Of a DNA stretch of 42,121 nt, positions 1 through 42,121 are shown piece by piece. The notes beneath the pieces were generated by a model. It worked only from the letters and a program-made list of their open reading frames with translations. It had not been told where the DNA came from and made no database searches. Source of the stretch: Gilliamella bombicola. Its GTDB lineage: Bacteria; Pseudomonadota; Gammaproteobacteria; Enterobacterales; Orbaceae. Position numbers and translations under genes: made by a program. Within the stretch, counting starts at the first letter, position 1, and each line of letters starts with the position of its first letter. The stretch is taken from NCBI RefSeq assembly GCF_900094945.1, contig NZ_FMAQ01000016.1:1-42121 (forward strand). Reading direction: 5' to 3'.

Positions 1-225
1 CGGCGGACAAATTTGTCTGGAACAAATTTGAACATCTGAGCACAGCGAAGATGGCCTCGAAGAGGCGAGTATCAGGATGATACGAGTAGCGTAGCCGTAG
101 GCCACATTCTGTAGCCAAAGCGTGGGATTGCAAAGGGAATTCGCTTTAATTCCCTTTGCTCGGACGTGGTCACTGTGGCTATTTTGTTCACCCAAGGTCA
201 AAACGTCCGAAACCTTGCCGTACTA
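1..225 (-). repeat. Structured repeat, copy A
   Basis: Read on the minus strand, this segment shares about 130 bases with the two copies at 41466-41595 and 41888-42010, including the run from GGTTTCGGACG to GGCCTACGGCTAC. Beyond that (below position 90) it diverges into its own tail. The tail has three perfect hairpins: 69-74 with 78-83, 54-58 with 62-66, and 8-16 with 22-30. It lies downstream of the adhesin-like gene and its terminator, in the same direction. The left edge is cut by the window, so the full length is unknown. No open frame is conserved between copies. Confidence 0.85.
91..210 (-). ncRNA. Candidate structured RNA core, copy A
   Basis: In minus-strand order the elements are: outer stem TCGGACGT (203-210) with ACGTCCGA (160-167); a 12-bp hairpin with lower stem GCAAA (148-159 with 130-141) and loop AAAGCG (142-147); CGCTTT (117-122), complementary to that loop; then GGCTAC (111-116) with GTGGCC (100-105), which contains a G-U pair. 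GTGGCC can also pair with the next GGCTAC (91-96) across a 3-nt loop. The same plan with compensatory stem changes is found at 41470-41589 and 41892-42008. Transcription is not shown by the sequence; function unknown. Confidence 0.55.
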
Positions 226-296
226 TAAATAGACCACAAATTTAAACCGCCACAGCATTATCCACTAGGATTGCCATCGACACTTTCAGCGTCGCC

Positions 297-318
297 GGCG
301 GCGGGGGCGGGGGCGGCG
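297..318 (+). other. G-rich tract, possible G-quadruplex
   Basis: The plus strand has five closely spaced G runs (2, 2, 5, 5 and 2 Gs) separated by single C bases. This could fold into a two-layer or mixed quadruplex. It stands out in an otherwise AT-rich window. It sits between the terminator of the adhesin-like gene and repeat copy A. Folding is inferred from the pattern only. Confidence 0.45.
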
Positions 319-356
319 CGATTGTAGCTTCACCACAACAACGCAACCCTAAGGGA

Positions 357-382
357 AAACGCCCAACTTATGCGGGGGCGTT
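357..382 (-). terminator. Terminator-like hairpin after the adhesin-like gene
   Basis: On the minus strand AACGCCC is followed by an 11-12 nt loop and GGGCGTT, then a short T run. It lies about 75 nt past the stop codon of the adhesin-like gene and upstream of repeat copy A in the same direction. Confidence 0.6.
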
Positions 383-457
383 ATTCTTTGTTAGATTGTC
401 CTCTCAAGCACCATAACCGCCCCCGCAGCCTAAGGATTAAGGACTAAGAAATAAAAG

Positions 458-2074
458 CTAAGGTGTGGTGCAAATAGCCCGACCGCCGTTCTCGCCGAAG
501 TTGACGGAGCCGTCGACCGACTTGACACGGTAGGCAGCGCGAACATTTATTCTTCTGCCTGCCCAATAATTGCCGTCGACGAAGCCAATACCGTAGCCGC
601 TCACTTTTCCCCACTCCGAGAAAAAACCAGCACCTATGTAACGCATGAGATAATCACCAGATGAACGAGGCGTTGCGCCTAAATTGTTATGGTTTGAATT
701 GGTTAAATCCCCGACATCTGAAAGACGATAACCCGAAGAACGACACCAAGATATTTGAGAAGGCAGAGCAAACGGGGTACCACGATAGATGAACCACCGC
801 CTCAACACAAATCCATACTTCACCTCATGACCTCGACCATCCCTACCGACCAACTCAAATGTCTGTGGCAAAGATGATACATAATCGCTTAACGTTACCC
901 GTGTTACATAACTAGATTTATCTCTAATCCATATATCTTCGTCTGCGCCTTGTTTTGGCAATCTCCAACTCACCGTTACTCCTTGACTACCACTTGAGTT
1001 AACTGTCCAACTCAACTGACTTGCATCGATTCCAGCTATGTCCAAATCAAAATACAATCCTCTAGCACCTGTAGTTGGAAAGTTTTGGCCGTAAGATGAT
1101 GGATTTGTAGACTGAGTTAAAAAACCCTTTGTAGGAGACCATATGTTAGCTGGGCCTGCATAGCGAGGATTATCTCTAGAATCGATGCCAGTTGTACCAC
1201 CCAACAACAAATTAGGCCTTGCGTAACAAACACGTGGAACACTGTCATACGGATTGATATAATAATCCACCGTAGCTCCACTAAAACTGGTTCTATTAGG
1301 AACACCATACTGTGTCTGTAAATATCCCCCTGTACTACTTAAAGTTACCCTATAAGGAGCCTTACATACATCTAAATCATCACTACGACCAACGGTATTG
1401 CCATCCTTATCCCTAAACGATACCGATATATTCCCCGATGCGGTAACTCCATTAGCACCCTGTCCATCACCATCATCATCACGCCAATAATTATATCGAG
1501 TGATTAAATCACTTATACTCACTGAACTAACCGATGACGGGACTATCATATCTATATCATCCAAAGTATTCCCTGAATAAGGCAATTTTATTGGATTTGA
1601 TACACTTGATGTATTAGTAGACGGCGTGATTACCCGACCATTGTGAAACTCAATAGACAATAAACTATCTGTTGATATTGCCTTTGTCCGACCACCGTCG
1701 AACGTTAAATATGGCGCACTACCTTCAATGACCCTTGATGTATGTGCCGTTAATGCCACAGAACTCTGTGTATAGGACAATAACAACAATGCCGCAAAGA
1801 ATAATGCCAATTTAGATAAAAATGAAGGTCTAAACAATAATGGCGGTTTGAATACTAATGGCGGTCTTAATATCCACTTGGATATCGACGATAATTTTGT
1901 CGAAGAACCCGCCGAAAACATCGCCTGAAAAAACCTCGATGACGGCGTCGATTTCGCTACGCGAAATGACTTCGGTGATGAAAATAAGAACTGTGTCTGA
2001 TTTAGACTACGGTGAAATTGAAAAAGATTTAAGGCATAGGTTTGGCAGGCCATGTGCCATGTGCCATGTGCCAT
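458..2074 (-). CDS. Secreted adhesin-like surface protein with C-terminal DUF823-type region
   Basis: This 538-residue protein has a hydrophobic signal-like segment at about residues 86-108 (LALFFAALLLLSYTQSSVA), preceded by an unusually long basic N-terminus with imperfect hexapeptide repeats (RPPLVF, KPPLLF). The rest is Ser/Thr/Gly-rich and looks extracellular. The C-terminal part, with W-C, GYRL..VGDLTN and IGAGFFSEWG-type motifs ending in CTTP, recalls the DUF823 / intimin-invasin tip region; that assignment is from memory of the family. No beta-barrel or autotransporter domain is visible, so how it would be anchored is unclear. The start is uncertain. The frame opens inside a heptamer repeat at 2051-2074; an ATG at 1921 (residue 52) is a plausible alternative. 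Its base composition is richer in GC than its neighbours, and it stands between repeat copy A and the accessory genes, which suggests variable or acquired DNA. Confidence 0.6.
   Translation of the reverse strand: MAHGTWHMACQTYALNLFQFHRSLNQTQFLFSSPKSFRVAKSTPSSRFFQAMFSAGSSTKLSSISKWILRPPLVFKPPLLFRPSFLSKLALFFAALLLLSYTQSSVALTAHTSRVIEGSAPYLTFDGGRTKAISTDSLLSIEFHNGRVITPSTNTSSVSNPIKLPYSGNTLDDIDMIVPSSVSSVSISDLITRYNYWRDDDGDGQGANGVTASGNISVSFRDKDGNTVGRSDDLDVCKAPYRVTLSSTGGYLQTQYGVPNRTSFSGATVDYYINPYDSVPRVCYARPNLLLGGTTGIDSRDNPRYAGPANIWSPTKGFLTQSTNPSSYGQNFPTTGARGLYFDLDIAGIDASQLSWTVNSSGSQGVTVSWRLPKQGADEDIWIRDKSSYVTRVTLSDYVSSLPQTFELVGRDGRGHEVKYGFVLRRWFIYRGTPFALPSQISWCRSSGYRLSDVGDLTNSNHNNLGATPRSSGDYLMRYIGAGFFSEWGKVSGYGIGFVDGNYWAGRRINVRAAYRVKSVDGSVNFGENGGRAICTTP
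2051..2074 (-). repeat. Heptamer tandem repeat over the start codons
   Basis: Three full copies of CATGTGC plus CAT on the plus strand (ATGGCAC units on the minus strand). Each unit carries an ATG, and 7 is not a multiple of 3, so successive ATGs lie in different frames. ATGs at 2074 and 2053 share the frame of the adhesin-like gene. An upstream ATG at 2088, preceded by AGGA at 8 nt, is out of frame and opens a short reading frame of about 19 codons. Confidence 0.7.
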
Positions 2075-2109
2075 ACATGGTAACGCATTTCGATTATCCT
2101 GTCAAGTAA

Positions 2110-2419
2110 ATTTTTGTTTTATCTTAATTTTTTATAACTGACTGCTCAACTAATGAGCACTCCCTTGCTTTAAAAGCGCTTAAATTATAACCGCTTGATT
2201 AATAATGCGCTAGCTTTTTTGTTAAAAATTTGTAAAGATTTGTTAACCCTGCCAATTGATTACAGAATAAACTTAATAAAATATAATAAGTTAAATCAGT
2301 TTATTTTATTGAGTTTGATTGGCTGTTATGCGGTGAATTGATGATTTAGATGTTGCTAATTTAATGATATACCACTACCCTTTAGGCTGTTTGCGATTAA
2401 TATATATGGACGATAATTA
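2110..2419. other. Divergent intergenic region
   Basis: About 310 AT-rich bases separate the adhesin-like gene (minus) from the Sel1-repeat gene (plus). It must hold promoters in both directions, but I cannot single out convincing -35/-10 pairs. A small inverted repeat, TGCTCA-ACTAA-TGAGCA, lies near 2142-2158. No further RNA gene or reading frame is evident. Confidence 0.5.
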
Positions 2420-5062
2420 ATGCGAAATTTAAAATTATTATCTTTATTTTCAATGGTATGTGCTTTTTCAAGTGATGCCTTTGCCGATACAATTTCACAA
2501 AACGTTTGGTCTTTGGCTATAAATAAGCACGATAGTGTCGCTCAATATACAGTTGCTCATGCTTATAACCCTTTGGTTGAAAATAAAGATTTGGACTGTG
2601 AAACAAATCAGTTTTATCTCAAGTCAAAAAATAAAAAATTGCAAGGATGCTATGATAAATCGGCCGATAAATATATCGAATTTTTAACTAAAGCAGCCGA
2701 AAATTCATCCCCATCCCCCCTTGCCCAAACAGACTTGGGCATCGCCTATATTGAGGGAGAATTAGTCGCTAAAGATATTAAAAAAGGTTTGTATTGGTTA
2801 GAAAAGGCCGCATCCCCCATTTCAGATAAAGCAAAACTTAGTCTAACTGAAGGAAACAGTAAATTTGACAAGCAATTAATGAAAAATGGCGTAGGTCTAG
2901 CTCAATATGTATTAGGTAAACTTTATCATCAAGGCATAGAGGTTAAAGCTGATTATGATAAAGCAATAAAATACTATGAAATGGCAAGCCAAAGTGATGA
3001 TTTTGGATCTTACGATGCACCGCAATATCAACTTTATCAACTTTATAAAAATAAAGTTAATAACCCCAAAATGGCTTTATATTGGCTTGAACAGAGTTTG
3101 GGGAATATGAAATATAATGATGAATGGGATGCAGCAACCGAGATAGTCGACTATTTTTTGGACGGAGGCCAGATAGATGGTTCAAAATCAGAACAACCTA
3201 ATTACCCATGGGCAGCTAAATGGTTAATTGAATTTGTAAAAGGTCGATCACTTAAAGATGAGACTAGGCAAAAAATGGCTTTTCAACTAGCTTGGCTTTA
3301 TTTAAACGGTTTAGGCGTTGAAAGGGATCCCAAGGAAGCGGCAACATATTATCATTTAGGGATGAACATTAATCCTGATGTTAATTTCGATATTCAATCG
3401 TCTAATGAGCAAACCCTGCAAGAGCAGTTTTTACTTAATGTAATTAAACCTATTTATGAAAATATCGATAATAACCAAACAATTGAATATAGTGCTTTTT
3501 TTGAAACAATTTATCCTGATAAATTTAAAAAAATACAAGCTACACTCGATTATGCCAATAATCTTTATATTGAAAACGCCAGTAAAACCGTAGAAGCGAT
3601 TTTTGGTGATAATTTAAAAGATGAACAAATTTTTTATGCTCAACTTGACAAAGAGCTACAATCCTATAGCGATTTAGAAGAATTCCCTCATACTTCTCCT
3701 TTGCTGGCATTAGCTCAACATCGTGGAATTGCTTATGGTTTTTATCGTGATGCTGAAAACCTTATGGGTAAGTCAAGCAATGAATTAATCAAGCTTTACC
3801 AAGCTGCATTGAAAATTGAGCCAAATAATCCAATAATTTTATACCGATTTGGTACGTTATATGATTTTATTCTTCAAGATACCAACACAGCAATATCATA
3901 TTACAAGCAGGCCGCTGATTTAGGGGATGCAGTGGCAAATTATCGGTTAGGGGTCATTTATTATTTAGGCAAAAACATTGAGCAAAATTATCATGAAGCT
4001 TGGCGATATCTTGACTTGGCGGCAAAACAATATTATGTGCCAGCACAAAATTTTTTGATCACTATCGACAAATCACACCCTGAATTTGAATGGTTAACTA
4101 CACAATACATTGAGCATCAGCAAACTTACCGTTCACCAACGGTAATGGTTGATGGTGAGGATTGGCTAAAGGTACAAAAGGCAAATAATCCGTCACCTAA
4201 AGTGATTTATCATCTTACAAAACATAATTCTGATCGTAATGGTCTAAAAACTTATGAGGGTTGCAAAGCCGCAATTGAGTTGGCAACACAGGGCAATACC
4301 TTGGCGCAGAGAGAATTAGTTAAACAATTAAATAAGAATTATTTTCTTTGTACACCAGAGCAAAATTTAATTTTTTCTTGGATTGATAGCATCTATAGGG
4401 ATGATCAATATAAGCAATTCTTAAAATTGAAATACTATAAATTTACCAAAACAGATGAGCAATATCAAAAAGAGCTTAATAATTTAGCAGATAACCAAAA
4501 TCATTATGCGATCATTGAATTATTGAATAATACTCAGAGATATTACGATTCAAGAGATGATAATTACCTTTCAAAAATCAAAATGTTGCTTAAGTCAGGT
4601 AATGTTAGTGCTGCCGAATTACTTATCAGATATTATACTTTAGATTCTTATTTAAATTCTGATTATCATCAAATTCCCAATAGCATTTACCAACATACTA
4701 AAGCGATTTTATTAAGGAATGATTTAGCCAATTATGTTTCGGCATTGCCTGAACAGACTTATACCGAGCCGAAATATATTTATGCTGATAACATGCTTTC
4801 ATCTTCTGATATTTATCAAATGTGGTTTGAACTTGCCGATATGCATGAGCAAGGTGTTGATATTCCAAAAAATAACATTTTTGCCTATGTTTGGTACAGT
4901 TTATTGGTAGAGCATAATCAAACCCAAGCATTAAATAAAGTACAAGAATTAAAAGCACAATTAACAGCAGAAGAATTAACAAAAACGAATGATAAACTTA
5001 ATCAATACCGTAATTTATATCGTTTTCTTCCTTTAACCCATGTGGAATTAAACCAAGAATAG
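2420..5062 (+). CDS. Exported Sel1-repeat (TPR-like) protein
   Basis: This 880-residue protein starts with a clear signal peptide (residues 1-22, ending SSDAFA before DTISQ), so it is likely periplasmic or surface-exposed. Several Sel1-type helical repeats are visible: around residues 100-130, 155-190, 195-230, 285-320, 465-540 and near 810-845. Their signature is A-x-x-x-L-G-x-x-Y with ..A..YY..A. Sel1 repeats usually scaffold protein contacts; no catalytic motif is seen. It is far longer than typical Sel1 proteins of 200-400 residues. A small membrane protein follows after 39 nt, so the two are probably co-transcribed. Sel1 proteins near type VI effectors sometimes act as immunity or adaptor proteins. 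The nearby putative effectors make that possible here, but nothing in the sequence proves it. Confidence 0.75.
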   Translation: MRNLKLLSLFSMVCAFSSDAFADTISQNVWSLAINKHDSVAQYTVAHAYNPLVENKDLDCETNQFYLKSKNKKLQGCYDKSADKYIEFLTKAAENSSPSPLAQTDLGIAYIEGELVAKDIKKGLYWLEKAASPISDKAKLSLTEGNSKFDKQLMKNGVGLAQYVLGKLYHQGIEVKADYDKAIKYYEMASQSDDFGSYDAPQYQLYQLYKNKVNNPKMALYWLEQSLGNMKYNDEWDAATEIVDYFLDGGQIDGSKSEQPNYPWAAKWLIEFVKGRSLKDETRQKMAFQLAWLYLNGLGVERDPKEAATYYHLGMNINPDVNFDIQSSNEQTLQEQFLLNVIKPIYENIDNNQTIEYSAFFETIYPDKFKKIQATLDYANNLYIENASKTVEAIFGDNLKDEQIFYAQLDKELQSYSDLEEFPHTSPLLALAQHRGIAYGFYRDAENLMGKSSNELIKLYQAALKIEPNNPIILYRFGTLYDFILQDTNTAISYYKQAADLGDAVANYRLGVIYYLGKNIEQNYHEAWRYLDLAAKQYYVPAQNFLITIDKSHPEFEWLTTQYIEHQQTYRSPTVMVDGEDWLKVQKANNPSPKVIYHLTKHNSDRNGLKTYEGCKAAIELATQGNTLAQRELVKQLNKNYFLCTPEQNLIFSWIDSIYRDDQYKQFLKLKYYKFTKTDEQYQKELNNLADNQNHYAIIELLNNTQRYYDSRDDNYLSKIKMLLKSGNVSAAELLIRYYTLDSYLNSDYHQIPNSIYQHTKAILLRNDLANYVSALPEQTYTEPKYIYADNMLSSSDIYQMWFELADMHEQGVDIPKNNIFAYVWYSLLVEHNQTQALNKVQELKAQLTAEELTKTNDKLNQYRNLYRFLPLTHVELNQE

Positions 5063-5101
5063 GTATGTTTAAGTTTAGTGAGTTAATATAGGATATTAGG
5101 G

Positions 5102-5425
5102 ATGAATGATTCAATTATTATATCAAGCAAAACAACTTCCCGCTCAAAATTTTGGGTATTTGCTATAGTGTTATTAATATTAACAATAAGTGGCGGATAT
5201 TATTTATGGCAGGAAAATAATCTTTCCATTCAATCATTTTTCCCTATCAAGGAAAAGGTGGTAAAAATTTATGATACAAATCAAGAACTTTATAATTCTA
5301 GAGGTCAAACCGTTGCATTTAAATGCATTGTATCGATCAAATATGGCGATAACCCAATAAGTTATAATTTTATTTCTAGCTATGATAATGAGCAAAAATT
5401 TCTTGAAAATTGTATACCACTATAA
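5102..5425 (+). CDS. Small single-pass membrane protein, function unknown
   Basis: This 107-residue protein has one transmembrane segment at about residues 17-35 (FWVFAIVLLILTISGGYYL) after a short polar N-terminus rich in Ser, Thr and Lys. The remaining 70 residues, which by the positive-inside rule should lie outside the cytoplasm, contain two cysteines (FKCIV and LENCIPL) that could form a disulfide. I do not recognise the family. It follows the Sel1-repeat gene by 39 nt and is closed by a strong terminator, so it looks like the second gene of a two-gene unit. A role as partner of the Sel1 protein is inference from position only. Confidence 0.6.
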   Translation: MNDSIIISSKTTSRSKFWVFAIVLLILTISGGYYLWQENNLSIQSFFPIKEKVVKIYDTNQELYNSRGQTVAFKCIVSIKYGDNPISYNFISSYDNEQKFLENCIPL

Positions 5426-5440
5426 AACCAAATAACAATA

Positions 5441-5466
5441 AACACGGGATTTTGCCCGTGTTTTTG
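5441..5466 (+). terminator. Rho-independent terminator
   Basis: AACACGGG (5441-5448) pairs with CCCGTGTT (5455-5462) around a 6-nt loop, followed by a T-rich run. It lies between convergent genes and, read on the minus strand, could also end the 5503-7324 unit. Confidence 0.9.
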
Positions 5467-5502
5467 TTTCCAGAACTGAATAAAACACTCAACAACTAAC
5501 CA

Positions 5503-6489
5503 TTATTGCCCATGGCTGTCATCGTGGTTTTCGGTATGAATAACGTTAATATAGCTAGGGATGGCTGGCGTATTAACATAAAAGAATGCCCATTGAATCC
5601 CGTCTATTTTTTTAGTTTGACGTAAATATTGTTTTAGTAATATATCGTCCTGAGAATCATCTTCTGATTGCTGATGTATATAATGATCAATAAACTCATT
5701 ATATGTATCTTCATCAGTCGCTAAATATCCATTGTGATTTTCACAATATTGTTTATATAAATCGAATAATTTGTCGACAAAAACATTATATTCTTTTTCA
5801 ATATCAAACGTTTTAGGATTACTATACCCCAAAGTCGCAAAAATCTTATCAGCAATAGCAGAACCGGATTTTGATTTTTTTAATGCAGAAGAGAATAAAT
5901 AAGTTGGTAAAATAAAAAATAATCCCATAACAGCCATAAGAAGTAGCGAAAAATTATTTTTAGAAAAGGCCATTACTACAAAATAAAAGAAAGTAAATAC
6001 CCCCAATCCTCCAGCACCAATAAGGAAAAGACGCGGTAAAATAGGTATATTTAGTTTTGAATTGCCAGCTTCTGTTCCCTCTGTTGCATAAGGATGTAAC
6101 CATAAAAGCTTATCGGCAGGACGGCGTAATGCATAAGCAAAATAGCTTCCACCAGCTAGTGGATCAACAACCGCCTCCACGTAGTCTCCCTCATTAAAAA
6201 AGGTTCGACAAAATGCGCCTTCAATCACCTTATCACCTAATTTACAGCAAAAATACTGCTCAATATCGGCTGTATCGTAATCAATTTTTTCAATTTTTGC
6301 TGAAGTTATTTTCATACTATTAGCCATAGAAACTAAATCTAAATGCCCTATTGTGAGTAAATTGACATCAGGGCGTCCAGCTAGTTTGCGAGCATTAAGA
6401 TAACTTTCTCGCGTGTCATAGACCTCCAGATCGGTGATATAACCAGTAATAATTTGGTAATAATGGCTATCGCCTATATTCTGTTCCAT
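5503..6489 (-). CDS. Putative type VI secretion system effector-like membrane protein (paralogue 1)
   Basis: This 328-residue protein has a soluble N-terminal part of about 145 residues, two transmembrane segments (about 152-174 and 180-200) and a charged C-terminal part. The N-terminal part contains CCKLGDKVIEG and FFNEGDYVE (97-105), followed by an AYALRRP..LLW motif. I associate these with a family annotated in enteric bacteria as putative type VI secretion system effectors; that link is from memory and the activity is unknown. AAGGAAT lies ahead of the ATG at normal spacing. The gene lies 37 nt after the paralogous gene at 6527-7324, which it resembles in layout and in the EGDYVE motif, so the pair probably arose by duplication. 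No secretion-system structural gene (VgrG, Hcp, PAAR) is present in the window. Confidence 0.5.
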   Translation of the reverse strand: MEQNIGDSHYYQIITGYITDLEVYDTRESYLNARKLAGRPDVNLLTIGHLDLVSMANSMKITSAKIEKIDYDTADIEQYFCCKLGDKVIEGAFCRTFFNEGDYVEAVVDPLAGGSYFAYALRRPADKLLWLHPYATEGTEAGNSKLNIPILPRLFLIGAGGLGVFTFFYFVVMAFSKNNFSLLLMAVMGLFFILPTYLFSSALKKSKSGSAIADKIFATLGYSNPKTFDIEKEYNVFVDKLFDLYKQYCENHNGYLATDEDTYNEFIDHYIHQQSEDDSQDDILLKQYLRQTKKIDGIQWAFFYVNTPAIPSYINVIHTENHDDSHGQ

Positions 6490-6526
6490 ATTTTTTATTC
6501 CTTATATTTATCTGTTGAATTATTTG

Positions 6527-7324
6527 TTATTTTTTGTTTCGTTCATCAATGACTTTAACCCAATTAGGTAAAGTTGGCGTTCTACAGTAGTAATTTGTTA
6601 ATGCTTTAAATTCTTTGAATTTTTCAAAGTCCGGGCTCTGTGGATCGTTAAATATTTCAGGATCATTGATTCGATACAATTTTTTAAAGCGTTCCTTTTC
6701 TTTTTCAGAATCATATTTCCACGGTTTTTCATACCCAAAACAGGCATAAATTTGATTAGAAATAAAAGAGTATCCTCCTCCACCTATCAAAAAAGAAACA
6801 ATAATTGCAATGATCCACCCCAAAAAACAGTATTTAAATATGTTAAAAATATAATTTAATGAACAATCGTTAACTAGTTCAATAATTAACAAAATAAGTA
6901 GGAAAACAACGGCAAATACCGTCATCAAAATAAAAATAACTTTTAAAAGTGGGAACGTTGTTAAACCAATATGTTGCGGGAAAATTATCGCATGTTGTTT
7001 CGGAATTCGTACGGCATAAGGCTGGTAAACATCATTTTTTTTCGGCTTAACAAGCATTTCAACATAATCGCCCTCATTAAAACCAATCCTGTTAAGCCTT
7101 CCCTCTACTTTTTTATTGCCGATCTGGCAACAAAAGCGTTGCCCCCTTAAAGGCGGACGACAACAAATAAAAAAGCAAATCAATGCTATAATTGAACAAA
7201 ACACCGCATAAAAATCTTTTTCTATTCGATCCGTCATCGTCAGCTTAGTGTCAGTTTGTTGCGGATTTTTATCTACTTGTAAACAACTTACAGTTCCTTT
7301 TAATAAGTAAAAATCATTCCTCAT
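6527..7324 (-). CDS. Putative type VI secretion system effector-like membrane protein (paralogue 2)
   Basis: This 265-residue protein has the same plan as its downstream neighbour: a CCQIGNKKVEG motif, GFNEGDYVE (81-89), YAVRIP (103-108), then two membrane segments (about 127-150 and 162-180) and a charged C-terminus with a KYDSEKE stretch. It differs in having an extra hydrophobic segment at residues 39-56 and a shorter C-terminal part. It is the first gene of the minus-strand pair, so the promoter should lie in 7325-7578. Function is unknown; the effector label is as tentative as for the neighbour. The two could also be effector and immunity derivatives of one ancestor. Confidence 0.45.
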   Translation of the reverse strand: MRNDFYLLKGTVSCLQVDKNPQQTDTKLTMTDRIEKDFYAVFCSIIALICFFICCRPPLRGQRFCCQIGNKKVEGRLNRIGFNEGDYVEMLVKPKKNDVYQPYAVRIPKQHAIIFPQHIGLTTFPLLKVIFILMTVFAVVFLLILLIIELVNDCSLNYIFNIFKYCFLGWIIAIIVSFLIGGGGYSFISNQIYACFGYEKPWKYDSEKEKERFKKLYRINDPEIFNDPQSPDFEKFKEFKALTNYYCRTPTLPNWVKVIDERNKK

Positions 7325-7578
7325 TAACTCTATACCTTGTTGAATTTCATAATTAAAATACCAAATAATTTTATAGCATGATTAAGCTATTAACCACAAT
7401 AAAAATTAATTCATTTAATATTTAACTCAAAATAAGTTACTTAATTTTGAACATTTATTCAAAATTATCAATTAAAAACAAAGTGTTGGATTGATTAAAT
7501 TGATCCACTTTTCCTATTCAATCAGTTTGAGTATATAATAGTCGCTTTGTTGATAAAACCGTCAAAATAGAGGTTGTG

Positions 7579-8955
7579 ATGATTACCCATATTAGCCCAT
7601 TAGGATCAATGGATTTACTCGCTCAGGCTGAAGTCGATCTTTTAAAAAAGTCAGCAAACAGCGAGCTTTATCAATTATATCGGAATTGCTCATTAGCAAC
7701 ATTAAATGCCGGCAGCAAAACCGATAACACCAAAGATCTGTTAGATAGATTTAAGTCTTTTGAAATTAATGTGATCAGTAAAGAGCGCGGTGTTAAATTA
7801 GAATTAGTGAATGCCCCTGAAAGCGCTTTTGTTGATGGTAAGATCATCCGCTCCATTCAAGCCAATCTGTTTGCTGTATTACGCGATATTTTATTTTTAA
7901 ATAGTCAAATTACTGCCATTAAAGAGTTAATAGAAAATATCAAGCTTGAAAAAGATCATTCATTTTATATTTCTAATCTTGTGTTTTCAATTTTACGTAA
8001 TGCCAATGCGCTACATGTAGGCGAAGAGCCTAATTTGATCGTTTGTTGGGGTGGACATTCCATTAATGAAAACGAATATTACTATGCTCGCCAAGTGGGA
8101 ATGCAATTGGGTTTACGTGAACTAAACATTTGCACTGGTTGTGGCCCCGGTGTAATGGAAGCACCAATGAAAGGAGCCGCTGTTGGTCATGCACAACAGC
8201 GTTATAAAGAGAGCCGTTTTATTGGCATGACTGAACCGTCAATTATCGCCGCAGAGCCCCCTAATGCGTTAGTCAATGAGCTAATTATTATGCCCGATAT
8301 CGAAAAACGTCTTGAAGCGTTTGTGCGAATGGCGCATGGCATTATCATCTTTCCAGGTGGACCAGGTACAGCCGAAGAGCTACTTTATATTTTGGGTATT
8401 TTGCTAAATCCAGCCAATAAACAGCAAACATTACCGTTGATTTTAACTGGCCCTAAAGAGTGTGAAGCCTATTTCGCTTCTATCGATAATTTTATTCGTA
8501 GCACGTTAGGCGATGAAGCAACTAAGCTTTATCAAATTGTGATTGATTCGCCGGAACAGGTCGCTCGCATTATGAAAGAGGGTGTTAAGCACGTTAAATC
8601 TTCACGATTAAAAACCGGCGATGCTTATGGATTTAATTGGCTATTAAAAATCGATGAATCATTGCAACATCCTTTTGAGCCAACACATGCCAATATGGCG
8701 TCATTAAATCTTCATCGTGATCAACCGGTCGAACTGTTAGCCGCTGATTTGCGTCGTGCGTTTTCAGGTATTGTCGCTGGCAATGTTAAAGAGTTTGGTA
8801 TGAAACAAATTGCTGAAAAAGGTCCTTATAAGTTACAAGGCGATAGCGAAATTATGAAACAAATGGATAATTTATTGCGTAGCTTTATTAAGCAAGATCG
8901 TATGAAGTTACCGGGCGGAACGGCTTATCAACCATGTTATGAGCTCTGTTATTAG
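7579..8955 (+). CDS. ppnN: Pyrimidine/purine nucleotide 5'-monophosphate nucleosidase PpnN
   Basis: PpnN (YgdH) cleaves nucleoside monophosphates to free base and ribose 5-phosphate, salvaging nucleotides in the cytosol; in E. coli it binds (p)ppGpp. The 458 residues match E. coli YgdH almost end to end, from [12 protein letters not shown] to the PGG..Y.PCYE tail. The Rossmann-type lysine-decarboxylase-like domain is central, with CTGCGPG..EAPMKG (about 185-199) and the signature PGGPGTAEE (about 259-267). I chose ATG 7579, which matches the family start and has AGAGG five bases ahead, over the GTG at 7576. It is a single-gene unit facing radA convergently. Confidence 0.95.
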
Positions 8956-8991
8956 TGCCTATTTGGTAACCTAACTTTAATACTCTATTTA

Positions 8992-9025
8992 TGCCTTACC
9001 GCCAAGGTCGCTCAGTGGTAAGGCA
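8992..9025. terminator. Hairpin between convergent ppnN and radA
   Basis: TGCCTTACC (8992-9000) pairs perfectly with GGTAAGGCA (9017-9025) around a 16-nt loop. T-rich sequence follows after about 10 nt on the plus strand. It probably acts as a terminator for one or both genes. Confidence 0.55.
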
Positions 9026-9041
9026 ATAAGTGTATTTTTAG

Positions 9042-10421
9042 CTAAAAATTACTTAAAATATCTAACACTTCTGATATTTTCTTTACCCCAAAAATTTGCA
9101 TATTTTCTGGTTTCTTTTTAGGCATATTGGCAATCGGTACAATTGCTTTTTTAAAGCCATGTTTAGCAGCTTCTGAAATGCGTTCTTGTCCACTAGGTAC
9201 GGGACGAATTTCGCCGCCAAGGCCAATCTCACCAAAAATCACAATATCTTGAGGTAAAGGCCGATTACGGAAACTGGACACTAAGGCCGAAATTAACGCT
9301 AAATCGGCACTGGTTTCGGTTACTTTAACACCACCAACCACATTAACGAAAATATCTTGATCGGCCATTTGCAATCCCCCATGCCTGTGTAACACAGCAA
9401 GCAATAACGCAAGTCGATTTTGATCTAAACCAACAGTCACACGTCTTGGGTTACCATACATAGAGTGATCGACAAGAGCTTGGATTTCAACAAGTAATGG
9501 GCGTGTACCTTCCCACAGCACCATTACCGAACTACCGGGTAGCATTTCATCTCCACGGCTTAAAAAGATGGCTGATGGATTACTAACCTCTTTTAAACCT
9601 TGTTCGGTCATAGCAAACACACCCAGTTCATTCACTGCACCAAAGCGGTTTTTGTGGCTTCGCAGTGTTCTAAAACGTGAGTCAGCATCGCCATCCAATA
9701 AAATTGAACAGTCAATGCAATGCTCAAGCACTTTTGGCCCTGCAAGCGAACCATCTTTAGTTACATGCCCAACCATAATAATGGCAATCCCTTTGGTTTT
9801 GGCAAAACGTGTTAAATAAGCCGCTGTTTCGCGTACTTGTGCAACACTGCCGGGGGATGATTGGATATCAGTCAGATGCATTACTTGAATTGAGTCAATC
9901 ACCATTAGTTTAGGTTGTGACTGATCAGCCAGTAAGCATATTTGTTCAATGCTGGTTTCGGACAGCATATTGATATTATCAGCAGGTAACCCTAAGCGAT
10001 GGGCACGCATCGCCACTTGTTGAAGGGATTCTTCACCAGTGACATAAAGAGTATTCATTTGCGAAGAGAGCTTACTCATGGTTTGCAGTAACAATGTACT
10101 TTTACCCGCTCCCGGGTTACCACCAATAAGAATAGCACTGCCCGGCACAACCCCCCCACCAAGCACGCGGTCAAATTCTGAAAATCCAGTCGAAAACCGA
10201 GGCAATGCCTCTAAACTGATTTCGGATAATTTCTGAATTTTAGCCTGCCCAGCACCACTACCGGCATAACCCGTTAACCGATCATTACGCGATGATGTGC
10301 TAGCAAGTCTAACTTCGGTAATGGTGTTCCAAGCATGACATGAGCTACATTGCCCTTGCCAACGCGGGTAATCTGCTCCGCAATCATTACAAACATAAGC
10401 ACGTTTTACTGCTTTTGCCAA
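9042..10421 (-). CDS. radA: DNA repair protein RadA
   Basis: RadA is a RecA-like ATPase and helicase that drives branch migration during recombinational repair. The 459 residues show the full family layout: an N-terminal zinc finger (Cys11, 14, 25, 28), Walker A GGNPGAGKST (100-109), the RadA-specific KNRFG motif (257-261), and a C-terminal Lon-protease-like domain from about residue 285. Length is within one residue of the E. coli protein. It starts 9 nt after the serB stop codon, so the two form one operon, as in E. coli. The nadR gene that follows radA in E. coli is not here; the next gene is convergent ppnN. Confidence 0.96.
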   Translation of the reverse strand: MAKAVKRAYVCNDCGADYPRWQGQCSSCHAWNTITEVRLASTSSRNDRLTGYAGSGAGQAKIQKLSEISLEALPRFSTGFSEFDRVLGGGVVPGSAILIGGNPGAGKSTLLLQTMSKLSSQMNTLYVTGEESLQQVAMRAHRLGLPADNINMLSETSIEQICLLADQSQPKLMVIDSIQVMHLTDIQSSPGSVAQVRETAAYLTRFAKTKGIAIIMVGHVTKDGSLAGPKVLEHCIDCSILLDGDADSRFRTLRSHKNRFGAVNELGVFAMTEQGLKEVSNPSAIFLSRGDEMLPGSSVMVLWEGTRPLLVEIQALVDHSMYGNPRRVTVGLDQNRLALLLAVLHRHGGLQMADQDIFVNVVGGVKVTETSADLALISALVSSFRNRPLPQDIVIFGEIGLGGEIRPVPSGQERISEAAKHGFKKAIVPIANMPKKKPENMQIFGVKKISEVLDILSNF

Positions 10422-10430
10422 TTTAATCTC

Positions 10431-11405
10431 CTAACCTTCACTTAATAAGCTGGTGGATAAAATACACCATAATCCTGTTAAATCAGCATAATTAATACTA
10501 ATTCGTGCTTTTTCGACCACTTTCGGTTTACCATGATAAGCAACACCAAGACCCGCAATACGGATCATCATCAAATCATTGGCACCATCACCAATGGCGA
10601 CCGTTTGCTCAATAGGAATTTCCAATGATGCCGCTAGCTGTTGTAATGTTCTTGCTTTATATTTGGCATCAACAATTTGCCCTTTGACTTTACCGGTTAA
10701 TTTGCCATGTTTAATCTCTAATTCATTGGCATAGCTATCAACTAGTTTTAACTTTTGCTTTAAGTGATCAGCAAAATAGGTAAATCCCCCCGACGCAATG
10801 GCAACATGCCAGTTTTTTTTATGCAGTTCTTTTACTAAATAAGTCAGCCCCGAAGTCAGCGGTAAATTATCTTTGACTTGATCTAAAATAGCTTGATGTG
10901 CGCCTTTTAAGGTTGCCACTCGTTTGCGTAAACTGCTAGCAAAATCAAGCTCACCACGCATTGCTTGTTCGGTCACTGCGGCAACTTGTTCACCAACCCC
11001 TTGCAATTTGGCAAGTTCATCAATACATTCAATACCAATCGCTGTCGAATCCATGTCCATAACAAGTAACCCCGGGGAGCGTAGCGTGGGTAAATTATCG
11101 ATTGGGGCAACATCAATACCTAATGCTAATGAAATCGATTTGGCTTTTTTAGGTATCACCCCTGCAATACGAACAATTTGGTAAATTTTGATTTTCCATG
11201 ATGAAACAATCACCATAGGCATGGCAAGCTGATCTTGGAATTTTGATAAGATGGTTTTATTTAGCTTTTTGCCATAAATAATCCAACCTGTTTTACCAGC
11301 ATTATAATCCAACGGAACCACTTCACACCCATTTAATGAAAGTGGTAAACCTTGCCAATGTTGGATATTTTCAGGAAGATCATTGTAGGTAAGTATATAA
11401 GCCAT
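10431..11405 (-). CDS. serB: Phosphoserine phosphatase SerB
   Basis: SerB dephosphorylates phosphoserine, the last step of serine synthesis. The 324-residue HAD-superfamily enzyme shows the nucleophile motif DMDST (Asp117, Asp119, Thr121), motif II ASGG (204-207) and motif IV GDGAND (272-277). The roughly 100 residues ahead of the catalytic domain correspond to the N-terminal regulatory region of enterobacterial SerB. It is the first gene of a serB-radA unit. The 189 bases between it and the HxlR gene should hold its promoter, though no clear hexamers stand out. Confidence 0.96.
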   Translation of the reverse strand: MAYILTYNDLPENIQHWQGLPLSLNGCEVVPLDYNAGKTGWIIYGKKLNKTILSKFQDQLAMPMVIVSSWKIKIYQIVRIAGVIPKKAKSISLALGIDVAPIDNLPTLRSPGLLVMDMDSTAIGIECIDELAKLQGVGEQVAAVTEQAMRGELDFASSLRKRVATLKGAHQAILDQVKDNLPLTSGLTYLVKELHKKNWHVAIASGGFTYFADHLKQKLKLVDSYANELEIKHGKLTGKVKGQIVDAKYKARTLQQLAASLEIPIEQTVAIGDGANDLMMIRIAGLGVAYHGKPKVVEKARISINYADLTGLWCILSTSLLSEG

Positions 11406-11594
11406 ATTAAGAGGTCTTCATAACATAAAATAAGCCCAAAATTTACCATAACTATTAAAGATTGTCCAAGTAAGGATTAAGTTGTTTCTTTACCCACTTT
11501 TATACTTAAACAATATGTTATATGAAACTTTTTAACAAAATAGATAAATCTATCAATTGCCTTTAATCATTCCACCGCGATACTGATATCGATC

Positions 11595-11936
11595 TTAAAT
11601 ATTCAACGCCCATAAACAAAGTTGCTCTAATATAGGCCCCAATTTTTCGCCCAATGGAGTTAATTTATAGACAACTTTTAAAGGGGGTTTATCACCAAAA
11701 ACACGTCGAGTAATTAACCCATCTTCCTCTAATTTTTTAAGTTGTATACTTAATGTCATATCGGTAATATTAGGAATAACGGTTTTCAATTCGCTGAATC
11801 TTTTTTCACCAGAAAGCAAATAATAAATTATCACCCCTTTCCATTTTCCGCCAACTAAATCCATTGATAAACTAATAGGACAATAATAAGTTTTATTGTT
11901 ATAACGTTTTAATGGTCTTTGTTCATCTATTTGCAT
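11595..11936 (-). CDS. HxlR-family transcriptional regulator
   Basis: This 113-residue protein consists of a single winged helix-turn-helix domain of the HxlR type: VGGKWKGVIIYYLLSGEKRFSEL, then the DMTLSIQLKKLEEDGLI recognition region and a YKLTPLGEKL wing. Cys19 sits in the YYCP motif, where many redox- or aldehyde-sensing HxlR members (HypR, QorR types) keep their sensing cysteine. It is divergent from a flavodoxin-fold quinone oxidoreductase with a palindrome in between. Together these suggest a quinone- or electrophile-responsive repressor of that neighbour and itself. The effector is not known. Confidence 0.88.
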   Translation of the reverse strand: MQIDEQRPLKRYNNKTYYCPISLSMDLVGGKWKGVIIYYLLSGEKRFSELKTVIPNITDMTLSIQLKKLEEDGLITRRVFGDKPPLKVVYKLTPLGEKLGPILEQLCLWALNI

Positions 11937-11948
11937 TAATTCACCTAA

Positions 11949-11964
11949 CTATCAAGTTTGATAG
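11949..11964. promoter_or_regulatory. Likely HxlR operator palindrome
   Basis: CTATCAA-GT-TTGATAG is a perfect 7-bp inverted repeat located 13 bases from the HxlR start codon in the divergent intergenic region. A related, less symmetric site, CTATCATTTTAATAG, occurs at 12007-12021; both are preceded by TAA. HxlR dimers bind such palindromes; binding here is inferred. Confidence 0.6.
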
Positions 11965-12006
11965 ATATTGCTATAAGCTTATTTACGAATAAACTAATTA
12001 GAGTAA

Positions 12007-12021
12007 CTATCATTTTAATAG
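12007..12021. promoter_or_regulatory. Second candidate HxlR half-symmetric site
   Basis: CTATCATTTTAATAG repeats the left half of the palindrome at 11949-11964 (TAACTATCA in both) 58 bases away, just ahead of the oxidoreductase ribosome-binding site. Two sites could serve two regulator dimers. Confidence 0.4.
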
Positions 12022-12044
12022 CAAAAAAGGAAAAAGGAATCATT

Positions 12045-12584
12045 ATGGCATTAATTATTTTAGGTCACCCTAACATTAAACAGTCTATCGCCAATAAAAC
12101 AATTATCGAAACACTACAAGATAAAGTTGAGGATATTGAAATTCGCAATATTCACAATCTTTATCCAAACTATCAAATCAATGTGCAAGAGGAGCAAGCC
12201 GCATTACTTAGACATGACCTTATTATTTTACAATATCCAATGTACTGGTATAACATGCCGGCAATATTAAAAATATGGTTTGATGAAGTATTTACTTACC
12301 AATTTGCTTATGGCTCCAAAGGTGATAAATTAAAAGGTAAAAAACTATTACCAAGTTTAACCATAGGACAACAAGAACAGAATTATAAAAAATATCGCAA
12401 TGATTTAATGGATAATTTATTAGAGCCCGTCAAAGTATCGGCCTTATATGCGCAAATGGAATATCTACCACCAAGACTTTTATACGGTGTTTCACCAGAG
12501 GTTGAAGAAGTACAAGCTAAAATAAAAACAAAAGCACAACAACACGGTCAACAGTTAGTTGAAATTATAAACAAATATAACTAA
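12045..12584 (+). CDS. NAD(P)H:quinone oxidoreductase, KefF/YwrO-like flavodoxin fold
   Basis: This 179-residue protein belongs to the flavodoxin-like NAD(P)H dehydrogenase family that reduces quinones in two-electron steps with bound FMN. Recognisable parts are the LGHPN start, LYP in strand 2, and ILQYPMYWYNMPAILKIWFDEVF, which lines the FMN and substrate site in KefF. KefF is an ancillary subunit of the KefC K+ efflux channel, but no kefC lies nearby, so a free quinone or electrophile reductase is more likely. I start it at ATG 12045, with an AAAAAGGAA ribosome site; the extra 29 upstream codons do not fit the family. Probably controlled by the divergent HxlR regulator. Confidence 0.85.
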   Translation: MALIILGHPNIKQSIANKTIIETLQDKVEDIEIRNIHNLYPNYQINVQEEQAALLRHDLIILQYPMYWYNMPAILKIWFDEVFTYQFAYGSKGDKLKGKKLLPSLTIGQQEQNYKKYRNDLMDNLLEPVKVSALYAQMEYLPPRLLYGVSPEVEEVQAKIKTKAQQHGQQLVEIINKYN

Positions 12585-12592
12585 TAAAAATC

Positions 12593-12629
12593 AATATGAT
12601 ATTTATAATAATTAATAAATGATCATATT
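12593..12629. terminator. Weak bidirectional terminator-like hairpin
   Basis: AATATGAT (12593-12600) pairs with ATCATATT (12622-12629), with A-rich sequence before and TTT after. It lies between the convergent oxidoreductase and rsmB genes. The stem is AT-rich and weak. Confidence 0.35.
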
Positions 12630-12639
12630 TTATGTTGTA

Positions 12640-13932
12640 TCAACTATGCTTTTTTAAAATCGCATAAAAGAAACCATCACCACCATTTTCAGTAGGTAAA
12701 AATTGTTTAAGTTCACCTTGTAATTTGGCGCTGGTGTTTTCTTGCAAAAAACGTTCAATTTGTAATTTATTTTCGTCTGGTAGAATTGAACAAGTGGCAT
12801 AAACCAAAGTACCACCAGTTTTTAAATAAGACCAAATATTAGTTAAGATTGCATGTTGTAACTCAGTTAATTGTGCAATATCACTATCACGGCGTAACCA
12901 TTTGATATCAGGATGACGACGAATAACCCCCGTTGCCGAGCAAGGTGCATCAAGTAAAATACGATCAAAACTTCGCCCTTTACACCAATTTTCGGGCGTT
13001 AGCCCATCTCCTACTTTCACTTCAGCTTGCTGTTTTAAGCGAGCTAAGTTTTCACCAATACGTTTTACTCGGCTAGGATCAATATCTACCGCTAAAACTT
13101 GCGCTTTTGGAGCAACTTCTAAAATATGTGTGGTTTTACCACCGGGAGCTGCACACATATCCAAAATGTGCTCGCCATTTTGTGGAGCAAGTAAATAAGC
13201 GGCATATTGAGCAGACAGATCTTGTACTGTGACAGCACCTTCATCAAAATAGGGTAATTTATTTACACCGACAGGCGACAATAATCGCAGAGCACTAGGT
13301 AACTCTGGAAAGCTATCCGATTCAATTTGTTGCTCAACAAGTAATTGTTGGTACTCACTGACTGAATATTGATTAAGATTAACCCGTAACCACATTGGTG
13401 GCTTTTGATTATTAGCATTAACGATGGTTTGCCATTGCTGTGGATAGGCTTGTTTAAGACGAGTTAACAACCAGCTTGGGTGTAATGTTTGTTGGTTTTG
13501 TTGCTTACTGTCTTGTGTAAATGTTTGTTGTAATGAGGCTTGTTGGCGTAAAAATTCGCGTAGTACGCCATTTATTAATCCTTTAAGTTGTGTTTTTTTG
13601 AGTGTATTAACAGCATTGACTGTTTCGCCAACTGCGGCATGCTCGGGAATTCGGGTATAAAGAATCTGGTAAATCCCCACTAACAATAAATAGTGCAAAA
13701 TTCTATTTTTACCGGTTAACACTTTACTCATTAAGGAGTGAATATAGAAATTAAGTTCTGGTAATACTCGCATCACACCAAAACAGATTTCTTGCACCAA
13801 TGCCTTATCTTTATTGGCTATTTGATAACTTAAAGCTGTCAATGTCGCACTTAATGACTGACCTTCTTCCAGTACGTTAAAAATAGCTTGCGCACAAACT
13901 GCACGAATATTTTGGTGTGATTTATTATTCAT
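12640..13932 (-). CDS. rsmB: 16S rRNA (cytosine(967)-C5)-methyltransferase RsmB
   Basis: RsmB methylates C967 of 16S rRNA using S-adenosylmethionine. The 430 residues contain an N-terminal NusB-like RNA-binding domain (about 1-140) and a Rossmann methyltransferase domain. The latter has the SAM motif [13 protein letters not shown] (258-270), PCSATG (Cys331) and the catalytic TCS motif (Cys381), where both cysteines of the m5C family are present. Length equals the E. coli enzyme. In E. coli rsmB follows def-fmt and precedes trkA; here those neighbours are absent and a transporter gene lies immediately upstream with 29 nt between them. Confidence 0.95.
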
Positions 13933-13961
13933 AATGACCTAAATAACAACAATTATGTTGA

Positions 13962-15305
13962 TTATAAAACTAATGATCCAACCCAACCCGCAATAAATAG
14001 CGGAATATTAAAATGGGTAAATGTAGGGATAACACTATCGCGAATATGATCATGTTGTCCATCACTATTTAGCCCTGAAGATGTCGCTAAAATAGTATCT
14101 GATGGCGGCGATCCCGCATCACCAATAGCACCAGATGCACCAATTAAGCAAACTGTAGCAATTGGCGAAAAACCAAGTTGTACACAAAGTGGTACATATA
14201 CTGCAGCAATGATAGGGACTGTCGAAAATGAAGATCCAATACCTAATGTAATAACCAACCCAATTAGCATCATCACAAAAGCTGCAATCACTTTATTACC
14301 AGCAAATAATGCTGCACTGTTAATAACCAAAGGTTCTATTTCATGAGTCTGTTTTAATACTTCAGCAAAACCTTGCGCTGAAATCATTACAAAACCGATC
14401 ATTGCCATCATTTTAATGCCGTCAGTAAAAACACCATCAGCTTCGCCCCATTTAATTGAACCCGATACAATAAAGCAAATAAAACCAACTAAAGCACCTA
14501 AAATCATTGAACCAGTATAAAGTTGAACAGTAAAAGATAGAACAATCGCCAATAATGAAACAATAAGTGAACGCTTATTCACCTCTTTTAAAGTACCTTG
14601 ATTCCCCTCTCCACGAATAATTTTATATTCTCGAGGCTTACGGTAGCTAACAAAGATAGCCCATAATAAGCCAATAAACATACCTAATGCGGGGATCGCC
14701 ATGGCATGCATTACATTGACATGACTCACATCCATTCCCGATGCAGTAATATTTTTTAATAAAATTTGATTCAAAAAGATGTTACCAAAACCAACAGGTA
14801 AAAACATATACGGAGTAATAAGCCCAAATGTCATAATACAAGCAATCATTCGTCTATCGAGTTGTAATCGCGACATCACATATAAAAGAGGTGGAATTAA
14901 AAGTGGTATAAAAGCAATATGAATGGGAATGACATTTTGTGAGGAAACACTTACTAGCGCAATGATAATAATTAATAACCATTTTATACGCTTTTTAGCA
15001 CTACTTGTTGTAAGCTGTTGTATTGCTTTATCTGCAAGTAACTCTGGTAAACCAGATTTTGATATCGCCACCGCAAAAGCACCGAGCATTGCATAAGAAA
15101 GTGCAATGTTGGCACCATTACTGATACCTGTATTAAAAGCATCAATCGTTTCTTTTAGAGACAGATGACTAAATAAACCACCAATAAAAGCCCCAATAAT
15201 TAGGCTAATGACCACATGAACACGACAAAGGGACAAAATTAACATACAAATTACCGCTATCACAACGGCATTTATCGACGAGAATAACTCAAGTATTGTA
15301 TTCAT
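13962..15305 (-). CDS. Na+/H+ antiporter family carrier (NhaC/YuiF-like)
   Basis: This 447-residue integral membrane protein has about 11-12 hydrophobic segments. It contains an N-terminal region with the GAFIGGL and NGANIALSYAMLGAFAVAISKSG motifs typical of the YuiF-type subgroup. It also has a second half with GIGSSFSTVPIIAAVYVPLC and ASGAIGDAGSPPSDTIL, which resembles the substrate site of NhaC-type carriers. These proteins are usually annotated as Na+/H+ antiporters, but some exchange amino or organic acids, so the substrate is open. It lies 29 nt upstream of rsmB on the same strand and may drive its transcription. No regulator is adjacent. Confidence 0.8.
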   Translation of the reverse strand: MNTILELFSSINAVVIAVICMLILSLCRVHVVISLIIGAFIGGLFSHLSLKETIDAFNTGISNGANIALSYAMLGAFAVAISKSGLPELLADKAIQQLTTSSAKKRIKWLLIIIIALVSVSSQNVIPIHIAFIPLLIPPLLYVMSRLQLDRRMIACIMTFGLITPYMFLPVGFGNIFLNQILLKNITASGMDVSHVNVMHAMAIPALGMFIGLLWAIFVSYRKPREYKIIRGEGNQGTLKEVNKRSLIVSLLAIVLSFTVQLYTGSMILGALVGFICFIVSGSIKWGEADGVFTDGIKMMAMIGFVMISAQGFAEVLKQTHEIEPLVINSAALFAGNKVIAAFVMMLIGLVITLGIGSSFSTVPIIAAVYVPLCVQLGFSPIATVCLIGASGAIGDAGSPPSDTILATSSGLNSDGQHDHIRDSVIPTFTHFNIPLFIAGWVGSLVL

Positions 15306-15492
15306 AAATAGATTTTTAATTAATGAACAAAGTTCGTTATTCTAGGCGATACATGGTGAAAGTGCAATTGATAGTGTATACTCACTCTTCTTCGATAGAA
15401 GAAATCCTAAATATACAGTTGAACAATTATTAAAAATAAAAAGCCCAAGAATAAAATAAACCTAGAGCAAATCTGGTTGTGGAGAATGGTTA

Positions 15493-16365
15493 ATGAGAAG
15501 TAATATCGACGGAAATTTTTTATTGATTGGTTTAATGGCATATCCTATTCGTCATAGTTTATCGCCACAAATGCAAAATACTCTTTATGCTAAAATGAAT
15601 GTACCTTATGTTTATTTGGCGTTTGAAGTTAACCAAGAAAAACTCCCTGATGCAATTAAAGGGCTCCGAGCATTAGGTCTACGCGGTAGTGCAGTATCCA
15701 TGCCCAACAAACAACTCGTCTGCCAATACCTTGATAAACTAACTCCAGCCGTTGAGATGAGTGGAGCATGTAACACGATTTCAAATGATAATGGTGTTTT
15801 AACAGGTTATAACACTGATGGTATGGGTTACATGCGTATGCTCAAAGAAGCTAATATTGATGTGATAGGCAAAAAAATTACCATCCTTGGTGCTGGTGGT
15901 GCTGGTACTGCCATTGCGGTGCAAGCTGCTCTTGATGGCGTGAAAGAAATCACAATATTTAATCAAAAAGATGATTGCTATACCAAAATAGAAGCAGTTG
16001 CGAAAAAACTGAATCAAAATACACAATGCCATGTGCGCGTTATCGATCTTGCCGACAATAAGCAACTACGCCAAGAAATAGCAACAAGTACTGTTCTTTG
16101 CAATGCAACAGGTGTCGGGATGAAGCCATTAGAAGGTCAAAGTTTAATTACCGATCCAACCATGTTACACTCAGATCTTATTGTGACAGACTGTATTTAC
16201 TGCCCACGTAAAACAAAACTACTAGAAATGGCTGAACAACAAGGTTGCAAAACCTTAAATGGAATTGGAATGATGCTATGGCAAGGGGCTGCACAAATAA
16301 AAATATGGACAGGCGAAGAAGCACCAATCGAATATGTAAAAGAAAAAATGGGCTTTAACGATTAG
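15493..16365 (+). CDS. ydiB: Quinate/shikimate dehydrogenase YdiB
   Basis: This enzyme oxidises quinate and shikimate with NAD+ or NADP+. The 290 residues match YdiB rather than AroE: LIGLMAYPIRHSLSP at the start, SMPNKQL with catalytic Lys73, NTDG with Asp109, the GAGGAG dinucleotide loop (133-138), and the GMLLWQG-type tail (here GMMLWQG). The catalytic pair is offset by +2 from E. coli YdiB. GGAG precedes the ATG. The next gene is aroD, the same pairing as in E. coli, which suggests a peripheral quinate or dehydroquinate route. A second, true AroE would be expected elsewhere in the genome if shikimate synthesis is intact. Confidence 0.93.
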   Translation: MRSNIDGNFLLIGLMAYPIRHSLSPQMQNTLYAKMNVPYVYLAFEVNQEKLPDAIKGLRALGLRGSAVSMPNKQLVCQYLDKLTPAVEMSGACNTISNDNGVLTGYNTDGMGYMRMLKEANIDVIGKKITILGAGGAGTAIAVQAALDGVKEITIFNQKDDCYTKIEAVAKKLNQNTQCHVRVIDLADNKQLRQEIATSTVLCNATGVGMKPLEGQSLITDPTMLHSDLIVTDCIYCPRKTKLLEMAEQQGCKTLNGIGMMLWQGAAQIKIWTGEEAPIEYVKEKMGFND

Positions 16366-16478
16366 TTCAACTCTATGTGATAACATTATATTAACTCATC
16401 TTATTCTATTGTTTTATTTAATATAATCCATAAAATAAAACCCTATAATAAAATTGTCGACAATTAGCAGGAAATAAA

Positions 16479-17252
16479 ATGAAAACAGTCACTATTAAAC
16501 AACTTGAGATCGGTGTAGGCGCACCAAAAATTATTGTACCGATTGTTGGTAAAACTCAAGCAGAATTAATTGAGGAAGTTCAGTTTTTACAATCAATTGA
16601 TTTTGATGTTTTAGAATGGCGAGTCGATCATTTTAACCAAGTTGATGACATTCAGGCGGTTAAACAAGTCGCTAAAAAAATTGTAGATTTGTTACCCAAT
16701 AAACCACTTTTATTCACCTTTAGAACGATAAACGAAGGCGGAGTAAAACCTTGGGCATTATCCTCTTATATTCAATTGAATAAAGAAATGGCCTGTAGTG
16801 GACTTGTCGATCTGATTGATGTTGAAGTATTTATTGGCGATGATTATGTAAAAGATATTATTGATGTTGCACATAAAAATCAGGTCTTTGTTATAGCTTC
16901 AAACCATGATTTTGAAAAAACACCGCCTAAAAATGATATCGTTAATCGATTACGAAAAATGCAAGATTTAGGGGCTGATATTCCTAAAATTGCCGTTATG
17001 CCCAAAACCACGGATGATGTATTAACCTTACTGGCTGCCACCACCGAAATGAACGAAAAATATGCTATAAAACCGATTATTACTATGTCAATGGCGGGGC
17101 TAGGCGCTATTAGTCGTATTGCAGGTTCGACATTTGGTTCAGCAATGACCTTTGGTGCTGCAAAAAATGCATCGGCACCCGGTCAATTGGATGTTAATCA
17201 ATTACGATATATTTTAGAAGCGTTACACCAAAACAATAAGTTAACTCAATAA
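16479..17252 (+). CDS. aroD: 3-dehydroquinate dehydratase, type I (AroD)
   Basis: AroD converts 3-dehydroquinate to 3-dehydroshikimate through a Schiff base. The 257 residues form a TIM barrel with EWR (46-48), Glu86, His143 (SNHDF) and the Schiff-base Lys170 (IPKIAVMPK), at the same numbers as the E. coli enzyme, plus the closing SAPGQ motif. AGGA lies 8 nt ahead of the start. It follows ydiB after 113 nt, so it may be read through from ydiB or have its own promoter in that gap. Confidence 0.96.
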   Translation: MKTVTIKQLEIGVGAPKIIVPIVGKTQAELIEEVQFLQSIDFDVLEWRVDHFNQVDDIQAVKQVAKKIVDLLPNKPLLFTFRTINEGGVKPWALSSYIQLNKEMACSGLVDLIDVEVFIGDDYVKDIIDVAHKNQVFVIASNHDFEKTPPKNDIVNRLRKMQDLGADIPKIAVMPKTTDDVLTLLAATTEMNEKYAIKPIITMSMAGLGAISRIAGSTFGSAMTFGAAKNASAPGQLDVNQLRYILEALHQNNKLTQ

Positions 17253-17529
17253 CGGTAGATTATTTCAAAAAATTGTTAGTTATCTTAATAAATCAATAGA
17301 TAGTAATATAGAATCAACATTAGCAGTAAAAGCCAATTAGGTTCGTGGCGTTGATAGCAATAAACCGTTATAATACGGCTATGTATCGTTATAATTTTGC
17401 TTTAGGTTGATTAATCATATGGTCTAAAGATTACACAAATTTACTAACGATTGGGTGATAACAGGTATATACTCAATTCATCGCTTTTTAAGTATATGAA
17501 TAACGCAAAAGTATGAGGTTTATTTTTTT

Positions 17530-19965
17530 ATGTTTTCTTGGTGGACTAAAGTCTATTTTTTTCTTATCCAACTTTTGATCAAAATTTTTGTTAAAAGTAA
17601 ACCGATTCCTACTAATCCAATAACAGAATTAGAGCTTGATACTGCTAGACCAATTTTATATGTTCTACCTTACAACTCTCAAATTGATTTAATGGTAATT
17701 CGCTCCCTTTGTTTGCAATATAATTTACCTGATCCATTAATTGGTATCAATATTAACGGAAAAACTGTTCCTGCTTATATCTATATAGATAAAGGCCCCG
17801 GTATTTTTGCGTCTAACCAACAAAGAAAAAAAGCTATCGGTATTTTAAGGGATTATATTTCTGCACATCAACAAAATCATGATCTTGATATTCAAATGTT
17901 ACCCGTTTCGGTCATGTTTGGACGTCGGCCAGATAAAGAAGGTAAAAAAAAGCTATCACTACAAGTACTTGGTGCAACTAGTAAATTTCTAAAAATTATC
18001 ACATCAGGAAGAGACTGTTATACACGCTTTTCTCGTACTGTTTCGTTTAAAGATATTCATGTCGATAAACAAGATCTTTCGGTTTTAGCTCATAAATTGG
18101 CCCGTGTTGCACGTATTCATTTTTCCAAACAACGCATGGCTTCAATTGGTCCTACACTGCCAGTTCGCCAAGCAATGTTGAATAATCTACTCAAAAAACA
18201 AGCACTCTCAGAAGCAATACGAGAAGAAGCTAAAAGTAAAAATATCACTCTTGATAAAGCAAAAAAAAATGCATTAGCTAATTTAAACGAAATTGCAGCT
18301 AATTTTTCTTATCATATGCTTAGAGTCACTGATTTTGTCCTTACTTGGGCGTGGAATAGGCTTTATCAAGGGCTGAAAGTAACCAATGCAGATCCCGTTC
18401 GGGAATTAGCTCAAAATGGACAGGAGATTGTCTATGTACCTTGTCATCGTAGTCATATGGATTACTTATTGTTATCCTATGTACTTTATCGACAGGGGTT
18501 AGTACCTCCTCATATTGCTGCAGGTATTAATCTAAACTTTTGGCCTGCCGGCCCTATTTTTAGACGATTAGGTGCGTTTTTTATTCGTCGTTCGTTCCGT
18601 GGTAATAAACTCTATACGTCTGTTTTCCGGGAATATTTAGCAGAGTTATTTATTCGTGGTTATGCTGTTGAGTACTTTATTGAAGGTGGGCGCTCACGTA
18701 CAGGTCGGTTACTTGATCCTAAAACGGGTATGTTAATGATGACAATTCAAACATTACTACGTGGTGATGCAAGGCCTATTGCCATTGTTCCTGTTTATAT
18801 TGGTTATGAACATGTATTAGAAGTCGCAACCTATGCCAACGAATTACGCGGCGCTAAAAAAGAAAAAGAGAGTTTATGGCGTACTATCAAAGCATTTTTA
18901 AAACTAAAAAAATTAGGATTTGGTTATGTTAACTTTGGTCAACCTATCCCACTAAATCAATTTCTAAACCAACACGTTCCAGAATGGCGAGATGCTATTG
19001 AACCAACTGGCACTCAACGTCCTCAATGGTTAACACCAACCACGAATTTACTTGCTAATAAAATTATGGAACACATCAATTCATCAGCAGCAATTAACGC
19101 GATGAACTTATGTTGCTCAATATTATTGGCTGCGGACCAACGTGCTCTAACAAAAATTAGACTTGTTGAACATATTGATTATCTTTTAAAATTACTAAAA
19201 AAAGTCCCTTATTCAAATTTAATTACTATTCCAGATCAGACACCCGAAGAATTATTTGAACACGCTAAAGATATGGGGAAATTCATTATTACCACCGACA
19301 AAGTTGGCGAAATGGTCGGTCTTACCACCGAACAAGCAGTATTAATGACGTATTACCGCAATAATATTCAGCATTTACTGATTATCCCAGCTATTGTAGC
19401 CAGAATTGTGCTTAAACATAACCATATATCATCTGACGAAATTTTAGAACAAGTAAAGTGTCTCTTCCCTTTAATCAAATCAGAGCTATTCCTTTATCAT
19501 AATGATGAACAACTTACTGAATATGTGCATCAAATCATCGCAACTTATATCGATCTGAATTTAATTAACGATTCGACAGATAAGTTAGTAGTAAATTATT
19601 TAAAAATTTCAGGATTACAATTACTTGCTTCATCATCTAGAGATACACTGCAACGTTATGCTATTGCGTTTTCTTTATTACAAAAAGATCCAACAATCAG
19701 CCGAGCAACGTTAGAAAAAGAAGGCCGATTAATTGCCGAGCGATTATCTGTCTTACACGGTATTAACTCCCCTGAGTTCTTTGACAAAGGTGTATTTTCA
19801 ACACTTGTTGCATCGCTACGGGAACAAGGTTATCTAGATGATCAAGGTGACGAAAACGTACCAAAAATTGAAAAAATGAACGAAATCCTTAAACCACTTA
19901 TTACCACTAGAGTAATGCAAACCATTGACGAAATTAACCCTTTAGCTAAGCAATCCAATAGCTAG
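17530..19965 (+). CDS. plsB: Glycerol-3-phosphate 1-O-acyltransferase PlsB
   Basis: PlsB acylates glycerol 3-phosphate at position 1, the first committed step of phospholipid synthesis, at the inner membrane. The 811 residues match the E. coli length of about 807. The four acyltransferase blocks are visible: HRSHMD (His306, Asp311, same numbers as E. coli), GAFFIRRSFRG (block II, near 348-358), EGGRSRTG (385-392) and AIVPVYIGYE (block IV). The long C-terminal alpha-helical part typical of PlsB follows. GAGG lies about 12 nt before the ATG. It is flanked by a 277-bp promoter-side gap and a terminator, so it is probably monocistronic. Confidence 0.97.
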   Translation: MFSWWTKVYFFLIQLLIKIFVKSKPIPTNPITELELDTARPILYVLPYNSQIDLMVIRSLCLQYNLPDPLIGININGKTVPAYIYIDKGPGIFASNQQRKKAIGILRDYISAHQQNHDLDIQMLPVSVMFGRRPDKEGKKKLSLQVLGATSKFLKIITSGRDCYTRFSRTVSFKDIHVDKQDLSVLAHKLARVARIHFSKQRMASIGPTLPVRQAMLNNLLKKQALSEAIREEAKSKNITLDKAKKNALANLNEIAANFSYHMLRVTDFVLTWAWNRLYQGLKVTNADPVRELAQNGQEIVYVPCHRSHMDYLLLSYVLYRQGLVPPHIAAGINLNFWPAGPIFRRLGAFFIRRSFRGNKLYTSVFREYLAELFIRGYAVEYFIEGGRSRTGRLLDPKTGMLMMTIQTLLRGDARPIAIVPVYIGYEHVLEVATYANELRGAKKEKESLWRTIKAFLKLKKLGFGYVNFGQPIPLNQFLNQHVPEWRDAIEPTGTQRPQWLTPTTNLLANKIMEHINSSAAINAMNLCCSILLAADQRALTKIRLVEHIDYLLKLLKKVPYSNLITIPDQTPEELFEHAKDMGKFIITTDKVGEMVGLTTEQAVLMTYYRNNIQHLLIIPAIVARIVLKHNHISSDEILEQVKCLFPLIKSELFLYHNDEQLTEYVHQIIATYIDLNLINDSTDKLVVNYLKISGLQLLASSSRDTLQRYAIAFSLLQKDPTISRATLEKEGRLIAERLSVLHGINSPEFFDKGVFSTLVASLREQGYLDDQGDENVPKIEKMNEILKPLITTRVMQTIDEINPLAKQSNS

Positions 19966-19979
19966 GTTCACTAATTCAG

Positions 19980-20005
19980 TTTGCCCATTTATCAAAATGG
20001 GCAAA
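19980..20005 (+). terminator. Terminator after plsB
   Basis: TTTGCCCATTT (19980-19990) pairs with AAATGGGCAAA (19995-20005) around a 4-nt loop, followed by TTT. Confidence 0.7.
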
Positions 20006-20062
20006 TTTAGGCCAATCAATAGAGAATAAACTGATATAAAGAACGACCATTTTGTATAAAAT

Positions 20063-20076
20063 TTGACCCATGTCAA
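20063..20076. promoter_or_regulatory. Candidate FNR-type site upstream of fdnG
   Basis: TTGAC-CCAT-GTCAA matches the symmetry and spacing of FNR boxes (TTGAT-N4-ATCAA) with one change per half. It is the centre of a perfect 10-bp inverted repeat, 20058-20067 with 20072-20081. It lies about 130 bases upstream of fdnG. Formate dehydrogenase-N genes are FNR-activated in E. coli, so an oxygen-responsive role is plausible but inferred. It could also be a transcriptional hairpin. Confidence 0.45.
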
Positions 20077-20207
20077 ATTTTCTGGATTCCTACTTGTTTT
20101 TTCCTTTATTTCCATTTCATTAAAGATTATCATTATGAATAGTAAGGATGTTAATCGCTTCCAATATAATAAATTAAAATGTAATGTCAGCTTTCTAAGG
20201 AGTCCAT

Positions 20208-23200
20208 ATGCTATTTAACCGTAGACAGTTCTTTAAGATCTGCGCTGGTGGTATGGCAGGCACAACAGTTGCCACACTCGGACTAGCGCCGAATGTCGCA
20301 CTTGCACAAACTCGCCAATTTAAATTACTCAAATCAAAAGAAACCCGTAATAACTGTACTTACTGTTCAGTTGGTTGTGGAATGCTACTTTATAGCCGAG
20401 GAGATGGTGCTAAAAATGCCGAATCTTCCATTTTTCATATTGAAGGCGATCCTGATCACCCTGTTAGTCGCGGTTCACTTTGTCCTAAAGGAGCTGGTGT
20501 TCTTGATTATATAAAAAGTGAAAATCGCGTTAAATATCCAGAATACCGTGCTCCAGGTTCAGATAAATGGCAAAAAATAAGTTGGGCTGATGCCATTGAT
20601 CGCATTGCTCGTTTAATGAAAGCTGATCGAGACAAAAATTTCGTTGAAAAAAATGACAAAGGCAACACCGTTAATCGCTGGACAACAACTGGATGGCTTG
20701 TCACATCAGCTGCCAGTAATGAAACAGGTTGGTTAGCGTTTAAAGTTGCTCGCGCATTAGGAATGTTAAGCCTTGAAACTCAGGCGCGAGTTTGTCATGG
20801 TCCTTCCGTATCAAGTTTAGCCGCCACTTTTGGGCGTGGTGCAATGACCAATAATTGGAACGATATCAAAAATGCCAATGTTGTCATTGTCATGGGTGGT
20901 AATGCGGCAGAAGCTCACCCTGTCGGTTTTAAATGGGCAATCGAAGCCAAAATTAATAATGGTGCTGAGCTCATAGCCATCGATCCTCGTTTTCACCGAA
21001 CTGCTTCTGTTGCTGATCATTATGTGCCAATTCGTTCAGGATCTGACATTGCATTTTTACTCGGTATTATTAATTATCTAATTACACATAACGAAGTTAA
21101 CTTTGAGTATTTAGTCACGCATAGTAATGCGAGCCTCATTGTGCGTGATGATTTCAATTTTGATGCCGATAGCGGGTTGTTTAGCGGTTATGACGCAACT
21201 AATCGCCAATATGATCAAACGAGCTGGGCATATCAAAAAGATGAAAATGGTTATGCACTTCGGGATAAAACACTCAGCCATCCTCGTTGTGTTTGGAATC
21301 TATTAAAACAACATGTTAGCCGTTACACTCCGGAAATGGTAAATAAAGTGACCGGTAGCCCAATTGACGGATTTTTACATGTTTGCCGTTCTCTGGCTAG
21401 TACAAAGACCAATGATAGAGCGGCTACTTTTCTATACGCATTAGGTTGGACTCAGCATAGTTATGGTTCACAAATTATTCGCACTGCTGCAATGATCCAG
21501 CTTATATTAGGTAATATTGGTGTAATGGGCGGTGGCGTTAATGCACTTCGCGGCCATTCAAATATTCAAGGTTTAACCGATGTCGGTTTATTATCAAATC
21601 GCTTACCTGCCTATCTTGATTTGCCTAAAGAGTCTCAAGTTTCACTCGCTCAGTATTTGGATGAAAAAACACCAAAGCCGCTTGGTTCGAGAGAGGTGAA
21701 CTTTTGGGGGAATTATCCAAAATTCTTTGTCAGCTTTATGAAGTCAATGTATGGTGATAAATCGACTAAAGATAATGACTGGGGTTTTGACTGGTTACCA
21801 AAATGGGATAAAACCTATGACGTTTTAAGATTCAATAAAATGATGCGTGATGGCCAAGCTAATGGATTTATTTGTCAGGGCTTTAACCCACTCGCTGCAC
21901 TACCTGATAAAAATAGTGTCCGTGAAGGTTTATCTAACTTAAAATTCCTAGTTAGCATTGATCCTATGCCTACAGAAACCGCTGAGTTTTGGAAAAATCA
22001 TGGTGAATCTAATGATGTGGATTCTAGCAAAATTCAAACTGAAGTCTTTAGATTACCATCTAACTGTTTTGCCGAGGAAAACGGAACAATAGTTAACTCC
22101 TCTCGTTGGCTACAGTGGCATTGGGCAGCAGCAAGACCTCCTGGCGAATCTTTATATGATCCTGAAATTATTGCACGTATCTTTTTGAGAATTAAAGAAT
22201 TATATGCTGAAGAAGGTGGCGCCTATCACGAACCAATTGATAATTTAGTTTGGGATTATCAAAACCCTGAAGGTCCAGCGGCTGAAGAATTAGCTAAAGA
22301 TTATAATGGGCGTGCACTTACTGATATAACCGATGCAAATGGTAATGTGATCCTTAAAAAAGGTCAGCTATTGAGTGGTTTTTCTCAATTAAAAGCAGAC
22401 GGTACAACCTCATCAGGTATTTGGATCTTCTGCGGTTCTTGGACTGAGCAAGGAAACCAAATGGCACGACGAGATCCAAGCGATCCGTCAGGAAAAGGGG
22501 TTCACTCTGGTTGGGCTTGGGCATGGCCAATGAATAGGCGTGTGCTTTATAACCGTGCCTCGGCAGATGAAAACGGCAATCCATGGGATCCAAAGCGCGT
22601 TTTAGTCAAATGGGATGGCTCAAGTTGGGTGGGTAACGATGTTCCTGATTTTACAGCAACATTACCACCAAGTGCGGGCGCGGGTGCGTTTATTATGAAT
22701 AATGATGGTTTAGGGGGATTATTTTGTTTAAATCGGTTAGTCGATGGGCCATTCCCTGAACACTATGAACCGTTTGAAACACCTATTACCAATAACCCTT
22801 TTCATCCAAATCAAATCAGTAGCCCAGTGGCTCGTGTATTTAAAGAAGACTTGGCGCGATTAGGCAATGCAAGTGAATTTCCTTATGTTGGTACTACTTA
22901 TAGTATCACCGAGCATTTCCATTTTTGGACACAACATGCAAAATTAGCGTCAATCACTCAACCAGAACAGTTTATTGAACTGAGTGAAAATTTAGCCAAT
23001 AAAAAAGGTATTAAATTAGGCGATACAGTCAAAGTAACGTCACACCGAGGCTATATCAAAGCTAAAGCTGTGGTAACAAAACGTCTTCCGACATTAACTG
23101 TTGATGGTAAAGAAATCGAAACTATTGGAATTCCTATTGTTTGGGGGTTCACAGGTCAGACGAAGAAAGGATTTTTGGTGAATGAATTAACGCCTCATCT

Positions 23201-23276
23201 AGGTGATGCAAATTCACAAACGCCAGAATATAAATCATTCTTAGTTAATATCGAAAAAGTGACCAGCGCAGCATAA
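20208..23276 (+). CDS. fdnG: Formate dehydrogenase-N/O catalytic alpha subunit, cysteine form
   Basis: This periplasmic molybdopterin enzyme oxidises formate and passes electrons to the beta subunit. The 1022 residues carry a twin-arginine signal (NRRQFFK, residues 4-10), a [4Fe-4S] site (Cys50, 53, 57, 92) and the catalytic motif ARV-C-HGP. Codon 196 (TGT at 20793-20795) encodes cysteine exactly where E. coli FdnG and FdoG have selenocysteine encoded by TGA. His197 beside it is kept. The rest of the protein is closely similar to the E. coli subunit throughout, so it looks functional. AAGGAG lies 7 nt before ATG. fdnH, fdnI and fdhE follow; the fdhE linkage resembles the E. coli fdo locus, so FdoG is an equally good name. 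Confidence 0.95.
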   Translation: MLFNRRQFFKICAGGMAGTTVATLGLAPNVALAQTRQFKLLKSKETRNNCTYCSVGCGMLLYSRGDGAKNAESSIFHIEGDPDHPVSRGSLCPKGAGVLDYIKSENRVKYPEYRAPGSDKWQKISWADAIDRIARLMKADRDKNFVEKNDKGNTVNRWTTTGWLVTSAASNETGWLAFKVARALGMLSLETQARVCHGPSVSSLAATFGRGAMTNNWNDIKNANVVIVMGGNAAEAHPVGFKWAIEAKINNGAELIAIDPRFHRTASVADHYVPIRSGSDIAFLLGIINYLITHNEVNFEYLVTHSNASLIVRDDFNFDADSGLFSGYDATNRQYDQTSWAYQKDENGYALRDKTLSHPRCVWNLLKQHVSRYTPEMVNKVTGSPIDGFLHVCRSLASTKTNDRAATFLYALGWTQHSYGSQIIRTAAMIQLILGNIGVMGGGVNALRGHSNIQGLTDVGLLSNRLPAYLDLPKESQVSLAQYLDEKTPKPLGSREVNFWGNYPKFFVSFMKSMYGDKSTKDNDWGFDWLPKWDKTYDVLRFNKMMRDGQANGFICQGFNPLAALPDKNSVREGLSNLKFLVSIDPMPTETAEFWKNHGESNDVDSSKIQTEVFRLPSNCFAEENGTIVNSSRWLQWHWAAARPPGESLYDPEIIARIFLRIKELYAEEGGAYHEPIDNLVWDYQNPEGPAAEELAKDYNGRALTDITDANGNVILKKGQLLSGFSQLKADGTTSSGIWIFCGSWTEQGNQMARRDPSDPSGKGVHSGWAWAWPMNRRVLYNRASADENGNPWDPKRVLVKWDGSSWVGNDVPDFTATLPPSAGAGAFIMNNDGLGGLFCLNRLVDGPFPEHYEPFETPITNNPFHPNQISSPVARVFKEDLARLGNASEFPYVGTTYSITEHFHFWTQHAKLASITQPEQFIELSENLANKKGIKLGDTVKVTSHRGYIKAKAVVTKRLPTLTVDGKEIETIGIPIVWGFTGQTKKGFLVNELTPHLGDANSQTPEYKSFLVNIEKVTSAA

Positions 23277-23289
23277 GGAAGAGTAAATT

Positions 23290-24264
23290 ATGTCATTACA
23301 AACACAAGATATTATTCGTCGCTCTGCAACCAACACATTAACGCCAGCGCCACGAGCACGCGATTATCAACAAGAAGTAGCGAAGTTAATAGATGTCACA
23401 ACATGTATAGGCTGTAAAGCTTGCCAAGTAGCTTGTAGTGAATGGAACGATCTGCGAGCCGAAATCGGTAATACCGTCGGCGTGTATGATAATCCAGCTG
23501 ATTTAGAGCCAAAAGCATGGACAGTAATGCGTTATTCCGAAGTTGAAGTTAACGGTAAATTTGAATGGCTTATCCGTAAAGATGGCTGCATGCACTGTGC
23601 TGATCCTGGCTGCTTAAAAGCTTGTCCGTCAGAAGGTGCGATCATTCAATATGCTAATGGTATTGTTGATTTTCAATCTGAGCATTGTATTGGTTGCGGT
23701 TATTGTGTTGCGGGTTGCCCGTTCAATATTCCTCGAATTAGTAAAGAAGATAATCATTCGTACAAATGTACTTTATGTGTGGATCGTGTGGCAGTTGGAC
23801 AAGAACCTGCTTGCGTTAAAACCTGTCCAACTGGTGCGATTCACTTTGGTACTAAACAAGATATGATTCGTCATGCTGAAAATCGAATTGTAGATTTGAA
23901 AAAACGTGGCTTTGAACATGCAGGCCTCTATGACCCGCAAGGGGTGGGGGGAACTCATGTGATGTATGTTCTTCATCATGCAGATCAACCTGAGCTGTAT
24001 CATGGCTTACCGAAAGATCCTAAAATTAGTGAAATCGTCAAATTTTGGAAAGGTATTTGGAAACCATTATCTGCAGCTGCTTTTGTGGCAACATTTGGAG
24101 GCTTACTTTTCCATTATATGGGGGTTGGTGCAATTGAAGTGGATGAAGATGACATTGAACAAGAAAAGGAAGTTGATAGGCAAGCTCGAAAACGCCTAGG
24201 CTTACCTGTTTTTAGTCACAAAGATAGTGCTAATTTATCACAACAGGAGAATCACCATGAATAA
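23290..24264 (+). CDS. fdnH: Formate dehydrogenase iron-sulfur beta subunit
   Basis: FdnH carries electrons from the alpha subunit to the membrane cytochrome. The 324 residues include four cysteine clusters: [35 protein letters not shown] and CTLC...CVKTC, enough for four [4Fe-4S] centres. A C-terminal transmembrane helix (about 257-280) anchors it to the periplasmic face. It is roughly 30 residues longer than the E. coli protein, the excess being a charged tail after the helix. It starts 13 nt after fdnG and its stop overlaps the fdnI start by 8 nt, indicating translational coupling. Confidence 0.95.
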
Positions 24265-24973
24265 AAAAGGGATGATTTTAAGAACACCACTTATTGTCCG
24301 CTTCTGCCATTGGTGTATGGTCTGTCTGTTTATACTTACCGCACTATCAGGCTTATCACTATTTTTCCCATCAATTAAATTGTTTGGGTTAGTGCTTGGC
24401 ACACCGCAATTAGTAAGGGCATTACATCCGTTTTTGGGGGGTATTGTTTTTATATTACTTATGTTTATGTTCTTAAAACTTGCTCATCATAATATTCCAA
24501 ATAAACAAGATATTTTATGGATAAAAAACTTTAAAAAAGTGATTATGGGCAAAGAAGAAGGTATTCCAATTGGCAAATACAATATTGGTCAGAAGTTTCT
24601 ATTTTGGTGCATTATGAGTTTAATTTTGGTCTTGTTTGTTACAGGAATCATTATGTGGCGCCAGTATATTTCGGACTATTTTCCTGTACCAATTGTTCGT
24701 ATAGCAATATTCTTTCACTCTCTTGCCGCTATTGGCTTAATTCTACTTGCTATTGGTCATGCTTATATGGCAATTTGGGTTAAAGGCTCAATTAAAGGGA
24801 TGATAACAGGTTACGTATCACGTGCTTGGGCACGAAAAAATCATTCCGCTTGGTATGAAGAAGAAATGGAAAAAAGTTATCAAGCAGAATTAAATGCTAA
24901 AACTGAATCCGAGCAAAACAAAGCTACCGCTAAACATGATATCGAGAATGATATTGAACATAAACCTATTTAA
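24257..24973 (+). CDS. fdnI: Formate dehydrogenase cytochrome b556 gamma subunit
   Basis: FdnI is the inner-membrane dihaem cytochrome that delivers electrons to the quinone pool. The 238 residues form four membrane helices. The haem-ligand histidines of E. coli FdnI (18, 57, 155, 169) correspond here to His18, His57, His154 and His168. I start it at ATG 24257, preceded by CAGGAGA, which overlaps the fdnH stop; the longer frame from 24227 lies inside fdnH. A polar tail of about 30 residues, rich in Glu, Lys and His, extends past the usual WYREIE-type end. Confidence 0.94.
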
Positions 24974-24980
24974 CTATGTT

Positions 24981-25005
24981 TACCGCTGAGCTACTATCAG
25001 CGGTA
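24981..25005 (+). other. Intergenic hairpin between fdnI and fdhE
   Basis: TACCGCTGA (24981-24989) pairs perfectly with TCAGCGGTA (24997-25005) around a 7-nt loop, only 8 bases after the fdnI stop. No T run follows, so it is more likely an mRNA-stabilising or attenuating hairpin that sets fdhE lower than fdnGHI than a full terminator. Confidence 0.55.
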
Positions 25006-25064
25006 TCACCGCTTAATGGTATAAAAGCAATAATCAGCCAAATCACAATCAATGAGAATGTACA

Positions 25065-25973
25065 ATGAGTATAAAAATAATCCCACAAAAACAACTTGAA
25101 CAACAAGCGTCAAACTCAGTGATTAGGCAGATCCCATTACTTTTTTTTCCATCACCCCAAAATATTTATGTTCATCGGGCAAAACGTTTAAAAACATTGG
25201 CGACCAATAACCAGTTTAATGATTATTTAAGTTTTTGCGCCCAAATTGTCGAACTACAAGCTAATTTAGCCAAACAAAACTCAGTTAATGTGGACTTGTC
25301 TCACCTTCTAAATGATAAATATCCACCATTAAGTTTAAACAACCTCCCTTTGTCCAACGTTTGGCAAGAATATCTTAACAACTTATTAAGTTCGATAACT
25401 GCAACGACCGAACAAATAGCATTAGTTATTGAGCAGCTTAAACAAAATACTGCCCAACAATTACACGATAAAGCTTTGCATTTACTCAATGGTAAGTTTG
25501 ATTGTGTAGACGGTAACGAAGCCCTATTTATATGGTCAAGCTTGTCGGTTTATTACAGCCAGCTAGCAAGCCAAATCAAAGGTAAAGCAATAGCAGAAAG
25601 TACAGATAAAAACTGTTTATGCCCCGTATGTAACAGCATGCCCGTTGCTAGTATCATCCAATTAGGTAGTAACAATGGCTTACGCTATTTGCATTGTAGT
25701 TTGTGCGAAAGTGAGTGGTATGTACCTCGAATCAAATGCACGACTTGTGATAATATGAAAGATATCCAATACTTTTCACTTGACGTAGAACTATCCGCCA
25801 CAAAAACAGAATGTTGTGATGCTTGCCATAGTTATTTAAAAATCCTTGATCAAGATAAAGATCCACACATTGAGATCATCGCCGATGACATTGCCTCATT
25901 GATATTAGATATCAAAACAGAAGAAGAAGGCTTTGCCAAAAGCGGAATGAACCCATTTATATTTGCTCAATAA
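25065..25973 (+). CDS. fdhE: Formate dehydrogenase accessory protein FdhE
   Basis: FdhE is a cytoplasmic factor needed for activity of respiratory formate dehydrogenases; it contacts the catalytic subunit before Tat export. The 302 residues show the four CxxC pairs of the family: 186/189, 211/214, 225/228 and 251/254, which bind iron or zinc in a rubredoxin-like C-terminal domain. The N-terminal two thirds is helical and weakly conserved. It lies 91 nt after fdnI behind a hairpin and ends the operon. The E. coli fdo locus has the same order. Confidence 0.93.
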   Translation: MSIKIIPQKQLEQQASNSVIRQIPLLFFPSPQNIYVHRAKRLKTLATNNQFNDYLSFCAQIVELQANLAKQNSVNVDLSHLLNDKYPPLSLNNLPLSNVWQEYLNNLLSSITATTEQIALVIEQLKQNTAQQLHDKALHLLNGKFDCVDGNEALFIWSSLSVYYSQLASQIKGKAIAESTDKNCLCPVCNSMPVASIIQLGSNNGLRYLHCSLCESEWYVPRIKCTTCDNMKDIQYFSLDVELSATKTECCDACHSYLKILDQDKDPHIEIIADDIASLILDIKTEEEGFAKSGMNPFIFAQ

Positions 25974-26123
25974 AAGTACATATAACACTATGATTAAGAA
26001 ATAGTTTACGATGGCCGTATAACGATTTTATTAATAATAATCATTAATTCATAAAATACAACTTAACTTTTCTGATGAATAAGGCTACAATAAAACTACT
26101 GTACTAGTTTATGAGTGTGTTTT

Positions 26124-27086
26124 ATGAAACGTTTTATTTTGTTAATAATAATGGTATTGCTTACGCCTTTTTACAGTTTTGCAGATACAATGAAAAATGT
26201 TGCCATTACGGCAATTGTTGAACATCCTTCATTAAATCAAATTCGTGATGGTGTCAAAGATGAACTAGTAAACAGCGGCTATAAGTTAAATGAAAATTTG
26301 ACTGTACAATATAAAAGTGCACAAGGAAGTAGCGCAAATGCAGCTCAAATTGCAAGGCAATTTACTACAACAAAGCCCGACGTTATTGTGGCAATTGCAA
26401 CACCAAGCGCACAAGCAACCGCTGCTGCAACTAAACACATTCCTATCGTCTTTGCTGGTATTACCGATCCAATAGCGGCTAAATTAGCTAAAGATTGGCA
26501 GCCAACAGGTACCAATATTACAGGGGTATCTGATTACCAAGAAATAGGTCCACAAATTGATTTCATGAAAAAAATCGTACCTAACGTTAAATCGATCGGT
26601 TATATTTATAGCCCGAGTGAAATTAACTCAACGGTTGTACTAAGACACCTTCAAACTTTATTAACAGAACAAGGGATCGCTCTTTTTGCTGTACCCGCTC
26701 AAAGAACAGCAGATATTTCAACAGCAGCAGCTTCTTTAAAAGGTAAAGTTGATTTGATCTATACCACAACGGATAATAATGTTGTTTCAGCCTACGAATC
26801 TTTAGTCAAATTTGCCAATGAAAACAAAATTCCCCTTTTAGCCTCATTTCCTGATGCCATTGAACGGGGAGCGGTTGCGGCATACGGCATGAGTTATTAT
26901 GACGTGGGTCGTCAATCAGGTAAACTTGTTGTACGTATTTTAAAAGGTGAAAATCCAGGGAGCATAGCCCCAGAAATAGGACAATCCCTACGCCTTGTCA
27001 TCAATACCGATGCAGCTAAAAAACAAGGCATCACATTAACACCAGAAGTCATTCAATCAGCAGATAAAGTCATTGGAAATCATTGA
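26124..27086 (+). CDS. ABC transporter substrate-binding protein (PF04392-type, TrpX-like), copy 1
   Basis: This 320-residue periplasmic protein has a signal peptide ending FYSFA before DTMKN. It then shows the ABC_sub_bind fold: VAITAIVEHP at the start, SAQGSSANAAQIARQF, KPDVIVAIATPSAQA, GYIYSPSEINS and LIYTTTDNNVVSAYE. Family members bind aromatic amino acids or related ligands (TrpX in streptococci); the ligand here is not determined. I begin at ATG 26124 rather than the GTG at 26115 because it gives a standard signal peptide. It is closely related to the next gene, evidently a tandem duplicate. A hairpin follows the gene. Confidence 0.88.
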   Translation: MKRFILLIIMVLLTPFYSFADTMKNVAITAIVEHPSLNQIRDGVKDELVNSGYKLNENLTVQYKSAQGSSANAAQIARQFTTTKPDVIVAIATPSAQATAAATKHIPIVFAGITDPIAAKLAKDWQPTGTNITGVSDYQEIGPQIDFMKKIVPNVKSIGYIYSPSEINSTVVLRHLQTLLTEQGIALFAVPAQRTADISTAAASLKGKVDLIYTTTDNNVVSAYESLVKFANENKIPLLASFPDAIERGAVAAYGMSYYDVGRQSGKLVVRILKGENPGSIAPEIGQSLRLVINTDAAKKQGITLTPEVIQSADKVIGNH

Positions 27087-27101
27087 ATAAAATAAATTAA
27101 C

Positions 27102-27129
27102 AGCCTTGTTTAATTAAGTAGACAAGGCT
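27102..27129 (+). terminator. Hairpin after the first binding protein
   Basis: AGCCTTGT (27102-27109) pairs with ACAAGGCT (27122-27129) around a 12-nt loop. There is no T run, so it may be a weak terminator or an RNA-stability element between the two binding-protein genes. Confidence 0.4.
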
Positions 27130-27357
27130 CTCAATATGGCAAACAACCGCTCCTAATCAGTAAACATTACTGACAGCCAACTTTAATTCAACAATAAAAT
27201 AATCCGTTACAACATCTTTTGTTTAATAATAACAATCATTCACAATTGTAACGAAATGTTTACACACAATATTTTTACTCTAGAAAATTATCTAATTTTG
27301 CTTTATAGTAACTCAATATTTAACTTATATGTAAAAAAAATATTACAGGAGCATTTT

Positions 27358-28338
27358 ATGATGCGTAATTCTATTATTAAGTTTTGCATACTAATGAGTT
27401 TATCATTAGTAACATTTTGTTCTTTTGCTGACTCTAAGACGGAACAAAAATTTGTAGCCATTACGGCCATCGTTGAACACCCAGCATTAGACAATGTACG
27501 TAAAGGAGTTGAAGATGAGTTAAAAGATAACGGTTATATTAATGGTGAAAATTTAAAATTACAGTTTGCTAGCGCGCAAGGAACTAGCGCAAATGCGGCA
27601 CAAATTGCCAAACAATTTGCTGCCAGTAAGCCTGATGTTATCGTCGGTATTGCAACCCCAAGTACACAAGCTTTAGTTGCCGCAACAAAACGTACTCCTA
27701 TCGTTTTTACAGCGGTAACAGATCCTGTTGCAGCAAAATTAATCCCAAGTTGGGAAGCATCAAAAACAAATGTAACAGGTGTTTCAGATGCCTTGTCTCT
27801 TGATTCTCAAATCGACATGATGCTAAAAATTAAACCTGATACTAAAAATATCGGTTATATTTACAGTCCAAGTGAAGTAAATTCCACAATTGTACTTAAA
27901 GAGTTACAAACCGCACTTGAAAAGCGCAATATAAAAATTACAGCAGTACCAGCACCACGAACATCAGATATATCAACCGCTGCTCGAAGTTTAAAAGGTA
28001 AAGTTGATTTAATCTATACTACAACAGATAATAACGTGGTTTCGGCTTATGAAGCTTTAGCAAAAGTGGCAAACGAAAGTAAAATCCCTCTAATTGCGTC
28101 AGATCCTGATTCAGCAGAACGAGGGGCAATTGCTGCTTTAGGTATGAGTTATTATGATCTTGGACGACAAGCTGGTAAAATTGTTATCCGCATACTTAAT
28201 GGCGAAAAACCAGGAGATATTCCCCCACAAGTGGGCAATATCACTCAACTCACAATTAACAAAAAAGCAGCTGAACGACAAGGTGTTACCTTATCTGAAG
28301 AGGTATTAAAGTCAGCCGCAAAAATTGTTGAAAAATAA
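27358..28338 (+). CDS. ABC transporter substrate-binding protein (PF04392-type, TrpX-like), copy 2
   Basis: This 326-residue protein is parallel to the preceding gene over its whole length, sharing VAITAIVEHP, NAAQIAKQFAASKPDVIV, GYIYSPSEVNS, KGKVDLIYTTTDNNVVSAYE and RGAIAALGMSYYDLGRQ. A signal peptide ends FCSFA before DSKTE. I start at ATG 27358 with ACAGGA ahead; the longer frame from 27256 is AT-rich and lacks a ribosome site. It is followed by the permease and ATPase, so this copy is the more direct part of the transport operon. The first copy may bind a different ligand or provide extra capacity. Confidence 0.88.
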   Translation: MMRNSIIKFCILMSLSLVTFCSFADSKTEQKFVAITAIVEHPALDNVRKGVEDELKDNGYINGENLKLQFASAQGTSANAAQIAKQFAASKPDVIVGIATPSTQALVAATKRTPIVFTAVTDPVAAKLIPSWEASKTNVTGVSDALSLDSQIDMMLKIKPDTKNIGYIYSPSEVNSTIVLKELQTALEKRNIKITAVPAPRTSDISTAARSLKGKVDLIYTTTDNNVVSAYEALAKVANESKIPLIASDPDSAERGAIAALGMSYYDLGRQAGKIVIRILNGEKPGDIPPQVGNITQLTINKKAAERQGVTLSEEVLKSAAKIVEK

Positions 28339-28365
28339 TTTTTAATTTTTACTCTTTTATCATTA

Positions 28366-28385
28366 AACCGCCAATCTTGGCGGTT
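28366..28385 (+). other. Hairpin between binding-protein and permease genes
   Basis: AACCGCCA (28366-28373) pairs perfectly with TGGCGGTT (28378-28385) around ATCT, just upstream of the permease start. Such hairpins often stabilise or attenuate mRNA so that the binding protein is made in excess over membrane components. Confidence 0.5.
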
Positions 28386-28392
28386 AACTTTA

Positions 28393-29337
28393 ATGGATTT
28401 TTTAATGTCTTTTGAATTTTTATTAGGCTCAACCGAAATTGGCCTTATTTATGCACTGGTTAGCTTGGGTGTATTTATATCATTCCGTTTACTAGATTTT
28501 CCCGATCTTACTGCTGATGGGAGTTTCCCTCTGGGTGGGGCGGTATGTGGAGTATTTATCTATATCGGCGCTGATCCTTGGATGGCGACATTCCTTGGCA
28601 TGTTTGCAGGTTGCCTTGCTGGCGCCATGACAGGATTTTTATATGTAAAACTAAATATATTACAACTACTTGCTAGTATTATTGTGATGATGGGACTTTA
28701 CTCAATAAACCTAAGAATTTTAGGGGTTGGGCACTATGTCATGAACGAAGCGAATAGAATTGTAGGTACACCAAACCTATCATTGCTGGGTTCTGATACG
28801 ATTTTCTCATCACTTCCTTTTGATGAATCTATTGCACAATACTTGATAATATTAGGGTTTGTAATTGTATTTTGGATATTACTAAATCTATTTTTAAATA
28901 CCCAAAAAGGACTTGCCTTAAGGGCGACCGGAACTAACCAACGAATGGCAAAATCCCAAGGCATACCAACCGATGGCATTATCATTTTGGGAATGGCGAT
29001 CTCAAATGGTTTAATTGCGCTTGGCGGCTCGTTATTTGTACAGACGCAAGGAAGTGCCGATATTACTATCGGTGTTGGCACTATCGTTATTGGTCTGGCA
29101 TCAATTATACTCGGTGAAAGCATCTTCCCAACAAAACGAATTTGGTCGATTATGTTTGCGATCATTTTGGGCTCTATTTTGTACCGTTTATTTATTGCTT
29201 TTGCATTAAGTAACGAATCCCTAAAAAGTATCGGTGTTGGAACAGAAGATCTCAATATTATCACCGCATTATTAATGGTATTAGCACTTGTTTTACCAAA
29301 ACAACTAAAAAAACTCTCGAAAAACAGAGGAAAGTAA
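28393..29337 (+). CDS. ABC transporter permease (BPD_transp_2, TrpY-like)
   Basis: This 314-residue inner-membrane protein has about eight to nine hydrophobic segments. It opens with EIGLIYALVSLGVFISFRLLDF-type sequence and continues with DLTADGSFPLGGAV, both characteristic of the TrpY/branched-chain-type permease group. GLALRATGTNQRMAKSQGI in the middle is the cytoplasmic coupling loop for the ATPase. An ATG at 28405 (MSFEF) is an alternative start. It follows the second binding protein after 54 nt and precedes the ATPase by 2 nt. As the only permease here it presumably homodimerises. Confidence 0.88.
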   Translation: MDFLMSFEFLLGSTEIGLIYALVSLGVFISFRLLDFPDLTADGSFPLGGAVCGVFIYIGADPWMATFLGMFAGCLAGAMTGFLYVKLNILQLLASIIVMMGLYSINLRILGVGHYVMNEANRIVGTPNLSLLGSDTIFSSLPFDESIAQYLIILGFVIVFWILLNLFLNTQKGLALRATGTNQRMAKSQGIPTDGIIILGMAISNGLIALGGSLFVQTQGSADITIGVGTIVIGLASIILGESIFPTKRIWSIMFAIILGSILYRLFIAFALSNESLKSIGVGTEDLNIITALLMVLALVLPKQLKKLSKNRGK

Positions 29338-29339
29338 AC

Positions 29340-30134
29340 ATGATTAAAGCAGAACAATTACAATTAACCTTTAATCAAGGTACTCCGATTGAAAATCATG
29401 TATTGCGAGGGTTAAACCTTAACATCAGTGAAGGAGAATTTGTCACTATCATAGGCAGTAACGGTGCAGGTAAGAGCTCGTTACTCAATGCAATTAGTGG
29501 CGATTTACTGACTGATTCTGGTCGTATTACGATTAATGATAAAAATGTCACTCGCTGGCCAGCATGGAAACGAGCCGGCATGGTTGCGCGAGTATTCCAA
29601 GACCCGATGGTTGGAACTTGTGAAAATTTAACGATAGAAGAAAACCTAGCAATTGCTTATAACCGAGGTCATAAATTCACATTATTCCCAGCACTTAACC
29701 GTAAAGCACGATCGATCTTTAAAGAAAAGCTAGCAACATTAAACCTAGGCCTTGAAAATCGATTAACGGACATGATGGGGCTGCTTTCTGGTGGACAAAG
29801 GCAAGCTGTTAGCTTATTAATGTCAACGTTACAACCGTCTAAAATACTACTTCTAGATGAACACACAGCCGCACTGGATCCTAAAACCGCACAATTTGTT
29901 TTAGATTTAACCGATCAAATCGTTTCACAAAACAAATTAACAACGATGATGGTTACCCACTCAATGAAACAAGCCTTAGAATATGGCACCCGAACTGTCA
30001 TGCTTCACCAAGGCCAAGTGGTACTTGATGTATCGGGCGAAGAGCGCGCTAAATTAACCGTCACCGATCTCTTAGCCATGTTTGAACAAACACGTGGTGA
30101 AAAAGTCACCGATGATGCTTTACTTTTAGGTTAA
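29340..30134 (+). CDS. ABC transporter ATP-binding protein (TrpZ-like)
   Basis: This 264-residue ATPase powers the importer. Walker A is GSNGAGKSS (39-47), the signature LSGGQRQ (149-155), Walker B ILLLDEH (169-175) with AALD (177-180), and the switch histidine lies in VTHS. His follows the catalytic Glu of Walker B (DEH) as in related amino-acid importers. GAGGAAA precedes the ATG. It closes the operon, with a strong bidirectional terminator just after. Confidence 0.93.
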   Translation: MIKAEQLQLTFNQGTPIENHVLRGLNLNISEGEFVTIIGSNGAGKSSLLNAISGDLLTDSGRITINDKNVTRWPAWKRAGMVARVFQDPMVGTCENLTIEENLAIAYNRGHKFTLFPALNRKARSIFKEKLATLNLGLENRLTDMMGLLSGGQRQAVSLLMSTLQPSKILLLDEHTAALDPKTAQFVLDLTDQIVSQNKLTTMMVTHSMKQALEYGTRTVMLHQGQVVLDVSGEERAKLTVTDLLAMFEQTRGEKVTDDALLLG

Positions 30135-30143
30135 TGATCATAA

Positions 30144-30176
30144 AAAAGCAATATTTCTGATAGAAATATTGCTTTT
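30144..30176. terminator. Bidirectional terminator
   Basis: AAAAGCAATATTTC (30144-30157) pairs perfectly with GAAATATTGCTTTT (30163-30176) around a 5-nt loop. A on one side and T on the other make it work for both the ABC operon and the convergent phosphatase gene. Confidence 0.88.
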
Positions 30177-30204
30177 GAACTCTTGTAATCAGCTCCATTA
30201 CAGC

Positions 30205-31554
30205 TTAATCTTTTGTCGCTTGCAGCGGAATATTTCCTAGACCTAATTTATTGAGCTTATCTATATAAAATTGCTTCATGTCACTCCAACGATAATAAGG
30301 ATAATCTGCTGATTTTATAGGTAGATGCACTTCACGTTCGTTCAATAATACTTTCACTAATATAGGCTGATTTGCTTGTTTACTTTTATAAAAAATCCAT
30401 TGAATATTGGCACCCATAGGAATAATTTTATCAGCTTGCCAAACAGAATAATAATCAAAAATGGAATCAGCAGTAGTAGCTGTACCTTCAATTTCAAGTA
30501 AAGTAGCTAAAGGTGAAACGGTTTCAGCATGAGCAAAACGTAAATTAGCATCAATATTATTATTTTCTATAGCAATATCAGCAGTATTTAACATATCCCA
30601 CAACAAGGGTGCTGCAATTTTTATTTGGATACCATTTGCATCAAAAGCAGGGCCGATTTCTAGATAATTTTTAGCCGAAACAACTGTATTCAACCATGCA
30701 TTTTCATCGTTCGAGAAATACGGATTAAAGTCAAGGCTATTATCCTTTAATACTTGAGGCGAAAATGCCTGTAACTCTTGATATAATTGATAAATCGAAA
30801 TCACAAAATCCCGTGTTTTTACTGATGATTTATCGACGACCTCAATACCATTATCTAACTTTTCGATAAAATCATGAGTAAAGATTTTTTTTACTACTTC
30901 TTCGCTTATTTGCTCTGTTTTAGAAGCCATTTCTACTGATTTCACCGCATTTTTAACTGCTTTACTTTGTTTATATTCATCATAAGCAGGTGAATAATCA
31001 AAAAAACGCAATAAAATTTGCTGATCTTCGGGTTGCTGAGTAACTTGGATATATGGATATTTAGATTTGAAAGATTCAACAAAAATTTCTGCGGTTTCTT
31101 TTGCTCGTGGTGAGCGAGATGAAACGACATCAATTCTATTTCCTCTAAAAACAGTTGGATTATTCTTTTGCATACGCTGGCTAATCAAGGCAATATCTTT
31201 ACGACCAAGCTCGGTAAGCTCACCATAATGATGTTTATTTAGTTCAGCAATGCGAATTATTTGCTTAAATAAATCCTTACCAAGGTCTGTCAATTGATCT
31301 TGCTTTGCAGCCATTAACAAAATTTGATAAGCAATATCTTCATATTTGGGCTTACTAATATAACGAGAGCCATGTCGCCCAACATGATCAATGTAAAAAG
31401 CTATATACCCTGTTGGAGCAGGGATAATCTTGTGCTCGGCATCATATTGATAAGCAGTTTTAGAACCCACAATCATTAGTTGTTGAGCAAAACTTATGGA
31501 AGAAAACGCATATAACAAAATAGTAAACAATTTACGAAAACGTACCATAATCAT
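30205..31554 (-). CDS. Exported histidine-type phosphatase, MINPP/phytase-like
   Basis: This 449-residue enzyme belongs to histidine phosphatase clade 2. After a signal peptide (residues 1-23, ending ISFA before QQL) it has the catalytic RHGSR motif (60-64). Near residue 342 it has HAE, the proton-donor motif of multiple inositol polyphosphate phosphatases, instead of the HD of AppA-type phytases. SSRSPRAKETAEIF (about 145-158) is the usual second active-site helix. It may release phosphate from inositol phosphates or other phosphomonoesters in the periplasm; the substrate is inferred. I start at the ATG preceded by GGGAG at 8 nt; the frame could open 11 codons earlier. It stands alone between two transport loci. 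Confidence 0.8.
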   Translation of the reverse strand: MIMVRFRKLFTILLYAFSSISFAQQLMIVGSKTAYQYDAEHKIIPAPTGYIAFYIDHVGRHGSRYISKPKYEDIAYQILLMAAKQDQLTDLGKDLFKQIIRIAELNKHHYGELTELGRKDIALISQRMQKNNPTVFRGNRIDVVSSRSPRAKETAEIFVESFKSKYPYIQVTQQPEDQQILLRFFDYSPAYDEYKQSKAVKNAVKSVEMASKTEQISEEVVKKIFTHDFIEKLDNGIEVVDKSSVKTRDFVISIYQLYQELQAFSPQVLKDNSLDFNPYFSNDENAWLNTVVSAKNYLEIGPAFDANGIQIKIAAPLLWDMLNTADIAIENNNIDANLRFAHAETVSPLATLLEIEGTATTADSIFDYYSVWQADKIIPMGANIQWIFYKSKQANQPILVKVLLNEREVHLPIKSADYPYYRWSDMKQFYIDKLNKLGLGNIPLQATKD

Positions 31555-31787
31555 ACGTTTTTCTCCCATTGCCATTGAAATAAACAACCTAATATACCAT
31601 TAAAAAGAGTCTAAATATCAATATTTACATTGTAGATTAACATTAAGAATGTAGCTTTAATTAAACTCTATCTATAAATAAATTTCACAAAAAAAGATGA
31701 TTATTTTCATAACACTCTTTTATTTTTCGTAAAAAAGATTATCTTATTAGTCACTCAACACAACTTCCCTTTAATTGATTAAACACA

Positions 31788-33461
31788 ATGAAATTATATG
31801 GCCTTTCTGGTACCAAAATTAGCTGTGCACTGATATCAGCATGTATAAATACCCCTTACAACATCCCCCGTTTTATTAAAGACTTAATAGCTGGCATAAC
31901 CGTTGGTATTATTGCTATCCCACTTGCAATGGCATTGGCAATCGCTAGCGGTGTACCACCACAGCATGGCCTATACACAGCCATTATCGCGGGTTTGGTG
32001 ATTGCATTAACGGGGGGCTCTCGTTTTAGTGTTTCTGGCCCGACAGCAGCATTTGTGGTTATTTTATACCCGGTGTCATTACAATATGGATTATCTGGAT
32101 TACTAATTGCTACCTTATTGTCGGGTATATTCCTTATTTTTATGGGCATGGCTCGATTAGGTCGATTAATAGAATATATTCCACTCCCTGTTGTATTAGG
32201 CTTCACTTCGGGCATTGCCATCACTATTGCCACCATGCAAATTAAAGATTTTTTTGGCTTAACGCTCGAACATATGCCTGAAAGTTATATTAGCAAAGTC
32301 ATTGAATTAACAAAAACTCTACCAACTATCAATATCGCTGACACCATTGTTGGATTTGTCACACTGATGATATTAATTGCATGGCCAAAGCTTAAAGTAA
32401 AAATACCGGGGCACCTACCTGCACTCATTGCTGGTGTGATTATCATGTTTATTTTTAATCAATTTGGCTACCAAATTGAAACAATTGGCTCACGATTTAC
32501 CTACACAATGGCTGATAATACCATAGGGCACGGTATTCCATCAGTGCTACCAGAATTTTCTGTACCGTGGCTTCATACCGAATTTAATTGGGATTGGTCA
32601 ATGCTCACAGCCCTATTACCTATTTCGCTGACCATGGCAATGTTATGTGCAATTGAATCGTTATTGTGCGCAGTAGTATTAGACGAAATGACACACACCA
32701 AACACCACTCAAATAGTGAACTTATTGGCCAAGGTTTAGGTAATATCATTGCCCCATTTTTTGGTGGCATATCAGCAACAGCAGCCATCGCAAGATCGGC
32801 AGCAAATGTCAAAGCGGGTGCGACCTCCCCTATTGCTGCTGTTTTGCATTCATTGGTTGTGTTACTTGCACTTATTTGCTTTGCACCAGTGTTATCGTTC
32901 ATTCCACTATCAGCGATGGCTGCTTTATTACTTATAGTGGCATGGAACATGAGTGCAGTTCAACGCGTCATTTACATCATTAAATGCGCCCCCAAAGACG
33001 ATATTTTAATTATGCTTATTTGCATGTCGCTAACGGTACTATTTGATATGGTGATTGCAATTACAGTTGGAATAGTGCTTGCATCAATTTTATTTATGCG
33101 CCGTATAGCTCGAATGACCCGCTTAGTTGAACTAAACCAAAGCAACGATAAAACCCTTGCATTACGAATTAACGGCCCACTCTTTTTTGCAGCCGCTGAA
33201 CGTACTTTTTCAGAAATATATCAAAAAATAAATGGTTATAAACACATTGTATTACAATGGGATGCTGTGCCTATTCTTGATGCTGGTGGGCTCAATGCTT
33301 TAATACATTTTATTGATGAACTCCCTGAACATGTCGATTTATCGATTTGCGAGTTACAATTTCAACCATTAAAAACTCTTGCTCGAGCCAAAGTAGTGCC
33401 AACATCTAACAAAATCATGTTCTATTCAACATTAGAAGAAGCACTGAAAGATAAAGATTAA
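31788..33461 (+). CDS. dauA: C4-dicarboxylate transporter DauA (SulP family)
   Basis: DauA (YchM) imports succinate and other C4-dicarboxylates in E. coli and belongs to the SLC26/SulP family. The 557 residues match it closely: [40 protein letters not shown] and [20 protein letters not shown] mark the membrane domain. A cytoplasmic STAS domain (about 440-557) has the [12 protein letters not shown] phosphorylation-loop region. No strong ribosome site precedes the ATG. Other SulP members carry sulfate or bicarbonate, but the overall match favours DauA. It would feed dicarboxylates to the anaerobic metabolism suggested by the formate dehydrogenase operon. Confidence 0.9.
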
Positions 33462-33490
33462 TTTTAAATTTAGTCTTATCATATTTACTA

Positions 33491-33540
33491 ATTTATTGCA
33501 CAGTCAAATTTTCAACAAAAATAACGACTGTGTAATAAAT
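33491..33540 (+). other. 15-bp inverted repeat downstream of dauA
   Basis: ATTTATTGCACAGTC (33491-33505) pairs with GACTGTGTAATAAAT (33526-33540), with one G-U pair, around a 20-nt loop. A few As and Ts follow but no proper T run. It probably helps end or stabilise the dauA message. Confidence 0.5.
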
Positions 33541-33651
33541 TAAAACTTCAAGACCTTTCTTTTTATTTTCTAATCACTATTAGCAAGCGCATAGGTTTTA
33601 AAATTTTTTAATTTAAAACCCAAAATTAACTTATAAAAACAGGGAAATAAC

Positions 33652-34206
33652 ATGATATCTAACGAAAACAAGCTACAAAGTCTTAAACAAAAATCAAGTT
33701 GGTTTATTTTAATCGGTGTTATTTTAATTGTATTGGGGTGCTTAGCATTAGGTTATCAGTTTATCGCTACCGTCTTTTCTGTCTATTTTATTGGCTCATT
33801 AATATTAATTGCAGGGATCGCTCAAGCGTTACATTCATTTAATATTAAAAGCTTTGGCCAATCTGCTTTATGGGCAGTAATGGGGATTTTATACATTTTG
33901 ATAGGCTTGATGTCGTTTTTCCAACCAATTGCGGTTTCATCAGCTTTAACGTTAGTCATTTCATTCTTATTACTGATGAGTGGTTTTACTCAATTATTTG
34001 CAGCGCTAAATAATCGTAATTTACCTCGCTGGGGATGGATTTTAACCTCTGCCATTATTACACTTATTTTAGGCTTTATGATTATCATGGGGTGGCCATA
34101 TGACAGCCTTTGGGTATTAGGCATGTTTTTAGGTATCGACCTTATCTTCCAAGGTTGGGCTTATGTTGCTATTGGATTTGCAATTAAAGCGGTAAATAAT
34201 AAATAA
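33652..34206 (+). CDS. HdeD-family membrane protein
   Basis: This 184-residue protein consists of six evenly spaced membrane helices. It has the family's G-x-x-L-I-x-x-G-x-x-x-x-x-H (here GSLILIAGIAQALHSF) and the closing GIDLIFQGWAYV motif, which places it in the HdeD/DUF308 family. HdeD is linked to acid resistance at high cell density in E. coli, but the biochemical role is unknown and the family is broad. CAGGGAA precedes the start. It lies alone, about 190 nt after dauA. Confidence 0.85.
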   Translation: MISNENKLQSLKQKSSWFILIGVILIVLGCLALGYQFIATVFSVYFIGSLILIAGIAQALHSFNIKSFGQSALWAVMGILYILIGLMSFFQPIAVSSALTLVISFLLLMSGFTQLFAALNNRNLPRWGWILTSAIITLILGFMIIMGWPYDSLWVLGMFLGIDLIFQGWAYVAIGFAIKAVNNK

Positions 34207-34214
34207 ATCATGCC

Positions 34215-34281
34215 ATTGCTCACAATCAAGTGGCGGTACTTTTAGCAGTCTGGCACACGGTTACTACTTATTGTGAGCAAT
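34215..34281. other. Long hairpin between hdeD-like gene and rsgA
   Basis: ATTGCTCACAAT (34215-34226) and ATTGTGAGCAAT (34270-34281) are perfect 12-bp inverted arms. Inside them AAGTGG (34228-34233) pairs with CTACTT (34264-34269) after one bulged base, giving an 18-bp stem with a loop of about 30 nt. It lies between convergent genes. No T run follows, and I find no flanking target duplication. It may be a terminator-like element or a palindromic repeat. Confidence 0.5.
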
Positions 34282-34323
34282 CATTCATGAACATAATAAC
34301 TTAATTGCAACAAACAATATGCC

Positions 34324-34346
34324 AAAAGCCACTACTTATAGCTTTT
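34324..34346 (-). terminator. Short hairpin overlapping the rsgA stop
   Basis: On the minus strand AAAAGC (34341-34346) pairs with GCTTTT (34324-34329) across the rsgA stop codon, followed by GGC. It is weak as a terminator. Confidence 0.3.
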
Positions 34347-35360
34347 ATTGGTTTTTGCTTTAACTTCTTGCATTGACTGCAAAATTCGATGATAGTTATC
34401 TAACCTTGATTGAGCAATTTCACCATCTTGCACGGCTTTTTGTAATAAACATCCTGGTGTGTCAAGATGATTACAATCACGAAAGTGGCAACCACCTAAA
34501 TAATTATTAAATTCTTTAAAACCACTAATCACTTGCTCCGGCTCTAAGTGCCATAAACCAAATTCACGGATACCTGGTGAATCAATAATATCGCCACCAT
34601 TTGGTAAATGGTAAAGCTTTGATGAGGTTGTGGTGTGTTGACCAAGTCCTGATATTCCCGAAATATCCCCAATCATTGCTGATTGTGATTGATGAGGTAA
34701 CAGTAAATTAATAATACTTGATTTACCCACGCCTGACTGCCCAACTAAAATAGAAATCTTACCTTGCAAGATATCTTGTAATACCGCAATACCTTGTTGA
34801 TGCTGGCATGAAACATACAACACTTGATAACCAATTTTGGTATAAATCGCCAATTGTTTTTCAACATCAGCGCGTTGCTGATCATTGAGTAAATCAATCT
34901 TGTTTAAAACAATAATGGGTTGTATATCCGTACTTTCACAAGCTACTAAATAGCGATCGATAATATTTAGTGATAGTTCTGGCAAAACAGCCGAAATAAT
35001 CACGATTTGATCAACATTTGCGGCAACAGGTTTAACACCATCATAAAAATCAGGCCGAACAAGTTCAGAATGCCGAGGATGAACCGCTTCAATGATGCCA
35101 TTGGTGTTCGGCTCTAAACTTTCGCGCCACAAAACTTTATCGCCAGTGACTAACGACGGTAACGTGCGCCGAATACTACAACGATAAATAAGGCCGGCAT
35201 CATCTTCGACATCCGCCGATTTACCAAAACGACTTATCACCACACCATCACGAGGGGATGAAAAATTTGATAGACTTTCATCTTGTTTTATAACTAATCG
35301 TTGCTGGTGTTTTGCCGCTACGCGCCTTTTTTGATTTTGGGAGAGTTGATTTTTTGCCAT
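34332..35360 (-). CDS. rsgA: Small ribosomal subunit biogenesis GTPase RsgA
   Basis: RsgA is a circularly permuted GTPase that helps late maturation of the 30S subunit. Its order G4-G1-G3 is clear: NKID (153-156), GQSGVGKSS (207-215), DSPG (260-263). An OB fold occupies the N-terminal part, and a C-terminal zinc motif has Cys291, Cys296, His298 and Cys304. I start at the Met of [10 protein letters not shown], as in the family; a Met three codons earlier (35369) is also possible. rsgA and orn are divergent with about 80 nt between starts, the same arrangement as in E. coli. Confidence 0.95.
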
Positions 35361-35439
35361 AGCACTCATTTTTTACTAAAACAGATTGTCAGTTATGCTA
35401 CACTACTCAGTATCAAAAAGAAAATTTCTATCGCAAATT

Positions 35440-36003
35440 ATGAGCAAACAACCACAAATTAACAGCAGTAATCTTATTTGGATCGATCTTGAAATGACAG
35501 GACTTAATCCAACCACTGATCGCATTATTGAAATTGCAACCATTGTTACCGATTCTAATTTAAATATCCTTGCTGAAGGACCGGTCATTGCCGTTCATCA
35601 ATCTGATGAGCAATTAGCATTAATGGATGAGTGGAATCAAAATACTCATGGCAAATCAGGACTCATTGAACGTGTTCGTACAAGTACCATTAGCGAACAA
35701 CAAGCCGAACAACAAACCATCGAATTTTTAAAACAATGGGTACCTGAAAACTGCTCACCGATTTGTGGGAATACTATTGGGCAAGATCGTCGTTTTTTAT
35801 TTAACTATATGCCTAATTTAGAACGTTATTTCCATTATCGTTATTTAGATGTCAGCACAATTAAAGAATTAGCTAAACGCTGGAAGCCTGAAATATTAAA
35901 AGGAATTAGCAAACAGAGTTCGCACCAAGCGCTTGATGATATTCGTGATTCGATTGCCGAACTGGTTTATTATCGCGAGCACTTTTTTGATCTAACCCAA
36001 TAA
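35440..36003 (+). CDS. orn: Oligoribonuclease Orn
   Basis: Orn is a 3'-5' exoribonuclease that degrades di- and very short oligoribonucleotides. The 187 residues show the DEDDh motifs: WIDLEMTGL (Asp16, Glu18), [11 protein letters not shown], and [10 protein letters not shown] with the catalytic His and Asp. I start at ATG 35440, which matches the family N-terminus; the frame extending 18 codons upstream has no counterpart. waaA starts 5 nt after the stop, so the two are co-transcribed. Confidence 0.96.
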
Positions 36004-36008
36004 TTAGC

Positions 36009-37280
36009 ATGCAAATTTTATATACTGTTTTATTATATTTGATTCAACCCTTGGTTTGGCTAAGGCTACTTTGGCGTAGCTGTAAAGCGCCTGCTTATCG
36101 TAAGCGTTGGCTTGAACGCTATGGTTTTTGCCAAAATAAAGTTGAACCTAACGGTATTTTACTGCATGCCGTATCAGTGGGGGAAACGATTGCCGCTATC
36201 CCACTAATCAAAGCATTGCAACAACAATATCCTAATTTACCTATCACCGTGACCACTATGACGCCAACAGGCTCGGAGCGAGTGAAATCGTTACTCGGTG
36301 ATAGCGTTCATCATGTCTATTTACCTTATGATTTGCCTTGCGCAATAAATCGTTTTTTAAAAACAACTCAGCCCAAATTAGTGATTATTATGGAAACTGA
36401 GCTTTGGCCTAATTTTATTGGTCAGTGTTACAAACGAAATATTCCGCTGATTCTTGCCAACGCCAGATTATCAGAACGATCAGCTAACCGATATCGCAAA
36501 CTAGGACGCGCGATTAGCCATTTACTATCAAAAATTAGCACCGTTGCCGCACAAAATAAGCAAGATGGAGAGCGTTTTATATCACTGGGTTTGCCGAGCG
36601 ATCATTTAGCAATAACCGGCAGTATTAAATTTGATATTGATTTAACTACTCAACAGCAGCAAAAAATCACAACACTAAAACAACAGTGGCAATTAAACCG
36701 CCCTGCCTTTATTGCTGCAAGTACACATAGTGGCGAAGATGAAATCATCTTGTCTGCCTTTGAACGATTATTACAAACATATCCTAATTTGTTATTAATT
36801 CTTGTCCCCCGTCACCCTGAACGCTTTAAAACCGTCGAAAAATTAATTAATGACCGCGGGTTAAATTATATAAACCGCAGTAGCAACCAAGTTCCGACTC
36901 AACAGACGCAAGTTATTTTGGGCGATACAATGGGAGAGTTAATAGAACTTTATGGCATAGCCGATATTGCCTTTGTTGGTGGTAGTTTAGTGAAGCATGG
37001 TGGGCATAACCCATTAGAGCCAGCACTTCACCACATTCCAATCATTAGTGGCGAACACTTTTTCAATTTTAAAGTTATTTGTGAACAGCTCATTTCAGCT
37101 AACGGGATGATCACTTGTGCTAGCTCAGCAGACGCTCTTTATTCAGCGGTTAATGCGCTTTTGGCAAATAAAAGTCATAGTCAGCAAATTGGCGAACAGG
37201 CATATCAAGTATTAAAACAAAATCAAGGGGCACTAGAGCGGCTGCTTAACATTATCAACCATTATCTTTACTCTAAATAA
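36009..37280 (+). CDS. waaA: 3-deoxy-D-manno-octulosonic acid (Kdo) transferase WaaA
   Basis: WaaA adds Kdo from CMP-Kdo to lipid A precursor at the inner membrane. The 423 residues are of normal length. They have a hydrophobic N-terminal anchor (about 1-22), HAVSVGE (catalytic Glu of the GT30 family), TTMTPTGSERV, METELWPN and the nucleotide-binding GGSLVKHGGHNPLEPA block near residues 326-341. Together with plsB it marks a gram-negative outer membrane. It lies 5 nt after orn, and hemH follows within 10 nt, so orn-waaA-hemH form one unit. Confidence 0.94.
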   Translation: MQILYTVLLYLIQPLVWLRLLWRSCKAPAYRKRWLERYGFCQNKVEPNGILLHAVSVGETIAAIPLIKALQQQYPNLPITVTTMTPTGSERVKSLLGDSVHHVYLPYDLPCAINRFLKTTQPKLVIIMETELWPNFIGQCYKRNIPLILANARLSERSANRYRKLGRAISHLLSKISTVAAQNKQDGERFISLGLPSDHLAITGSIKFDIDLTTQQQQKITTLKQQWQLNRPAFIAASTHSGEDEIILSAFERLLQTYPNLLLILVPRHPERFKTVEKLINDRGLNYINRSSNQVPTQQTQVILGDTMGELIELYGIADIAFVGGSLVKHGGHNPLEPALHHIPIISGEHFFNFKVICEQLISANGMITCASSADALYSAVNALLANKSHSQQIGEQAYQVLKQNQGALERLLNIINHYLYSK

Positions 37281-37289
37281 GGATTGCTT

Positions 37290-38285
37290 GTGGAAAAAAA
37301 ACAAGGTCTATTATTGGTTAATTTAGGCACGCCAAGTGCAGCAACGCCAGATGCAATAAAGCAGTATTTAACCGAGTTTTTGCTTGATCGGCATGTGGTT
37401 GATTTACCTAAGCTGTTTTGGTCTCCCATTTTAAAGTATCTTGTGATACCTAAACGAGTGCCTTATATTATTCACCATTACCAAAAAATTTGGATAAATG
37501 GCGCATCACCTTTATTACATTATAGCCAATTATTATGTGATAAGTTACAACGCCATTTACCTAATATCCAATGTGAATTAGCCATGACCTATGGCGAACC
37601 GGATATGCAATCTGCGTTGAACAAGCTTCAATCATGCTCAAAGATTACCGTATTACCACTCTTTCCACAGTATTCCACAACCACAACTCTGGCAGTACTT
37701 GACAAACTTAAACAAATTATCGCCTCTGATCAAATCATCGATAACATCTGCTATATTCGTGATTATGCTGATCATCCAAGCTATATCAATGCACTTTATT
37801 TACAAATTAAGCAGGCTTTTGAAGATCAAGGAGAGCCTGAAGTACTCGTGCTTTCTTATCATGGTATCCCAGAGCGCTATATTCACAAACGAAAAGAGGA
37901 TTATATTGAACGTTGTGAAATGACCACACAGTTATTAATCGAAAAATGTCGAGCAAATGGTATAAATCGACCAATCCAAATGGCGTATCAATCCAAATTT
38001 GGTAAAGGTAAATGGGTAACTCCAAGTACTAGTGAGACACTACAAACACTAGCGCAAAGTGGCGTTAAAAACGTGCACGTCATCTGCCCGGGTTTCTCGG
38101 TAGACTGTATTGAAACTCTTTATGAAATTGATGAAGAAAATCGAGAACTGTTTTTTAATGCAGGCGGAAAAACGTTTTATTATATTCCCGCATTAAATGA
38201 GAGCGACTTACAGATGTGTTTAATCATAGAGCTAATTAATCATACTCAACCGTTTACATTTAAAAACTTATACTCAAACACATAG
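37290..38285 (+). CDS. hemH: Ferrochelatase HemH
   Basis: HemH inserts Fe2+ into protoporphyrin IX, the last step of haem synthesis. The 331 residues contain LLVNLGTP at the start, the ferrochelatase signature LSYHGIPERY with the metal-binding His191, and CPGFSVDCIETLYEI with the conserved acidic residues. I start at GTG 37290, six bases after AAGGA; a TTG at 37284 would add two residues. No [2Fe-2S] tail is present, as in E. coli. The haem product would serve the cytochrome subunit FdnI. Confidence 0.93.
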   Translation: MEKKQGLLLVNLGTPSAATPDAIKQYLTEFLLDRHVVDLPKLFWSPILKYLVIPKRVPYIIHHYQKIWINGASPLLHYSQLLCDKLQRHLPNIQCELAMTYGEPDMQSALNKLQSCSKITVLPLFPQYSTTTTLAVLDKLKQIIASDQIIDNICYIRDYADHPSYINALYLQIKQAFEDQGEPEVLVLSYHGIPERYIHKRKEDYIERCEMTTQLLIEKCRANGINRPIQMAYQSKFGKGKWVTPSTSETLQTLAQSGVKNVHVICPGFSVDCIETLYEIDEENRELFFNAGGKTFYYIPALNESDLQMCLIIELINHTQPFTFKNLYSNT

Positions 38286-38479
38286 TCTCCTAACATTTTT
38301 TACATAAGCCATGCGACTTAAAAAGATTATGCAAGATTGGTAATTGTTCATGTTCAAATGATTCAAATTTTAAATTAACAAATATTCATGCTAAATAGCT
38401 GTCTATCTCCCCTATAATTTATGGCGTATGATAGGATATTATGAATAATTGAATATCTGAGCACTGAGGAGCAAATTAA

Positions 38480-39811
38480 GTGAAAATCATCATCATTGGC
38501 GCTCAAGCCGCAGGCGCAAGTGCTGCCGCAAAGGCCAAAAGAATGAACCCAGAGGCAACCATCCGTATTTATGAAAAATTGAATATTGTCTCGTTTGGCG
38601 CTTGTGGTTTACCCTATTTCATTGGTAACCACTTTACTGATGCCAATGAAATGATATCTCGAACACCAGAACAATTTCAAAAAGATGGTATTGAAATTAA
38701 AACGTTACATGAAGTCATGGCGATTGATGTTAATCAAAAAAAATTAACCATTAAAGATCACAATACTGGTGATTGCTTTGATGACAACTACGATAAATTA
38801 TTACTGGCGGTTGGCGCAAGTCCTGTCATGCCGGCTTTTAAAAATGGTCAGCTAAAAAACATTTTTACATTACGTGATCTGCACGATGGATTAGCAATCA
38901 AACACGTATTATCAGACCCAAACACCCAAAATGTTATTGTTGTCGGTGCTGGCTATATTGGGCTTGAAATCGCTGAATCACTGGTCGCCTTACAAAAAAA
39001 GGTTAAATTGATTCAATTGGATGACAGAATCCTTGTCGATGCGTTTGATGAACAAATTACCGACCTAATTGAAGAAAATATTAAACAACATTGCGACCTA
39101 CACTTGCAAGAGCGAGTACTTGGCTTTGAAGGCTCACACAATGTCACGCATGTAATTACCGATAAAGGACGATATCCTGCTGATATGGTTATTATTGCAA
39201 CGGGAGTAAAACCAAATAGTGATATCTATAAAGATCTTGGCATCAACACACTTAAAAATGGCGCCATAATCACTAACAGCTTAGGGCAAACCAATATTAC
39301 CGATATTTATGCCGCTGGCGATTGCGCCGCGCTTTACCATAAAGTTAGCCATTCAATGGTATATATCCCGCTCGCCACAGGAGCAAACAAGCTTGGCAAA
39401 ATTGTAGGCGAAAATTTAGGTGGTGGACATTGCGAATATCCCGGCACGATTGGCACATCAGCTTTAAAAGTTTTTGATATCGAAGCAGGGCGCACTGGTT
39501 TAACTGAAAACGAAGCCAAAAAAGCTGCAATCCCCTATAAAACTGTCATAGTTAAAGATAAAAATCACAGTAATTATGTTGCTGGACAAACAAGTGTAAC
39601 AGCAAAACTTATTTATCATGCCGATACGCGCGTGATTTTAGGTGGACAAATAGCCGGTGGGCAAGGTGCGGTATTAAGAGTGAACACGTTAGCAACCGCT
39701 ATATGGGCGAATGTGAAAATTGATGAATTGGCCATGATGGATTTTCTGTATGCGCCACCTTTTTCCAGACCTTGGGATATTTTAAATATTGCCGGCTCAA
39801 TCGCCAAATAA
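38480..39811 (+). CDS. CoA-disulfide reductase / NADH oxidase-type flavoprotein
   Basis: This 443-residue protein has two dinucleotide folds (GAQAAGASAAAKAKR for FAD at residues 7-21; VVGAGYIGLE for NAD(P)H near 155) and a dimerisation domain. A single redox cysteine, Cys42, lies in SFGACGLPYFIGN. The C-terminal FLYAPPFSRPWD motif is that of the CoA-disulfide reductase group. Members reduce CoA disulfide, persulfides or O2 and peroxide, and I cannot decide which from sequence. It starts with GTG, preceded by GAGGAG. The next gene, 93 nt downstream on the same strand, is a cystine-type symporter, which supports a thiol-disulfide role. Confidence 0.85.
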   Translation: MKIIIIGAQAAGASAAAKAKRMNPEATIRIYEKLNIVSFGACGLPYFIGNHFTDANEMISRTPEQFQKDGIEIKTLHEVMAIDVNQKKLTIKDHNTGDCFDDNYDKLLLAVGASPVMPAFKNGQLKNIFTLRDLHDGLAIKHVLSDPNTQNVIVVGAGYIGLEIAESLVALQKKVKLIQLDDRILVDAFDEQITDLIEENIKQHCDLHLQERVLGFEGSHNVTHVITDKGRYPADMVIIATGVKPNSDIYKDLGINTLKNGAIITNSLGQTNITDIYAAGDCAALYHKVSHSMVYIPLATGANKLGKIVGENLGGGHCEYPGTIGTSALKVFDIEAGRTGLTENEAKKAAIPYKTVIVKDKNHSNYVAGQTSVTAKLIYHADTRVILGGQIAGGQGAVLRVNTLATAIWANVKIDELAMMDFLYAPPFSRPWDILNIAGSIAK

Positions 39812-39904
39812 ACAACATGAATATATTTATAGTTAAACATCAAATCATGTAATTAAACATAGATTGTTAACCAGATAATTGAATTATCAAAAGAGAGGCT
39901 AATT

Positions 39905-41326
39905 ATGTCAGATGCCATTTTTAAGGGGACTTTTTTTGAAAAGTTCCTATCAATTACTCATTATCAAACTCTCATTGGTATTGGGCTACTTCTCATCTGT
40001 TTTTTTGCGGTGATGAAGCCGTTACAAGATAAAAAAGTCAATTTTTCAGTTCGTATGTTAGTTGGCTTAATCCTTGGTGCTGTGCTTGGTCTAGGCATTC
40101 AAGCTGTAGCGGGCTTTCCTAATACATCAACCCTCTGGATGCAAGAAACCGCAACATGGTATGGGTTATTTGGTCGAGCATTCATTGCCTTTATCCGAAT
40201 GTTAGTGATACCACTTATTTTTGTATCGATTGTTAAAGTGATTATCGACTTTTCGGGCAAAAAAAATCTACCTCAAATTGCATTTAGAGGGATTTTTTGG
40301 TTACTGTTTACAACAGCCATTGCCTGTGTCGTTGGTATTTTGCTAGCGAATCTATTTTCTTTAGGTGAAATAAGCTCAAGCTCTGTACATCAAGCCCAAG
40401 CAAAACAATACACCAATATTATTGATACCTTTATAAATCTAATCCCAAGTAATATTATTGCCTCAATGGTAAATGAAAACATTGTTGGATTAGTCATCTT
40501 CTCTGCCTTAATGGGGCTTGCCGCCAATAGAATGGAAAAGAAGAACCCACAACCTATTGCACTCTTTAAAACATTTATCGAAGCGCTTTACAAAATCGTG
40601 ATGTCCATTGCGATGACAGTGATTAAATACATGCCTTACGCAGTCATTGCGTTACTGGCTCGCACTATTATTTCGAATGGAATACCGGCTATTATTCAGG
40701 TTTCTAGCTTTGTTGCTGCCATCTATATTGCCACATTGATTATGCTAATTGTACATATCGCCATTGTCTCGATTCATGGTGTTTCACCAATTATGTTTAT
40801 CAAAAAAGCACTAGGAACATGGTTATTAGCCTTTACGAGTCGCTCATCAGTTGGCTCTTTACCAATGACTATCTCAACGTTAACCGTTCGAATGGGAGTA
40901 AATACCGGCACGGCAAATTTAGTCGGCTCACTTGGCAGCACGATGGGAATGAACGGTTGTGCTGGTTTTTTCCCTGCTTTACTTGCCGTGATGGTAGCGC
41001 ATATGGTTGGTATTGAAACGAATATCCAATTTTATATTATGCTTGTCATTGTGGTAGTTATTGGCTCAATCGGCATCGCCGGCATTCCCGGCACAGCAAC
41101 TGTCGCTGCAACCGTTGTTTTATCTGGTATGGGGATGGCTGAATACTTCCCATTAATTGGGATGGTTTTAGCTGTTGATCCAATTATTGATATGGCAAGA
41201 ACTTTAGCCAATGTATCTGGCGCTATGACAGCGGCTGTGGCGACTGATCGTGAAATTGGCCTTATGGATATGGCTGTGTATAACGATCCTAATATTACTC
41301 TTGAAAATGAGCCGTCAGAAGTTTGA
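39905..41326 (+). CDS. Cation symporter, probable L-cystine transporter (TcyP-like)
   Basis: This 473-residue protein of the dicarboxylate/amino acid:cation symporter family has about eight membrane helices and two re-entrant loops. TSRSSVGSLP is the serine-rich hairpin 1. NGCAGFFPALLAVM carries the MNGCAG variant of the substrate helix seen in TcyP (YdjN) cystine carriers, in place of the NMDG/NLDG of glutamate and dicarboxylate members. AVDPIIDMARTLANVSG is the helix-8 signature. Cystine import next to a disulfide reductase makes metabolic sense, but another small substrate cannot be excluded. GAGAGG precedes the ATG. A terminator that is part of the repeated unit follows. Confidence 0.82.
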   Translation: MSDAIFKGTFFEKFLSITHYQTLIGIGLLLICFFAVMKPLQDKKVNFSVRMLVGLILGAVLGLGIQAVAGFPNTSTLWMQETATWYGLFGRAFIAFIRMLVIPLIFVSIVKVIIDFSGKKNLPQIAFRGIFWLLFTTAIACVVGILLANLFSLGEISSSSVHQAQAKQYTNIIDTFINLIPSNIIASMVNENIVGLVIFSALMGLAANRMEKKNPQPIALFKTFIEALYKIVMSIAMTVIKYMPYAVIALLARTIISNGIPAIIQVSSFVAAIYIATLIMLIVHIAIVSIHGVSPIMFIKKALGTWLLAFTSRSSVGSLPMTISTLTVRMGVNTGTANLVGSLGSTMGMNGCAGFFPALLAVMVAHMVGIETNIQFYIMLVIVVVIGSIGIAGIPGTATVAATVVLSGMGMAEYFPLIGMVLAVDPIIDMARTLANVSGAMTAAVATDREIGLMDMAVYNDPNITLENEPSEV

Positions 41327-41402
41327 TGGTGATGAGGGGGGTGTTCTAACTTGATGTAGGTGTTGATTTAAAAAACTTTAATAAAATCAATACCTTTTCT
41401 GA

Positions 41403-41434
41403 CTGATTTTTGGGTGTAAAATCAGGCCTTTTTT
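41403..41434 (+). terminator. Terminator after the symporter gene (unit B)
   Basis: CTGATTTT (41403-41410) pairs with AAAATCAG (41418-41425) around a 7-nt loop, followed by GCC and six Ts. It presumably ends the symporter message. Because it is part of the tandem unit, a second version lies ahead of copy C. Confidence 0.85.
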
Positions 41435-41469
41435 GGGTTGGTGGATAGAATAAATTGGGTGCGCAGGTT

Positions 41470-41589
41470 TCGGACGTTTTGACCTTGGGTGGACAAAATA
41501 GCTATTGTGACCACGTCCGAGCTAAGGGAATTAAAGCGAATTCCCTTAGCAATCCCACGCTTTGGCTGCAGAATGTGGCCTACGGCTAC
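41470..41589 (+). ncRNA. Candidate structured RNA core, copy B
   Basis: Elements in order: TCGGACGT (41470-41477) with ACGTCCGA (41513-41520); hairpin GCTAAGGGAATT (41521-41532), loop AAAGCG, AATTCCCTTAGC (41539-41550); CGCTTT (41558-41563), complementary to the loop; GGCTGC (41564-41569) with GTGGCC (41575-41580), using two G-U pairs; and a competing GGCTAC (41584-41589). The G-U pairs are valid only for plus-strand RNA. Expression and function are unknown. Confidence 0.55.
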
Positions 41590-41827
41590 CCTCCGCCGTC
41601 GCTCGGTCTTGACGCACCGGCTATGATTCGCTCCCGGTGAAGCATAGCCTCGCCAAACATCCCTGTTTGGCGTGCTAACCTCGCTCTGTTGTCGGCACAT
41701 TCTGACGCCGGAATAAGACAAACAACATAACTATCGTTTTTGGGATGGGTTGTTGTGTTTTTGTTAGGCGGTTTTTGTTAAAAAATAGCTCAAAAAAACT
41801 TTAATAAAATCAATACCTTTCCTGACC

Positions 41828-41856
41828 GATTTTTTGGCTAAAAATCAGGCCTTTTT
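41828..41856 (+). terminator. Terminator-like hairpin ahead of copy C
   Basis: GATTTTT (41828-41834) pairs with AAAAATC (41840-41846), followed by AGGCC and five Ts. It matches the terminator ahead of copy B in position within the unit, but its outer stem has a mismatch. It could end a transcript that reads through copy B. Confidence 0.6.
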
Positions 41857-41891
41857 GTTTTGGTGAATAGGATAAATTGGGTGCAGTGGTT

Positions 41892-42008
41892 TCGGACGTT
41901 TTGACCTTGGGTGAATAAAATAGCTATCGTGACCACGTCCGAGTCAGGGAATTAAAGCGAATTCCCTGACAACCCACGCTTTGGCTGCAGAATGTGGCCT
42001 ACGGCTAC
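41892..42008 (+). ncRNA. Candidate structured RNA core, copy C
   Basis: Outer stem 41892-41899 with 41935-41942; hairpin GTCAGGGAATT (41943-41953), loop AAAGCG (41954-41959), AATTCCCTGAC (41960-41970); CGCTTT (41977-41982); GGCTGC (41983-41988) with GTGGCC (41994-41999), or GTGGCC with GGCTAC (42003-42008). The main stem is one pair shorter than in copies A and B because a base is missing on both sides, which keeps the pairing but would break any reading frame. Confidence 0.55.
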
Positions 42009-42121
42009 CCGACGCCGCCGCTCGGTCTTAACGCACCGGCTATGATTCGCTCCCGGCGAAGCATAGCCTCGCCAAACATCCCTGTTTGGCGTGCTAACCT
42101 CGCTCTGTTGTCGGCACATTC

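Follow-up and report, generated by a model that had tools for sequence, protein, structure and literature searches.

A structured element repeated throughout the genome of Gilliamella bombicola, whose genus lives in the bee gut, is, in our reading, a diverged and amplified CsrB-like decoy RNA for the protein CsrA, and we hold this reading with moderate confidence. Three copies lie in the window, which is the whole stretch of 42,121 nucleotides that was analyzed and a complete contig (C9) of a draft assembly of 29 contigs. Both ends of the contig fall inside copies of the repeat, as expected, since short reads cannot cross it. The initial annotation had placed a repeated core at 91-210 (copy A), 41470-41589 (copy B) and 41892-42008 (copy C), and these positions were borne out; the cores of A and B are 94% complementary across 128 nt. 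The compensated changes reported for the stem of its hairpin were likewise found, with GCAAAGGGAATT/AATTCCCTTTGC in copy A (130-159), GCTAAGGGAATT/AATTCCCTTAGC in copy B (41521-41550) and GTCAGGGAATT/AATTCCCTGAC in copy C (41943-41970). The extent had to be revised: copies B and C are conserved about 93 nt past the ends first given, into GGA-loop hairpins on the opposite strand. The element, whose extent was set by comparison between species, is thus larger than first stated, at about 220-300 nt.

The strand that carries these loops, called the GGA strand here, is the minus strand in copies B and C, the plus strand in copy A. Along it the element consists of GAGGTTAGCA, the hairpins H1 and H2, a conserved stretch containing GGTGCGT, and then H5, H3 and H4. 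The full match to R1, our model of the element, covers 41466-41682 on the minus strand for copy B (model positions 1-217, 237.3 bits) and 41888-42101 on the minus strand for copy C (225.5 bits), both copies having been used in building R1. Copy A (1-214, plus) holds the 3′ part and two extra GGA-loop hairpins; its H1 and H2 would fall past the contig end. H1 is a 9-bp hairpin with a loop that is mostly GGGA (copy B 41651-41672, copy C 42070-42091, both minus), and in copy B this loop lies within the CsrA-consensus-like ACAGGGATGT. H2 is a two-part hairpin (copy B 41619-41649, copy C 42038-42068, both minus) with loops of CCGGGAG, as in copy B, TCTGGAA, TCAGGAA and similar; its stems vary widely among copies, and the GGA is mostly retained. 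H5 is a short GCC-GTA-GGC hairpin (41578-41586, minus) that covaries across species. H3, the hairpin described in the initial annotation, has 12 bp and the loop CGCTTT on the minus strand in copy B (41521-41550); it lies at 41943-41970 (minus) in copy C and 130-159 (plus) in copy A, and its loop starts with CGC in 87 of 113 copies. H4 is a long-range stem, TCGGACGT/ACGTCCGA, spanning 41470-41520 in copy B (minus; arms 41470-41477 and 41513-41520), 41892-41942 in copy C (minus; arms 41892-41899 and 41935-41942) and 160-210 in copy A (plus; arms 160-167 and 203-210). The two extra hairpins of copy A, both with GGA in the loop, are CAAATTTG-TCTGGAA-CAAATTTG (8-30, plus) and GTATCAGGATGATAC (69-83, plus). 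They recur in the long copies (at least 240 nt, 17 of the 113 distinct copies), the first in 16 of the 17 at no more than two substitutions and the second in 15.

Three copies alone are thin evidence, and it is the genome-wide family that bears the pattern out. Collecting the genomic copies gave at least 57 matched places in G. bombicola, a lower bound as 40 of 68 candidates were scored, and at least 39 core copies lie in the stretches of this genome that were examined. BLAST found matches in 18 of 34 other Gilliamella genomes; the 25 genomes searched outside the genus gave no match. Of 35 Gilliamella genomes, 24 had matches to the model R1; three of the 11 genomes with no match are less than 80% complete. 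The four richest genomes (G. bombicola and those labeled G001, G023 and G030) each had at least 39 matches; because no more than 39 candidates were scored, these genomes may contain more. A class-wide search of 274 genomes, with filters that lose weak matches, returned G. bombicola as its sole match. R1 also had one listed match apiece in two genera from other families, at locus L122 (genome G046) and locus L119 (genome G050); these two loci are candidates for the ancestral RNA gene.

The claim that selection acts on pairing was strongly supported by covariation in alignments of 41 and 113 copies. The smaller alignment, A1, was hand-picked from eleven genomes, with its structure named from copy B. 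In A1, 95.9% of cells pair and both sides change in 25 of 46 pairs, versus 16.4 in shuffles and 4-9 with slid partners; the covariation score was reached by 0 of 500 shuffles. Of the five measures, the count of further pair types was the exception in A1 and did not rise above the shuffles (438 of 500 reach the value). R1 matches at E ≤ 1e-30 numbered 129 in 67 sources, some repeated in overlapping loci, and 113 of them are distinct; these come from 15 genomes, with 30 copies from G001 and 29 from G. bombicola. This alignment was fitted by the model and contains the A1 copies, and as a whole it is therefore biased towards the structure; in it 96.1% of cells pair. All five measures exceed every shuffle (0 of 500 in each case); the shuffle counts of either alignment are not to be read as probabilities, since the rows are related. 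Two-sided changes occur in 29 of 46 pairs, versus 6-9 with slid partners, which argues that the structure is selected. Most changes are in H3, H2 and H5, with H3 ranking among the stems that have the strongest support. The short stem P0, which would close H1 and H2, is 98-99% paired and nearly invariant, so that covariation is no test of it; its mean pair probability on the GGA strand is 0.12. A four-pair form of P0 was dropped because its last base is already in an H1 pair that covaries.

The view that the element matches no known RNA family stands for the half with H3 and H4, which had no Rfam match, and has to be given up for the 5′ half, which resembles TwoAYGGAY (RF01731). At the gathering level the Rfam search of the window was empty. 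A lenient cmscan search gave RF01731 on the minus strand of copy B (41607-41677, 40.1 bits, E 8e-5, RF01731 positions 43-120, taking in P0, H1 and H2) and of copy C (42026-42096, 37.8 bits, E 2.7e-4), both below the cut-off of 43 bits. At 20 loci of the G. bombicola genome, 13 RF01731 matches were listed at E ≤ 1, five of them over the cut-off (44.1-45.9 bits). A genome-wide search of the same genome listed three matches, none over the cut-off; the rest were, we suppose, missed by its loose initial screen. Among nine further loci, L122, from the other genus, matched over the full length at 59.4 bits; L041, L042 and L038 (two matches), all from Gilliamella, scored 35.6-42.3 bits, below the cut-off; and L119, L040, L039, L047 and L046 had no match at E ≤ 0.1. 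In the window, the G. bombicola loci and the further loci alike, every RF01731 match is on the GGA strand and none on the opposite one. Other below-cut-off Rfam matches were set aside, namely GcvB in the window and PyrG leader, mir-375, SNORD43, AbsR28 and CRISPR-DR4 at the G. bombicola loci; those to CRISPR-DR4 coincide with mini CRISPR arrays.

TwoAYGGAY and the element share two adjacent GGA-loop hairpins, which in the element would likewise be closed by a short stem, and in the alignments of the matches they have letters in common outside the hairpins, with AGCA before H1 and CGG..GCGU after H2. The matches in the window and elsewhere in G. bombicola span RF01731 positions 43-120 and differ from the family in lacking its long outer stem (1-42 and 121-168); positions 1-168 are spanned by L122 and by one weak match in genome G006 (L042). 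The element further differs in the extra GGA hairpins of its long copies, in the H3/H4 half that follows, and in its copy number, which in several species reaches dozens per genome. Half of it appears to be a diverged TwoAYGGAY RNA, on the strand opposite to the one first proposed, and the element is therefore not wholly undescribed. Rfam types TwoAYGGAY as Cis-reg and places it in clan CL00106. A passage of its original description calls it a probable RNA that is probably not cis-regulatory (PMC2864571), and a passage of the RMfam paper gives it as a predicted CsrA-binding sRNA (PMC4333381). None of the following was met in the portions of the literature searched, and all of it appears to be new: the composite with the H3/H4 half, its amplification, and its association with CRISPR arrays and with a protein family.

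The loops point to CsrA. According to the portion consulted of a SELEX study, the CsrA consensus is RUACARGGAUGU, with ACA and GGA fully conserved and the GGA favoring a hairpin loop (PMC4347634). The string ACAGGGATGT, which H1 carries in copy B as in copy C and which 67 of 113 copies contain overall, fits 10 of 10 positions of this consensus (3-12, from ACA on). A short loop with GGA was found in 107 of 113 copies for H1 and 103 of 113 for H2 when counted in strict loop columns, the stems being different; the H2 exceptions include five copies with inserts and four without letters in those columns, and a looser count gave 106 and 108. Under a loose rule for GGA hairpins (a stem of at least five pairs, G-U allowed), 89 of 96 short copies have at least two on the GGA strand, and all 17 long copies have at least three; the opposite strand has none in 53 of 96 short and 16 of 17 long copies. 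A single csrA gene is present in G. bombicola, and its product of 64 amino acids looks ordinary, with residues 1-53 matching solved chains that are named CsrA or carbon storage regulator. L4 and R44, which we take to be critical CsrA residues, are both present. The CsrB model RF00018 had no match at E ≤ 1 in this genome. The element is thus like CsrB/CsrC and RsmX/Y/Z in having several CsrA-consensus-like hairpins with GGA in the loop, and unlike them in lacking an RF00018 match and in occurring as dispersed and tandem repeats, not as one gene.

The strand is the weak point of the decoy reading. The plus strand implied for copies B and C in the initial annotation is probably wrong, as RF01731 and the GGA loops are on the minus strand, although folding leans to plus. 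For copy B the folding z-score is -5.59 on the plus strand versus -3.47 on the minus. RNAalifold gave -42.3 for the GGA strand versus -46.7 for its opposite, and in 18 of 41 copies it was the GGA strand that had the lower folding energy. On the GGA strand, G-U cells exceed A-C cells (65 vs 44; well-paired rows 32 vs 22), an excess that leans weakly to this strand and is not decisive. Scans for promoters and terminators gave nothing firm: in the window region promoter-like sites are on the plus strand only (3 vs 0.9 in shuffles) and there is no terminator-like site, and on the GGA strand nine promoter-like sites were found in G006 (L143) versus 5.2 (SD 2.5) expected, and one in G001 versus 4.8. 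We infer that the element is transcribed, and from the GGA strand, and that CsrA would bind its loops.

The chief rival of the CsrA decoy is a selfish DNA repeat of the REP or MITE type, a possible reading that we rate as clearly less probable. The hairpins would act as single-stranded DNA during copying or moving, and the GGA loops would serve a mobilizing enzyme or be relics of an RNA gene. REP/BIME elements with RAYT transposases are short structured intergenic repeats in many copies, and BOX elements of Streptococcus pneumoniae are modular structured intergenic repeats. The element is likewise short, structured, intergenic and multicopy. It is dispersed in dozens of copies and also stands in tandem, with many copies about 385-460 bp apart in G001 and G006. 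Its presence varies between strains at one site: the gltP-like protein at 39905-41326 has relatives 97-99% identical in six named Gilliamella records, and in a profile search of 23 gltP loci the element was found in strain Pra-s52 (L061) and a piece of it in App6-5 (L060), whereas close relatives such as Pas-s25 (L059) had no element within 700 bp downstream of gltP. Repeats have therefore been gained and lost between strains. The closeness of the G-U and A-C counts and the lack of a GGA-strand preference in folding also suit a DNA element. Against it, the loops fit the consensus of a protein-binding RNA, two genera from other families have one listed match apiece, of which one exceeds the RF01731 cut-off, and no inverted ends were seen by eye in the conserved element. 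It differs from REP/BIME in its several hairpins, its 220-300 nt and its conserved GGA loops, and from BOX, which it resembles by description as a modular structured intergenic repeat, in its CsrA-type motif. Y1_Tnp (the RAYT/IS200-type domain, PF01797) is absent from G. bombicola and was found in 5 of 14 control genomes, which speaks against mobilization by a RAYT in this genome.

Other contents of the window were also surveyed. There was no match to phage and plasmid collections, and no tRNA or tmRNA was found in the window. Protein coding by the element was rejected, the ORF that crosses copy B (41422-41721) being without an NCBIfam match at E ≤ 0.1. A flanking motif, M1 (41370-41433, plus), has a core pattern found at 123 genome places: ATAAAATCAATACCTTNNCTGAC at no more than two mismatches occurs 64 + 59 times, versus 0 in the control, and in the window it lies at 41381-41403 and 41804-41826. 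This motif flanks the element in both orientations. At 5503-6489 lies a match to NCBIfam NF041560, a family of putative type VI secretion effectors (96.1 bits, cut-off 90). A pair of direct repeats, 293 and 104 nt long (26553-28235, 70-73% identity, 1255 bp apart), probably represents paralogous genes.

The element keeps company with a large family of proteins of about 540 amino acids, which has 65 matched stretches at about 50 places in the 2.3-Mb genome. The member in the window (458-2074, minus) had no Pfam, NCBIfam or PHROG match. Such an association would be expected of a cis-acting leader or trailer regulating its neighbors, above all this family, through CsrA, and 17 of 27 clusters of core copies are indeed within 2 kb of a member, versus 9.2% of the counted contigs taken up by such zones; several other clusters are at contig ends, where neighbors cannot be judged. 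We nevertheless think regulation in cis improbable, as the element lies both upstream and downstream of neighboring genes and on the same and the opposite strand, and as no member was found among ORFs of at least 100 amino acids in seven array stretches examined in G001. At L145 and L146 in G023, inverted pairs of elements, one strong and one weak, lie between tandem members of the family.

CRISPR arrays are the second companion. Ten mini arrays were found in G. bombicola, on contigs C8, C11, C15, C16, C17, C18, C20 and C24, with 25 repeats in all at no more than one mismatch. Each has one to four good repeats, the last repeat being degenerate, and the eight arrays not cut by a contig end have a common leader. 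The 28-nt repeat is presumably type I-F-like; the spacers are 32 nt, with one irregular spacing in C16. One spacer is common to two arrays, another nearly so, and the rest differ. Besides the arrays themselves, repeat flanks and one self-complementary spacer, the spacers gave only 13-17 nt matches in the G. bombicola stretches examined, and a Cas1 gene is present in the genome. All ten arrays are followed on the same strand by a core copy, at 242-341 bp, which would suit a functional role within CRISPR loci, for instance as a trailer terminating or stabilizing the pre-crRNA. We find this very hard to credit, because 24 of 39 core copies have no array within 1 kb in their contig (some being cut off by contig ends), elements come before the array in three loci of G006, and CRISPR-like repeats in G001 (no more than five substitutions) are on the other strand from the element.

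A further proposal, which we consider unlikely, is that a CsrA-decoy gene related to TwoAYGGAY became a genomic repeat, multiplying in Gilliamella, acquiring extra GGA hairpins in some copies and coming to lie behind each mini array found in this genome. Pre-crRNA would then include CsrA decoys, tying immunity to the Csr switch. Control of CRISPR-Cas by the Rsm/Csr pathway is reported for Serratia in a passage of a published study (PMC8450108).

As a CsrA decoy, the element would most likely act in the manner of CsrB and RsmZ. The product would be a structured RNA, about 220 nt long and reaching about 300 nt in long copies; copy A would be read from the plus strand, copies B and C from the minus strand. 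Its 5′ half would be a diverged TwoAYGGAY RNA with two side-by-side GGA-loop hairpins on a short closing stem, to which most long copies would have added two further GGA-loop hairpins, and its 3′ half would comprise the covarying hairpin, mostly with a CGC loop, and the long-range stem. The loops would bind CsrA dimers and hold them off mRNAs, which is the effect we infer for the element. Amplification in part of the genus would have produced the dozens of dispersed and tandem copies.

If transcribed, the copies would supply at least about 80 predicted CsrA decoy sites per cell (at least 39 copies, mostly with at least two sites each), outside a recognized CsrB gene. Were the decoy reading true, the dosage of decoys would be evolvable through repeat expansion, and TwoAYGGAY, whose function is predicted, would gain a natural system of more than 100 variants. 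The Csr switch would then also be linked to CRISPR arrays.
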